Positions 1 through 41,561 of a stretch of DNA of 41,561 bases are shown here, piece after piece. Within the stretch, counting starts at the first letter, position 1, and every line of letters starts with the position of its first letter. This stretch comes from Actinomycetota bacterium (GTDB lineage: Bacteria; Actinomycetota; Actinomycetes; S36-B12). The notes under the pieces are model-generated. The model saw only the letters and a list, made by a program, of their open reading frames with translations. It had not been told where the DNA came from and searched no databases. The position numbers were made by a program, and so were the translations under genes. The stretch spans positions 1 to 41,561 of the forward strand of contig JAQCEO010000012.1 in NCBI GenBank assembly GCA_027729805.1, written 5' to 3'.

Positions 1-422
1 GCATCGGCGGGCAAGGTCTCGATGACGATGTCACCGCAATTGGTTGCCAAGGTGATTTTCGCTGGATTTTTCGAAAGTGGGGACGCCGCCGGGGCACTTG
101 CCCACGATTGGTTATCTGGGCGGGCGGCGACCGGCGGGGTGCAGGCCAAGGCCGGTGCTGCTGATGCCGGTGCTGCTGATGCCGGTGCTGCTGATGCCGG
201 TGCTGCTGATGCCGGTGCTGCTGATGGCGAGGCTGCGGGCTCGGCGTCATCGCGCTGGCTGATGAACACAAACGCCAAGGAGCCGGCAACAAGCCCGACA
301 ACAACGATCGCGGCGATGAACTTTTGGCGCCGGCTCCGGCGCTTGGCGCTCGCCGCGCGGCGCTCCTGCTGACGCTCGTACTTCTCTCGGGCTAATTGGC
401 GCTCGCGCTGGTTACTTGTCAC
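1..422 (-). CDS. Membrane-anchored peptidyl-prolyl cis-trans isomerase, cyclophilin type (3' part outside window)
   Basis: Cyclophilins catalyse cis-trans isomerisation of prolyl bonds; this form would act outside the membrane. Only the first 140 codons are present; the gene runs off the left edge. From GTG at 422 the protein has an Arg/Lys-rich cytoplasmic head (about residues 1-33, many Gln and Glu), one hydrophobic helix (about 34-54, IAAIVVVGLVAGSLAFVF), a low-complexity linker with five ASAAP repeats, then the onset of the cyclophilin fold (KITLATNCGDIVIE). The TNCGDIV segment and the preceding Cys are typical of actinobacterial PPIases found beside relA/hisS. The start is supported by a TAGACT hexamer exactly 6 bases upstream. 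It is divergent from the metallo-hydrolase gene. The catalytic core cannot be checked because it lies outside the window. Confidence 0.85.
   Translation of the reverse strand, partial: MTSNQRERQLAREKYERQQERRAASAKRRSRRQKFIAAIVVVGLVAGSLAFVFISQRDDAEPAASPSAAPASAAPASAAPASAAPASAAPALACTPPVAARPDNQSWASAPAASPLSKNPAKITLATNCGDIVIETLPAD
151..225. repeat. Five tandem 15-bp repeats inside the PPIase linker
   Basis: Five exact copies of GCCGGTGCTGCTGAT run head to tail. In the minus-strand reading frame each unit encodes an Ala/Ser/Pro pentapeptide (ASAAP), forming the linker between membrane helix and cyclophilin domain. Perfect nucleotide identity, not only amino-acid identity, suggests recent slippage expansion. 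Confidence 0.95.
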
Positions 423-428
423 TCGCGG

Positions 429-434
429 AGTCTA
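429..434 (-). promoter_or_regulatory. -10-like TAGACT for leaderless PPIase transcript
   Basis: On the minus strand TAGACT is followed by 6 bases and then the GTG start at 422. This is the spacing expected when transcription begins at the start codon. No Shine-Dalgarno sequence is present and no clear -35 box is visible. Confidence 0.5.
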
Positions 435-458
435 TTCGGCCACAGCCGTGCCCGGCAC

Positions 459-464
459 TAGGCT
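459..464 (+). promoter_or_regulatory. -10-like TAGGCT for metallo-hydrolase
   Basis: TAGGCT lies 7 bases before GTG 472. It helps choose that start over the upstream in-frame GTG at 448, which has no comparable signal. Confidence 0.4.
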
Positions 465-471
465 TGCGAAG

Positions 472-1167
472 GTGTTCATCGCAGGCTTTCCCGCAGGGCC
501 ATGGGCTACTAATTGCTATGTGATCGCCATTGGCCCGGGGCAGCCGTGTGTAATCGTGGATCCTGGCCAGGGCAGTATCGATGGCGTGGTTGAGATTGTT
601 CGTGAGCAGCGCCTGTTACCGGCAGCGGTACTTCTCACCCACGGCCATATTGATCATGTTTGGTCCGTTGCCCCCGTGGCGTCCGGCTTTGATATCCCAG
701 CACTAATACATGCTGACGACCGTTATCGCCTTGCTGACCCGATCGGGACCACCTCGAGTATGGGCCGCGAACAGTTATTGGCGATGACCAAGGGCGCCTT
801 GGAACTAACTGAGCCCGCTGAAGTCCGTGTCTTTAGTGACGAGGAGGTGCTGGACCTAGCCGGCCTTGGGCTTCGAGTGCGACATGCACCAGGCCACACC
901 GAGGGGTCGGTGGTATTTCTTGTCGCCGATATAGATGCGCCAATTATGGTGAGCGGGGATCTGCTATTCGCGGGATCCATTGGCCGTACGGATTTACCAG
1001 GTGGTGATGAAGTGGCCATGGCGAGTTCGCTCACCAGGGTGGTGCTGGGAGCACCTGACGAAACCGTAGTTCTTCCAGGACATGGTCCACAGACCACCAT
1101 CGCGATTGAGCGGGCCACGAATCCGTTCTTAACCTCGCCCGCGCAACCACCGAGGCGAGGCTTGTAG
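472..1167 (+). CDS. MBL-fold metallo-hydrolase (glyoxalase II-like)
   Basis: A 231-residue metallo-beta-lactamase fold hydrolase of the glyoxalase II-like group. The full set of metal ligands is visible: THGHIDH (HxHxDH), a His in PGHTEGS, an Asp in SGDLLF and a His in VLPGHGP, so it should bind two metals and hydrolyse a thioester or related ester in the cytoplasm. The substrate cannot be read from sequence. The start at GTG 472 gives the family-like N-terminus FIAGFPAGPWATNCYV and has TAGGCT 7 bases upstream; GTG 448 would add 8 residues. It lies 2 bases before hisS, the usual neighbour in Actinobacteria, so they are probably co-transcribed. Confidence 0.85.
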   Translation: MFIAGFPAGPWATNCYVIAIGPGQPCVIVDPGQGSIDGVVEIVREQRLLPAAVLLTHGHIDHVWSVAPVASGFDIPALIHADDRYRLADPIGTTSSMGREQLLAMTKGALELTEPAEVRVFSDEEVLDLAGLGLRVRHAPGHTEGSVVFLVADIDAPIMVSGDLLFAGSIGRTDLPGGDEVAMASSLTRVVLGAPDETVVLPGHGPQTTIAIERATNPFLTSPAQPPRRGL

Positions 1168-1169
1168 TC

Positions 1170-2540
1170 ATGGCGAAGATCAACCGGCTCTCAGGCTTCC
1201 CCGAGCTGCTGCCGTCGGGCCGAGTAATCGAGCAACATATTCTCGATACCGCGCGGGAGATTTTTGAGTTGCACGGATTCCTCTCACTGGAGACACGTTC
1301 AGTCGAGCCAATCGATCATATGCAGCGAAATGGTGAAATTGACAAAGAGATCTATGTGCTGCGCCGCCTACATGCAACTGCTGATGAGGCTGATCCCGGT
1401 TTGGGTCTGCACTTTGATTTAACGGTCCCATTTGCACGATACGTACTTGAGCACGCTGCGCTCTTGGAGTTCCCACTTCGAAGATACCAAATACAAAAAG
1501 TCTGGCGCGGGGAGCGACCACAAGAAGGACGCTTCCGGGAGTTCACCCAGGCCGATATTGATGTCGTCGGCAAAGACACCTTGGCCTTCCATCATGAGGT
1601 GGAGATGGCTGTGGTGATGTCAACTTTATTGGCAACACTTCCGATTCCACGGGCGCGTCTTCAGGTCAATAACCGCAAACTCGCGGAGGGGTTCTATCTT
1701 GGGGTCGGAGCAGCTGATACCCAAGGAGTGCTCCGAGTGATTGACAAGTTAGACAAGATTGGACCGGATCGGGTTGGTGCCCTGCTGGAGACCGAGGCTG
1801 GTTTGACCCCGGAGGCCGCAGCAAAGTGCATTGCGTTGGCGGCGATCTGTACCCCCGACGCCACTTTCGTGGATCAGGTTCGCGCACTAGGTGTGCGAAA
1901 TGATTTGTTGGATCAAGGGTTAAGTGAACTGTCGGCCGTAGTGACCGGTGCCAATGCTGAGCGGCCGGGTTCGGTGGTCGCGGATCTGCGTATTGCTCGC
2001 GGTCTTGATTACTACACCGGCACCGTCTACGAAACCCAATTGGTCGGATTTGAGTCCGTTGGGTCAATTAGCTCAGGCGGGCGGTACGACAATTTGGCAA
2101 GTGACGAAGGGCAGCGTTATCCCGGTGTCGGAATCTCGTTGGGGGTATCACGCCTGGTCTCAATTCTCCTCGCTAAAGACCTAGTTTCTGCTTCGCGCGC
2201 GGTGCCCTCAGCGGTGCTAGTGGCCGTCACCGATGAGCTAAGCCGACCAGCGAGTGAGTCGGTGGCCCGGCGATTGCGCGAACGTGGCATCCCTTGCGAA
2301 GTGGCGCCAAGCGCAGACAAATTCGGCAAGCAGATTCGTTTTGCTGATCGTCGCGGGATACCTTATGTTTGGTTCCCGGCGACGGCAGCCGATAGCACCG
2401 AGGGCGATACCATCAAGGATATTCGCTCGGGTGATCAAGTCGACGCCGATGCTACGAATTGGCAGCCGCCGCTCGATGACATCAAGCCAAGGGTTTTCGC
2501 CACCCCTGATTCATCCGCTGCTTCAAAGGAGAGTTGGTGA
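1170..2540 (+). CDS. hisS: Histidyl-tRNA synthetase
   Basis: Charges tRNA-His with histidine in the cytoplasm. The 456-residue protein has the class II catalytic core: motif 2 region around [20 protein letters not shown] (about residues 106-125), the histidine-binding signature [12 protein letters not shown], a glycine-rich [12 protein letters not shown] segment and motif 3 (GISLGVSRL), followed by a C-terminal anticodon-binding domain ([20 protein letters not shown] onward). The opening [15 protein letters not shown] and the YYTG form of the signature differ from the common bacterial HisRS and look more like the archaeal/eukaryotic-like HisRS seen in some Actinobacteria. ATG 1170 is 2 bases after the hydrolase stop; the 3' end overlaps aspS by 4 bases. 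Confidence 0.95.
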
Positions 2541-4318
2541 TTCGCTCACACGGTGCGGGCTCACTTCGCGCTGCAGATGCCGGAAGTTCCGTGACGTTGG
2601 CCGGTTGGGTTGCCAGTCGCCGTGATCACGGTGGGGTGGCGTTTTTGGATCTACGTGATGCCAGTGGAGTAGTGCAGGTTGTCGTTCGCGATACGGCGAT
2701 TGCGCATGCCCTTCGCGACGAGTACTGCTTGAAGATCATCGGCACTGTTGAACTGCGCCCGGCGGGCAATGAGAACCCGGATTTAGCTACCGGGGCGATC
2801 GAGGTGATGGGTGATGTAGTCGAGGTGCTCTCTACTTCCGCGCCCCTACCCTTCCCAATTGATGATCGAGTGAGCGTTGGCGATGAGGTCCGCCTTAAGT
2901 ACCGGTACTTGGATTTACGCCGTCAATCTGCGGGTGCTGCCTTGCGTATGAGATCGCGGGTTAATCAGATTGCCCGCGACATATTACTCGAGCGCGATTT
3001 CGTCGAAATCGAAACCCCAACGCTGACCAGATCCACCCCCGAAGGTGCTCGTGACTTCCTGGTTCCGGTGCGGCTGCAGCCGGGCCATTGGTATGCACTG
3101 CCGCAGTCACCCCAACTTTTCAAGCAATTGCTAATGGTGGCCGGCATGGAGCGGTATTTCCAGATCGCCCGCTGCTATCGCGACGAGGACTTTCGTGCTG
3201 ACCGGCAACCTGAGTTCACCCAACTCGACATCGAAATGTCCTTCGTCGAGCAAGACGATGTCATCGAGGTCGGCGAGGCGGTGATTCGCGGGCTCTGGAA
3301 GGGCATTTTGGGCTATGAGATTGGCGATATCCCTCGCCTCACCTATCACGAGGCCATGCACCGGTTCGGCAGCGACAAACCGGATTTACGCTTTGGACTT
3401 GAGCTGGTAGATCTAACGGACTACTTCGCAACAACGCCATTTCGGGTGTTTCAGGCCGAGCACGTTGGTGCGATCATCATGCCCGGGGGCGCCGAACAGC
3501 CGCGCCGTGCCTTCGATGCCTGGCAGGACTGGGCCAAGCAGCGAGGTGCTAAGGGGCTGGCTTATGTGACGGTTGACGCCGATGGCGCACTGGGCGGGCC
3601 GGTTGCTAAGAATCTCAGCGACGAGGAACGAGCGGGACTAGTCACTGCCGTTGGCGCCAAAACCGGTGACTGCATTTTCTTCGCGGCGGGTAAAACCGCC
3701 GAGGCGCGATCACTGTTGGGTGCCGCCCGCCTTGAGATTGGCCGTCGCCTAGAACTTATCGATGAGAGCACTTGGTCATTCCTGTGGGTTATTGATGCGC
3801 CAATGTTCGAGGAGATCGAGGACGATCAAGGCAACCTAGGCTGGACATCCGTGCATCATCCGTTTACGTCACCGAATTTGCACTGGCGCGATAATTTCGA
3901 GCAGGCACCAGCTGAAGCCTTGGCCTGGGCGTATGACATCGTCTGCAACGGCAATGAGATCGGTGGTGGGTCAATCCGTATCCACCAGGCCGATGTGCAA
4001 CAGCGGGTATTCGCGATGCTGGGTATGTCAGATGTCGAAGCCCACGAGAAGTTCGGGTTCCTGCTTGAAGCATTCGCTTTCGGTCCACCACCACATGGTG
4101 GCATTGCAATCGGCTGGGACCGCACCTGCATGCTGCTGGCCGGTGCGACTTCACTTCGTGACGTAATCGCTTTCCCGAAAACCGGAGCCGGGTACGATCC
4201 ACTGACCGGTGCACCCAGCACAATCACGGTGCAGCAGCGCCGCGAAGCCGGGATCGACGCCAAGCCCGAGCGCGCCGCGCGCCAACAAGGTGACGCCGAG
4301 CCGCCAACTAACTCCTGA
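2537..4318 (+). CDS. aspS: Aspartyl-tRNA synthetase, probably non-discriminating type
   Basis: Charges tRNA-Asp and, if non-discriminating, also tRNA-Asn. The 593 residues contain the N-terminal OB-fold anticodon domain (about 1-105), the class II core with motif 2 ([20 protein letters not shown]), the bacterial GAD insertion (about 280-410) and motif 3 ([13 protein letters not shown]). The start is GTG 2537, which overlaps the hisS stop as GTGA and has AAGGAG 5-6 bases upstream; the TTG one codon earlier has no room for that ribosome site. His31 in SRRDHGG is the residue associated with non-discriminating bacterial AspRS, whereas E. coli has Leu there; two-substrate charging is an inference. 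No asnS or gatCAB is in the window. Confidence 0.95.
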
Positions 4319-5036
4319 TGGAACGGCAAGTGACCTATTAGCTATCGCGCGGCCCAATGACCCGTTCATCCGGTGGCGAGTGACGGGCGATGACCTCGTG
4401 GGGGTAGAAGTTGATGGGGATCATGTTGGTTGGTTGCGAGTGGTCAAAGAAACCGGTGAAGCCTGGGCGACCACACTCGGTAACGAACCACTTCGAGTCA
4501 CCGCCATTTTGACCGCACTTTCAGCAAGGATGCCGATCGAGGGCGTTACCGTTGAAGAGTCGGTGTACTCGAACTTACCGCCAGCATTCATGAGCCCGGA
4601 ACCGAGGCACTGGTCCCTTTGGACTCTTGACCCAGCCGGCGCGGCGCCTAGGTCGTCGCTGGCGATCCGCCTGTCCGGAGACGACCCGCGAATTGCGCCG
4701 TTGCTTAACTATTCTGACTCCGCACATGTGTTTCCAGGAGACGAAAGAATTGTGCGGTGGTGCGGGGTGGTGCAAGGCTCGAAGTTACTGTCGGTGGGGG
4801 CGCAAGTCATTAGTGCCACTGGCGCCGCACACCTAGTTAGCATCTGCACGCACCCAGGTTTCCGCGGCCTTGGATTGGCCCGTGAAGTTTGTAATAGCCT
4901 CATAACCGAGGCGACTGCCGATCAGGTACCGATGATCTTCCTAGAGATGTACGCCGGAAATGAGTCAGGTCGGCGGCTGTATTCGGCGCTTGGGTTCAGC
5001 GAGGTAGGGGTGTATCGATCCGGTCGAATCTCGTAG
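4290..5036 (+). CDS. GNAT-family N-acetyltransferase
   Basis: A cytoplasmic acyl-CoA-dependent N-acetyltransferase of about 248 residues. The C-terminal half holds the acetyl-CoA binding motif A ([14 protein letters not shown], matching R-x-x-G-x-G/A) and the closing motif B segment ARRLYxxxGF-like ([14 protein letters not shown]). The N-terminal half ([10 protein letters not shown], then WLRVVKETG) resembles a degenerate first GNAT-like lobe, so this may be a double-GNAT or FR47-like protein. The start is uncertain: GTG 4290 overlaps aspS by 29 bases, and GTG 4380 would drop 30 residues that look coding. The substrate is unknown and context gives no clue beyond co-direction with aspS. Confidence 0.7.
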
Positions 5037-5065
5037 CCCACATTTACGGACTCGGTGTTGGTTCG

Positions 5066-5071
5066 TAGGGT
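5066..5071 (+). promoter_or_regulatory. -10-like TAGGGT, leaderless rarA
   Basis: TAGGGT sits exactly 6 bases before the GTG at 5078. There is no purine-rich ribosome site in the intervening bases, so rarA is probably read from a leaderless mRNA. Confidence 0.5.
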
Positions 5072-5077
5072 TGGGCC

Positions 5078-6406
5078 GTGACACTATTCGATGCTGGGCT
5101 GTCCCCGCAGCGGGCTTCGGCTCCATTGGCCGTGCGTATGCGCCCACGAACCATCGATGAGGTCATTGGCCAAGACTTTGTGCTTACCGCCGGATCTCCG
5201 TTGCGCACAATGCTGGAGAGCGAAGACCATTGTGTGTCGGTAATTTTATGGGGCCCGCCCGGCACCGGTAAGACAACGCTGGCGTCCTTGGTCTCCTTGG
5301 CATCCGGTCGTACATTTACCCAACTTTCCGCGGTAACAGCGGGGGTGAAGGACGTTCGTGAAGTCATCGATACCGCCCGCGACCAATTGGCAATGCACGA
5401 TCGAGGCACAGTCTTATTCATTGACGAGGTGCATCGCTTTTCTAAGAGTCAGCAGGACGCTTTATTGCCGGCGGTCGAAAATGGTTGGATAACTTTGATT
5501 GCGGCCACCACTGAGAATCCGAGTTTTTCGGTTATCTCACCACTGCTTTCCCGAAGCTTGGTGATCACACTCGAGCCGCTGACCGAGGCGGACTTGGAGG
5601 TTCTTATTCGGCGCGCTATTAGTGATCCCCGCGGACTTGCCGATCGAATCACCATTTCAGACGAAGCAGCCGTCGCCTTGGCTCGAATGTCAATTGGAGA
5701 TGCCCGCAGGGCGCTGACCGCGCTCGAAGCCGCGTCGGCCCCGATCCTTGTTGCCGGTGGTGGCGCCCTTGAGTTGGCGCACATCGAGCAAGCGGTTCAA
5801 CATGTGGCGCTTCGTTATGACAAAGATGGTGACCAGCATTATGACGTCATCAGTGCCTTCATCAAGAGCGTACGCGGCAGTGACGTAGATGCGTCCTTGC
5901 ACTACTTAGTGCGAATGCTGGAAGCTGGGGAAGACCCGAGGTTCGTCGCTCGAAGATTGATGATCTTGGCGAGTGAGGACATCGGGATGGCTGACCCAAA
6001 TGTCCTGCAGACTGCTGTTGCGGCAGCCTCCGCGGTGGCCATGGTCGGGATGCCGGAGGCACAGATCATCCTGGCGCACGCCACGATCCACGCGGCCCTC
6101 GCACCGAAATCAAATGCTGTGGTGGTCGCGATCGGGGCGGCGACCGGTGACGTCAAGCGCGGCGTTGTTGGCTCGGTGCCTCCTTGGTTACGTGATGCTC
6201 ATTACCCCGGAGCCGCGGCCCTTGGCCACGGCCAGACCTATATCTACCCGCATGACCTCCTCGGCGGGGTTGCGCAGCAGCAATACCTGCCCGATATTTT
6301 GGTTGGGTCGCGTTACTACCAACCCACCACCCATGGGGCGGAGGCGCACTGGGCGCAGGTTGCTGCACGGCTAGAGCAGGCGCGGCTGGGCGAGCCCAGC
6401 GGCTAA
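5078..6406 (+). CDS. rarA: Replication-associated recombination protein A (RarA/MgsA AAA+ ATPase)
   Basis: RarA is a clamp-loader-like AAA+ ATPase acting at stalled replication forks. The 442-residue protein has Walker A GPPGTGKT (residues 59-66), Walker [11 protein letters not shown] (111-120), the sensor-1 region AATTENPSF, the sensor-2 segment [11 protein letters not shown], and the C-terminal helical tetramerisation region typical of the family ([18 protein letters not shown], then [19 protein letters not shown]). Length is normal. GTG 5078 is preceded by a leaderless-type TAGGGT. It precedes the small membrane protein and alaS, an order common in Actinobacteria. Confidence 0.95.
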
Positions 6407-6409
6407 GGT
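6404..6409 (+). promoter_or_regulatory. Possible -10 (TAAGGT) overlapping rarA stop
   Basis: TAAGGT begins with the rarA stop codon. Transcription from it would give a leader of roughly 40 bases containing GGGAG before GTG 6455. Weak evidence; readthrough from rarA is equally possible. Confidence 0.25.
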
Positions 6410-6454
6410 TGGTCCTGAGGGTGTTGTGGCCACTAATAGCTTCCGGGAGTTCTC

Positions 6455-6685
6455 GTGCGCAGGTTGTTCTGGACCGCGGTCGGTGCCGCTGGTGGAGTTG
6501 TGCTTTACCGCCAGGGCCAAAAGTTCTTGGCCGGCGCCCGTGAGCAGGGCGTGGTCGCTAGCGCCCAGCAGGTAGGACTTTCGGCCGCGACGACATTGGC
6601 CGCGGCGCGCACGCTCCTTGCCGGGGCGCAGCGTTCGGTGCCGACCACCGCGCCTGGTAAGGCAGCGTCCAGGGTGCGCCGCTGA
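6455..6685 (+). CDS. Small membrane-associated protein upstream of alaS (DUF6167-like)
   Basis: A 76-residue protein beginning with a short basic start (MRR) and a hydrophobic segment LFWTAVGAAGGVVLYRQGQKF, followed by an Ala-rich amphipathic stretch and a basic tail (ASRVRR). Small proteins of this form sit directly before alaS in streptomycetes and relatives and are annotated as DUF6167; the assignment here rests on position and the GxxxGxxxYRxGQK-like opening. A GGGAG ribosome site lies 6 bases before GTG 6455. The stop overlaps the alaS start by one base (TGATG), so translation is probably coupled. Function unknown. Confidence 0.7.
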   Translation: MRRLFWTAVGAAGGVVLYRQGQKFLAGAREQGVVASAQQVGLSAATTLAAARTLLAGAQRSVPTTAPGKAASRVRR

Positions 6686-9360
6686 TGGAGTCCGCCGAGA
6701 TCCGCAGTCGCTTCCTGCGATTTTTCGCAGATCGAGGTCATCAAATCGTGCCGTCCGCATCGTTACTCCTTGATGACCCGACACTGCTCTTTGTAAACGC
6801 GGGCATGGTGCCGTTTAAGCCCTATTTCTTGGGTGCGGCGCCCGCGCCATACCCGAGGGCGACGAGTGTGCAAAAAGTCGTTCGCACGGTAGATATTGCG
6901 GAAGTAGGGAAAACGACTAGGCACGCCTCATTCTTCCAGATGGCGGGCAATTTTTCCTTCGGCGATTACTTCAAGGCCGACGCAATTCCCTTTGCTTGGG
7001 AACTCCTGACCAAGTCCATCGCTGATGGTGGTTATGGATTCCCTGAAGACCGACTTTGGGCAACTGTCTACCTTGACGACGATGAAGCAATCGACATCTG
7101 GCACCGAAAAGTTGGTTTGCCACTCGATCGAATTCAGCGTCGCGGTATGGCCGATAACTATTGGTCAATGGGTGTCCCGGGCCCATGTGGCCCGTGCTCG
7201 GAAATCTATTACGACCGGGGCAGCGAGCATGGCCCAGATGGCGGGCCAGTTGTTGATGAGGATCGCTATCTTGAAGTCTGGAACCTGGTTTTTATGCAGT
7301 CGGAGCGCGGAGCCGGACCGGCCAAGGAGGACTACCCGATACTAGGTGATTTGCCGGCGCAAAATATTGATACCGGTATGGGTCTTGAGCGCATGGCTGC
7401 CCTGCTTCAAGGTGTTGAGAATATCTACGAGATTGACACCACTCGCGGGATCCTTGATCGGGCTTGTGAACTATCAGGTGCAGTTTATGGCCGCAACGCG
7501 AAGGATGATGTGGCCCTTCGTGTCGTTGCCGATCATGCTCGCACCTGTGCGTTCTTAATTGGCGATGGAGTAATCCCCGGTAATGAAGGTCGGGGATATG
7601 TGCTCAGGCGCATCATGCGCCGCACGATTCGCATGATGCGACTGCTCGGTGCGGGTGATCCTGCGATGCCTGAGTTGATTGATGCCACGGTGCTGGCAAT
7701 GGCCCCGCAGTACCCGGAGTTAAATGATGAGGCCAACCGCATCCGGCAGATTGCCGCAGGTGAGGAAGCCGTTTTCCTGCAGACCCTTAAAACTGGAACC
7801 ACAATATTTGAGGTTGCGGTACAACAGTTGCTAGAGCGCGGAAGCAAGACCTTGGCGGGCACAGAGGCCTTTGCACTGCACGATACCTACGGCTTCCCAT
7901 TTGATCTGACCCTTGAGATGGCGGCCGAGCAGGGGCTAAGCGTCGACGAGGATGCCTTCCGGCAATTGATGGGCCAGCAGCGTGAGCGGGCAAAAGCTGA
8001 TGCGCGCGATCGCAAAGTGGGCTTAACGGCCACGACGGAGTACCGCGAGATTCTGCAGGCGGGCGGCACTACCGAGTTCACCGGTTACGTTGAGGTAGAA
8101 ACCGAGGCTTCAGTTATTGGCTTACTTCGCGCGGGTGTGTCGGTACCGGTTGGCAGCATTGGGGAACACGTTGAAATCATCTTGGATCGCAGCCCGTTCT
8201 ACGCTGAGGCGGGTGGTCAATTAGGTGATCACGGGCGCATCGTGACGAGCGATGGTGGGGTCGCCTCCATCTATGACGTCCAAGTACCCGTGCCCGGGTT
8301 ATTCGTCCATCGTGGTGAAGTCATAGTTGGCGAGATTGTCCAAGGCTCCAATGTCACCGGTGAAGTAGACGTGTCGCGTCGCAAGGCTATCTCCCGCGCG
8401 CACACCGCAACCCACCTGATTCATCGAGCCTTTCGAGAGAGACTTGGTGACACCGCGACTCAAATGGGTTCCGAAAATGCACCTGGACGAATACGATTTG
8501 ACTTCCCGAGCGCGACACCGGTTGGCGACGCAGTGCTCCAGGAGGTGGAGGCCCGCGTTAACGAGGTGCTTCTTGATGACCTTGAAGTCAATGCCCAATT
8601 GATGACCCAACCTGAGGCTAGGGCGATGGGCGCAATGGCGCTCTTCGGCGAAAAATACGGAGATCAGGTGCGAGTGATTTCGGTTGGAGATTGGGCCCAT
8701 GAGCTATGTGGTGGCACCCACGCCCGTCGATCCGGGCAATTGGGCGTGGTTACTTTCCTCTCCGAAGGTTCGATAGGTACCGGGGTGCGCCGACTTGAGG
8801 CCCTTGTCGGCGCCGATGCTTACACTTTCTTGGCGCGTGAGCATGTGCTGGTCAACAGACTAACCGAATTGGTGAAAGTGCCGAGTGAGGAGTTAATCGA
8901 CCGCATCGAGCGCACAGTTTCGTCACTAAAGGATGCGGAACGCGACCTTGTGAAGATTAAGAGCGCTCAATTAGTTGCGAGTATTGAGGGCATCATTGGT
9001 GACGGTCGTGATATCGGCGCAGCCCGAATCTGGACCTTCGAGGCACCAGATGGCACCAGCGCCGCGGAGCTCCGCGAGCTTGCTATCAAGGGGCGCAGTC
9101 GTAACCGCCCGGAGACGCCGGTCGTGCTCGTGGGCAGCGCTATTGCCGATGACAAGGTGTCGATGGTGGCCGCAGTAAATGCTCGGGCGATCGAATTGGG
9201 TCTAACAGCCAACTGGTTGCTAAATATTGCCCTTGCCGGAGTCGGGGGTAGAGGCGGCGGCAAGGATGATCTGGCGCAAGGTGGCGGCCCAAACGTCGCC
9301 GGCGTCGCCAACGCATTTGTCCTTGTTGAAGATGCGATTAAGAAGCGGCAAGGCGGCTGA
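6685..9360 (+). CDS. alaS: Alanyl-tRNA synthetase
   Basis: Charges tRNA-Ala and clears mischarged Ser/Gly. At 891 residues it is full length: class II catalytic core (ESAEIRSRFLRFFADRGH at the start, FVNAGMVPFKPYF motif, RxFFQMAGNFSFGDYF), tRNA recognition region, editing domain with metal ligands H573-T-A-T-H577 and C675-G-G-T-H679, and a C-terminal DHHA1 domain rich in glycine (GVGGRGGGKDDLAQGGG), the signature of C-Ala. ATG 6685 shares its A with the stop of the preceding small gene. ruvX follows after 2 bases. Confidence 0.97.
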   Translation: MESAEIRSRFLRFFADRGHQIVPSASLLLDDPTLLFVNAGMVPFKPYFLGAAPAPYPRATSVQKVVRTVDIAEVGKTTRHASFFQMAGNFSFGDYFKADAIPFAWELLTKSIADGGYGFPEDRLWATVYLDDDEAIDIWHRKVGLPLDRIQRRGMADNYWSMGVPGPCGPCSEIYYDRGSEHGPDGGPVVDEDRYLEVWNLVFMQSERGAGPAKEDYPILGDLPAQNIDTGMGLERMAALLQGVENIYEIDTTRGILDRACELSGAVYGRNAKDDVALRVVADHARTCAFLIGDGVIPGNEGRGYVLRRIMRRTIRMMRLLGAGDPAMPELIDATVLAMAPQYPELNDEANRIRQIAAGEEAVFLQTLKTGTTIFEVAVQQLLERGSKTLAGTEAFALHDTYGFPFDLTLEMAAEQGLSVDEDAFRQLMGQQRERAKADARDRKVGLTATTEYREILQAGGTTEFTGYVEVETEASVIGLLRAGVSVPVGSIGEHVEIILDRSPFYAEAGGQLGDHGRIVTSDGGVASIYDVQVPVPGLFVHRGEVIVGEIVQGSNVTGEVDVSRRKAISRAHTATHLIHRAFRERLGDTATQMGSENAPGRIRFDFPSATPVGDAVLQEVEARVNEVLLDDLEVNAQLMTQPEARAMGAMALFGEKYGDQVRVISVGDWAHELCGGTHARRSGQLGVVTFLSEGSIGTGVRRLEALVGADAYTFLAREHVLVNRLTELVKVPSEELIDRIERTVSSLKDAERDLVKIKSAQLVASIEGIIGDGRDIGAARIWTFEAPDGTSAAELRELAIKGRSRNRPETPVVLVGSAIADDKVSMVAAVNARAIELGLTANWLLNIALAGVGGRGGGKDDLAQGGGPNVAGVANAFVLVEDAIKKRQGG

Positions 9361-9362
9361 GC

Positions 9363-9785
9363 GTGCCAGGGGTGCACTTGGCTTTTGATGTTGGCACCGC
9401 GCGCATCGGGGTTGCGCGCAGTGACCCGGCCGGAATTTTGGCGACTCCACTAGCCGCCATAGCGGCGGGTCCGGGTGCCATTGGCGAGTTGGGGGTACTT
9501 ATTGCCGAATACGAGGTGGTGGACGTCGTTATCGGACTACCACTAAATATGAATGGTACGGCGGGTCCTGCCGCGGAATCGGCCCGAGCTTGGGCGAACC
9601 TGGTAGCGCAAGCTGTTGATGTACCCGTCCGACTTGTTGATGAAAGGTTGACAACGGTGCAGGCCCAACGCGGATTGCACGAGGCCGGGCGCACTGTGCG
9701 TTCCTCGCGCGCGGTCATCGATAGTGCCGCCGCGGTGGTGCTATTGCAGTCCTATCTAGATGCGCAGCGAAAGGCGGGTCAGTGA
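9363..9785 (+). CDS. ruvX: Putative pre-16S rRNA processing nuclease / Holliday junction resolvase-like RuvX (YqgF)
   Basis: The 140-residue RNase H-fold protein keeps the YqgF catalytic acids: Asp in AFDVGTARIGVARSD, Glu in VDERLTTVQA and Asp in VIDSAAAVVLLQSYLD. The family matures the 5' end of 16S rRNA in E. coli and is linked to recombination in mycobacteria; which role applies here is unknown. GTG 9363 lies 2 bases after alaS and the stop overlaps mltG by 4 bases (GTGA), placing it in the alaS-ruvX-mltG-aroE run conserved in Actinobacteria. Confidence 0.93.
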   Translation: MPGVHLAFDVGTARIGVARSDPAGILATPLAAIAAGPGAIGELGVLIAEYEVVDVVIGLPLNMNGTAGPAAESARAWANLVAQAVDVPVRLVDERLTTVQAQRGLHEAGRTVRSSRAVIDSAAAVVLLQSYLDAQRKAGQ

Positions 9786-10879
9786 GTGCTCTTAACACCA
9801 TGCTGAGTTCGGGTCCGCTGCCTCCATCGCCAAATAGGAAAAGCAGCAGCCGGAGAGTGGTTTTGGTATTAATCCTTGCTGGAGTGATCGCATTAATCTT
9901 CGTTGGCTTTTCCGTGCTTCGCGGTGCCAACACTGCCTCTGATTATGTAGGGGCTGGTTCTGGCGCGGTGCTCGTTGTGGTTGAGCGTGGTGATTCACTG
10001 CGGGTTATCGCCGAAAAACTGCGTTCGGCTGATGTAGTCATGAGCGTTGACTCGTTTCTGGCGGCCGTGAATTCCGATGAGCGGGCTTCGAGTATTGGCC
10101 CTGGAAAATACACCATGCGTGAACAGATGAGTGGAGTCAACGCGCTGGCGCTCATGCTCGATTCGACTTCGCGTGAACTCAATCGGCTAGTGCTTCCAGA
10201 GGGCTTAACCCTTGAGGAAACAGTAGCGATCGCCAGTAAGACGACAGGTATTTCCAAGGCTAACTTTAAAGAAGCTTTGAAGGCACCGGGGGAGTTGGGG
10301 CTGCCGAATTGGGCGGCAGATCGCCCGGAAGGACTCATGTTCCCGGCCACTTACGATTTATCCGGTGATGAGAGCGCTGCGGACGTCCTTCGAGTATTGG
10401 TCAAGCGTTTCTCGCAGACAAGCACAAATGTCGGTCTTGAGAGTCGGGCTACAGCAGTCGGTCAAACACCATATGAAGCACTAATCGTGGCCTCGCTATT
10501 GCAGGCCGAGGGCCTACCTAATGACTTCGCAAAGGTCGCTCGGGTCATTTACAACCGACTCGAAGCGCAGATGCCACTGCAACTTGACGCAACTGTGTCA
10601 TTCGCTCTAGGTATCAACGATATTTTACTTAATGAAGAGCAACTGGCCACCGATTCGCCCTACAACACTTATGTTAATGCGGGACTCCCGCCAACACCTA
10701 TAAACTCTCCCGGCGAAGCGGCCATCGAGGCCGCGCTCGCACCGGCAAATGGCAAGTGGTTGTATTTCGTTACGGTGAATCCAGATACTGGTGAAACTAA
10801 GTTCACCAAGTCATACGAGAAATTCCTAAAACTCAAGGCCGAATTCCAGGCCTATCTTGCGAAATCAACCAGTGACTAG
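9782..10879 (+). CDS. mltG: Endolytic murein transglycosylase MltG
   Basis: MltG cuts nascent glycan strands at the membrane and so terminates peptidoglycan polymerisation. The 365-residue protein has a 24-residue cytoplasmic head, one transmembrane helix (about residues 25-46, VVLVLILAGVIALIFVGFSVL), a LysM-like region with VERGDSLRVIAEKL, and the YceG catalytic domain (LPEGLTLEETV; ASLLQAEG; ARVIYNRLEAQMPLQLDATVSF). The catalytic Glu is taken to be E243 in LLQAEG; the preceding conserved Glu of many homologues is Gln241, which I think also occurs in other Actinobacteria. It overlaps ruvX by 4 and aroE by 8 bases. Confidence 0.93.
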   Translation: MSALNTMLSSGPLPPSPNRKSSSRRVVLVLILAGVIALIFVGFSVLRGANTASDYVGAGSGAVLVVVERGDSLRVIAEKLRSADVVMSVDSFLAAVNSDERASSIGPGKYTMREQMSGVNALALMLDSTSRELNRLVLPEGLTLEETVAIASKTTGISKANFKEALKAPGELGLPNWAADRPEGLMFPATYDLSGDESAADVLRVLVKRFSQTSTNVGLESRATAVGQTPYEALIVASLLQAEGLPNDFAKVARVIYNRLEAQMPLQLDATVSFALGINDILLNEEQLATDSPYNTYVNAGLPPTPINSPGEAAIEAALAPANGKWLYFVTVNPDTGETKFTKSYEKFLKLKAEFQAYLAKSTSD

Positions 10880-11678
10880 CGTCGGTGGTAGGAGAGCGGC
10901 AGTACTGGGCTCGCCGATCGCACATAGCCTGTCACCGGTGATCCATCGGGCGGCCTACCGCGCGCTGGGGCTGGACTGGACTTATGAGGCCATAGCTGTC
11001 ACGCCGGAGCAATTGCCCGAATTTATTGCCGGGATGGATGACGCCTGGGTGGGGCTATCCCTGACGATGCCGTTGAAAGAGTCCGTTCTGGGCTTGCTGG
11101 ATGTAGTTGATGGGGTGGCGGCGCGCATTCGGTCCGTAAACACGGTGCTCGCCGGCGATGGTGGCTTAGTAGGTACGAATACCGACGTCATCGGAATGGT
11201 GCACGCACTACAGGAAGTCGGACTTGATTCAGCGGCCAGTGCCACGATTTTGGGTGCGGGTGCTACGGCGCGCAGTGCGGTCGCCGCCGCCGCCGCTTTG
11301 GGGATCACCGAGATTTCCATCTGTGCTAGACGCCGCGATGCCGCGCTCGATGTCTGTGCGGTTGCCGCCGAGTTTGGGATTGCCGCCAGCGCGCACGGGC
11401 TTGAGCCGGTACCTTCGCTCCTCGCGGTAGATCTAGTAATCAGTACCTTGCCGGGGGATATCGCCGCCCATTGGGTACCGGTGGTGGCAGCGGTAACCGG
11501 CGCCCTGCAGGACGTTTCTTATTACCCTTGGCCCACACCACTAGCGGCGAATTGGCCCACGCCGGTGATAGCCAGTGGGCGTGATCTGCTGCTTTGGCAA
11601 GCTGCCGAGCAAGTGCAGCTAATGACCGGGTTCGAACCACCGATTCCGCAGATGCGCGCCGCGCTCGATGCCGTCTAG
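10872..11678 (+). CDS. aroE: Shikimate dehydrogenase
   Basis: Reduces 3-dehydroshikimate to shikimate with NADPH. The 268-residue protein starts TSVGGRRAAVLGSPIAHSLSP, where SxS binds shikimate; the catalytic Lys is in LSLTMPLKES, a shikimate-binding Asp in NTDVIGMVHAL, and the NADP Rossmann loop is GAGATARSAV followed by ARRRDAA. GTG 10872 is chosen because it gives the family-length N-terminus and an 8-base overlap with mltG; a TTG at 10857 would add five unlikely residues. Followed by the A24 peptidase gene after 15 bases. Confidence 0.93.
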   Translation: MTSVGGRRAAVLGSPIAHSLSPVIHRAAYRALGLDWTYEAIAVTPEQLPEFIAGMDDAWVGLSLTMPLKESVLGLLDVVDGVAARIRSVNTVLAGDGGLVGTNTDVIGMVHALQEVGLDSAASATILGAGATARSAVAAAAALGITEISICARRRDAALDVCAVAAEFGIAASAHGLEPVPSLLAVDLVISTLPGDIAAHWVPVVAAVTGALQDVSYYPWPTPLAANWPTPVIASGRDLLLWQAAEQVQLMTGFEPPIPQMRAALDAV

Positions 11679-11684
11679 CCAAAG

Positions 11685-11699
11685 TGTCACTAAGTGACA
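11685..11699. promoter_or_regulatory. Inverted repeat spanning the A24 peptidase start
   Basis: TGTCACT-A-AGTGACA is a perfect 7-base inverted repeat with a single central base that contains the GTG start codon at 11694. The one-base centre argues against an RNA hairpin, so a protein-binding operator is more plausible, though a chance palindrome is possible. Confidence 0.35.
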
Positions 11700-12161
11700 T
11701 CGGTATTGACGGTCGCGGCGTGGGTAATTTTCGGTTGCTTCGGATTGGCGCTGTCGATAATTGACATTCGCGAACATCGGCTGCCCAATAAGCTGGTAGC
11801 GATCGCGGCTGGGGCCGGTTTGGTCGCCGTGGCGGCGAGTTCGATCAGCGCGAGCGAAGTTGGTGAGTTGCTGCGTGCGGTATTGGGTGCGGTGATTGTG
11901 TTTACCGCACTGTTCAGCATGGCCCTGATCGCCCCGACCGGGCTGGGCATGGGTGACGTTAAGCTCGGCGCCCTAACGGGGCTGTATCTAGGCTGGTTGG
12001 GCTGGTCTTGGCTTTTTTGGGGGACCTTGATCGGATTTGCGCTGGGCGCGGTGTGGGCGGTGGGGCTGATCCTCCTAAAACGGGCAGAAAGTTCGACCCC
12101 AATCGCCTTCGGGCCATTCTTGATCCTCGGTGTCGTGGTCAGTGCCCTGCTGGCTATCTGA
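11694..12161 (+). CDS. A24-family prepilin peptidase-like protein, methylase domain absent
   Basis: An integral-membrane aspartic peptidase of 155 residues with about five or six hydrophobic helices. The two catalytic Asp residues are present: D24 in SIIDIREHRLPN and D88 in the GMGDVKL motif (GxGD). The N-terminal methyltransferase domain with its Cys clusters, present in PilD, is missing, as is common in short actinobacterial versions. It would cleave type IV prepilin-like leaders, but no pilin or tad gene is in the window. Its position between aroE and aroC is also found in mycobacteria. The GTG start lies inside a 15-base inverted repeat. Confidence 0.88.
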   Translation: MTSVLTVAAWVIFGCFGLALSIIDIREHRLPNKLVAIAAGAGLVAVAASSISASEVGELLRAVLGAVIVFTALFSMALIAPTGLGMGDVKLGALTGLYLGWLGWSWLFWGTLIGFALGAVWAVGLILLKRAESSTPIAFGPFLILGVVVSALLAI

Positions 12162-12173
12162 AAGGATGGTCCA

Positions 12174-13352
12174 ATGGTGCGCTGGCTGACGGCAGGTGAA
12201 TCCCATGGCCCAGCCCTGGTGGCGATCATCGAGGGACTCCCCGCGGGTATCGCTGTGACAAGCGCTGATATTGACATTGACCTGGCTCGGCGTCGATTGG
12301 GTGCTGGGCGCGGTGCCCGGATGAAATTTGAGCGCGATCAGATGCGATTCATCGGCGGGGTGCGCCACGGACAATCAATGGGTGGCCCGATCGCCATTGA
12401 GGTTGGCAACAGTGAATGGTCCAAGTGGGAGACCGTGATGGCTCCGGATCCCGTGGATCCAGCGGTACTCGAGCAATTAGCGCGCAACGCTCCATTGACA
12501 CGACCGCGACCAGGACATGCGGATCTAGTCGGCATGCAGAAGTATGGATTTGAGGATGCGCGCCCGGTACTCGAGCGGGCCAGTGCGCGCGAAACTGCGG
12601 CACGTGTCGCACTTGGTGCGGTGGCCCGCGTGTTCTTACGTCAAGTGGCCGGCATTGAGGTGCTCAGCCATGTGGTGCGAATTGGCTCGGTTGAGGTGGC
12701 AAGTGGGGTAGTGCCGTTGATTACGGACGGTGATCTAGTTGATGAAAGCCCGGTGCGATGTATTGATGAAATTCAGGCCGCCGCGATGGTCGAAGAAATA
12801 GCAGGTGCGCACCGTGATGGTGACACTTTGGGTGGAGTGATCGAAGTAGTTGCATTTAACCTGCCGCCGGGGCTGGGCAGCCATGTGCACTGGGATCGAA
12901 GGTTGGACTCCAAGTTGGCCGGTGCGCTGATGGGTATTCAGGCAATCAAGGGTGTTGAAATTGGCGACGGATTTGGCTTGGCCGCGGTTCGTGGGTCGCA
13001 GGCTCAAGACGAAATAGTGAATGATAATGATCGGTTGACCCGAACGTCTGGTAAGTCAGGTGGTACCGAGGGTGGCATGTCAACCGGCGAAGTTTTGCGG
13101 GTGCGGGCGGCGATGAAGCCGATCTCAACTATCCCCAAGGCGCTGCGAACCGTAGATGTTGCTACCGGGGAGTCGGCTCCGGCCATCAACCAGCGCTCAG
13201 ACGTGTGTGCTGTGCCAGCAGCCGGCATTGTTGCTGAAGCCATGGTGTTGCTCGTTCTCGCAGATGTCATGCTTGAGAAATTTGGTGGCGATAACATTTC
13301 TGAGACCAAACGAAACTTTGATTCATATCTCACAAGCCTGCAGATTCGTTGA
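12174..13352 (+). CDS. aroC: Chorismate synthase
   Basis: Converts EPSP to chorismate, the last common step of aromatic synthesis, using reduced FMN. The 392 residues show the family signatures [18 protein letters not shown] near the N-terminus, [31 protein letters not shown] in the middle (given here only as key positions around residues 106-135) and RGSQAQDE at about residue 275, followed by [23 protein letters not shown] 12174 follows AAAGGA by a good ribosome-site distance. The stop overlaps the aroK ATG (TGATG). Confidence 0.96.
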
Positions 13353-13888
13353 TGTTGAATTCGGACCACAGGGACAGACCGGTTTTGGTGCTTGTTGGTG
13401 CGCCCGGGGCGGGTAAGTCAAGTGTTGGGCGCCGAGTAGCCCAGCGACTGGACGTGGAATTCGTTGACACTGACCACTTGATTGAACAAGAAGCCGGCAT
13501 GAAGGTCGCAGATATTTTTGTGACTATAGGTGAGGTGGAGTTCCGACGAATTGAGCAAGTGGTGGTTGCCGACGCCTTACGCGACCAGCGTGGCGTGGTG
13601 GCACTAGGAGGTGGCGCCGTTATGAATCCAAATACGGGTGCACTACTGGCCGAGCAGTTTGTTGTCTGGCTGAATGTCAGTCTGGCTGATGCCGCCCATC
13701 GAGTTGGCATGAATACGGCGCGCCCGCTGCTCCTTGGTAATGTGCGTGGCCAACTGAAGTCACTTATGGATGAGCGTGCTCCAACCTATGGAGCCGTCAG
13801 CACTTACACGGTAGACACATCCGGTAAGTCTTTGAAGGTGCTAGCTGATGAGGTTGCTGCTCTCGTGGTTGGGAGCGCAAATGCTTGA
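13352..13888 (+). CDS. aroK: Shikimate kinase
   Basis: Phosphorylates shikimate with ATP. The 178-residue P-loop kinase has Walker A GAPGAGKSSVGRRVA, the shikimate-binding Asp in FVDTDHLIE and Arg in EFRRIE, the GGGAV loop, and the lid-region RPLL. ATG 13352 shares a base with the aroC stop; a TTG one codon earlier is less likely. It ends 8 bases inside aroB, consistent with a coupled aroCKB unit. Confidence 0.95.
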   Translation: MLNSDHRDRPVLVLVGAPGAGKSSVGRRVAQRLDVEFVDTDHLIEQEAGMKVADIFVTIGEVEFRRIEQVVVADALRDQRGVVALGGGAVMNPNTGALLAEQFVVWLNVSLADAAHRVGMNTARPLLLGNVRGQLKSLMDERAPTYGAVSTYTVDTSGKSLKVLADEVAALVVGSANA

Positions 13889-14981
13889 GTCAGTTTGCGT
13901 CCGCGTACAAGCTGAACACGATTACGAAGTTCATATCGGGTCAGGCAGCATTGGGCACTTGACTTCAATGCTAACCGGAGCGAGTCAAGTCGCCATTGTC
14001 TATCAAAAGCCGGTATTGCAATGGGTCGAGAGCATTACCGCGCACGTTGCTGAGCTAGGGGCAAATGTCCTGCCGATAGAGGTACCGGACGGGGAGGCGG
14101 CGAAATCTGTATCAGTTCTCGAAGGCTGCTGGAAGCGTCTTGGTGAGTTCGGTTTTACTCGAAGTGATGCCGTGATCGGAGTCGGTGGTGGAGCGGTGAC
14201 CGACTTGGCCGGATTCGTGGCCGCCACGTGGTTGCGCGGGATCAGAAACATTAACGTTCCGACAACTCTGCTGGGCATGGTTGATGCCGCGGTTGGCGGC
14301 AAAACTGGAATAAACACCTCGGCCGGCAAGAACCTTGTCGGGTCCTTCTACAGTCCGGCTGGGGTCATCTGCGACCTAGACACGCTAGCCACCTTGCCGA
14401 GGCCAGATCTTCTTGCGGGGATGGCGGAGGTTGCCAAGGTGGGGTTGACCTCCGACCCCACGATTTTGACCGATCTGCAGCGCGATGTGGACTCCTGCTG
14501 TGATCCAAGTGGTGACCTAATGGCCGATCTCATCAGGCGTGCCGTTGGGGTTAAAGCCGATGTAGTCAGCCGCGACTTTAAGGAGGCTGCATCAAGTGCC
14601 AAGCGGTCAACCCTGGGCCGTGAGGTACTCAATTACGGTCACACATTTGGTCACGCCATTGAACTCGTGGAGGACTACCGTTGGCGCCACGGGGCGGCGA
14701 TTTCCGTTGGCATGGTTTATGTCGCCGAGCTGGCCCGGCTGGCAGGTCTGTTAGGTGCTGCCGAGGTGGCTACCCATCGGAAGATCCTCGGGTCACTTGG
14801 CCTACCCACCAGTTATGTGCCAGGTCGCTGGGAGCAGTTACTCGGGGCCATGCAGATCGACAAGAAAGCCCGGGGCGCCACGCTTCGCTTCGTCGTGTTG
14901 ACGGGGATCGGCGAGCCAGTTGAGTTAACCGGTCCAGACCCACAGCTGCTGTTGGCGGCTTATGACGCGGTAACCGCGTAG
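13881..14981 (+). CDS. aroB: 3-dehydroquinate synthase
   Basis: Cyclises DAHP to 3-dehydroquinate, the first ring of the shikimate pathway, with NAD and a divalent metal. The 366 residues contain the NAD loop GVGGGAVTDLAGFVAA, the substrate region TTLLGMVDAAVGGKTGIN, and metal ligands in GMAEVAK (Glu) and NYGHTFGHAIE (His). ATG 13881 has GGGAG 7 bases upstream and overlaps aroK by 8 bases. Its TAG stop is also the first three bases of the TAGGCT element before aroQ. Confidence 0.96.
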   Translation: MLESVCVRVQAEHDYEVHIGSGSIGHLTSMLTGASQVAIVYQKPVLQWVESITAHVAELGANVLPIEVPDGEAAKSVSVLEGCWKRLGEFGFTRSDAVIGVGGGAVTDLAGFVAATWLRGIRNINVPTTLLGMVDAAVGGKTGINTSAGKNLVGSFYSPAGVICDLDTLATLPRPDLLAGMAEVAKVGLTSDPTILTDLQRDVDSCCDPSGDLMADLIRRAVGVKADVVSRDFKEAASSAKRSTLGREVLNYGHTFGHAIELVEDYRWRHGAAISVGMVYVAELARLAGLLGAAEVATHRKILGSLGLPTSYVPGRWEQLLGAMQIDKKARGATLRFVVLTGIGEPVELTGPDPQLLLAAYDAVTA

Positions 14982-14984
14982 GCT
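14979..14984 (+). promoter_or_regulatory. -10-like TAGGCT built on the aroB stop codon
   Basis: TAGGCT starts with the aroB TAG stop and lies exactly 6 bases before the aroQ ATG at 14991. The geometry predicts an internal leaderless promoter within the aro cluster. Confidence 0.45.
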
Positions 14985-14990
14985 CACGCT

Positions 14991-15431
14991 ATGGCGACGA
15001 GCGTATTGATCTTAAATGGCCCGAATCTAAATCGTCTCGGTACCCGCGAGCCGGATATCTATGGAACCGCGACTTTGAGTGACCTAGTCGAATTGTGCAC
15101 GAGGGAGGCACTGGCACTTGGACTAATCGCTGATGTGCGCCAGAGCAATGACGAAGCTGAGCTAATCGGGTGGTTGCACGAGGCCGCGGATGCAGTGACA
15201 CCGGTGATTATCAACCCAGCGGCTTTCACGCATTACTCGTACGCACTACGCGATGCTTGTGCACTAGTGGAAGCACCGTTGATCGAAGTCCACCTCTCAA
15301 ACCCAGCTGCGCGTGAGGAGTTCAGGCAGACATCCGTTATTGCCGGGGTCGCTGATGGTGTCATCGCGGGTTTTGGCATTGAGTCTTACCGCCTAGCCCT
15401 GCAGGCGATTTCCCGTCTGATCTCGGCGTAG
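14991..15431 (+). CDS. aroQ: Type II 3-dehydroquinate dehydratase
   Basis: Dehydrates 3-dehydroquinate to 3-dehydroshikimate. The 146-residue protein has the type II signature NGPNLNRLGTREPDIYG including the catalytic Tyr, the flexible-loop Arg upstream of QSNDEAELIGWLHEA, INPAAFTHYSYAL with the catalytic His region, and EVHLSNPAAREEFR. The C-terminal GVIAGFGIESYRLAL is usual for the dodecameric enzyme. There is no ribosome site; TAGGCT 6 bases upstream suggests a leaderless message. Confidence 0.95.
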   Translation: MATSVLILNGPNLNRLGTREPDIYGTATLSDLVELCTREALALGLIADVRQSNDEAELIGWLHEAADAVTPVIINPAAFTHYSYALRDACALVEAPLIEVHLSNPAAREEFRQTSVIAGVADGVIAGFGIESYRLALQAISRLISA

Positions 15432-15434
15432 GTT
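15429..15434 (+). promoter_or_regulatory. -10-like TAGGTT built on the aroQ stop codon
   Basis: TAGGTT starts with the aroQ TAG stop and is 5 bases before GTG 15440 of pepQ, repeating the arrangement seen at the aroB/aroQ junction. Confidence 0.4.
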
Positions 15435-15439
15435 TACCG

Positions 15440-16507
15440 GTGCCTATTGGTCGCCGTGCTGCGTTGAGGCGGCTGCTGGTCGATGAAACTTGCGGGTTAC
15501 TTGTCACATCTCTGCCCAATATTCGTTATCTAACTGGGTTCAGCGGCAGTAACGCGGCGCTGTTCATATCGCGTGCTGAACCCGGTGACGACATCATCTG
15601 CACCGATGGCCGCTACCTCACCCAGGTGAAGGAGGAGTGCCCCGATCTACCGGTACATCCGGATCGATCATGTGCAATGGCATTGGTCAACTTGTTAGCC
15701 GCAAGAGGCGTGACACGCATCGCGGTCGAAGACAACCTTCCGATCGTCATCGAGCGGCAAATGGCCAAAGCTCTATCACTGGTTCCAACTTCAGGATTGA
15801 CGGAGCAACTACGTACCGTAAAGGACGCCGGAGAAATTGAACTACTCGTCCGCGCCGGTGCGATCACCGCACAAGCCATGGGCCAGTTGTTCGGTGAGAT
15901 CAGGGTCGGAATGAGCGAGATCGCGGTGGCCCGCCGACTCGAGCAGCTCTTTGGTGAACTTGGAGCCGATGATCGGGCTTTTGAAACGATTGTTGCCACC
16001 GGGTCGGGTTCGGCGAGCCCACACCATCAGCCCACGTCCCGGACACTGGCTGCCGGGGACCTATTGGTCATCGATGCCGGCGCCAAGGTTTTCGGGTATC
16101 ACGCGGATATGACACGCACGGTGGTGGTTGGCGCCGAACCGGTGGCGTGGCAAGTGCAGATACATAGTGCCGTGCTGGCTGCGCAGGCTGCCGGGGTTAA
16201 CGCATGCGCCCCGGGGGTGTGTCTGGATTTCATCGATCTGGCTGCCCGTTCGGTTATCGAGGCGGCCGGGTTCGGCGATGCATTTGGTCACGGCCTGGGC
16301 CACGGAGTGGGATTGGAAATCCACGAGGCACCGATGATCAAAGCGCGGTCGACGGGTAGCATTTTGGCTAATACCCCCGTAACCATCGAACCTGGTATCT
16401 ACCTGCCAGCACAAGGTGGGGTGCGGATCGAAGACACTTTGGTGGTGCAGGTGGGGTCGAATCGGGTGCTTACCGAAATGTCAAGGGAACTAACAGTGGT
16501 CGGATGA
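15440..16507 (+). CDS. pepQ: M24 metallopeptidase, Xaa-Pro aminopeptidase/dipeptidase type
   Basis: Cleaves X-Pro bonds in small peptides. The 355-residue protein has the creatinase-like N-terminal domain (residues 1-130, GLLVTSLPNIRYLTGFSGSN) and the pita-bread catalytic domain with all five metal ligands: Asp in VIDAGAKV, Asp in HADMTRTV, His in GHGLGHGVGLEIHE, Glu in TIEPGIYLP and Glu in VRIEDT. Located between aroQ and efp, its usual actinobacterial position. The symbol pepQ is by analogy; aminopeptidase P activity is equally possible. Confidence 0.88.
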   Translation: MPIGRRAALRRLLVDETCGLLVTSLPNIRYLTGFSGSNAALFISRAEPGDDIICTDGRYLTQVKEECPDLPVHPDRSCAMALVNLLAARGVTRIAVEDNLPIVIERQMAKALSLVPTSGLTEQLRTVKDAGEIELLVRAGAITAQAMGQLFGEIRVGMSEIAVARRLEQLFGELGADDRAFETIVATGSGSASPHHQPTSRTLAAGDLLVIDAGAKVFGYHADMTRTVVVGAEPVAWQVQIHSAVLAAQAAGVNACAPGVCLDFIDLAARSVIEAAGFGDAFGHGLGHGVGLEIHEAPMIKARSTGSILANTPVTIEPGIYLPAQGGVRIEDTLVVQVGSNRVLTEMSRELTVVG

Positions 16508-16549
16508 GACTGGATTGTCAGGCAACAACAAGTATCGGGAGATGGCACA

Positions 16550-17110
16550 GTGGCAAGCACGAATGATCTAAAAAACGGGCTGGTCTTGAATATCGATGGC
16601 CAATTGTGGACGGTGGTCGAATTCCAGCATGTGAAGCCTGGCAAAGGTCCGGCGTTTGTCCGCACCAAACTCAAGAGCGTTCTTTCCGGCAAAGTCGTCG
16701 AAAAAACTTTCAACGCCGGAATCAAGGTCGAGACTGCAAATGTCGATCGACGCGACATGCAGTATCTCTACCGTGATGGCGATGACTGGGTATTCATGGA
16801 CGTAGCAAATTATGAGCAGATCACCGTGCCCAACGCCGTAGTTGGTGAATCTTCCAAATACCTACTCGAAAACCAGGTCGCAAACATCTCGATTCATGAG
16901 GAAACCGCAATCATTGTTGAACTACCGGCATCGGTTGAACTGATGCTCACTTATACCGAGCCTGGCCTGCAGGGGGATCGCTCAACAGGTGGCACCAAGC
17001 CGGCGACTTTGGAAACGGGTGCGGTCATTCAGGTACCCCTTTTCCTTGAGTCGGACACCAAGGTAAAAGTCGACACCCGTGATGGCTCATATCTTGGCCG
17101 TGTGAACTAG
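16550..17110 (+). CDS. efp: Elongation factor P
   Basis: Relieves ribosome stalling at polyproline runs. The 186 residues form three beta-barrel domains; the loop that reaches the peptidyl-transferase centre is PGKGP with Lys32 at the tip. The PGKGP form is the one described for EF-P that works without lysylation, rhamnosylation or pentanolylation in Actinobacteria, and no modifying enzyme (epmA, earP, ymfI) is in the window. The C-terminal signature SYLGRVN-like end ([12 protein letters not shown]) is present. GTG 16550 is preceded by GGGAG at about 10 bases. Confidence 0.96.
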
Positions 17111-17112
17111 GC

Positions 17113-17556
17113 GTGTCCGCTAGAGGTAAAGCCCGCAAACGTGCACTCGATATTTTGTACGAAGCCGATATTCGGGCGATACCAGCGCTTGAAGTACTCC
17201 AGGCGCAGGTGACAAGGCGCACCACTGCTGGTGAGCCCGAACTGAATCTTTATGTCACGGAGATAGTGCACGGGGTTATTGAGCACGCTGAATACATTGA
17301 CGAGGTAATCAGCACCTATTCACTCGGCTGGACACTGCCACGAATGCCTGCTGTCGACCGGTCGATTCTGCGGTTGGCCTGCTATGAGATTCTCTGGAAT
17401 GACGATGTCCCCGATGTCGTTGTTATCTCAGAGGCGGTGAAGATGGCGCAGAGCCTTTCAACCGATGAATCATCTACCTTCGTGAACGGTTTACTGGCGC
17501 GTATCAGCGAGATAAAGTCGCGCCTCACCCCGCAGGTGCCGACCACTGATTTCTGA
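17113..17556 (+). CDS. nusB: Transcription antitermination factor NusB
   Basis: NusB with S10 (NusE) binds boxA in rRNA leaders and supports antitermination. The 147-residue all-helical protein has the family start RGKARKRALDILYEADIR, a YSLGWTLPRMPAVDRSILRLACYEILW core and the closing SEAVKMAQSLSTDESSTFVNGLL helix. GTG 17113 is 2 bases after efp, the conserved efp-nusB pair. Confidence 0.95.
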   Translation: MSARGKARKRALDILYEADIRAIPALEVLQAQVTRRTTAGEPELNLYVTEIVHGVIEHAEYIDEVISTYSLGWTLPRMPAVDRSILRLACYEILWNDDVPDVVVISEAVKMAQSLSTDESSTFVNGLLARISEIKSRLTPQVPTTDF

Positions 17557-17565
17557 TTCCTCCGC

Positions 17566-17571
17566 CATACT
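17566..17571 (+). promoter_or_regulatory. -10-like CATACT before the secreted peptidase
   Basis: CATACT ends 6 bases before ATG 17578. It keeps the A at position 2 and T at position 6 of the common hexamer but not the first T, so support is weaker than for the TAGGnT sites. Confidence 0.3.
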
Positions 17572-17577
17572 TGGGTA

Positions 17578-19425
17578 ATGGCTAACCGGGTGCGGTCTTG
17601 GATTCTGGCCCTCGTGGTGTTTGCCCTGCTGTCAGGTAATTCGGCGAGCGGTCTAGCCCAGGCGCGTCCTGCATCGGCTGAAAGAAAAGTTGGGTCCATC
17701 ACCCTCACCCGCTGCGATGAAGTCGTAGTAGCGGTCGCAAAAGCCTGGTGCGGGAGCCTGCCTCGGCCCTGGGATCCCAAGGATGCGGCCCTAGGTTATT
17801 TCGACTTGGTCTTTGCCTTGGTGCTGCCGGTGGCGGGGGGGTTAACGCAGCCGGCGGTGGTAGGCATTGAGGGTGGCCCGGGTTATGGCGCGGTGGGCTC
17901 GGGGCAGTCTTATGCGCAGATGCTGGGGCCGTTGCTGGCAAATCGAGCATTATTGGTCGTCGACCAGCGCGGCACCGGGGGGTCCAGTCCGGTCGATTGT
18001 GGTCCCGATGAATCGGTAGCTGCCTGCGCAAGGTCACTCGGTGAACGCTTCGACCTTTACGGAACCGAATTGGTGGCCCAAGACTTAAGTGCGCTGATTA
18101 CCGCCCTAGATCTGGGCAAGGTGGATGTCTACGGTGATTCGTACGGCACCTTTGTCGCTCAAGTATTTGCCAGCCACCACCCGGAGTTGGTGCACAGTTT
18201 GGTACTTGATGGTGCATATCCGGTTACCGGCGAAACAGCGTGGTATCCAACCCAAGGCCCTGCAATGCGCAATGCGTACACCGTGGTTTGTGAGCGCACA
18301 AAAGGCTGCGGCGCGGATAACACCGGTACCATGGAGCTACTCACGCGAATGCTGGAAAAAGTACGTAGGCGTCAAATTTCAGTCGTAGCGCCAGGGGCCG
18401 ACAATAAAATGCACCGGGTCCGTTTGAATCCGCAGAATCTAAACGACGTTGTCTTCGGTGGCACTTACGGCCCAACCATCTACCGGGAATTAAATGCGGC
18501 ACTTGGCGCTGCACTAGGTGGGGACCCCCTACCGCTCGGCCGGCTGGTCGCCGAATCCCAGGTCAAGATCGTTGGTGAGCCGGTTTCGGTATACAGCCCC
18601 GGACTAAATATCGCTGTTTCCTGCCATGACTACCCCCAACTCTTCGAGATGGCCGAGCCAAAGGCGGTTCGAAAAACCCAATATGGTGCAGCGGTCGCGG
18701 CGCAAATCCGGGCCGATCCCGACCTGTACGGACCATTTCGAATCAGGGAGTATTTGGCTTCGGATTTTGGCACCCAGTCACTATGTCTAACTTGGCCGGT
18801 CGCCACCCGTGACCCATGGAAAATTCCAGGTCCGCCTAGCGGCACCTATCCAGATGTCCCAACACTTGTTTTATCCGGTGAGTTAGACACCATCACCACG
18901 GCAGCCGAGGGCGAGCTGGTGGCTAGGCAGTTCGTGCGAGCCAGGCATGTCATTGTGGCCAACTCAACACATGTAACGGCAATGGACGATGTAAACAAAT
19001 GCGCATCCGCGCTAGTCCGAGAATTCTTCAGCGACCAAGATGCCGTACTTGCAGGTTCAGGTGGGCGGTGTGCTGCGACCATCCCCCCAATTGTCGCCGT
19101 GCTCGGTTATCCGATACGGATCAAAAACCTGAGCGCTGGCATAACTCAGACGGCACTAGACGCGATTGATAGATACCTGCAGGCAGCTCGATATCGGGGC
19201 TTGGGCCTGCGCGGGGGCTCGTGGTCGGCGCGGGGCTGGAACCGGATTGTTATCGAATTGGACGAGTATCGGCTGTACGACAACCTTCCGGTAAGTGGCA
19301 GTGTCCGCTGGAATTACGACACCGGTGCGGTGCGTGTGCGAGCACGGGCTGACGATCGCAATTGGGTGGGTCGCTGGAATATGTACCAGGCCGACGCGAT
19401 TGCGCAAGTACGGGAATTACCCTGA
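17578..19425 (+). CDS. Secreted S33-family alpha/beta hydrolase (tripeptidyl aminopeptidase/proline iminopeptidase-like)
   Basis: An exported serine peptidase of 615 residues. A signal peptide is visible (NRVRSWILALVVFALLSG, likely cut near ASGLAQA). The oxyanion segment GGPGYG and DQRGTGGS precede the nucleophile elbow GDSYGT (Ser188); the other triad members are Asp437 in SGELDTIT and His465 in ANSTHVTAM, the latter within a TAP-like C-terminal lobe. About 130 further residues after the TAP-like part (from about 485) are not explained and may form an extra beta-rich domain. It probably trims peptides outside the cell. It stands alone after nusB, with a CATACT 6 bases upstream of ATG 17578, and faces the minus-strand tRNA. 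Confidence 0.85.
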   Translation: MANRVRSWILALVVFALLSGNSASGLAQARPASAERKVGSITLTRCDEVVVAVAKAWCGSLPRPWDPKDAALGYFDLVFALVLPVAGGLTQPAVVGIEGGPGYGAVGSGQSYAQMLGPLLANRALLVVDQRGTGGSSPVDCGPDESVAACARSLGERFDLYGTELVAQDLSALITALDLGKVDVYGDSYGTFVAQVFASHHPELVHSLVLDGAYPVTGETAWYPTQGPAMRNAYTVVCERTKGCGADNTGTMELLTRMLEKVRRRQISVVAPGADNKMHRVRLNPQNLNDVVFGGTYGPTIYRELNAALGAALGGDPLPLGRLVAESQVKIVGEPVSVYSPGLNIAVSCHDYPQLFEMAEPKAVRKTQYGAAVAAQIRADPDLYGPFRIREYLASDFGTQSLCLTWPVATRDPWKIPGPPSGTYPDVPTLVLSGELDTITTAAEGELVARQFVRARHVIVANSTHVTAMDDVNKCASALVREFFSDQDAVLAGSGGRCAATIPPIVAVLGYPIRIKNLSAGITQTALDAIDRYLQAARYRGLGLRGGSWSARGWNRIVIELDEYRLYDNLPVSGSVRWNYDTGAVRVRARADDRNWVGRWNMYQADAIAQVRELP

Positions 19426-19432
19426 TTTGATA

Positions 19433-19450
19433 CCGCGCTGGTCAGCGCGG
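19433..19450. terminator. Perfect hairpin between peptidase gene and tRNA
   Basis: CCGCGCTG and CAGCGCGG form a perfect 8-base inverted repeat around GT (in RNA a 7-base stem with a 4-base loop). It sits 8 bases after the peptidase stop and downstream of the tRNA on the other strand, so could end both transcripts. There is no U-run, as is common for actinobacterial terminators. Confidence 0.5.
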
Positions 19451-19509
19451 CCGCCCGCGTGTTGGTTCAGCTTTAGTCTCTAGCTCCAGCGGCAGTTTTG
19501 CTGCAGATG

Positions 19510-19583
19510 TGCCCCGGGTGAGATTTGAACTCACACTGGACCGAGTTTGAGTCGGCTCCCTCTGCCGGTTGGGGTACCGGGGC
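19510..19583 (-). tRNA. tRNA-Leu (anticodon CAA) with short variable loop
   Basis: A 74-base cloverleaf on the minus strand. Acceptor stem: 7 of 7 pairs (GCCCCGG with CCGGGGC) and discriminator A73. D-arm: 3-base CCC/GGG stem with a GG-containing loop (AACCGGCAGA), like leucine tRNAs. Anticodon arm: 5-base stem GCCGA/TCGGT (one G-U pair) with loop CTCAAAC, giving anticodon CAA, U33 and A37. Variable loop: CCAGT, only 5 bases. T-arm: GTGAG/CTCAC with loop TTCAAAT. CCA is not encoded. The anticodon specifies Leu (UUG), but bacterial tRNA-Leu normally has a long type II variable arm. It is complete and has no mismatches outside the D-stem edge, so a pseudogene is unlikely. Confidence 0.85.
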
Positions 19584-19592
19584 GCTGGGCCC

Positions 19593-19598
19593 AGAGTA
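19593..19598 (-). promoter_or_regulatory. Possible -10 (TACTCT) for the tRNA
   Basis: On the minus strand TACTCT lies 9 bases before the tRNA 5' end, which would leave a leader of only 2-3 bases for RNase P. The same hexamer precedes the thioesterase gene. Confidence 0.4.
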
Positions 19599-19631
19599 GT
19601 CGGTCGGGTAATGAGGGGGTAGCCGCGTAAC

Positions 19632-19637
19632 TAGGGT
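19632..19637 (+). promoter_or_regulatory. -10-like TAGGGT, leaderless pdtaR
   Basis: TAGGGT is followed by 6 bases (TTGACT) and ATG 19644. This supports the ATG over the in-frame TTG at 19638, which would lie inside the spacer. Confidence 0.5.
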
Positions 19638-19643
19638 TTGACT

Positions 19644-20255
19644 ATGACCAAAGCTGCCGCGCACGTGCAACCCCGCACCGTGGTGGTGGCCGAAGACGAA
19701 GCACTTATTCGGATGGACCTAGTCGAGATGCTCGGTGAGCTCGGTTATCAGGTGGTTGGTCAAGCCGGGGATGGGGAGCAGGCGGTGGTCCTGGCCCGTG
19801 ACCTGCGGCCGGATGTCGTTTTCTTGGATGTAGCTATGCCGATCCGTGATGGGTTAAGTGCGGCGCAGGAGATTGTCGCCGCTGGGTTAGCACCGGTAGT
19901 CATGGTGACCGCGTTCAGCCAGTCCGAGGTGGTTGCCAAGGCCGCCGCTGCGGGGGCACTTGGCTACCTGGTCAAACCTTTTAGCGCAAGGGATCTCACT
20001 CCGGCAATTGAGCTGGCGGTAGCTCGGTGGATGCAATTACAAGAACTGGTGGCTCAAGTCGAAAACCTACAGGAGCGGGTGGCCGCCCGCGAGATGGTCG
20101 ACCGGGCGAAAACCCGACTGCAAAGTGATCTCGGCCTGACCGAAGCCGCCGCATTCACTTGGCTTCGGCAGCAAGCGATGGACGCTCGGGTGACCCTGGC
20201 GGAGGTGGCGGCCCGGGTTCTTGATGGTAGAAAACCCACTAACTTAGATGCCTAG
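19644..20255 (+). CDS. pdtaR: ANTAR-domain response regulator (PdtaR-like)
   Basis: A phosphorylation-controlled RNA-binding antiterminator of 203 residues. The receiver domain (about 11-125) has the acidic pair in VAEDEALIR, phosphoacceptor Asp62 in VFLDVAMP, Thr89 and Lys111 in YLVKPFS. A coiled-coil linker (QLQELVAQVENLQERV) leads to the C-terminal ANTAR helices (VDRAKTRLQSDLGLTEAAAFTWLRQQAM). In mycobacteria PdtaR is controlled by the kinase PdtaS and binds twin-hairpin RNA; no kinase gene is nearby. Its place next to a branched-chain amino acid transporter and polA is typical of Actinobacteria. Confidence 0.92.
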   Translation: MTKAAAHVQPRTVVVAEDEALIRMDLVEMLGELGYQVVGQAGDGEQAVVLARDLRPDVVFLDVAMPIRDGLSAAQEIVAAGLAPVVMVTAFSQSEVVAKAAAAGALGYLVKPFSARDLTPAIELAVARWMQLQELVAQVENLQERVAAREMVDRAKTRLQSDLGLTEAAAFTWLRQQAMDARVTLAEVAARVLDGRKPTNLDA

Positions 20256-20278
20256 GTAACAGTCCGGTTACGAACCGG
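20256..20278 (+). other. Overlapping alternative hairpins directly after pdtaR
   Basis: Two mutually exclusive stems can form: GTAAC (20256-20260) with GTTAC (20267-20271) closing the hexaloop AGTCCG, or CCGGTT (20264-20269) with AACCGG (20273-20278) around a 3-base loop. The second could act as a terminator for pdtaR although no U-run follows; the first has a 6-base loop like ANTAR targets but lacks G at loop position 4. Confidence 0.35.
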
Positions 20279-20322
20279 TGACTATCTGGATCCCACGTTG
20301 GCAATCCGCATGGCGGACGAAG

Positions 20323-20328
20323 TAGGGT
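20323..20328 (+). promoter_or_regulatory. Possible promoter of the binding-protein gene (TAGGGT)
   Basis: TAGGGT with a TTGGCA at 20298-20303 (19-base spacing, longer than ideal). A start near 20335 would give a leader of about 45 bases that includes the palindrome CGGCAATTGCCG and the AAGGAG ribosome site. Confidence 0.4.
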
Positions 20329-20340
20329 GAGATTTTACGT

Positions 20341-20352
20341 CGGCAATTGCCG
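20341..20352. promoter_or_regulatory. 12-base palindrome in the binding-protein leader
   Basis: CGGCAATTGCCG is a perfect 12-base palindrome about 40 bases before the start codon and just downstream of the predicted transcription start. It is a candidate operator; the regulator is unknown. Confidence 0.35.
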
Positions 20353-20379
20353 TCAATGTTCAAGAAATCAAGGAGAAGA

Positions 20380-21714
20380 ATGAAGCGCACAATGGTCATT
20401 AAGTCGGCCGCTGTGCTGGGTGTTGTCTCACTAGGTCTTGCCGCATGCGGCGGGTCCTCGACGAGCACCGAACCCAGTGCAGCACCGGCAGCAAGTGAAG
20501 CAGCTGCGGCCCCCGAGGCCCCGGCCGCTGAGCCGGCCGCTGAGCCGGCCGCTACAGATTGCAAGAACCCCACCCTCATCACCGCCACGTTGCTTCCGGC
20601 AACGGGCAGCCTTGCGTTCCTCGGCCCACCTGAGTTCGCGGGCGTGAAGATGGCAGTCGATGAGATCAATGCCGCCGGTGGCGTCCTTGGCGCACCAATG
20701 GTGAATATCGATGGCGACTCGGGCGATACCTCGACCGATATCGCATCCCAGACGACCGACGCAGCCCTGTCACAAGGTGCCCAGGTCATCATCGGTGCCG
20801 CATCATCTGGTGTTTCGTTGACCGTAATCGACAAGATCACCTCACAGGGTGTCTTGATGATCTCGCCAGCAAACACCTCGCCGGCACTTACCACCTACGA
20901 GGACAGCGGCTTGTACTGGCGCGTTGCCCCCTCCGATGTACTGCAGGGCGCGATCCTCGCGTCAACCGCCATTGACTCAGGCATCACCAAGGCCGCGGTC
21001 ATTGCTCGCCAAGATTCTTATGGCGAGGGCTTGGAGAAGGCATTCGCCAAGAACTTCACCGAAGCCGGTGGCACCGTCACCAGCGAACTCCTCTACGACC
21101 CAGAAGCAGTCACATTCGATGCAGAGGTTGCGGAAATCAAGGCGGGTGCCCCTGAGGCCGTCGTCGTGATCGGTTTCGAAGAGTCGGTAAAGCTCCTCCA
21201 GGAAATGATCAAGCAGGGTGTTGGCCCGGCCGATCAGCAGGTCTACCTCGTTGATGGAAACATCTCGACCGAGGCCTACAAGGAGTTCCCGAAGAACACG
21301 ATGAAGGGTGTTATCGCCACTGTTCCGTCCGGCGAAGCTGATCTCACCGCGTTTAACGAGCGTCTCCTAGCGGTTGATCCTGCGCTGACCGACTACACCT
21401 ACGGCTCCCAGTCATATGACGCCGCCGTGTTGGTAGCACTTGCTGCGAATGTGGCAGGTTGTGCTGATGGCACCGCAATCGCAGCTGCGTTGGCTGATAC
21501 CGCCGGTAACGGTGGCGAAGCCTGCACCACTTACGCAGATTGCTTGGCCCTAATTCAGGCCGGCACGGACATCGATTTCAATGGTGTCACCGGACCGCTG
21601 GACTTCAACCAGTACGGCGATCCTGCATCAGCGACCATCTCGATCAATCAGTACACCTCTAACGGTGCATTTGAAGAAATCGGCAAGGTCACCGCTGTGG
21701 TACCGCTGCCGTAA
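20380..21714 (+). CDS. Branched-chain amino acid ABC transporter, substrate-binding lipoprotein
   Basis: The extracytoplasmic receptor of a LIV-type importer, 444 residues. The signal peptide KRTMVIKSAAVLGVVSLGL ends in lipobox LAAC with Cys23 as the lipid anchor. An Ala/Pro/Glu linker (about 24-55, with a 12-bp DNA repeat at 20521-20553) precedes the type 1 periplasmic-binding fold (Peripla_BP_6): ATLLPATGSLAFLG, AVDEINAAGGVLG, IIGAASSGVSL, RQDSYGEGL, then the second lobe. Four Cys near the C-terminus (VAGCADG, GEACTTYADCL) may form disulphides. ATG 20380 has AAGGAG 4-5 bases upstream. Ligand is inferred to be a branched-chain or related amino acid. It converges on the permease operon. Confidence 0.92.
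   Translation: MKRTMVIKSAAVLGVVSLGLAACGGSSTSTEPSAAPAASEAAAAPEAPAAEPAAEPAATDCKNPTLITATLLPATGSLAFLGPPEFAGVKMAVDEINAAGGVLGAPMVNIDGDSGDTSTDIASQTTDAALSQGAQVIIGAASSGVSLTVIDKITSQGVLMISPANTSPALTTYEDSGLYWRVAPSDVLQGAILASTAIDSGITKAAVIARQDSYGEGLEKAFAKNFTEAGGTVTSELLYDPEAVTFDAEVAEIKAGAPEAVVVIGFEESVKLLQEMIKQGVGPADQQVYLVDGNISTEAYKEFPKNTMKGVIATVPSGEADLTAFNERLLAVDPALTDYTYGSQSYDAAVLVALAANVAGCADGTAIAAALADTAGNGGEACTTYADCLALIQAGTDIDFNGVTGPLDFNQYGDPASATISINQYTSNGAFEEIGKVTAVVPLP
20521..20553 (+). repeat. 12-bp tandem repeat in lipoprotein linker
   Basis: CCGGCCGCTGAG occurs twice exactly and then for 9 more bases, encoding the AAEP repeat of the linker after the lipobox. Confidence 0.85.
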
Positions 21715-21745
21715 GGCGAGCAACTACGTAACTAGCTAGTAAGTC

Positions 21746-21777
21746 AGTGGGCCCTCTCCTTCGGGAGCGGGCCCACT
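21746..21777. terminator. Strong hairpin terminator after the binding-protein gene
   Basis: A 9-base stem AGTGGGCCC/GGGCCCACT continues, after one mismatch, into CTCC/GGAG closed by a TTCG tetraloop. It is 31 bases after the stop codon. It lacks a long U-run. As the symmetrical hairpin lies between convergent genes it may also end readthrough from livF. Confidence 0.85.
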
Positions 21778-21887
21778 GCTGTATTGGGTAGGCATTCAAA
21801 TGGCTGCCATTGCCGTTTTCAGGGCCGGTATGTGCAGCACCGGTGGACCGGTTGGCCCTTGGCTTGGGCTGAGTGCGGTGGGTGCCG

Positions 21888-21913
21888 GTGGCCGGTGCCA
21901 GTGGCCGGTGCCG
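21888..21913. repeat. Direct repeat in the GC-rich gap downstream of livF
   Basis: GTGGCCGGTGCC occurs twice in tandem units of 13 bases, with a related GGTGCCGG just before. It lies in the gap 21778-21922 between the terminator and the livF stop, in which I see no gene and no convincing hairpin. Confidence 0.6.
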
Positions 21914-21922
21914 AGGGCGGGG

Positions 21923-22789
21923 CTACGCCTTGGCGAGGGTGCCGAGGTACAGCTCAATAACCTTCGGGTCGTTGGCCAAGGCGGCCCCGGTGCCTGTGTA
22001 TGCGTTCTTGCCTTGGTCCAAAACGTAGCCGCGGTCAACAATCTGCAGGCAGCGCCGAGCATTTTGCTCCACGATGACAACCGTGACCCCGGAGGCGTTG
22101 ATGCCCTTTACCCGCACGAACACATCATCTTGGAGGGCCGGGCTCAGGCCCGCACTCGGCTCATCAAGGAGAAGCACACTGGGGGCCATCATGAGCGCCC
22201 GACCCATGGCGACCATCTGACGCTCGCCACCGGAGAGCGATCCGGTGCGCTGCTTGCGCCGGGTGCCAAGTGCCGGGAAAAGGTCGGTAACAGCCTCAAA
22301 ACGCTCCTTGAAGGACTTTGGGTCCTGGAAGGCGCCCATCTGCATATTTTCCTCGATGGTGAGGGAGGGGAACACATTGTTGTTCTGGGGCACGAAGCCA
22401 ACACCCCGCTTGACCAGTTGGTCGGCCCGCAAATTTGTGATGTCCTGATCCCGGAGCAGAACCGTCCCAGATGTGACATTGACCAGACCGAATAGGGCTT
22501 TTAGTAGGGTCGACTTACCGGCGCCGTTGGGGCCGATGATGCCGACAAGCTCACCTTCCTTGGCGTAGAGGTCGGAGCCGTTGAGGATATTGACGCCGGG
22601 GAAGTAGCCGGCGACGAGGTTGTCCGCCCGGATCAGGGCGCCGATGGCCTGCGAGGCGTGCTGTTGCTCAATGGTGGCCTCGTGGGCGTGGGTGGGCTGG
22701 GAGGCATCGAGATTTAGTTCCCGGGAGAACTCCTTGACATCGTCGGGGCTCCCGGTTGGCGGTAGATCGCTGGGTTCGAGGAAACTCAT
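21923..22789 (-). CDS. livF: Branched-chain amino acid ABC transporter ATPase LivF, extended N-terminus
   Basis: One of the two ATPases powering the LIV importer. The 288-residue protein has Walker A GPNGAGKSTLL, Q-loop FVPQNNNVFPSLTIEENM, signature LSGGERQM, Walker B VLLLDEPSAGL and the H-loop position replaced by Gln in VVIVEQNA, which is normal for LivF. The ABC domain begins only at about residue 52; the first 50 residues (Glu/Asp/His/Gln-rich, PSDLPPTGSPDDVKEFSREL) are not part of the usual LivF of about 235 residues. ATG 22789 overlaps the livG stop (ATGA) and has GGGAG 9 bases upstream, so the extension looks real. Confidence 0.93.
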   Translation of the reverse strand: MSFLEPSDLPPTGSPDDVKEFSRELNLDASQPTHAHEATIEQQHASQAIGALIRADNLVAGYFPGVNILNGSDLYAKEGELVGIIGPNGAGKSTLLKALFGLVNVTSGTVLLRDQDITNLRADQLVKRGVGFVPQNNNVFPSLTIEENMQMGAFQDPKSFKERFEAVTDLFPALGTRRKQRTGSLSGGERQMVAMGRALMMAPSVLLLDEPSAGLSPALQDDVFVRVKGINASGVTVVIVEQNARRCLQIVDRGYVLDQGKNAYTGTGAALANDPKVIELYLGTLAKA

Positions 22790-23676
22790 GTGGCATCTCC
22801 CGTCGTGAGCGATTGGCCAGATTCGGTCAGGGCCATTTCATGATGGGCACCGAGGTAGGCGTCAATAACCTCAGGGTTCCTCATGACGTCACCGGGTGGT
22901 CCTTCGGCAATGATCTGGCCTTGGGCCATAACGATGACCCAGTCGCTGATGTCGTGGACCATGTCCATGTCGTGCTCAATGAAGAGCACGGTGGAGCCTT
23001 CCTCTCGGATCATTTTGATGTGCTGGAGCAGGCTTTGGGTGAGTGCGGGGTTTACCCCCGCCATTGGCTCATCAAGCATGATGAGCTCCGGTTCTGACAT
23101 CAAGGCCCTGGCCATCTCTAGCAATTTACGCTGACCACCAGATAGTGAACCGGCGAAATCGGCGCGCTTGGCGTCCAGGCTAAAACGCGCCAGAAGCAGG
23201 TCAGCGCGCTTTGTGTTCATGGCTTCTTGCCCCCGCCACAGGAACGGGAATAGCGACGCCCAGAGGTGTTCACCACGTTGACCCTTGGCACCAAGGAGCA
23301 TGTTGTCAATTACCCGAAGCCGGTTCAAAGCCTTGGTGAGCTGGAAGGTGCGGACCATTCCAAGACGGGCCACCCGATAGGGGGAGAGTTTGCCCATTGA
23401 ACGCCCGTTGAAAGACCAAGTGCCCTCGTCGGGTGTATCAAAGCCGGTTAGGAGGTTGAAGAACGTAGTCTTACCCGCCCCATTTGGGCCGATCAGCGCC
23501 GTGATTGAACCGCGCTGAATTTCAACGTGGGCCACGTCGACCGCGGAGAGTCCGCCGAAGCGGCGCACGATGGAGCTGGCTAGGAGAATCGGGTCCGGCT
23601 TGGGAGCACCGGGCACGCGTGGCACGGTGGCAAGTACTGCTTGCGCCTCTTGGGCGCGTCGGCCATTAGCGGGCAT
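22786..23676 (-). CDS. livG: Branched-chain amino acid ABC transporter ATPase LivG
   Basis: The second ATPase of the LIV importer, 296 residues. It shows Walker A GPNGAGKTTFF, the LivG-type RTFQLTKALNRLRVIDNML segment, signature LSGGQRKLLEMA, Walker B LIMLDEPMAGVNP and the switch His in LFIEHDMDMV. About 30 residues precede the ABC domain (rich in Arg, Ala, Pro). ATG 23676 overlaps the end of livM by 11 bases; the stop overlaps livF by 4. The chain of overlaps indicates a single operon livH-livM-livG-livF. Confidence 0.95.
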   Translation of the reverse strand: MPANGRRAQEAQAVLATVPRVPGAPKPDPILLASSIVRRFGGLSAVDVAHVEIQRGSITALIGPNGAGKTTFFNLLTGFDTPDEGTWSFNGRSMGKLSPYRVARLGMVRTFQLTKALNRLRVIDNMLLGAKGQRGEHLWASLFPFLWRGQEAMNTKRADLLLARFSLDAKRADFAGSLSGGQRKLLEMARALMSEPELIMLDEPMAGVNPALTQSLLQHIKMIREEGSTVLFIEHDMDMVHDISDWVIVMAQGQIIAEGPPGDVMRNPEVIDAYLGAHHEMALTESGQSLTTGDAT

Positions 23677-24652
23677 CGAGAGCCAACTCCCTCTTGTCGC
23701 CGAAGATGCCTTGGGGTCGGAAGATCATTAGACCCATCAAACCCAGCCCCACCAAGATGAATCGGATCGGCCCGACATCGGTCGGGAGTAAGAAGGTGAT
23801 CCAACCGGCGGCGATCATCTGGTTCAAGAACTCCCCGACGAAAACCAGCAGGAACCAGAAGATGATGGCACCGGCAATCGGCCCGAAGACCCGTGCCGCC
23901 CCACCGAGTAAGAGAATCGTGTAGGAGAAGAACGTTACGTCAGGTACGAAGTTATCTGGCTGAACCGATTGCTTGGCGATGGCCCAAACGATGCCACCAA
24001 CCGTGCCAAGTAGGCCACCGAGGATGAGCGCCTGCATCTTGTACACATAGGCGTTCTTGCCGAGTGAAACCACAGCGTTTTCGTCCTCGCGAATACTTTT
24101 GACCACCCGGCCCCATGGACTGCGAACAAGTAGCCAAGTTCCCAAGGTGAAGATGGCGATAAGTGACCAGCCAACGGCTACCACCCAAAGATCTTGCCGG
24201 GTCCACGTAAAGAACGGCAGATCGATTTCAGCCGGGAACGGGTTTAGATCATGGAATGCTTGGCCCATTTTCCCGTTGACGCCATTGGCGCCACCGAAGG
24301 TGTCGCGCAGGGCAATTGAGCGCACCATCAATCTAATGATTTCGCTGGCGGCGATGGTGACGATGGCCAGATAGTCGGCTCGTAATCGTAGGGTGGGAAT
24401 ACCCAAAACCAGAGCAAGGACAACGGAGGCTAGTAAGCCGATGGGGATGGCCGCCCAAAGGCTCGCACCGAAGCTGATCACGAGAACGCCGACGGAGTAG
24501 GCGCCGATTGCCGCGAAAGCGACCTGCCCGAAGTTCAACAGGCCGGTATACCCGAACTGAAGGTTTAGTCCCATGGCGGCAAGGCAATAGATGATTGCCG
24601 TTACACCCAGTGCCTGGGTGATGGACTGGCCTAGTACGAAGGAGAGATCCAT
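23666..24652 (-). CDS. livM: Branched-chain amino acid ABC transporter permease LivM
   Basis: A polytopic inner-membrane permease of 328 residues with about nine or ten hydrophobic helices. Family features include GLNLQFGYTGLLNFGQVAF near the N-terminus, ADYLAIVTIAASEIIRL, the cytoplasmic ATPase-coupling loop around RSPWGRVVKSIREDENAVVSLGKN, and the closing IFRPQGIFGDKRE. ATG 24652 has GGAGAG just upstream and lies 3 bases beyond the livH stop. Confidence 0.94.
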   Translation of the reverse strand: MDLSFVLGQSITQALGVTAIIYCLAAMGLNLQFGYTGLLNFGQVAFAAIGAYSVGVLVISFGASLWAAIPIGLLASVVLALVLGIPTLRLRADYLAIVTIAASEIIRLMVRSIALRDTFGGANGVNGKMGQAFHDLNPFPAEIDLPFFTWTRQDLWVVAVGWSLIAIFTLGTWLLVRSPWGRVVKSIREDENAVVSLGKNAYVYKMQALILGGLLGTVGGIVWAIAKQSVQPDNFVPDVTFFSYTILLLGGAARVFGPIAGAIIFWFLLVFVGEFLNQMIAAGWITFLLPTDVGPIRFILVGLGLMGLMIFRPQGIFGDKRELALDAR

Positions 24653-24655
24653 CAG

Positions 24656-25918
24656 TTAGCCCACCCGCTCTCGTCGACCAAGAATGCCTTGTGGTCGCAC
24701 CAGCAAGATGATGATCATGAGAAATAGCGCACCCACGGTCTTCATTTCGGTGGGGATGAACAAGGTAGACAGCTGGACGAACATACCCACGACCAAGGCC
24801 CCGGCGATAGCCCCGTAGATCGTCCCAAGACCGCCTAGGGTGACCGCGGCGAACATCACCAAGAGCAAGCGCTGGCCCATATTCCAGGTGACATCTTGGG
24901 TGGAACCAAGGTAGATGCCGGCGAAGGCCGCGAGCCCGGCACCAAGGATCCAGACCACCGAGATCACTCGTTCGACGTCAATACCGGTGGCTGAGGCCAG
25001 GGCCGGGTTGTCGGAGACGGCTCGGGTGGCTTTGCCGATGCGGGAGCGCTGGAGCCAAAGCACGGTAGCGGCGATGGCAATGGCCGCCAAAATAGCGAAG
25101 ACGATTGATTTTGGGGTCACGCTTACCGGCCCGAACTCCAGTCCAGGTTGTCCGGCAAATTGCTGGTAACTACGTGGTGATCCGCCAAAGAACAGCAATA
25201 AAACATACCGGATGGTGATCGCCAAACCGATAGTTACCACCATGCTGGCGATCAAACCGGTTCTGCGCCGTCGCAGTGGTTTCCAAAGGATCCTATTTTG
25301 ACCCCAGCCCCACATGAACGCGCTGATTACGATGGCGATTGGCGCTGCGATTATTAGGTTCAAGCCCAATTCGTTTAAGACTATTGCGGTGAAAGCACCT
25401 AAAGTCAGCAGCTCACCGTGGGAGAAGTTCGTTAGTCCGGTGGTGCCGAAAATCAAGTTCAGTCCCACGGCGCCAAGGGCAATTAGAATCCCGAAGAACA
25501 GCCCGTCCATCAGCAATTGCGAAATACGTGCCCAGGTGAAAGAACTAGTACTGCTGGCCGCGACGGAATCACCACTTACGAAACTGAAGAGCACTTTCTT
25601 GTCGCCCATCAAGACCAATATCGATCGGCTCTGATCCGCCGGCTTACTCAAGGAGATACCGGCAGGTAGGGAGGTTTCATCAACACTTAACTGGTAAGTG
25701 CCGCCCTCGGGTACCTCGATGCGAAAAAGGCCATCGGCACCGGAAACCCCGCTATTCGTGAAACCCGGCCCATCTACAGTCAGCGTGACACTGGCTAGCG
25801 GTGCGCCGTCGGGTCCCTTCAAGGTGCCCACAATGGCGGTGCCATCCGCAGCGGCGCCCGGGGCAAAAGCCAATAAGAGCAGCGCGGTGATGGCAGCAAG
25901 TAGTGAACCGATTAGCAA
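24656..25918 (-). CDS. livH: LivH permease fused to an N-terminal exported Ig-like (carboxypeptidase-regulatory-like) domain
   Basis: A membrane permease of the LIV importer. Residues about 1-24 form a signal-peptide-like helix (GSLLAAITALLLLAFAPGAAA); 25-123 are predicted all-beta and match the carboxypeptidase regulatory-like pattern (IVGTLKGPDGAPLASVTLTV, then DGLFRIEVPEGGTYQLSV); the LivH permease starts near 127 (GVGLNLIFGTTGLTNFSHGE-type motif, REDE-like loop at RIGKATRAVSDNPALASATG, ending LLVRPQGILG). TTG 25918 is the only standard start codon in this open frame but has no ribosome site. A start at ATT 25942, 6 bases after GAGGGG, would supply the missing basic n-region (RTGTKPR). First gene of the liv operon. 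Confidence 0.88.
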   Translation of the reverse strand: MLIGSLLAAITALLLLAFAPGAAADGTAIVGTLKGPDGAPLASVTLTVDGPGFTNSGVSGADGLFRIEVPEGGTYQLSVDETSLPAGISLSKPADQSRSILVLMGDKKVLFSFVSGDSVAASSTSSFTWARISQLLMDGLFFGILIALGAVGLNLIFGTTGLTNFSHGELLTLGAFTAIVLNELGLNLIIAAPIAIVISAFMWGWGQNRILWKPLRRRRTGLIASMVVTIGLAITIRYVLLLFFGGSPRSYQQFAGQPGLEFGPVSVTPKSIVFAILAAIAIAATVLWLQRSRIGKATRAVSDNPALASATGIDVERVISVVWILGAGLAAFAGIYLGSTQDVTWNMGQRLLLVMFAAVTLGGLGTIYGAIAGALVVGMFVQLSTLFIPTEMKTVGALFLMIIILLVRPQGILGRRERVG

Positions 25919-25977
25919 CCGCGGCTTGGTCCCGGTGCGAATACTGATCCCCTCGCCTTCACCTAGTGAGCATCCGC

Positions 25978-25983
25978 AGCCTA
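25978..25983 (-). promoter_or_regulatory. -10-like TAGGCT for the livHMGF operon
   Basis: On the minus strand TAGGCT lies about 36 bases before ATT 25942 and 60 before TTG 25918. The expected transcript start near 25971 gives a short leader containing GAAGGCGAGGGG. Confidence 0.45.
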
Positions 25984-26008
25984 GCCCCGGGACTTACCCG
26001 CTCGTAGG

Positions 26009-26440
26009 TTAACTCCGAGGAAATTTTCGAAGTAGGCAAGTAAGCCGTGCGGTGCACACCAAATGACCGTCTTCATCGGTGATGGTGATGTTGTAGGTCG
26101 CTACGGTTTGGCCCTCATGTAGGGGGGTGGCCACGCCGGTTACCAGTCCGGCGCGTACCGCCCGGTGGTGGGTGCACGACAGATCAACGCCAACAACCAT
26201 GCGGTCTGGGCCGGCATGCAGCGCTCCGGCAATGGAGCCAAGGCTTTCGGCCAGCACTGCGCTCGCCCCGCCATGTAATAGCCCATAAGGCTGGGTATTA
26301 CCTTCGACGGGCATTGTCGCCACCACTTTGCCAGGTACCGCCTCGGTAACCACGATGTTCATCCGCACAGCTAGTGCACCAGCGCCAGCGCCGGCCAGTT
26401 GGCTAATCAATGGGATTTGGCCTGCGGCCTGATCGCTCAT
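26009..26440 (-). CDS. Hotdog-fold thioesterase (PaaI/MenI-like)
   Basis: A cytoplasmic acyl-CoA thioesterase of 143 residues. The catalytic motif LLHGGASAVLAESLGSIAG (HGG followed by Glu nine residues later) is the PaaI/EntH/MenI pattern, with the substrate unknown; 1,4-dihydroxy-2-naphthoyl-CoA or a phenylacetyl-type CoA are possibilities. ATG 26440 is chosen over TTG 26458 because TACTCT lies exactly 6 bases upstream of it. It is divergent from polA across 68 bases and upstream of the liv operon, an arrangement found near polA in other Actinobacteria. Confidence 0.85.
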   Translation of the reverse strand: MSDQAAGQIPLISQLAGAGAGALAVRMNIVVTEAVPGKVVATMPVEGNTQPYGLLHGGASAVLAESLGSIAGALHAGPDRMVVGVDLSCTHHRAVRAGLVTGVATPLHEGQTVATYNITITDEDGHLVCTARLTCLLRKFPRS

Positions 26441-26446
26441 GGGCAA

Positions 26447-26452
26447 AGAGTA
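26447..26452 (-). promoter_or_regulatory. -10-like TACTCT, leaderless thioesterase
   Basis: On the minus strand TACTCT is followed by 6 bases and the ATG at 26440. No ribosome site is present. Confidence 0.45.
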
Positions 26453-26496
26453 TGGCAATCTGGCACGGGCAGCCCGCCCGGATCAATCGGCGCCTT

Positions 26497-26502
26497 TAGG
26501 AT
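26497..26502 (+). promoter_or_regulatory. -10-like TAGGAT, leaderless polA
   Basis: TAGGAT is followed by 6 bases (CAATAA) and ATG 26509. The AGGA within it could alternatively serve as a weak ribosome site at 7-8 bases, so leaderless and led initiation cannot be separated by eye. Confidence 0.4.
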
Positions 26503-26508
26503 CAATAA

Positions 26509-29184
26509 ATGTCCAAGATTCGGCTGTTGCTACTTGATGGCCACTCACTTGCCTACCGGGCCTTCTATGCACTCCCGGTCGAAAATTTTGCGACATCAAC
26601 CGGGCAACCCACCAATGCGGTCTACGGGTTCACCTCGATGTTGATCAATTTACTTCGCGATGAACGGCCGACCCATGTGGCGGTGGCTTTTGACGTGTCG
26701 CGACACACTTTTCGCTCCGAGGAGTTCCCCGCTTATAAAGCCAACCGTGCTACTTCGCCTCCGGAGTTCAAAGGCCAGGTTGACTTAATCCAAGAAGTTG
26801 TCCGGGCAATGGGTATCCCAGCGGTGCAGTGCGAGGGTTTCGAGGCTGATGACGTGATCGCGACCTTGACGGGTCGGGCACTTACGGCCGGCGGCGAGGT
26901 GTTCATCGTGACAGGTGACCGTGATGCCTTCGCGTTGGTCACCCCCGAAGTCACGGTGCTATACCCGAAAAAGGGGGTTTCGGACCTCGCCCGGATGACC
27001 CCTGATGCGGTGCAGGAACGCTACGGGTTAAGCCCGGCGCAGTACCCAGATTACGCAGCACTACGCGGTGATCCAAGTGACAATCTGCCAGGAATTCCAG
27101 GGGTTGGTGAGAAAACCGCGGCGAAGTGGATCAATGAATATGGCTCCCTTGCTGAGTTGATCGACCATGTTGCCGAGGTACCGGGTAAGGCCGGTGTGGC
27201 GCTGCGTGCGGCATTACCACAGGTCATCATCAACCGGAACCTAACGGCGTTGCGTGCCAATGTGCCAATTGACCTCGAGGTGGCGGCCTGCGAACTACGG
27301 CCTTGGAATGACGCGGCTATTGAACAGATATTTGAGGCCCTGCAATTTCGCACCCTGCGGGACCGATTTTTCGCGGGGCGCCCTAAGTCCGCGAAAACCA
27401 AAGTGGAGAGCGCAACAGGTACCGGCGCGAGTGCAGCGGCAACACCGGTTGCTGCAGCCGTCATTGCCGGCCCGCAGGCGGGGGAGTGGCTGGCAAGGCT
27501 CCGACCACCATGTGCGGTGGCCTTCGCCGGTACCTGGGGTCGCGGGGTGGGGGTCTTGGCCGCCGTCGGCATCGTCGACTCAACCGGAACTTCGGCAATA
27601 ATCGAAACCAGTGATCAGGTGCCAAGGCTTGCGGTTCTTAAGTGGTTGGCAGACCCCGCTATTGCGAAATGGGCGCACGACGCCAAAGGTCCGGCGCTGG
27701 CGGTGGCTAGTGCCGGGTCAACCATTAAGGGTTTGGCATTTGATACCGCCCTTGCTGCATATGTAGTTGCACCCGGGCAGCGCTCCTTCGTTTTGGCAGA
27801 TGTGGCCCAGCGACTACTTGGTCGAGAGTTACTTGCCGAGTCATCGAGTGAGCAATTGAGCTTTGATGACGTGCAATCACATGCCGGCCTTGCTGAGCAG
27901 GCCGCGGTGATCGGTGAACTCTCCGTGGCGTTAACGCAAACCCTCGAGAAAGAAGATGCGCTGAAAGTCCTTGAGGGTATCGAGTTGCCATTGGTCGATG
28001 TACTTGCCCGCATGGAGCACGCTGGTATCGCCGTCGATATCGCAGCCCTAGCCGATCTCACATCGGAGTTCGGCGCGACTATGCGGGCGGCGGAGACTCG
28101 GGCGCACGAGATCGTCGGACGCCCGTTCAATCTGGGTTCGCCTAAGCAACTCCAAGAGGTGCTCTTCACGGACCGCAACCTGCCCAAGACAAAGAAGATC
28201 AAGACCGGCTATACGACCGACGCCGAGGCGCTGCAATCACTTTATGCGCAAACCAATGACCCGTTGATCGAGCAACTACTCAATTGGCGTGATCGATCAA
28301 AGTTGCGGCAGACCGTGGACGGGCTGCTGCCACTTGCCGATGGCTCGCAGCGAATCCATACAACATTCAATCAGACGACGACAGCAACCGGTCGACTATC
28401 GAGTACCGATCCGAATCTGCAGAATATCCCGATTCGCACCGAGGCCGGCCGAAGAATTCGAGAGTGCTTCGTGGTGGGCGCAGGCTATGAGGGCCTGCTC
28501 ACCGCCGACTACAGTCAAATTGAAATGCGCATCATGGCGCATGCCTCCGCAGACGCCGGGTTGATTGACGCTTTCGTCAGTGGCGAGGACCTGCACACCA
28601 CTGTTGCCAGCCGGGTGTTCGGGGTGGCGCCGGGTGCGGTTGACCCCGAAATGCGTCGACGGACAAAGGCGATGTCCTATGGCTTGGCCTACGGGCTATC
28701 GGCATTTGGGCTGTCCCAGCAGTTGGGTATTGGCCCGCAGGAAGCCGGTGCGCTGATGAACGAGTACTTCACGAGATTCGGCGGGGTGCGCGATTACCTG
28801 GCCGCCGTGGTCGAGGACGCTCGGCTAACCGGCTACACCCAGACGATGTTTGGCCGTCGGAGATATTTACCGGATCTCAATAGCGATAACCGACAACGCC
28901 GTGAGATGGCGGAACGCATGGCCCTAAATGCCCCGATTCAGGGGACGGCCGCCGACATCGTAAAGTTGGCGATGCTTGCTGTGGACGAAGCCCTCAAGGC
29001 GGAGCGCATGCAAAGCCGGATGCTGCTTCAAGTCCACGATGAACTCGTACTCGAAGTCTGCCCCGGCGAACGCGCCGAGCTTGAGGTTTTGGTGCGAACT
29101 GCCATGGCCGGCGCCACCACCTTGGCGGTACCGCTGGATGTCTCTATTGGGTTCGGGGCGTCCTGGGCTGCGGCCGCCCACTAG
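26509..29184 (+). CDS. polA: DNA polymerase I
   Basis: Fills gaps in excision repair and removes Okazaki primers. The 891 residues hold a 5' nuclease domain (about 1-300, LLLDGHSLAYRAFYAL, EADDVIATL, VTGDRDAF, GDPSDNLPGIPGVGEKTA), a degenerate 3'-5' exonuclease domain (about 320-480) and the polymerase domain with motif A LLTADYSQIEMRI, motif B RRRTKAMSYGLAYGLSAFG and motif C LLQVHDELVLEV. In the exonuclease region the metal-binding acids are gone (VAFAGTWGR where FDTET is expected), so it should not proofread, as in mycobacterial and Taq Pol I. It is followed by rpsA-coaE-uvrB. Confidence 0.97.
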   Translation: MSKIRLLLLDGHSLAYRAFYALPVENFATSTGQPTNAVYGFTSMLINLLRDERPTHVAVAFDVSRHTFRSEEFPAYKANRATSPPEFKGQVDLIQEVVRAMGIPAVQCEGFEADDVIATLTGRALTAGGEVFIVTGDRDAFALVTPEVTVLYPKKGVSDLARMTPDAVQERYGLSPAQYPDYAALRGDPSDNLPGIPGVGEKTAAKWINEYGSLAELIDHVAEVPGKAGVALRAALPQVIINRNLTALRANVPIDLEVAACELRPWNDAAIEQIFEALQFRTLRDRFFAGRPKSAKTKVESATGTGASAAATPVAAAVIAGPQAGEWLARLRPPCAVAFAGTWGRGVGVLAAVGIVDSTGTSAIIETSDQVPRLAVLKWLADPAIAKWAHDAKGPALAVASAGSTIKGLAFDTALAAYVVAPGQRSFVLADVAQRLLGRELLAESSSEQLSFDDVQSHAGLAEQAAVIGELSVALTQTLEKEDALKVLEGIELPLVDVLARMEHAGIAVDIAALADLTSEFGATMRAAETRAHEIVGRPFNLGSPKQLQEVLFTDRNLPKTKKIKTGYTTDAEALQSLYAQTNDPLIEQLLNWRDRSKLRQTVDGLLPLADGSQRIHTTFNQTTTATGRLSSTDPNLQNIPIRTEAGRRIRECFVVGAGYEGLLTADYSQIEMRIMAHASADAGLIDAFVSGEDLHTTVASRVFGVAPGAVDPEMRRRTKAMSYGLAYGLSAFGLSQQLGIGPQEAGALMNEYFTRFGGVRDYLAAVVEDARLTGYTQTMFGRRRYLPDLNSDNRQRREMAERMALNAPIQGTAADIVKLAMLAVDEALKAERMQSRMLLQVHDELVLEVCPGERAELEVLVRTAMAGATTLAVPLDVSIGFGASWAAAAH

Positions 29185-29246
29185 GAGTCACCTAGCTGCC
29201 CCGTGCCGGTAGTGGCCCGGGGGGAAGGGTAGCCACCCGGGGGGCG

Positions 29247-29252
29247 TATCCT
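29247..29252 (+). promoter_or_regulatory. Possible -10 (TATCCT) of rpsA with a long leader
   Basis: TATCCT in the polA-rpsA gap would start a transcript near 29259 and leave about 143 untranslated bases. No good -35 is visible. Within the leader GGTCC/GGACC (29315-29328, loop AAGT) forms a 5-base hairpin and GGCG/CGCC a second near 29350. Confidence 0.3.
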
Positions 29253-29314
29253 TTGCGGGTTACGCGCAGGAGCGGGGCCCCAGACCTAGTGGGTCAAGCA
29301 GGCTCAACGGTTCG

Positions 29315-29328
29315 GGTCCAAGTGGACC
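29315..29328 (+). other. Hairpin in rpsA leader
   Basis: GGTCC and GGACC pair around AAGT in the untranslated region before rpsA. A translational operator is possible because S1 controls its own synthesis in E. coli, but nothing here identifies it as one. Confidence 0.35.
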
Positions 29329-29401
29329 AGGCCTGGGCACCGGCGGGTAGCGCCACCGGATTGTGTTCCCTGCATCCCTATCCACCGGAGCCTTTTACTC
29401 C

Positions 29402-30859
29402 ATGACATCCACCCCAGTAATGACAAGCCCGCAGATCGCAATTAACGACATCGGCTCGGCTGAGGATTTCCTCGCCGCCATCGATCAGACCATTAAGTAC
29501 TTCAATGATGGTGACCTCGTCGAAGGTACGGTAGTAAAGGTCGACCGGGACGAAGTCCTCCTCGACATCGGCTACAAGACTGAAGGTGTCATCCCCTCGC
29601 GTGAACTTTCCATCAAGCATGATGTTGATCCCGGGCAAGTTGTCTCCGTGGGCGACCACGTTGAGGCTCTCGTCCTCCAGAAGGAAGACAAAGAAGGGCG
29701 CCTCATCTTGTCCAAGAAGCGGGCTCAATACGAGCGCGCCTGGGGCACAATCGAAAAGATCAAGGAAGAAGATGGGGTTGTCGAGGGCCAAGTTATTGAG
29801 GTTGTCAAGGGTGGTCTGATCGTCGATATTGGCCTACGCGGGTTCCTTCCCGCATCACTTGTCGAAATGCGTCGCGTTCGCGACCTTCTGCCTTATGTTG
29901 GGAAAACGCTCGAAGCAAAGATCATTGAGCTCGACAAGAATCGCAATAACGTCGTGTTGTCGCGCCGTGCCTGGTTGGAGCAGTCCCAAAGTGAGACCCG
30001 TCAGACCTTCTTGATCCATTTGCAGAAGGGTCAAATAAGAAGCGGCGTGGTTTCGTCGATCGTCAACTTTGGTGCGTTCGTTGACCTAGGTGGAGTTGAC
30101 GGTTTGGTGCATGTCTCCGAACTTTCTTGGAAGCATATTGACCACCCGGGTGAGGTCGTTGAAGTTGGCCAAGAGGTCACCGTCGAGGTACTTGAAGTTG
30201 ACATGGAACGCGAGCGGGTTTCGTTGTCATTGAAGGCAACCCAGGAAGATCCGTGGCAGCATTTCGCGCGCACGCACACCATCGGTCAGGTCGCATCTGG
30301 CAAGGTGACGAAATTGGTGCCGTTTGGTGCGTTCGTGCGAGTCGAAGAAGGCATCGAAGGTCTGGTGCACATCTCTGAGCTGGCGGAGCGGCACATTGAG
30401 ATGCCGGAGCAGATCGTTCAGGTCGGCGACGCTATCTACGTAAAAGTCATCGATATTGACCTTGAGCGCCGTCGCATCTCACTTTCGCTCAAGCAAGCCA
30501 ATGACTCAAGTGATGGTGTCACGGTGGAGGAATTCGACCCATATCTTTATGGCATGGTCCCGGCCTTCAATGAGGCCGGTGCCTATATCGGCCCGGCTGG
30601 GTTTGATCCAGAGACCGGCGAATGGACTGCCGGCTTCGAAGAGCAGCGCACCGAGTGGGAGAAGGAGTACTCCGACGCACATGCGCGTTGGGAGGCCCAC
30701 CGCAAGCAGATTGACGAGGCCCGGATCGCAGATCAGACTGCTGCGGTTGAATCCGGTTCGGACCAGCCTTCGCAGACCACCGAGTACAGTGCTGTCGAGG
30801 GTGCTTCCGCAACAGATGAGGCCCTGCAAGAACTTCGCGACAAATTGACCGGGGGGTAG
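29402..30859 (+). CDS. rpsA: 30S ribosomal protein S1
   Basis: S1 binds mRNA near the ribosomal platform. The 485-residue protein has four S1 OB-fold repeats (starting near residues 40, 125, 210 and 295; e.g. GDLVEGTVVKVDRDEVLLD and GVVSSIVNFGAFVDLGGVDG) followed by an acidic, disordered tail of about 120 residues (EWEKEYSDAHARWEAHRKQ onward). Four repeats rather than six is the actinobacterial form. ATG 29402 matches the family start (MTSTP) and has CGGAG 11 bases upstream; a GTG at 29363 in the same frame would add 13 unlike residues. Confidence 0.96.
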   Translation: MTSTPVMTSPQIAINDIGSAEDFLAAIDQTIKYFNDGDLVEGTVVKVDRDEVLLDIGYKTEGVIPSRELSIKHDVDPGQVVSVGDHVEALVLQKEDKEGRLILSKKRAQYERAWGTIEKIKEEDGVVEGQVIEVVKGGLIVDIGLRGFLPASLVEMRRVRDLLPYVGKTLEAKIIELDKNRNNVVLSRRAWLEQSQSETRQTFLIHLQKGQIRSGVVSSIVNFGAFVDLGGVDGLVHVSELSWKHIDHPGEVVEVGQEVTVEVLEVDMERERVSLSLKATQEDPWQHFARTHTIGQVASGKVTKLVPFGAFVRVEEGIEGLVHISELAERHIEMPEQIVQVGDAIYVKVIDIDLERRRISLSLKQANDSSDGVTVEEFDPYLYGMVPAFNEAGAYIGPAGFDPETGEWTAGFEEQRTEWEKEYSDAHARWEAHRKQIDEARIADQTAAVESGSDQPSQTTEYSAVEGASATDEALQELRDKLTGG

Positions 30860-30891
30860 TTTTCCGGCCACGGCAACAGTCGGGGTTGACC

Positions 30892-30897
30892 TAGGCT
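30892..30897 (+). promoter_or_regulatory. -10-like TAGGCT, leaderless coaE
   Basis: TAGGCT is followed by 6 bases (AGGTGC) and ATG 30904. A TTGACC just upstream is too close to be its -35. Confidence 0.45.
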
Positions 30898-30903
30898 AGG
30901 TGC

Positions 30904-31494
30904 ATGAAGCGTATCGGGCTCACCGGCGGAATTGGATCTGGCAAGTCAACAGTGGCCTCGCTGCTCAAAGAGCACGGCGCCACTGTCATCGATGCTGACG
31001 AAATTGCCCGCGAACTCGTCGAACCGGGTCAGCCCGCGCTGGGGGACCTGGTCGCGGAGTTCGGTCCCCGTATCTTGACCGCGAGCGGCACACTCAGCCG
31101 CGGGGAGTTGGCGAAGTTGGCTTTCAGTGACCCGGAGGCCACCAGGAGACTAAATGCCATCATGCATCCGTTGATCCGGTCCGAGTCAGCCCGGCGCCTT
31201 GGGTCCGCCCCGTCGTCAGCGGTGGTCGTATACGACATGCCACTGCTGGTTGAGACGAATCAGCGCGATCTGGTCGACATCGTCGTGGTGGTGGATGTCC
31301 CACGCTCACTTCAGGTCGAACGCTCCGTGACGATGCGGGGGCTTGATCGTGAAGACGTCGAAAGGCGGATGCAGGCGCAAGCATCCCGGGAGGAGCGTTT
31401 AGCGGTGGCAGATTACGTTATTGACAACAGCGGTTCGCCCGATGAGTTGGAAGCGGCCGTAGTTGGGCTGTGGGCTGATTTACAGTCTCGTTAG
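30904..31494 (+). CDS. coaE: Dephospho-CoA kinase
   Basis: Last step of coenzyme A synthesis: phosphorylates the 3'-hydroxyl of dephospho-CoA. The 196-residue P-loop kinase has Walker A GGIGSGKSTVASLL, the substrate-binding DADEIARELVEPG, the lid-domain MHPLIRSE and VVYDMPLLVET, and a standard C-terminal helix. It lacks the C-terminal GrpB-like (DUF) extension fused to CoaE in mycobacteria. It sits between rpsA and uvrB as in most Actinobacteria. Confidence 0.95.
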   Translation: MKRIGLTGGIGSGKSTVASLLKEHGATVIDADEIARELVEPGQPALGDLVAEFGPRILTASGTLSRGELAKLAFSDPEATRRLNAIMHPLIRSESARRLGSAPSSAVVVYDMPLLVETNQRDLVDIVVVVDVPRSLQVERSVTMRGLDREDVERRMQAQASREERLAVADYVIDNSGSPDELEAAVVGLWADLQSR

Positions 31495-31518
31495 TCCTGC
31501 GCCAAATGCCCGGCCGGG

Positions 31519-31524
31519 TAGGTT
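31519..31524 (+). promoter_or_regulatory. -10-like TAGGTT, leaderless uvrB
   Basis: TAGGTT is followed by 6 bases (TGATCC) and ATG 31531. No actinobacterial SOS box (GAAC-N4-GTTC type) is visible nearby. Confidence 0.5.
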
Positions 31525-31530
31525 TGATCC

Positions 31531-33588
31531 ATGACCCGCCCGGTAACCGATCTGCAACGCCGGGTTGCACCATTTGAGGTCATTGCGCCCTTTCAACCCT
31601 CCGGGGATCAACCGACGGCCATCGCTGAATTGACCAGGCGCATCTTGACGGGGGAACGCGACAATGTGTTGTTAGGTGCCACGGGCACTGGCAAGAGTGC
31701 GACCACCGCTTGGCTGGTTGCGGCCCTGCAGCGCCCGGCGTTGGTGATGGCGCCGAATAAGACGCTGGCGGCGCAGTTGGCCACCGAGTTTCGCGAATTA
31801 TTGCCGAATAACGCGGTCGAGTATTTCGTGTCCTACTACGACTATTACCAGCCGGAAGCCTACTTACCCCAAAGTGATACTTATATCGAGAAAGACTCCT
31901 CGATCAACGACGAGGTTGAGCGACTTCGACATTCGGCAACCAATAGCTTGCTGACCCGTCGTGATGTTCTGGTTGTAGCAACGGTATCGGCTATCTATGG
32001 GCTCGGGACACCGCAGGAGTACGTTGATCGAATGGTCCGACTTCGTGTCGGCGAGACCATGGACCGCGACAAACTGCTACGGGCGTTTGTTGATATTCAG
32101 TACACCCGCAATGACATCGCATTCCAGCGCGGCACCTTCCGGGTGCGCGGTGACACTGTTGAGGTTTATCCAGTCTATGAGCAGCACCCGGTGCGAATTG
32201 AGATGTTCGGTGACGAAATAGAACGACTGATGTCGTTGCACCCGGTTACAGGTGAGATTCTCACCGAGGACCAGGAGATTTATGTATTTCCGGCAACCCA
32301 CTATGTGGCCGGTCCCGAAAGGATGGATCGGGCGATTGCCGGAATCGAAGTCGAGTTGGAGCAGCGGTTGGCCGAATTTGAAGGGCAAGGCAAACTCCTG
32401 GAGGCCCAGCGCCTTCGGATGCGCACCACCTATGACATCGAAATGATGAGACAGGTGGGCAGCTGCGCGGGGATTGAGAACTACTCGCGCCATATCGATG
32501 GGCGCGAACCAGGGAGCCCTCCGAATTGCCTGATTGACTATTTTCCCGACGATTTCCTGATGGTAATTGACGAATCACATGTGACCGTGCCACAGATAGG
32601 CGCTATGTATGAGGGCGATATGAGCCGCAAGCGCACCCTTGTCGAGCATGGCTTCAGGTTGCCAAGTGCAATGGATAATCGCCCCCTTAGGTTTGCAGAG
32701 TTTTCCGAGCGGATAGGCCAAACGGTGTATCTCTCGGCGACACCCGGTCCATATGAACTGGGTAAGGCAGAAGGTGAGGTGGTGCAGCAGGTCATCCGGC
32801 CCACCGGGCTGGTTGATCCAGAAGTTGTCGTGAAGCCAACCCAAGGTCAGATCGATGATCTGATGGATGAGATTCGGCAACGGGCGGGCCGAGGTGAGCG
32901 GGTACTAGTGACAACCCTCACCAAGCGGATGGCCGAGGACCTAACCGACTACCTACTCGAAAATGGTGTCCGAGTGCAGTACCTGCATTCTGAGGTCGAC
33001 ACCTTGCGCCGCGTCGAATTACTGCGCGAACTTCGCCTTGGGATTTTTGACGTGCTGGTGGGCATTAACCTACTCCGTGAGGGCTTAGACCTGCCGGAGG
33101 TGTCGCTGGTAGCAATTCTCGACGCGGATAAGGAGGGGTTCCTGCGCTCAGAGACATCCCTGATTCAAACAATTGGTCGCGCAGCGCGAAATGTCTCCGG
33201 TCAAGTCCACATGTATGCGGATAAAGTTACCCCGTCAATGCGCAAAGCCATTGACGAAACAAACCGGCGCCGAGCGATACAGGTGGCATTCAATAAATCT
33301 CATGGGCTCGACCCACAGCCATTGCGCAAAAAGATCGCCGATATCACCGATCTTTTGGCGCGCGAGGACGCCGACACGGCAGAACTTATCCAAGACTCCA
33401 CACCAGGCCGGAAACATTCTCGGGTTGCGGGGGCCCCGGAGTCCGAACTAATCTCGTTAATAGATGAGTTGACCAAGCAAATGCATCAGTCAGCAGCGGA
33501 CCTGCATTTCGAATTAGCCGCGCGCTTGCGCGATGAAGTTGTCGACCTTAAGCGGGAACTACGCGGGATGCGGGAGGCGACCGGATGA
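31531..33588 (+). CDS. uvrB: Excinuclease ABC subunit B
   Basis: The damage-verifying helicase-like subunit of nucleotide excision repair. The 685 residues show Walker [12 protein letters not shown], the beta-hairpin [20 protein letters not shown] that probes DNA, Walker B VIDESHVT, helicase motifs V and VI ([26 protein letters not shown]) and a C-terminal UVR domain ([19 protein letters not shown]) that binds UvrC. The stop overlaps terC by 4 bases (ATGA). Confidence 0.97.
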
Positions 33589-34523
33589 ATGTGCCATTTT
33601 GGCTGTGGGCCGGGACTGTTCTTCTTCTAGTTGGAATCATCACGATTGATCTAATAATCGTCGAGCGTCGACCACGCCATTTCAGCTCGACCGACGCGGC
33701 CCGATGGGTGGTTTTCTACATATCTCTGGCCGTCCTATTCGCCATTTTTTTGGGCTTCTACTTCGGTTGGTCATACGCGGGCCAGTTCACAGCTGGTTAC
33801 CTGACCGAATATTCACTTAGTGTGGACAACTTATTCGTCTTTATGATCATTATGACGGCTTTCGCGGTGCCTGATCAACATCAGCATCGGGTGCTACTTG
33901 TTGGCATCGTCATTGCCTTGATCTTGCGCGCGGTGTTGATCATCGTGGGAGCGGAACTTATTGCGCGGTTCACCGGCGTGTTCTTTCTCTTTGGCGCCTT
34001 CTTGTTCTACACCGCCTACAAGGTTTGGACCGATAAGGGCGGTGACCCGGACCCCGAGGGTAATGGCTTTGTGCGTTTTGTGGGCCGACGGTTCCCGACA
34101 ACCTCGGAATTTCACGGTACTGCCCTAACCGTGCGCGTCGCCGGGCAGCGGATGCTCACCCCGATGGCGATGGTGATGATCGCCATCGGCACCACGGACT
34201 TACTCTTTGCTCTAGATAGCATTCCGGCGGTATTCGGGATTACCAGCGAGGCGTATTTGGTGTTCGCGGCTAATGCGTTCGCCCTAATGGGCCTGCGGCA
34301 GTTGTTCTTCTTACTGAAAGGGTTCCTCGGCAAACTGCACCAGCTGAACAAAGGTCTGGCCGTGATTTTGGGCTTTATCGGTGTAAAATTGATTCTCGAG
34401 GCGATTCATGCAACCACTAGTCTCGCGGTCCCGTTGATACCGGTTTGGTTCTCGCTGGTTTTTATCGTGGCAGTTCTGATAATCACCATCGTCATCAGTT
34501 TGCGGACCCAACCGCGGGGCTAA
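33585..34523 (+). CDS. TerC/Alx-family integral membrane protein (probable metal-ion transporter)
   Basis: A 312-residue protein with about nine transmembrane helices. The family motifs [16 protein letters not shown] and [17 protein letters not shown] carry the conserved Asp residues that are thought to bind metal. Named for tellurite resistance, the family is now linked to manganese export in several bacteria; the function here is inference. It is translationally coupled to uvrB (ATGA) and found beside uvrB/uvrA in many Actinobacteria. It ends 24 bases from the convergent metallo-hydrolase gene. Confidence 0.88.
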
Positions 34524-34547
34524 TGCCAGGTCGAAGTATCAGGTTAT

Positions 34548-35201
34548 TCACCAGCCGCGCTCAAGCCAACTGGCCAACTCTGGTCGCTCATTGCCGATAG
34601 TGGTGTCATGACCATGGCCTGGATAGACCCAGGTCTCATCAGGTAGACGATCGAAGAGCTTTGAAGTGACATCACCTATTAGTGAGTTGAAACGAGCCGC
34701 GTCTTTTTCGGTGTTGCCAACGCCACCGGGGAAGAGGCAATCGCCCGTGAAAAGGTGCGGTGGTCCGTCCGGGTCCTGGTAAAGCAGTGCAATGGATCCA
34801 GGAGTATGTCCGACGAGATGAATGGCCAACAAGGTGCAGTCCCCGAAAGTCAACAGGTCTTGGTCGGCTAAGAGCAGATCGGTCGGTACGGGGATATCAG
34901 GGGCATCTAGTAGATGCGCTGCGGTCTGGGCTCCGGTGGCTGCTACCACCTCGGCAAGTGCCCCCCAGTGGTCATGATGGCTGTGGGTGGTTATGACCGT
35001 CCCTACCCCATCGGTACCGATTAGCGTAAGTAGCCGATTGGCTTCGCTCGGGGCGTCGATGAGCACCTGCGCCCCTGTTCGCCGACAGCGAAGCAGATAA
35101 GCATTGTTGTTGTAGGGCCCCACGGCCAGCTTACTGACAATGAGCTTAGGTAGTTCGTGGACGTCGGCGCTACCGCCAACTTTTACGTTTCCGGTATACA
35201 T
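34548..35201 (-). CDS. MBL-fold metallo-hydrolase divergent from uvrA
   Basis: A second metallo-beta-lactamase fold hydrolase, 217 residues, unrelated in detail to the one near hisS. Metal ligands are THSHHDHWG (HxHxDH), a His in LVGHTPGSI, Asp in [10 protein letters not shown] and His in YPGHGHDTT, the glyoxalase II-like set. The start [18 protein letters not shown] resembles hydrolases found divergently before uvrA in streptomycetes. ATG 35201 has GGAG 6 bases upstream. Substrate unknown; there is no evidence that it takes part in repair. Confidence 0.85.
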
Positions 35202-35202
35202 T
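35197..35202 (+). promoter_or_regulatory. Possible -10 (TACATT) for uvrA
   Basis: TACATT, within the larger TATACATT, overlaps the first codon of the divergent hydrolase and would give uvrA a leader of about 45 bases with GGAGG near its end. Weak evidence. Confidence 0.3.
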
Positions 35203-35252
35203 TGCGTCTCCGTCCAATTCGGTGCGGAAACCCGAAACCCGGAGGCTACCTA

Positions 35253-38123
35253 GTGCCAGACCAGTTGGTGGTTCGGGGTGCCCGCGAACACAACCTTAAG
35301 GACGTTTCGCTGGAGTTGCCGCGCGACGCCCTGATCGTCTTCACCGGGATATCCGGCTCGGGCAAGTCCAGCTTGGCATTTGACACGATATTTGCCGAAG
35401 GCCAGCGCCGATATGTGGAAAGTCTGTCGGCCTATGCCCGGCAGTTTTTGGGCCAGATGGATAAACCCGATGTGGATTTCATCGAAGGGCTGTCGCCGGC
35501 GGTATCCATTGACCAGAAGTCAACCTCCCGGAACCCTAGGTCCACCGTGGGCACGATCACCGAGGTCTATGACTACCTGCGATTGCTGTACGCGCGAATT
35601 GGCAAGCCCCACTGCCCGGACTGCGGCACGGCAATCGCCCGGCAAGCACCACAGCAAATCGTTGATCAGGTCCTTGATTTGACCGCGGACGCGAAGTTTC
35701 AGGTTCTTGCGCCCGTGGTGCGTGAACGCAAGGGTGAGTACAGCGAACTATTTCGACAATTGCAGGCCCAAGGCTACTCGCGGGTTCGAGTTGATGGCGA
35801 TGTCGTCGGGCTTGATGAGGTGCCCCCGCTGAAGAAGCAGGAAAAACACAGTATCGATGTTGTCGTTGATCGATTGACGGTTAAGGCCGAGTCCCGGCGG
35901 CGCCTTACCGACTCGGTGGAGACGGCCTTACGGCTGTCAAGTGGGGTGGTGATCCTTGACTTCATTGATTTGCCCGATAGGGATCCAAACCGGGAACGAG
36001 TTTTCAGCGAGCACTTAGCGTGTATGAAATGCCAGATCTCATTCGAAGAACTCGAGCCGCGGTCCTTTTCCTTCAACTCACCATTTGGGGCCTGCCCTGA
36101 GTGCACCGGACTTGGCACCCGCCGCGAAGTCGAACCGGATTTGGTGGTGCCAAATGGCGAACTAAGCGTGCATGAGGGCGCCATCGCACCGTGGGCGGGC
36201 GGTAATGTCTCTGACTACTTCAAACGTCTCTTAGAAGCGTTGTGTGAAGAGTTGGAGATTGACATGGATGTGCCCTGGCAGAAACTGCCGGCCCGCGCCA
36301 AGAAGGCACTGCTTCACGGGCACGATACCGAAGTGCACGTGCGATATCGCAATAGATATGGCCGGCAGCGCTCGTACTACACGACCTACGAAGGCGTTAT
36401 ACCGTTTATCGAACGGCGGCACTCCGAGTCAGATAGTGACGCCTCCCGTGAGCGTTTCGAGGGCTTCATGCGTGAGGTGCCATGTGCCACGTGCAAAGGG
36501 GCAAGGCTGAAACCACTTTCACTGGCCGTCACGATCAACGGCCGCTCAATAGCTGAAATTGCCACCCTGCCGATTGGGAGGATGGCTGAAATGTTGGTGG
36601 GCTTGAAACTCTCCAAGCGGGACGCGACCATCGCCACCCGGGTCCTAAAGGAAGTTAATGAGCGCCTGCAGTTCTTAATGGATGTCGGTTTGCACTACCT
36701 GTCATTGGATCGCCCAGCCGGGACTTTGGCTGGTGGTGAGGCGCAGCGGATCCGGCTGGCCACCCAAATTGGCTCCGGGTTGGTTGGCGTGCTCTATGTG
36801 CTGGATGAACCAAGTATCGGGCTGCACCAACGCGATAACCACCGGTTGATTGAGACTTTGGTCCGGCTCCGGGATCTGGGCAATACCTTGATAGTTGTTG
36901 AGCATGATGAGGACACCATTCGGGCCGCAGATTGGATAGTTGATATCGGTCCGGGTGCCGGTGAGCACGGGGGCCAAATCGTGGTCAGTGGCACATTGGC
37001 GGATCTGCTTGCTGAGCCAACTTCGGTAACCGGTCAATATCTGGCCGGCTCCCGCGCCATTGAAGTTCCCATGATTCGGCGACCTGTTACCGATCGGGTT
37101 ATAACGGTGCACGGTGCGCAGGAGCACAACTTGCGAAATGTGACAGTTGATTTCCCGCTGGGTTGCATGATCGCGGTAACCGGGGTCAGCGGTTCCGGCA
37201 AGTCGACACTTGTCAATGATGTGTTATTCAACGTGCTGGCTCGCGATCTTAATGGCGCGCGGCTGGTGCCTGGTAAGCATAAAAAGGTCACCGGTCTTGA
37301 GCATATTGACAAAGTGGTGCACGTCGATCAAAGTCCCATTGGTCGCACGCCGCGAAGCAACCCGGCAACTTATACCGGCGTATTTGATCATGTACGCAAG
37401 ATCTTCGCTGAGACCCCAGAGGCAAAGGTGCGCGGGTATTTGCAAGGGCGCTTTAGTTTCAATGTAAAAGGCGGAAGATGCGAGGCATGCTCTGGCGATG
37501 GCACTATCAAGATTGAGATGAACTTCCTTCCGGATGTATATGTTCCTTGCGAAGTGTGCCTTGGCGCGAGATACAACCGCGAAACCCTAGAAGTGCATTT
37601 CAAGGGTAAGACGATCGCTGATGTGCTCAATATGCCGATTGAGGAGGCCCTGGAGTTCTTCGCCGCGGTGCCGCCGATTGCCAGGCACCTGTCCACGCTG
37701 GTGGATGTCGGTCTGGGTTACGTCCGAATGGGTCAGTCCGCCCCCACCTTGTCCGGTGGTGAGGCGCAACGGGTGAAGTTGGCCGCTGAGTTGCAAAAGC
37801 GTTCGACCGGACGCACCATCTACGTACTCGATGAGCCGACTACCGGCCTGCATTTTGAGGATATTCGCAAACTGCTGGGTGTTTTGCAGTCACTGGTTGA
37901 CAAGGGCAACACCGTGGTCGTCATCGAACATAATCTAGATGTCATTAAGACCGCGGACTGGGTCGTTGACATGGGGCCAGAAGGCGGCTCGGGTGGGGGC
38001 CAAGTGATTGCGACCGGAACACCAGAAGCCGTGGCCGCTACCGCGGGTAGCTTCACCGGGGACTTCCTGCGGGAGCGCCTCAAGCTACCGCAGCCTAAAC
38101 TAAAGCGATCCAAGGCAAGTTGA
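35253..38123 (+). CDS. uvrA: Excinuclease ABC subunit A
   Basis: The damage-recognition ATPase of nucleotide excision repair. At 956 residues it has two ABC modules: Walker [13 protein letters not shown] and [12 protein letters not shown]; signatures [12 protein letters not shown] and [12 protein letters not shown]; Walker [13 protein letters not shown] and [11 protein letters not shown]. Zinc Cys pairs are visible in CPDCG, CMKC with CPEC, and CEAC with CEVC. GTG 35253 follows GGAGG by 7 bases and gives the family start [18 protein letters not shown]; an upstream in-frame ATG at 35157 would add 32 unlike residues and overlap the divergent gene. Confidence 0.97.
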
Positions 38124-38139
38124 TGGCGATGGAGGCCAA

Positions 38140-38607
38140 ATGAGTGACAAAGAGTTCGCAGTAGGGCGCCGCACGGTGCTGACGGCCGGGGGATTAGTTG
38201 TTGCCGGTGGGGCATTGGCAGCATGTGGCGGATCCGCCTCGACCACCACGGCAATCGCGACGCCTGCTGCACCTGCCGCGAGCGCTGCGAGCGGTGGGAC
38301 AGTCGCAGCAACCGGGGCACCCGCCGGTGCAATTGCCACTAGTGATATTCCACTTTTCGGTGGGGTAATAGTTCCCGAGCCGCCTATTGTCATCACGCAG
38401 CCGAGCGAGGGTACTTACAAGGCGTTCACGGCGATCTGCCCGCACCAAGGGTGCTTGGTGGGCGAGGTGGCAGAGAATGAAATTGTCTGCGCCTGTCACG
38501 GTTCGTTGTTTTCCGCGGTGGATGGCTCGGTGATCCAAGGCCCGGCGGTGCAGGGGCTGACGGAGGCAAGTATTGCGGTGCAGGGCGACAGTATCGCCTT
38601 GCCCTAA
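38140..38607 (+). CDS. Exported Rieske [2Fe-2S] lipoprotein
   Basis: A 155-residue membrane-anchored Rieske protein. The N-terminus combines a twin-arginine-like GRRTVLTAGG segment with lipobox LAAC (Cys29), so a folded, cofactor-loaded protein is probably exported by Tat and lipidated. An Ala/Thr/Gly linker (about 30-65) leads to the Rieske domain with both cluster motifs, CPHQGCLVG and CACHGSLFS (CxHxGC and CxCHG type), and the GPAVQGL loop. GGAGG lies 4 bases before ATG 38140. Rieske genes of this kind lie between uvrA and uvrC in other Actinobacteria. Redox partner unknown. Confidence 0.9.
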   Translation: MSDKEFAVGRRTVLTAGGLVVAGGALAACGGSASTTTAIATPAAPAASAASGGTVAATGAPAGAIATSDIPLFGGVIVPEPPIVITQPSEGTYKAFTAICPHQGCLVGEVAENEIVCACHGSLFSAVDGSVIQGPAVQGLTEASIAVQGDSIALP

Positions 38608-38618
38608 GTAGTTTGGGC

Positions 38619-38624
38619 TAGCGT
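38619..38624 (+). promoter_or_regulatory. -10-like TAGCGT, leaderless uvrC
   Basis: TAGCGT is 7 bases before GTG 38632, with no ribosome site between. Confidence 0.4.
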
Positions 38625-38631
38625 CAACCCC

Positions 38632-40512
38632 GTGACATTGCCGCGCCCGCGTGATATCCCTGCCAACGCTGGGGTGTATAGATTTCGTGATGGCACTGGG
38701 CGGGTTATCTATGTCGGGAAAGCGGGCAACCTACGGTCCCGGCTAGGTAGCTATTTTGCCGATCCAACAACACTGCACCCTAGGACAAGGTCACTTGTTG
38801 AGTGCGCTACCAGCGTGGACTGGGTGGTAGTCGGCAATGAGGTTGAGGCACTAACCCTTGAGTTTGCTTGGATCAAAGAGTTCGACCCTCGATTCAATGT
38901 GCGGTTTCGTGACGATAAGACCTATCCGTATCTCGCGGTCACCGTTGGTGAGGAGTTCCCTCGGGTCTCGGTAGTTCGCGAGGCCAAGCGCAAAGGCACC
39001 AGGTATTTCGGGCCCTACGCGCACGCTTGGGCAATTCGTGAAACGGTAGATGAAGTGTTGAAGGTGTTTCCGATCAGGTCATGTCGCGACGGGGTTTACC
39101 GCAGGGCCAAGCAGGTTGGACGACCTTGTCTGCTCGGCTATATCGGAAAATGCAGTGCTCCATGTGTTGAGAAGATCACGCCCGAGGATTACCGCATCCT
39201 GGTCAACAATTTTTGTACATTTATGGCCGGGCAAGGCGAGACCTTCATTCGCGATCTTGATCGCGCAATGCAAGCCGCCTCCCAATCCCAAAACTATGAG
39301 GAGGCCGGTCGCCTGCGCGATCGAGTTGGGGCACTTCGCGCGGCAATGGAGCGAAATGCGGTGGTCTTTGCGGATAACACTGATGCTGACGTGATAGCGA
39401 TGGTGGAGGAGCAGTTGGAGGCCGGAATCCAGATCTTCCATGTTCGAGGTGGCCGGATCCGAGGCGAACGCGGGTTTGTTCTCGAGAAGTCCGAGGAGCT
39501 GTCAAGCAGCGGGTACCTAGAAAGAGTCTTGCAGCGAATCTATGACGAGGAGCTTGACATTCCGCGGGAGGTGCTGGTGTCGACCAAGTTGGAGTCAACT
39601 GGCGTTTGGGAGTCGTTGCTGTCACGAAAACGGGGGTCGGCGGTCTCGGTGCGGGTCCCGCAGCGCGGCGATAAGCGCGCATTGCTGGAGACCGCATCGA
39701 TTAATGCCCAGCACACCTTGGCACTTCATAAACTACGCCGGTCTTCGGACATAACTTCGCGCAGTAGAGCCTTGCAGGAACTCAAGGATGCACTTGGGCT
39801 CGCGGATGTCCCCCTGCGCATCGAGTGCATAGATATTTCCACCCTGCAGGGGCAGGACACGGTGGCTTCGCTCGTGGTTTTTGAGGATGCCTTGCCAAAG
39901 AAGCGGGACTATCGAAGTTTCATAATCAGGACGGTGACGGCCGACGACACCGGCGCCGTCGCTGAAGTAGTGGCTAGGAGGTTTAGACCGGGGCAAGGCG
40001 ATTCGACGCAGTCATCCGACGACGAGCAAAAGCGGCGGTTCGAATATCCGCCAGGGTTGCTGGTGATCGACGGCGGCCAACCCCAGGTGCGGGCGGCGCA
40101 GGATGCGCTGATGGCGGCCGGTGTCACCGACGTGCCGGTCATCGGGCTTGCCAAACGACTGGAGGAGATTTGGGTGCCCGATGACCCAGATCCGGTGATA
40201 TTGCCGCGCACCAGTGAGGCTTTATACCTGTTGCAACGGGTTCGGGATGAGGCACATCGGACGGCTATTGGGCTCCACCGGCTGCGACGGGGTAAGCGTT
40301 CCACTGCCAGTGCCCTGGACGATATTGCCGGATTGGGCCCAATTCGCGCAAAGGCACTACTTCGTCATTTCGGCAGCGTGCGCTCCTTACGTGCGGCCAC
40401 TCCTGCGGAATTAAGTACGGTGGCCGGCATCGGCCCCGTCCTTGCTGCAACAATTGCGGCAGCCCTTAGCGGACTAGGCCAACAAGATCGACCGGGTGAA
40501 TTGACTGAATAG
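38632..40512 (+). CDS. uvrC: Excinuclease ABC subunit C
   Basis: The dual-incision nuclease of excision repair. Across 626 residues: GIY-YIG domain (about 10-95, GVYRFRDGTGRVIYVGKAGN), Cys-rich segment (RPCLLGYIGKCSAPC), UVR domain (about 205-240) that binds UvrB, the RNase H-like endonuclease domain (IECIDISTLQGQDTVASLV; LLVIDGGQPQV; DEAHRTAIGLHR) and two C-terminal helix-hairpin-helix motifs (IAGLGPIRAKALL; VAGIGPVLAATIA). GTG 38632 fits family length. It is followed 14 bases later by rapZ. Confidence 0.97.
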   Translation: MTLPRPRDIPANAGVYRFRDGTGRVIYVGKAGNLRSRLGSYFADPTTLHPRTRSLVECATSVDWVVVGNEVEALTLEFAWIKEFDPRFNVRFRDDKTYPYLAVTVGEEFPRVSVVREAKRKGTRYFGPYAHAWAIRETVDEVLKVFPIRSCRDGVYRRAKQVGRPCLLGYIGKCSAPCVEKITPEDYRILVNNFCTFMAGQGETFIRDLDRAMQAASQSQNYEEAGRLRDRVGALRAAMERNAVVFADNTDADVIAMVEEQLEAGIQIFHVRGGRIRGERGFVLEKSEELSSSGYLERVLQRIYDEELDIPREVLVSTKLESTGVWESLLSRKRGSAVSVRVPQRGDKRALLETASINAQHTLALHKLRRSSDITSRSRALQELKDALGLADVPLRIECIDISTLQGQDTVASLVVFEDALPKKRDYRSFIIRTVTADDTGAVAEVVARRFRPGQGDSTQSSDDEQKRRFEYPPGLLVIDGGQPQVRAAQDALMAAGVTDVPVIGLAKRLEEIWVPDDPDPVILPRTSEALYLLQRVRDEAHRTAIGLHRLRRGKRSTASALDDIAGLGPIRAKALLRHFGSVRSLRAATPAELSTVAGIGPVLAATIAAALSGLGQQDRPGELTE

Positions 40513-40526
40513 GAAAGGAAGTCCGG

Positions 40527-41402
40527 ATGGCTGAGACTGACTTAGCCGGATTCGATGTGGTACTTGTTACCGGGATGTCCGGTGCTGGTCGGTCTACGGC
40601 CGCGCATGTACTAGAAGATATTGGCTGGTTTGTAATAGATAATTTGCCACCCTCCATGCTGCAGCAAGCTATTGAATTGGCGCGAGGTAGTGAAGATATT
40701 ACAAGGATCGCCGTAGTGGTTGATGTGCGCGGTAAGTCATTCTTTAGAGACCTAAATCGGACTCTCGAGTCACTCGGGCGAGACGGCGTCCCAGTCCGCA
40801 CCCTGTTCTTGGAGTCCTCAGATGAGTCGCTGGTTCGACGCTTCGAAAGTTCAAGGCGTCCGCATCCACTGCAAGGTGGTCAACGAATTACCGATGGCTT
40901 GGCCGCTGAGCGGATTGCGCTGGGGGATATGCGGGCGATTGCCGATGTGGTCATAGATACCACCGCGCTTAATGTTCATGATTTGCGGCGCAAGATAGAA
41001 GCCGCATTTGCCCATCCAGATGTGATGAAATTGCATGCCACGGTAATGTCCTTTGGCTTCAAATACGGAGTACCGGTCGATGCGGATCTAGTCGCTGATG
41101 TTCGATTCCTGCCAAACCCGCACTGGAACCCGGAGCTTAGACCGCTTAATGGGCTTGACGAGCCGGTAGCCAGCACGGTGCTAGCCGAGTCGGCCGCACA
41201 AACTTTTTTGCAACTGTATTCGCAGCTCGTCGAGGTGATCGCTCCCGGATATGTCGAGGAGGGTAAGCGTTATGTGACGATCGCGGTGGGGTGCACCGGA
41301 GGTAAACATCGAAGTGTCGCGATGTCAGAAGATTTGGCGGTGCGATTGCGCACGGACGGAATTGAGACACTCGTAGTGCACCGGGATTTAGGTCGCGAGT
41401 GA
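40527..41402 (+). CDS. rapZ: RapZ/YvcJ-family nucleotide-binding protein
   Basis: A 291-residue P-loop protein. RapZ in E. coli guides decay of the sRNA GlmZ; the actinobacterial role is not settled. The P-loop is GMSGAGRSTAA, with Arg in place of the usual Lys, which I believe is normal in actinobacterial homologues. Other features are DIGWFVIDNLPP, the DVRGKSFF segment, SSRRPHPL, and the C-terminal half with MSFGFKYGVP, DVRFLPNPHW and IAVGCTGGKHRSVAM, which carries RNA or metabolite binding in E. coli. A GGAAAGGAAG ribosome site precedes ATG 40527. The usual next gene, yvcK, is absent. Confidence 0.93.
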   Translation: MAETDLAGFDVVLVTGMSGAGRSTAAHVLEDIGWFVIDNLPPSMLQQAIELARGSEDITRIAVVVDVRGKSFFRDLNRTLESLGRDGVPVRTLFLESSDESLVRRFESSRRPHPLQGGQRITDGLAAERIALGDMRAIADVVIDTTALNVHDLRRKIEAAFAHPDVMKLHATVMSFGFKYGVPVDADLVADVRFLPNPHWNPELRPLNGLDEPVASTVLAESAAQTFLQLYSQLVEVIAPGYVEEGKRYVTIAVGCTGGKHRSVAMSEDLAVRLRTDGIETLVVHRDLGRE

Positions 41403-41469
41403 CAAAACTCGGTGTACTGGCGTTATTTCGGGAGGGAGCCGGTCCAAATGTCGGTACCCAACCGGGGTG

Positions 41470-41487
41470 CTTGCCATACATGGCAAG
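41470..41487. promoter_or_regulatory. Perfect 18-base inverted repeat before whiA
   Basis: CTTGCCAT-AC-ATGGCAAG: 8-base arms around 2 bases. It ends next to the first possible whiA ATG (41488) and contains CATACAT, the best -10 candidate. A repressor site overlapping the promoter, or autoregulation by WhiA, are both possible readings. Confidence 0.55.
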
Positions 41488-41496
41488 ATGCGCATC

Positions 41497-41561
41497 ATGG
41501 CAATGACTGCGGCGGTAAAGGACGAACTCAGCCGGGTTGAGATAAATAAGGCAAGTTGCCG
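41497..41561 (+). CDS. whiA: WhiA-family DNA-binding regulator (only the N-terminus in window)
   Basis: About 21 codons are present, reading MAMTAAVKDELSRVEINKA, the highly conserved start of WhiA (a LAGLIDADG-fold protein with a C-terminal helix-turn-helix that controls sporulation or cell-division genes in Actinobacteria). ATG 41497 gives the family N-terminus; in-frame ATGs at 41488 and 41503 are alternatives, and no clear ribosome site decides between them. Position after rapZ supports the call. The gene continues past the right edge. Confidence 0.85.
   Translation, partial: MAMTAAVKDELSRVEINKASC

Follow-up and report, generated by a model that had tools for sequence, protein, structure and literature searches.

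A long side arm is a textbook feature of every bacterial leucine tRNA. The gene at positions 19510..19583 on the minus strand of the window (the whole stretch of 41,561 nucleotides analysed here) raises the question of what is encoded by a bacterial tRNA gene that combines the leucine anticodon CAA with a type I, or short, variable loop. Comparison of sequences indicates that it very probably encodes a LeuRS-charged decoder of UUG, ordinary in function and unusual in shape, since its family swaps with a long-armed version of the same tRNA at one chromosomal spot.

ARAGORN and Rfam RF00005 both call a single tRNA at this position, the latter at 51.5 bits against a gathering score of 29, and it scores 100.9 bits with the family model R1, whose training set includes the window tRNA itself. 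Its sequence is 5'-GCCCCGG TA CCC CAACCGGCAGA GGG A GCCGA CTCAAAC TCGGT CCAGT GTGAG TTCAAAT CTCAC CCGGGGC A, with no encoded CCA. The initial annotation, which lacked the minus-strand placement, had described the cloverleaf correctly: pairing is complete in the acceptor stem (7/7), the anticodon stem (5/5, one G-U) and the T-stem (5/5), and the discriminator is A73 (19510..19510). The loops are conserved. Its anticodon and five-base variable loop are likewise reproduced by both programs, with CAA (positions 34-36) at 19547..19549 in the loop CTCAAAC, and CCAGT at 19535..19539, the last base of which, U48, forms the Levitt pair with A15 in the RF00005 alignment. The D-loop, noted earlier as Leu-like, belongs to a 17-nt D-arm (19558..19574) with a 3-bp stem, C13, A14, A15, G18 G19 and A22; its pattern, [3 bp]-N13-A14-A15-YY-G18G19-Y-A-G-A22-[3 bp], has the layout of the long tRNA-Leu(GAG) of the same genome. 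The variable loop falls short of the arm of at least 10 nt that marks a class II tRNA, and the 7/5 acceptor and T-stems differ from the 8/4 or 9/3 arrangement of allo-tRNAs.

The predicted RNA fold is better than that of shuffled sequences (z -2.4). In an alignment of 20 orthologues and paralogues, base pairing is kept in 99.3% of cells, and both sides have changed in 13 of the 20 pairs, a level matched by 0 of 500 shuffles and exceeding all slid controls, which marks the cloverleaf as genuine and under selection. On conservation and covariation together, a pseudogene was rejected.

The features through which bacterial LeuRS recognises its substrates are retained. In E. coli these determinants are A73, A15-U48, G18G19, A20a and contacts between the D- and T-loops, while U8:A14 is given as a determinant for Aquifex; in E. 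coli, tRNA-Leu variants that lack both the anticodon arm and the long arm are reported to remain active, and the long arm is stated to be dispensable for leucylation there (PMC9976931). The window tRNA has U8/A14, A15-U48, G18G19, A20a and the D/T-loop contacts. Across 131 distinct short sequences, A73, G18G19 and T54 T55 C56 are present in all, and U8 and A14 in 129, the two exceptions resembling parses shifted by one leading base. The 15-48 pair is A-U in 120 of these sequences and G-C in 10, and the variable loop has 5 nt in 129 and 6 nt in 2. In forty long sequences A73, A14 and A15-U48 are likewise present, as is a 13-22 mismatch in nearly all; among the sequences seen, the short form has A9 and C13 where the long form has G9 and G13.

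One LeuRS is encoded per genome; the enzyme has intact HMGH and MSKS motifs together with an editing domain and a C-terminal domain, and the leuS gene of the host genome lies at 1453-3945 of L274. Given the retained determinants and the single intact enzyme, charging by LeuRS is the economical reading. The leucine-specific insert before MSKSR is absent from the LeuRS of the host order, Kineococcus and Actinomadura, and is retained in that of Streptomyces, Mycobacterium, Amycolatopsis and Nocardia whatever the shape of their Leu(CAA). Adaptation of LeuRS by loss of this insert was therefore rejected as the cause of short tRNAs, the insert having no link to arm length.

The host genome is a 2.03-Mb draft in 92 contigs, 96% complete, with 47 tRNA hits, among them a Phe-like fragment and a partial hit, Gly(TCC), where a contig ends. 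Its own leucine tRNAs, as called by ARAGORN, are a long Leu(UAG), two long Leu(GAG), a short Leu(UAA) and the short Leu(CAA). The short tRNA-Leu(UAA) (C19:5402-5475; L041, L097) scores 94.7 bits with the family model, and both UUR decoders found are thus class I in shape. None of the tRNAs called in this 96%-complete draft is a UUR decoder with a long arm. The initial annotation had proposed looking for a second, long-armed tRNA-Leu(CAA) elsewhere in the genome, and none was found by a pattern search that can miss unusual T-loops. Also missing from the draft is tRNA-Leu(CAG), so a long UUR tRNA could likewise sit in a gap between the 92 contigs, though relatives show the same pattern. CUG is the commonest leucine codon in the window genes, yet no Leu(CAG) was found; its gene may lie in a gap between contigs, or Leu(UAG) may read CUG.

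In 14 window genes, UUG accounts for 106 and UUA for 35 of 532 leucine codons (UUR 26.5%), so that a substantial part of leucine decoding would fall to the short tRNAs. The meaning of these codons was examined in five genes, at alignment columns where the host genome has the given codon, excluding UUR codons of the other genomes. Leucine is the majority residue of the other genomes at 37/44 UUG columns and at 120/158 CUN columns, and its mean frequency is 0.80 at UUG columns against 0.69 at CUN columns. By this comparison UUG is evidently leucine in the host genome, and codon reassignment is rejected. For UUA, leucine is in the majority at 9/15 columns, a small sample; a first test had placed UUA at Ile-like columns, a hint that proved to be a small-sample effect once polA was added. 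The leucine anticodon, A73, the LeuRS determinants and the codon meaning all fit a leucine isoacceptor.

The neighbourhood of the gene provides a synteny anchor. A PdtaR-like ANTAR response regulator is encoded divergently at 19638..20255 on the plus strand (likely ATG at 19644), and its orthologue adjoins the tRNA in most relatives. The opposite flank contains the elongation factor P gene (16550..17110, plus strand), which is also near the tRNA in many relatives and is given here as context only, together with a NusB-like gene and an alpha/beta-hydrolase-like protein; these names were assigned by reading the translations. The tRNA/pdtaR pair is conserved across the host order. A scan of named genomes by pdtaR alignment returned 80 actinobacterial loci, and tRNA-Leu(CAA) adjoins pdtaR in 79 of them. 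Candidatus Nanopelagicales is among the nearest named relatives, which makes this order the most likely origin of the window. A contig labelled Bifidobacterium breve (L143) also has a short tRNA-Leu(CAA) beside pdtaR; its branch is very long, and its label may be a binning error.

The tRNA at this locus is short in 49 and long in 30 of the 79 cases. On the pdtaR tree the two states require 21 changes, at least 7 of them forced by well-supported branches; since a tree built from one gene has little resolution among Streptomyces, 7 is the count to rely on and 21 leans to the high side. Short and long states intermix inside both Streptomyces and Nocardioides. Within genomes the two forms are mutually exclusive: of 18 named genomes, 14 have only a short and 4 only a long Leu(CAA), and none has both. 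Across 59 relatives in the host order, among the matches listed, 51 are short-only and 3 long-only (G047, G055 and G060), with no genome seen to have both. Streptomyces with a short Leu(CAA) have a long Leu(UAA), indicating that one LeuRS serves both shapes, and in Mycobacterium, Amycolatopsis and Nocardioides Leu(UAA) is short as well.

Comparison of a long locus (L104, 2276-2912) with a short one (L121) shows flanks that are 90-93% identical around an unrelated tRNA, leader and trailer, so the whole cassette was exchanged. The same holds between other close Streptomyces (L136, L140 and L141 against L119, L128 and L155), in which the cassettes are entirely different between matching flanks (80-93% identical over all pairs, including L104/L121). 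Such complete differences between close species mark the locus as a hotspot of tRNA cassette exchange. The short cassettes of Streptomyces (L119, L128, L155, L121, L137 and L152) have a small palindrome, e.g. CCTTCGTTTCGAAGG, directly before the 5' end of the tRNA and another like it, e.g. CCTTTGATTCCAAGG, directly after the 3' end; these are possibly processing hairpins or exchange sites. It is conceivable, if doubtful, that the pdtaR-side locus is an exchange site at which whole cassettes of the two shapes repeatedly replace one another, under selection for a change of shape by something that reads the variable arm, be it a toxin directed at tRNAs, a factor from phages or an integrase.

Other readings of the window gene have to be weighed against a LeuRS-charged UUG decoder. 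Its class I shape would fit charging by a non-Leu synthetase, with UUG reassigned or ambiguously read in this lineage, as the initial annotation had entertained, and in a simple comparison its core (U8 A9 ... C13) scores nearer to type I tRNAs such as Arg(ACG) and Lys(CTT) than to long Leu. This reading is extremely unlikely, given that leucine is at least as frequent at UUG columns as at CUN columns, that the D-arm, A73 and elbow match Leu, and that the same locus holds a long tRNA-Leu(CAA) in close relatives. The evidence, though indirect, strongly favours another option named in that annotation, a LeuRS that accepts a short-armed tRNA: the determinants are kept, UUG appears to mean leucine, there is one LeuRS per genome, and the two forms alternate at one locus.

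The gene might also be a decaying or silent copy, with UUG decoded by Leu(UAA), for which wobble to UUG is possible in principle, or by an unseen long Leu(CAA). The unencoded CCA would be compatible with this, as would a consensus scan that found no sigma-70 promoter or terminator near the gene, but a silent copy is very unlikely: all 74 nt are unchanged in 12 genomes that span several genera, the alignment shows compensatory changes, and in most genomes tested this is the sole Leu(CAA) found. A mainly regulatory tRNA, for example one tied to the divergent pdtaR or supplying tRNA-dependent biosynthesis, is hardly credible. The regulatory role suggested in the initial annotation finds nothing in its favour beyond the deep synteny with pdtaR, and a long tRNA-Leu(CAA) occupies the same place in many species; alternation of long and short forms in one place points to decoding as their common task and away from a function that depends on shape, and an Rfam scan of the window matched no family besides tRNA.

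The preferred reading is thus that of a functional elongator tRNA-Leu in which the long class II variable arm was lost or never present. The elbow and acceptor features read by bacterial LeuRS being retained, a single ordinary LeuRS would charge the short tRNA, which would then decode UUG as leucine; its expression and use by the ribosome we infer. The sister short tRNA-Leu(UAA) would decode UUA and possibly UUG, leaving CUN to the long-armed tRNA-Leu. Both are members of a short tRNA-Leu family of actinobacteria, with anticodons CAA, UAA and in some cases UAG, whose genes and those of the long form can probably replace one another beside pdtaR.

The spread of this family was searched with model R1 in a sample of 296 Actinomycetota genomes. 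The model separates short members at the pdtaR locus (at least 72 bits) from long Leu and other tRNAs (at most 57 bits). At E <= 1e-13 (~66 bits), a threshold of our own choosing that makes the figure a rough one, matches occur in 96/296 genomes and 61/193 genera of the phylum. Together with the 49 of 79 pdtaR loci, this bears out an impression, recorded in the initial annotation, that short CAA tRNAs occur in other Actinobacteria. The fetched matches have UAA, CAA and a few UAG anticodons, and the CAA and UAA genes of mycobacteria reach 88-96 bits. One fetched match, L273 (66.7 bits), is called Met(CAT); another, L224, resembles a short Leu(UAA), though ARAGORN calls it Phe(AAA). In Mycolicibacterium rhodesiae there is a second match to the 3' half of the short Leu(CAA) (G092:C19:51306; L180), perhaps a partial copy, in which ARAGORN finds no whole tRNA. 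Mycobacterium phage ET08 (L320, 601-944) carries three short tRNA-Leu genes, with anticodons CAG, GAG and CAA; its GAG and CAA genes have odd D-arms and low family-model scores. A search for one particular type I tRNA as the source of the short Leu form singled out no donor by similarity scores.

The long variable arm is commonly taken as defining bacterial tRNA-Leu, and the short family is present in about one third of the 296-genome sample of the phylum, including mycobacteria and Streptomyces. This suggests that both tRNA-Leu shapes are used by bacterial LeuRS and the ribosome. Annotation rules that call short Leu tRNAs isotype conflicts may be wrong in Actinomycetota. The repeated natural swaps at one locus also allow a direct test, in culturable species, of how much the arm matters.

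A 2023 review describes tRNA-Leu as long-armed everywhere except in animal mitochondria (PMC9976931), and the Actinomycetota genomes with short tRNA-Leu are a broad exception to this statement. No description of a short chromosomal tRNA-Leu family in bacteria was found in the open-licence literature, and one may exist elsewhere. The short form shares with canonical class II tRNA-Leu (E. coli; Streptomyces bldA type) the anticodon family, A73, U8/A14, the 15-48 Levitt pair, G18G19, the 3-bp D-stem with its 13-22 mismatch, the T-loop contacts and the codon meaning. It differs in a variable region of 5 nt rather than 13-17 and, in the sequences seen, in having C13 for G13 and A9 for G9. Animal mitochondrial tRNA-Leu(UUR) also has no long variable arm, is recognised through A73 and A14 (PMC9976931) and decodes UUR, but it is organellar, is served by a mitochondrial LeuRS and, in the human transcript, has an anticodon stem that is weak, whereas the cloverleaf of the bacterial short tRNA is stable and paired throughout, and its LeuRS would also serve long-armed tRNA-Leu. 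Nor is the window gene of mitochondrial origin, as its contig belongs to a 2.03-Mb actinobacterial genome with conserved actinobacterial synteny.

Mycobacterial and mycobacteriophage short tRNA-Leu genes are alike in combining Leu anticodons with a short variable loop. A cluster of mycobacterial tRNA genes contains one short Leu(TAG) that has been treated as an oddity (PMC6582537), and the chromosomal short family is absent from the passages found in that paper. Mycobacterial papers that name the long-loop tRNAs of tuberculosis imply, without comment, the short shape of the remainder. The mycobacterial toxin MenT3 prefers tRNA-Ser via its long variable loop (PMC11541572), and the shape of the arm could therefore decide which tRNAs such toxins hit. 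A further CAA-anticodon tRNA without a long arm differs from tRNA-Met by seven nucleotides and scores as tRNA-Met (PMC8450103), whereas the actinobacterial short tRNA retains the Leu D-arm and elbow.
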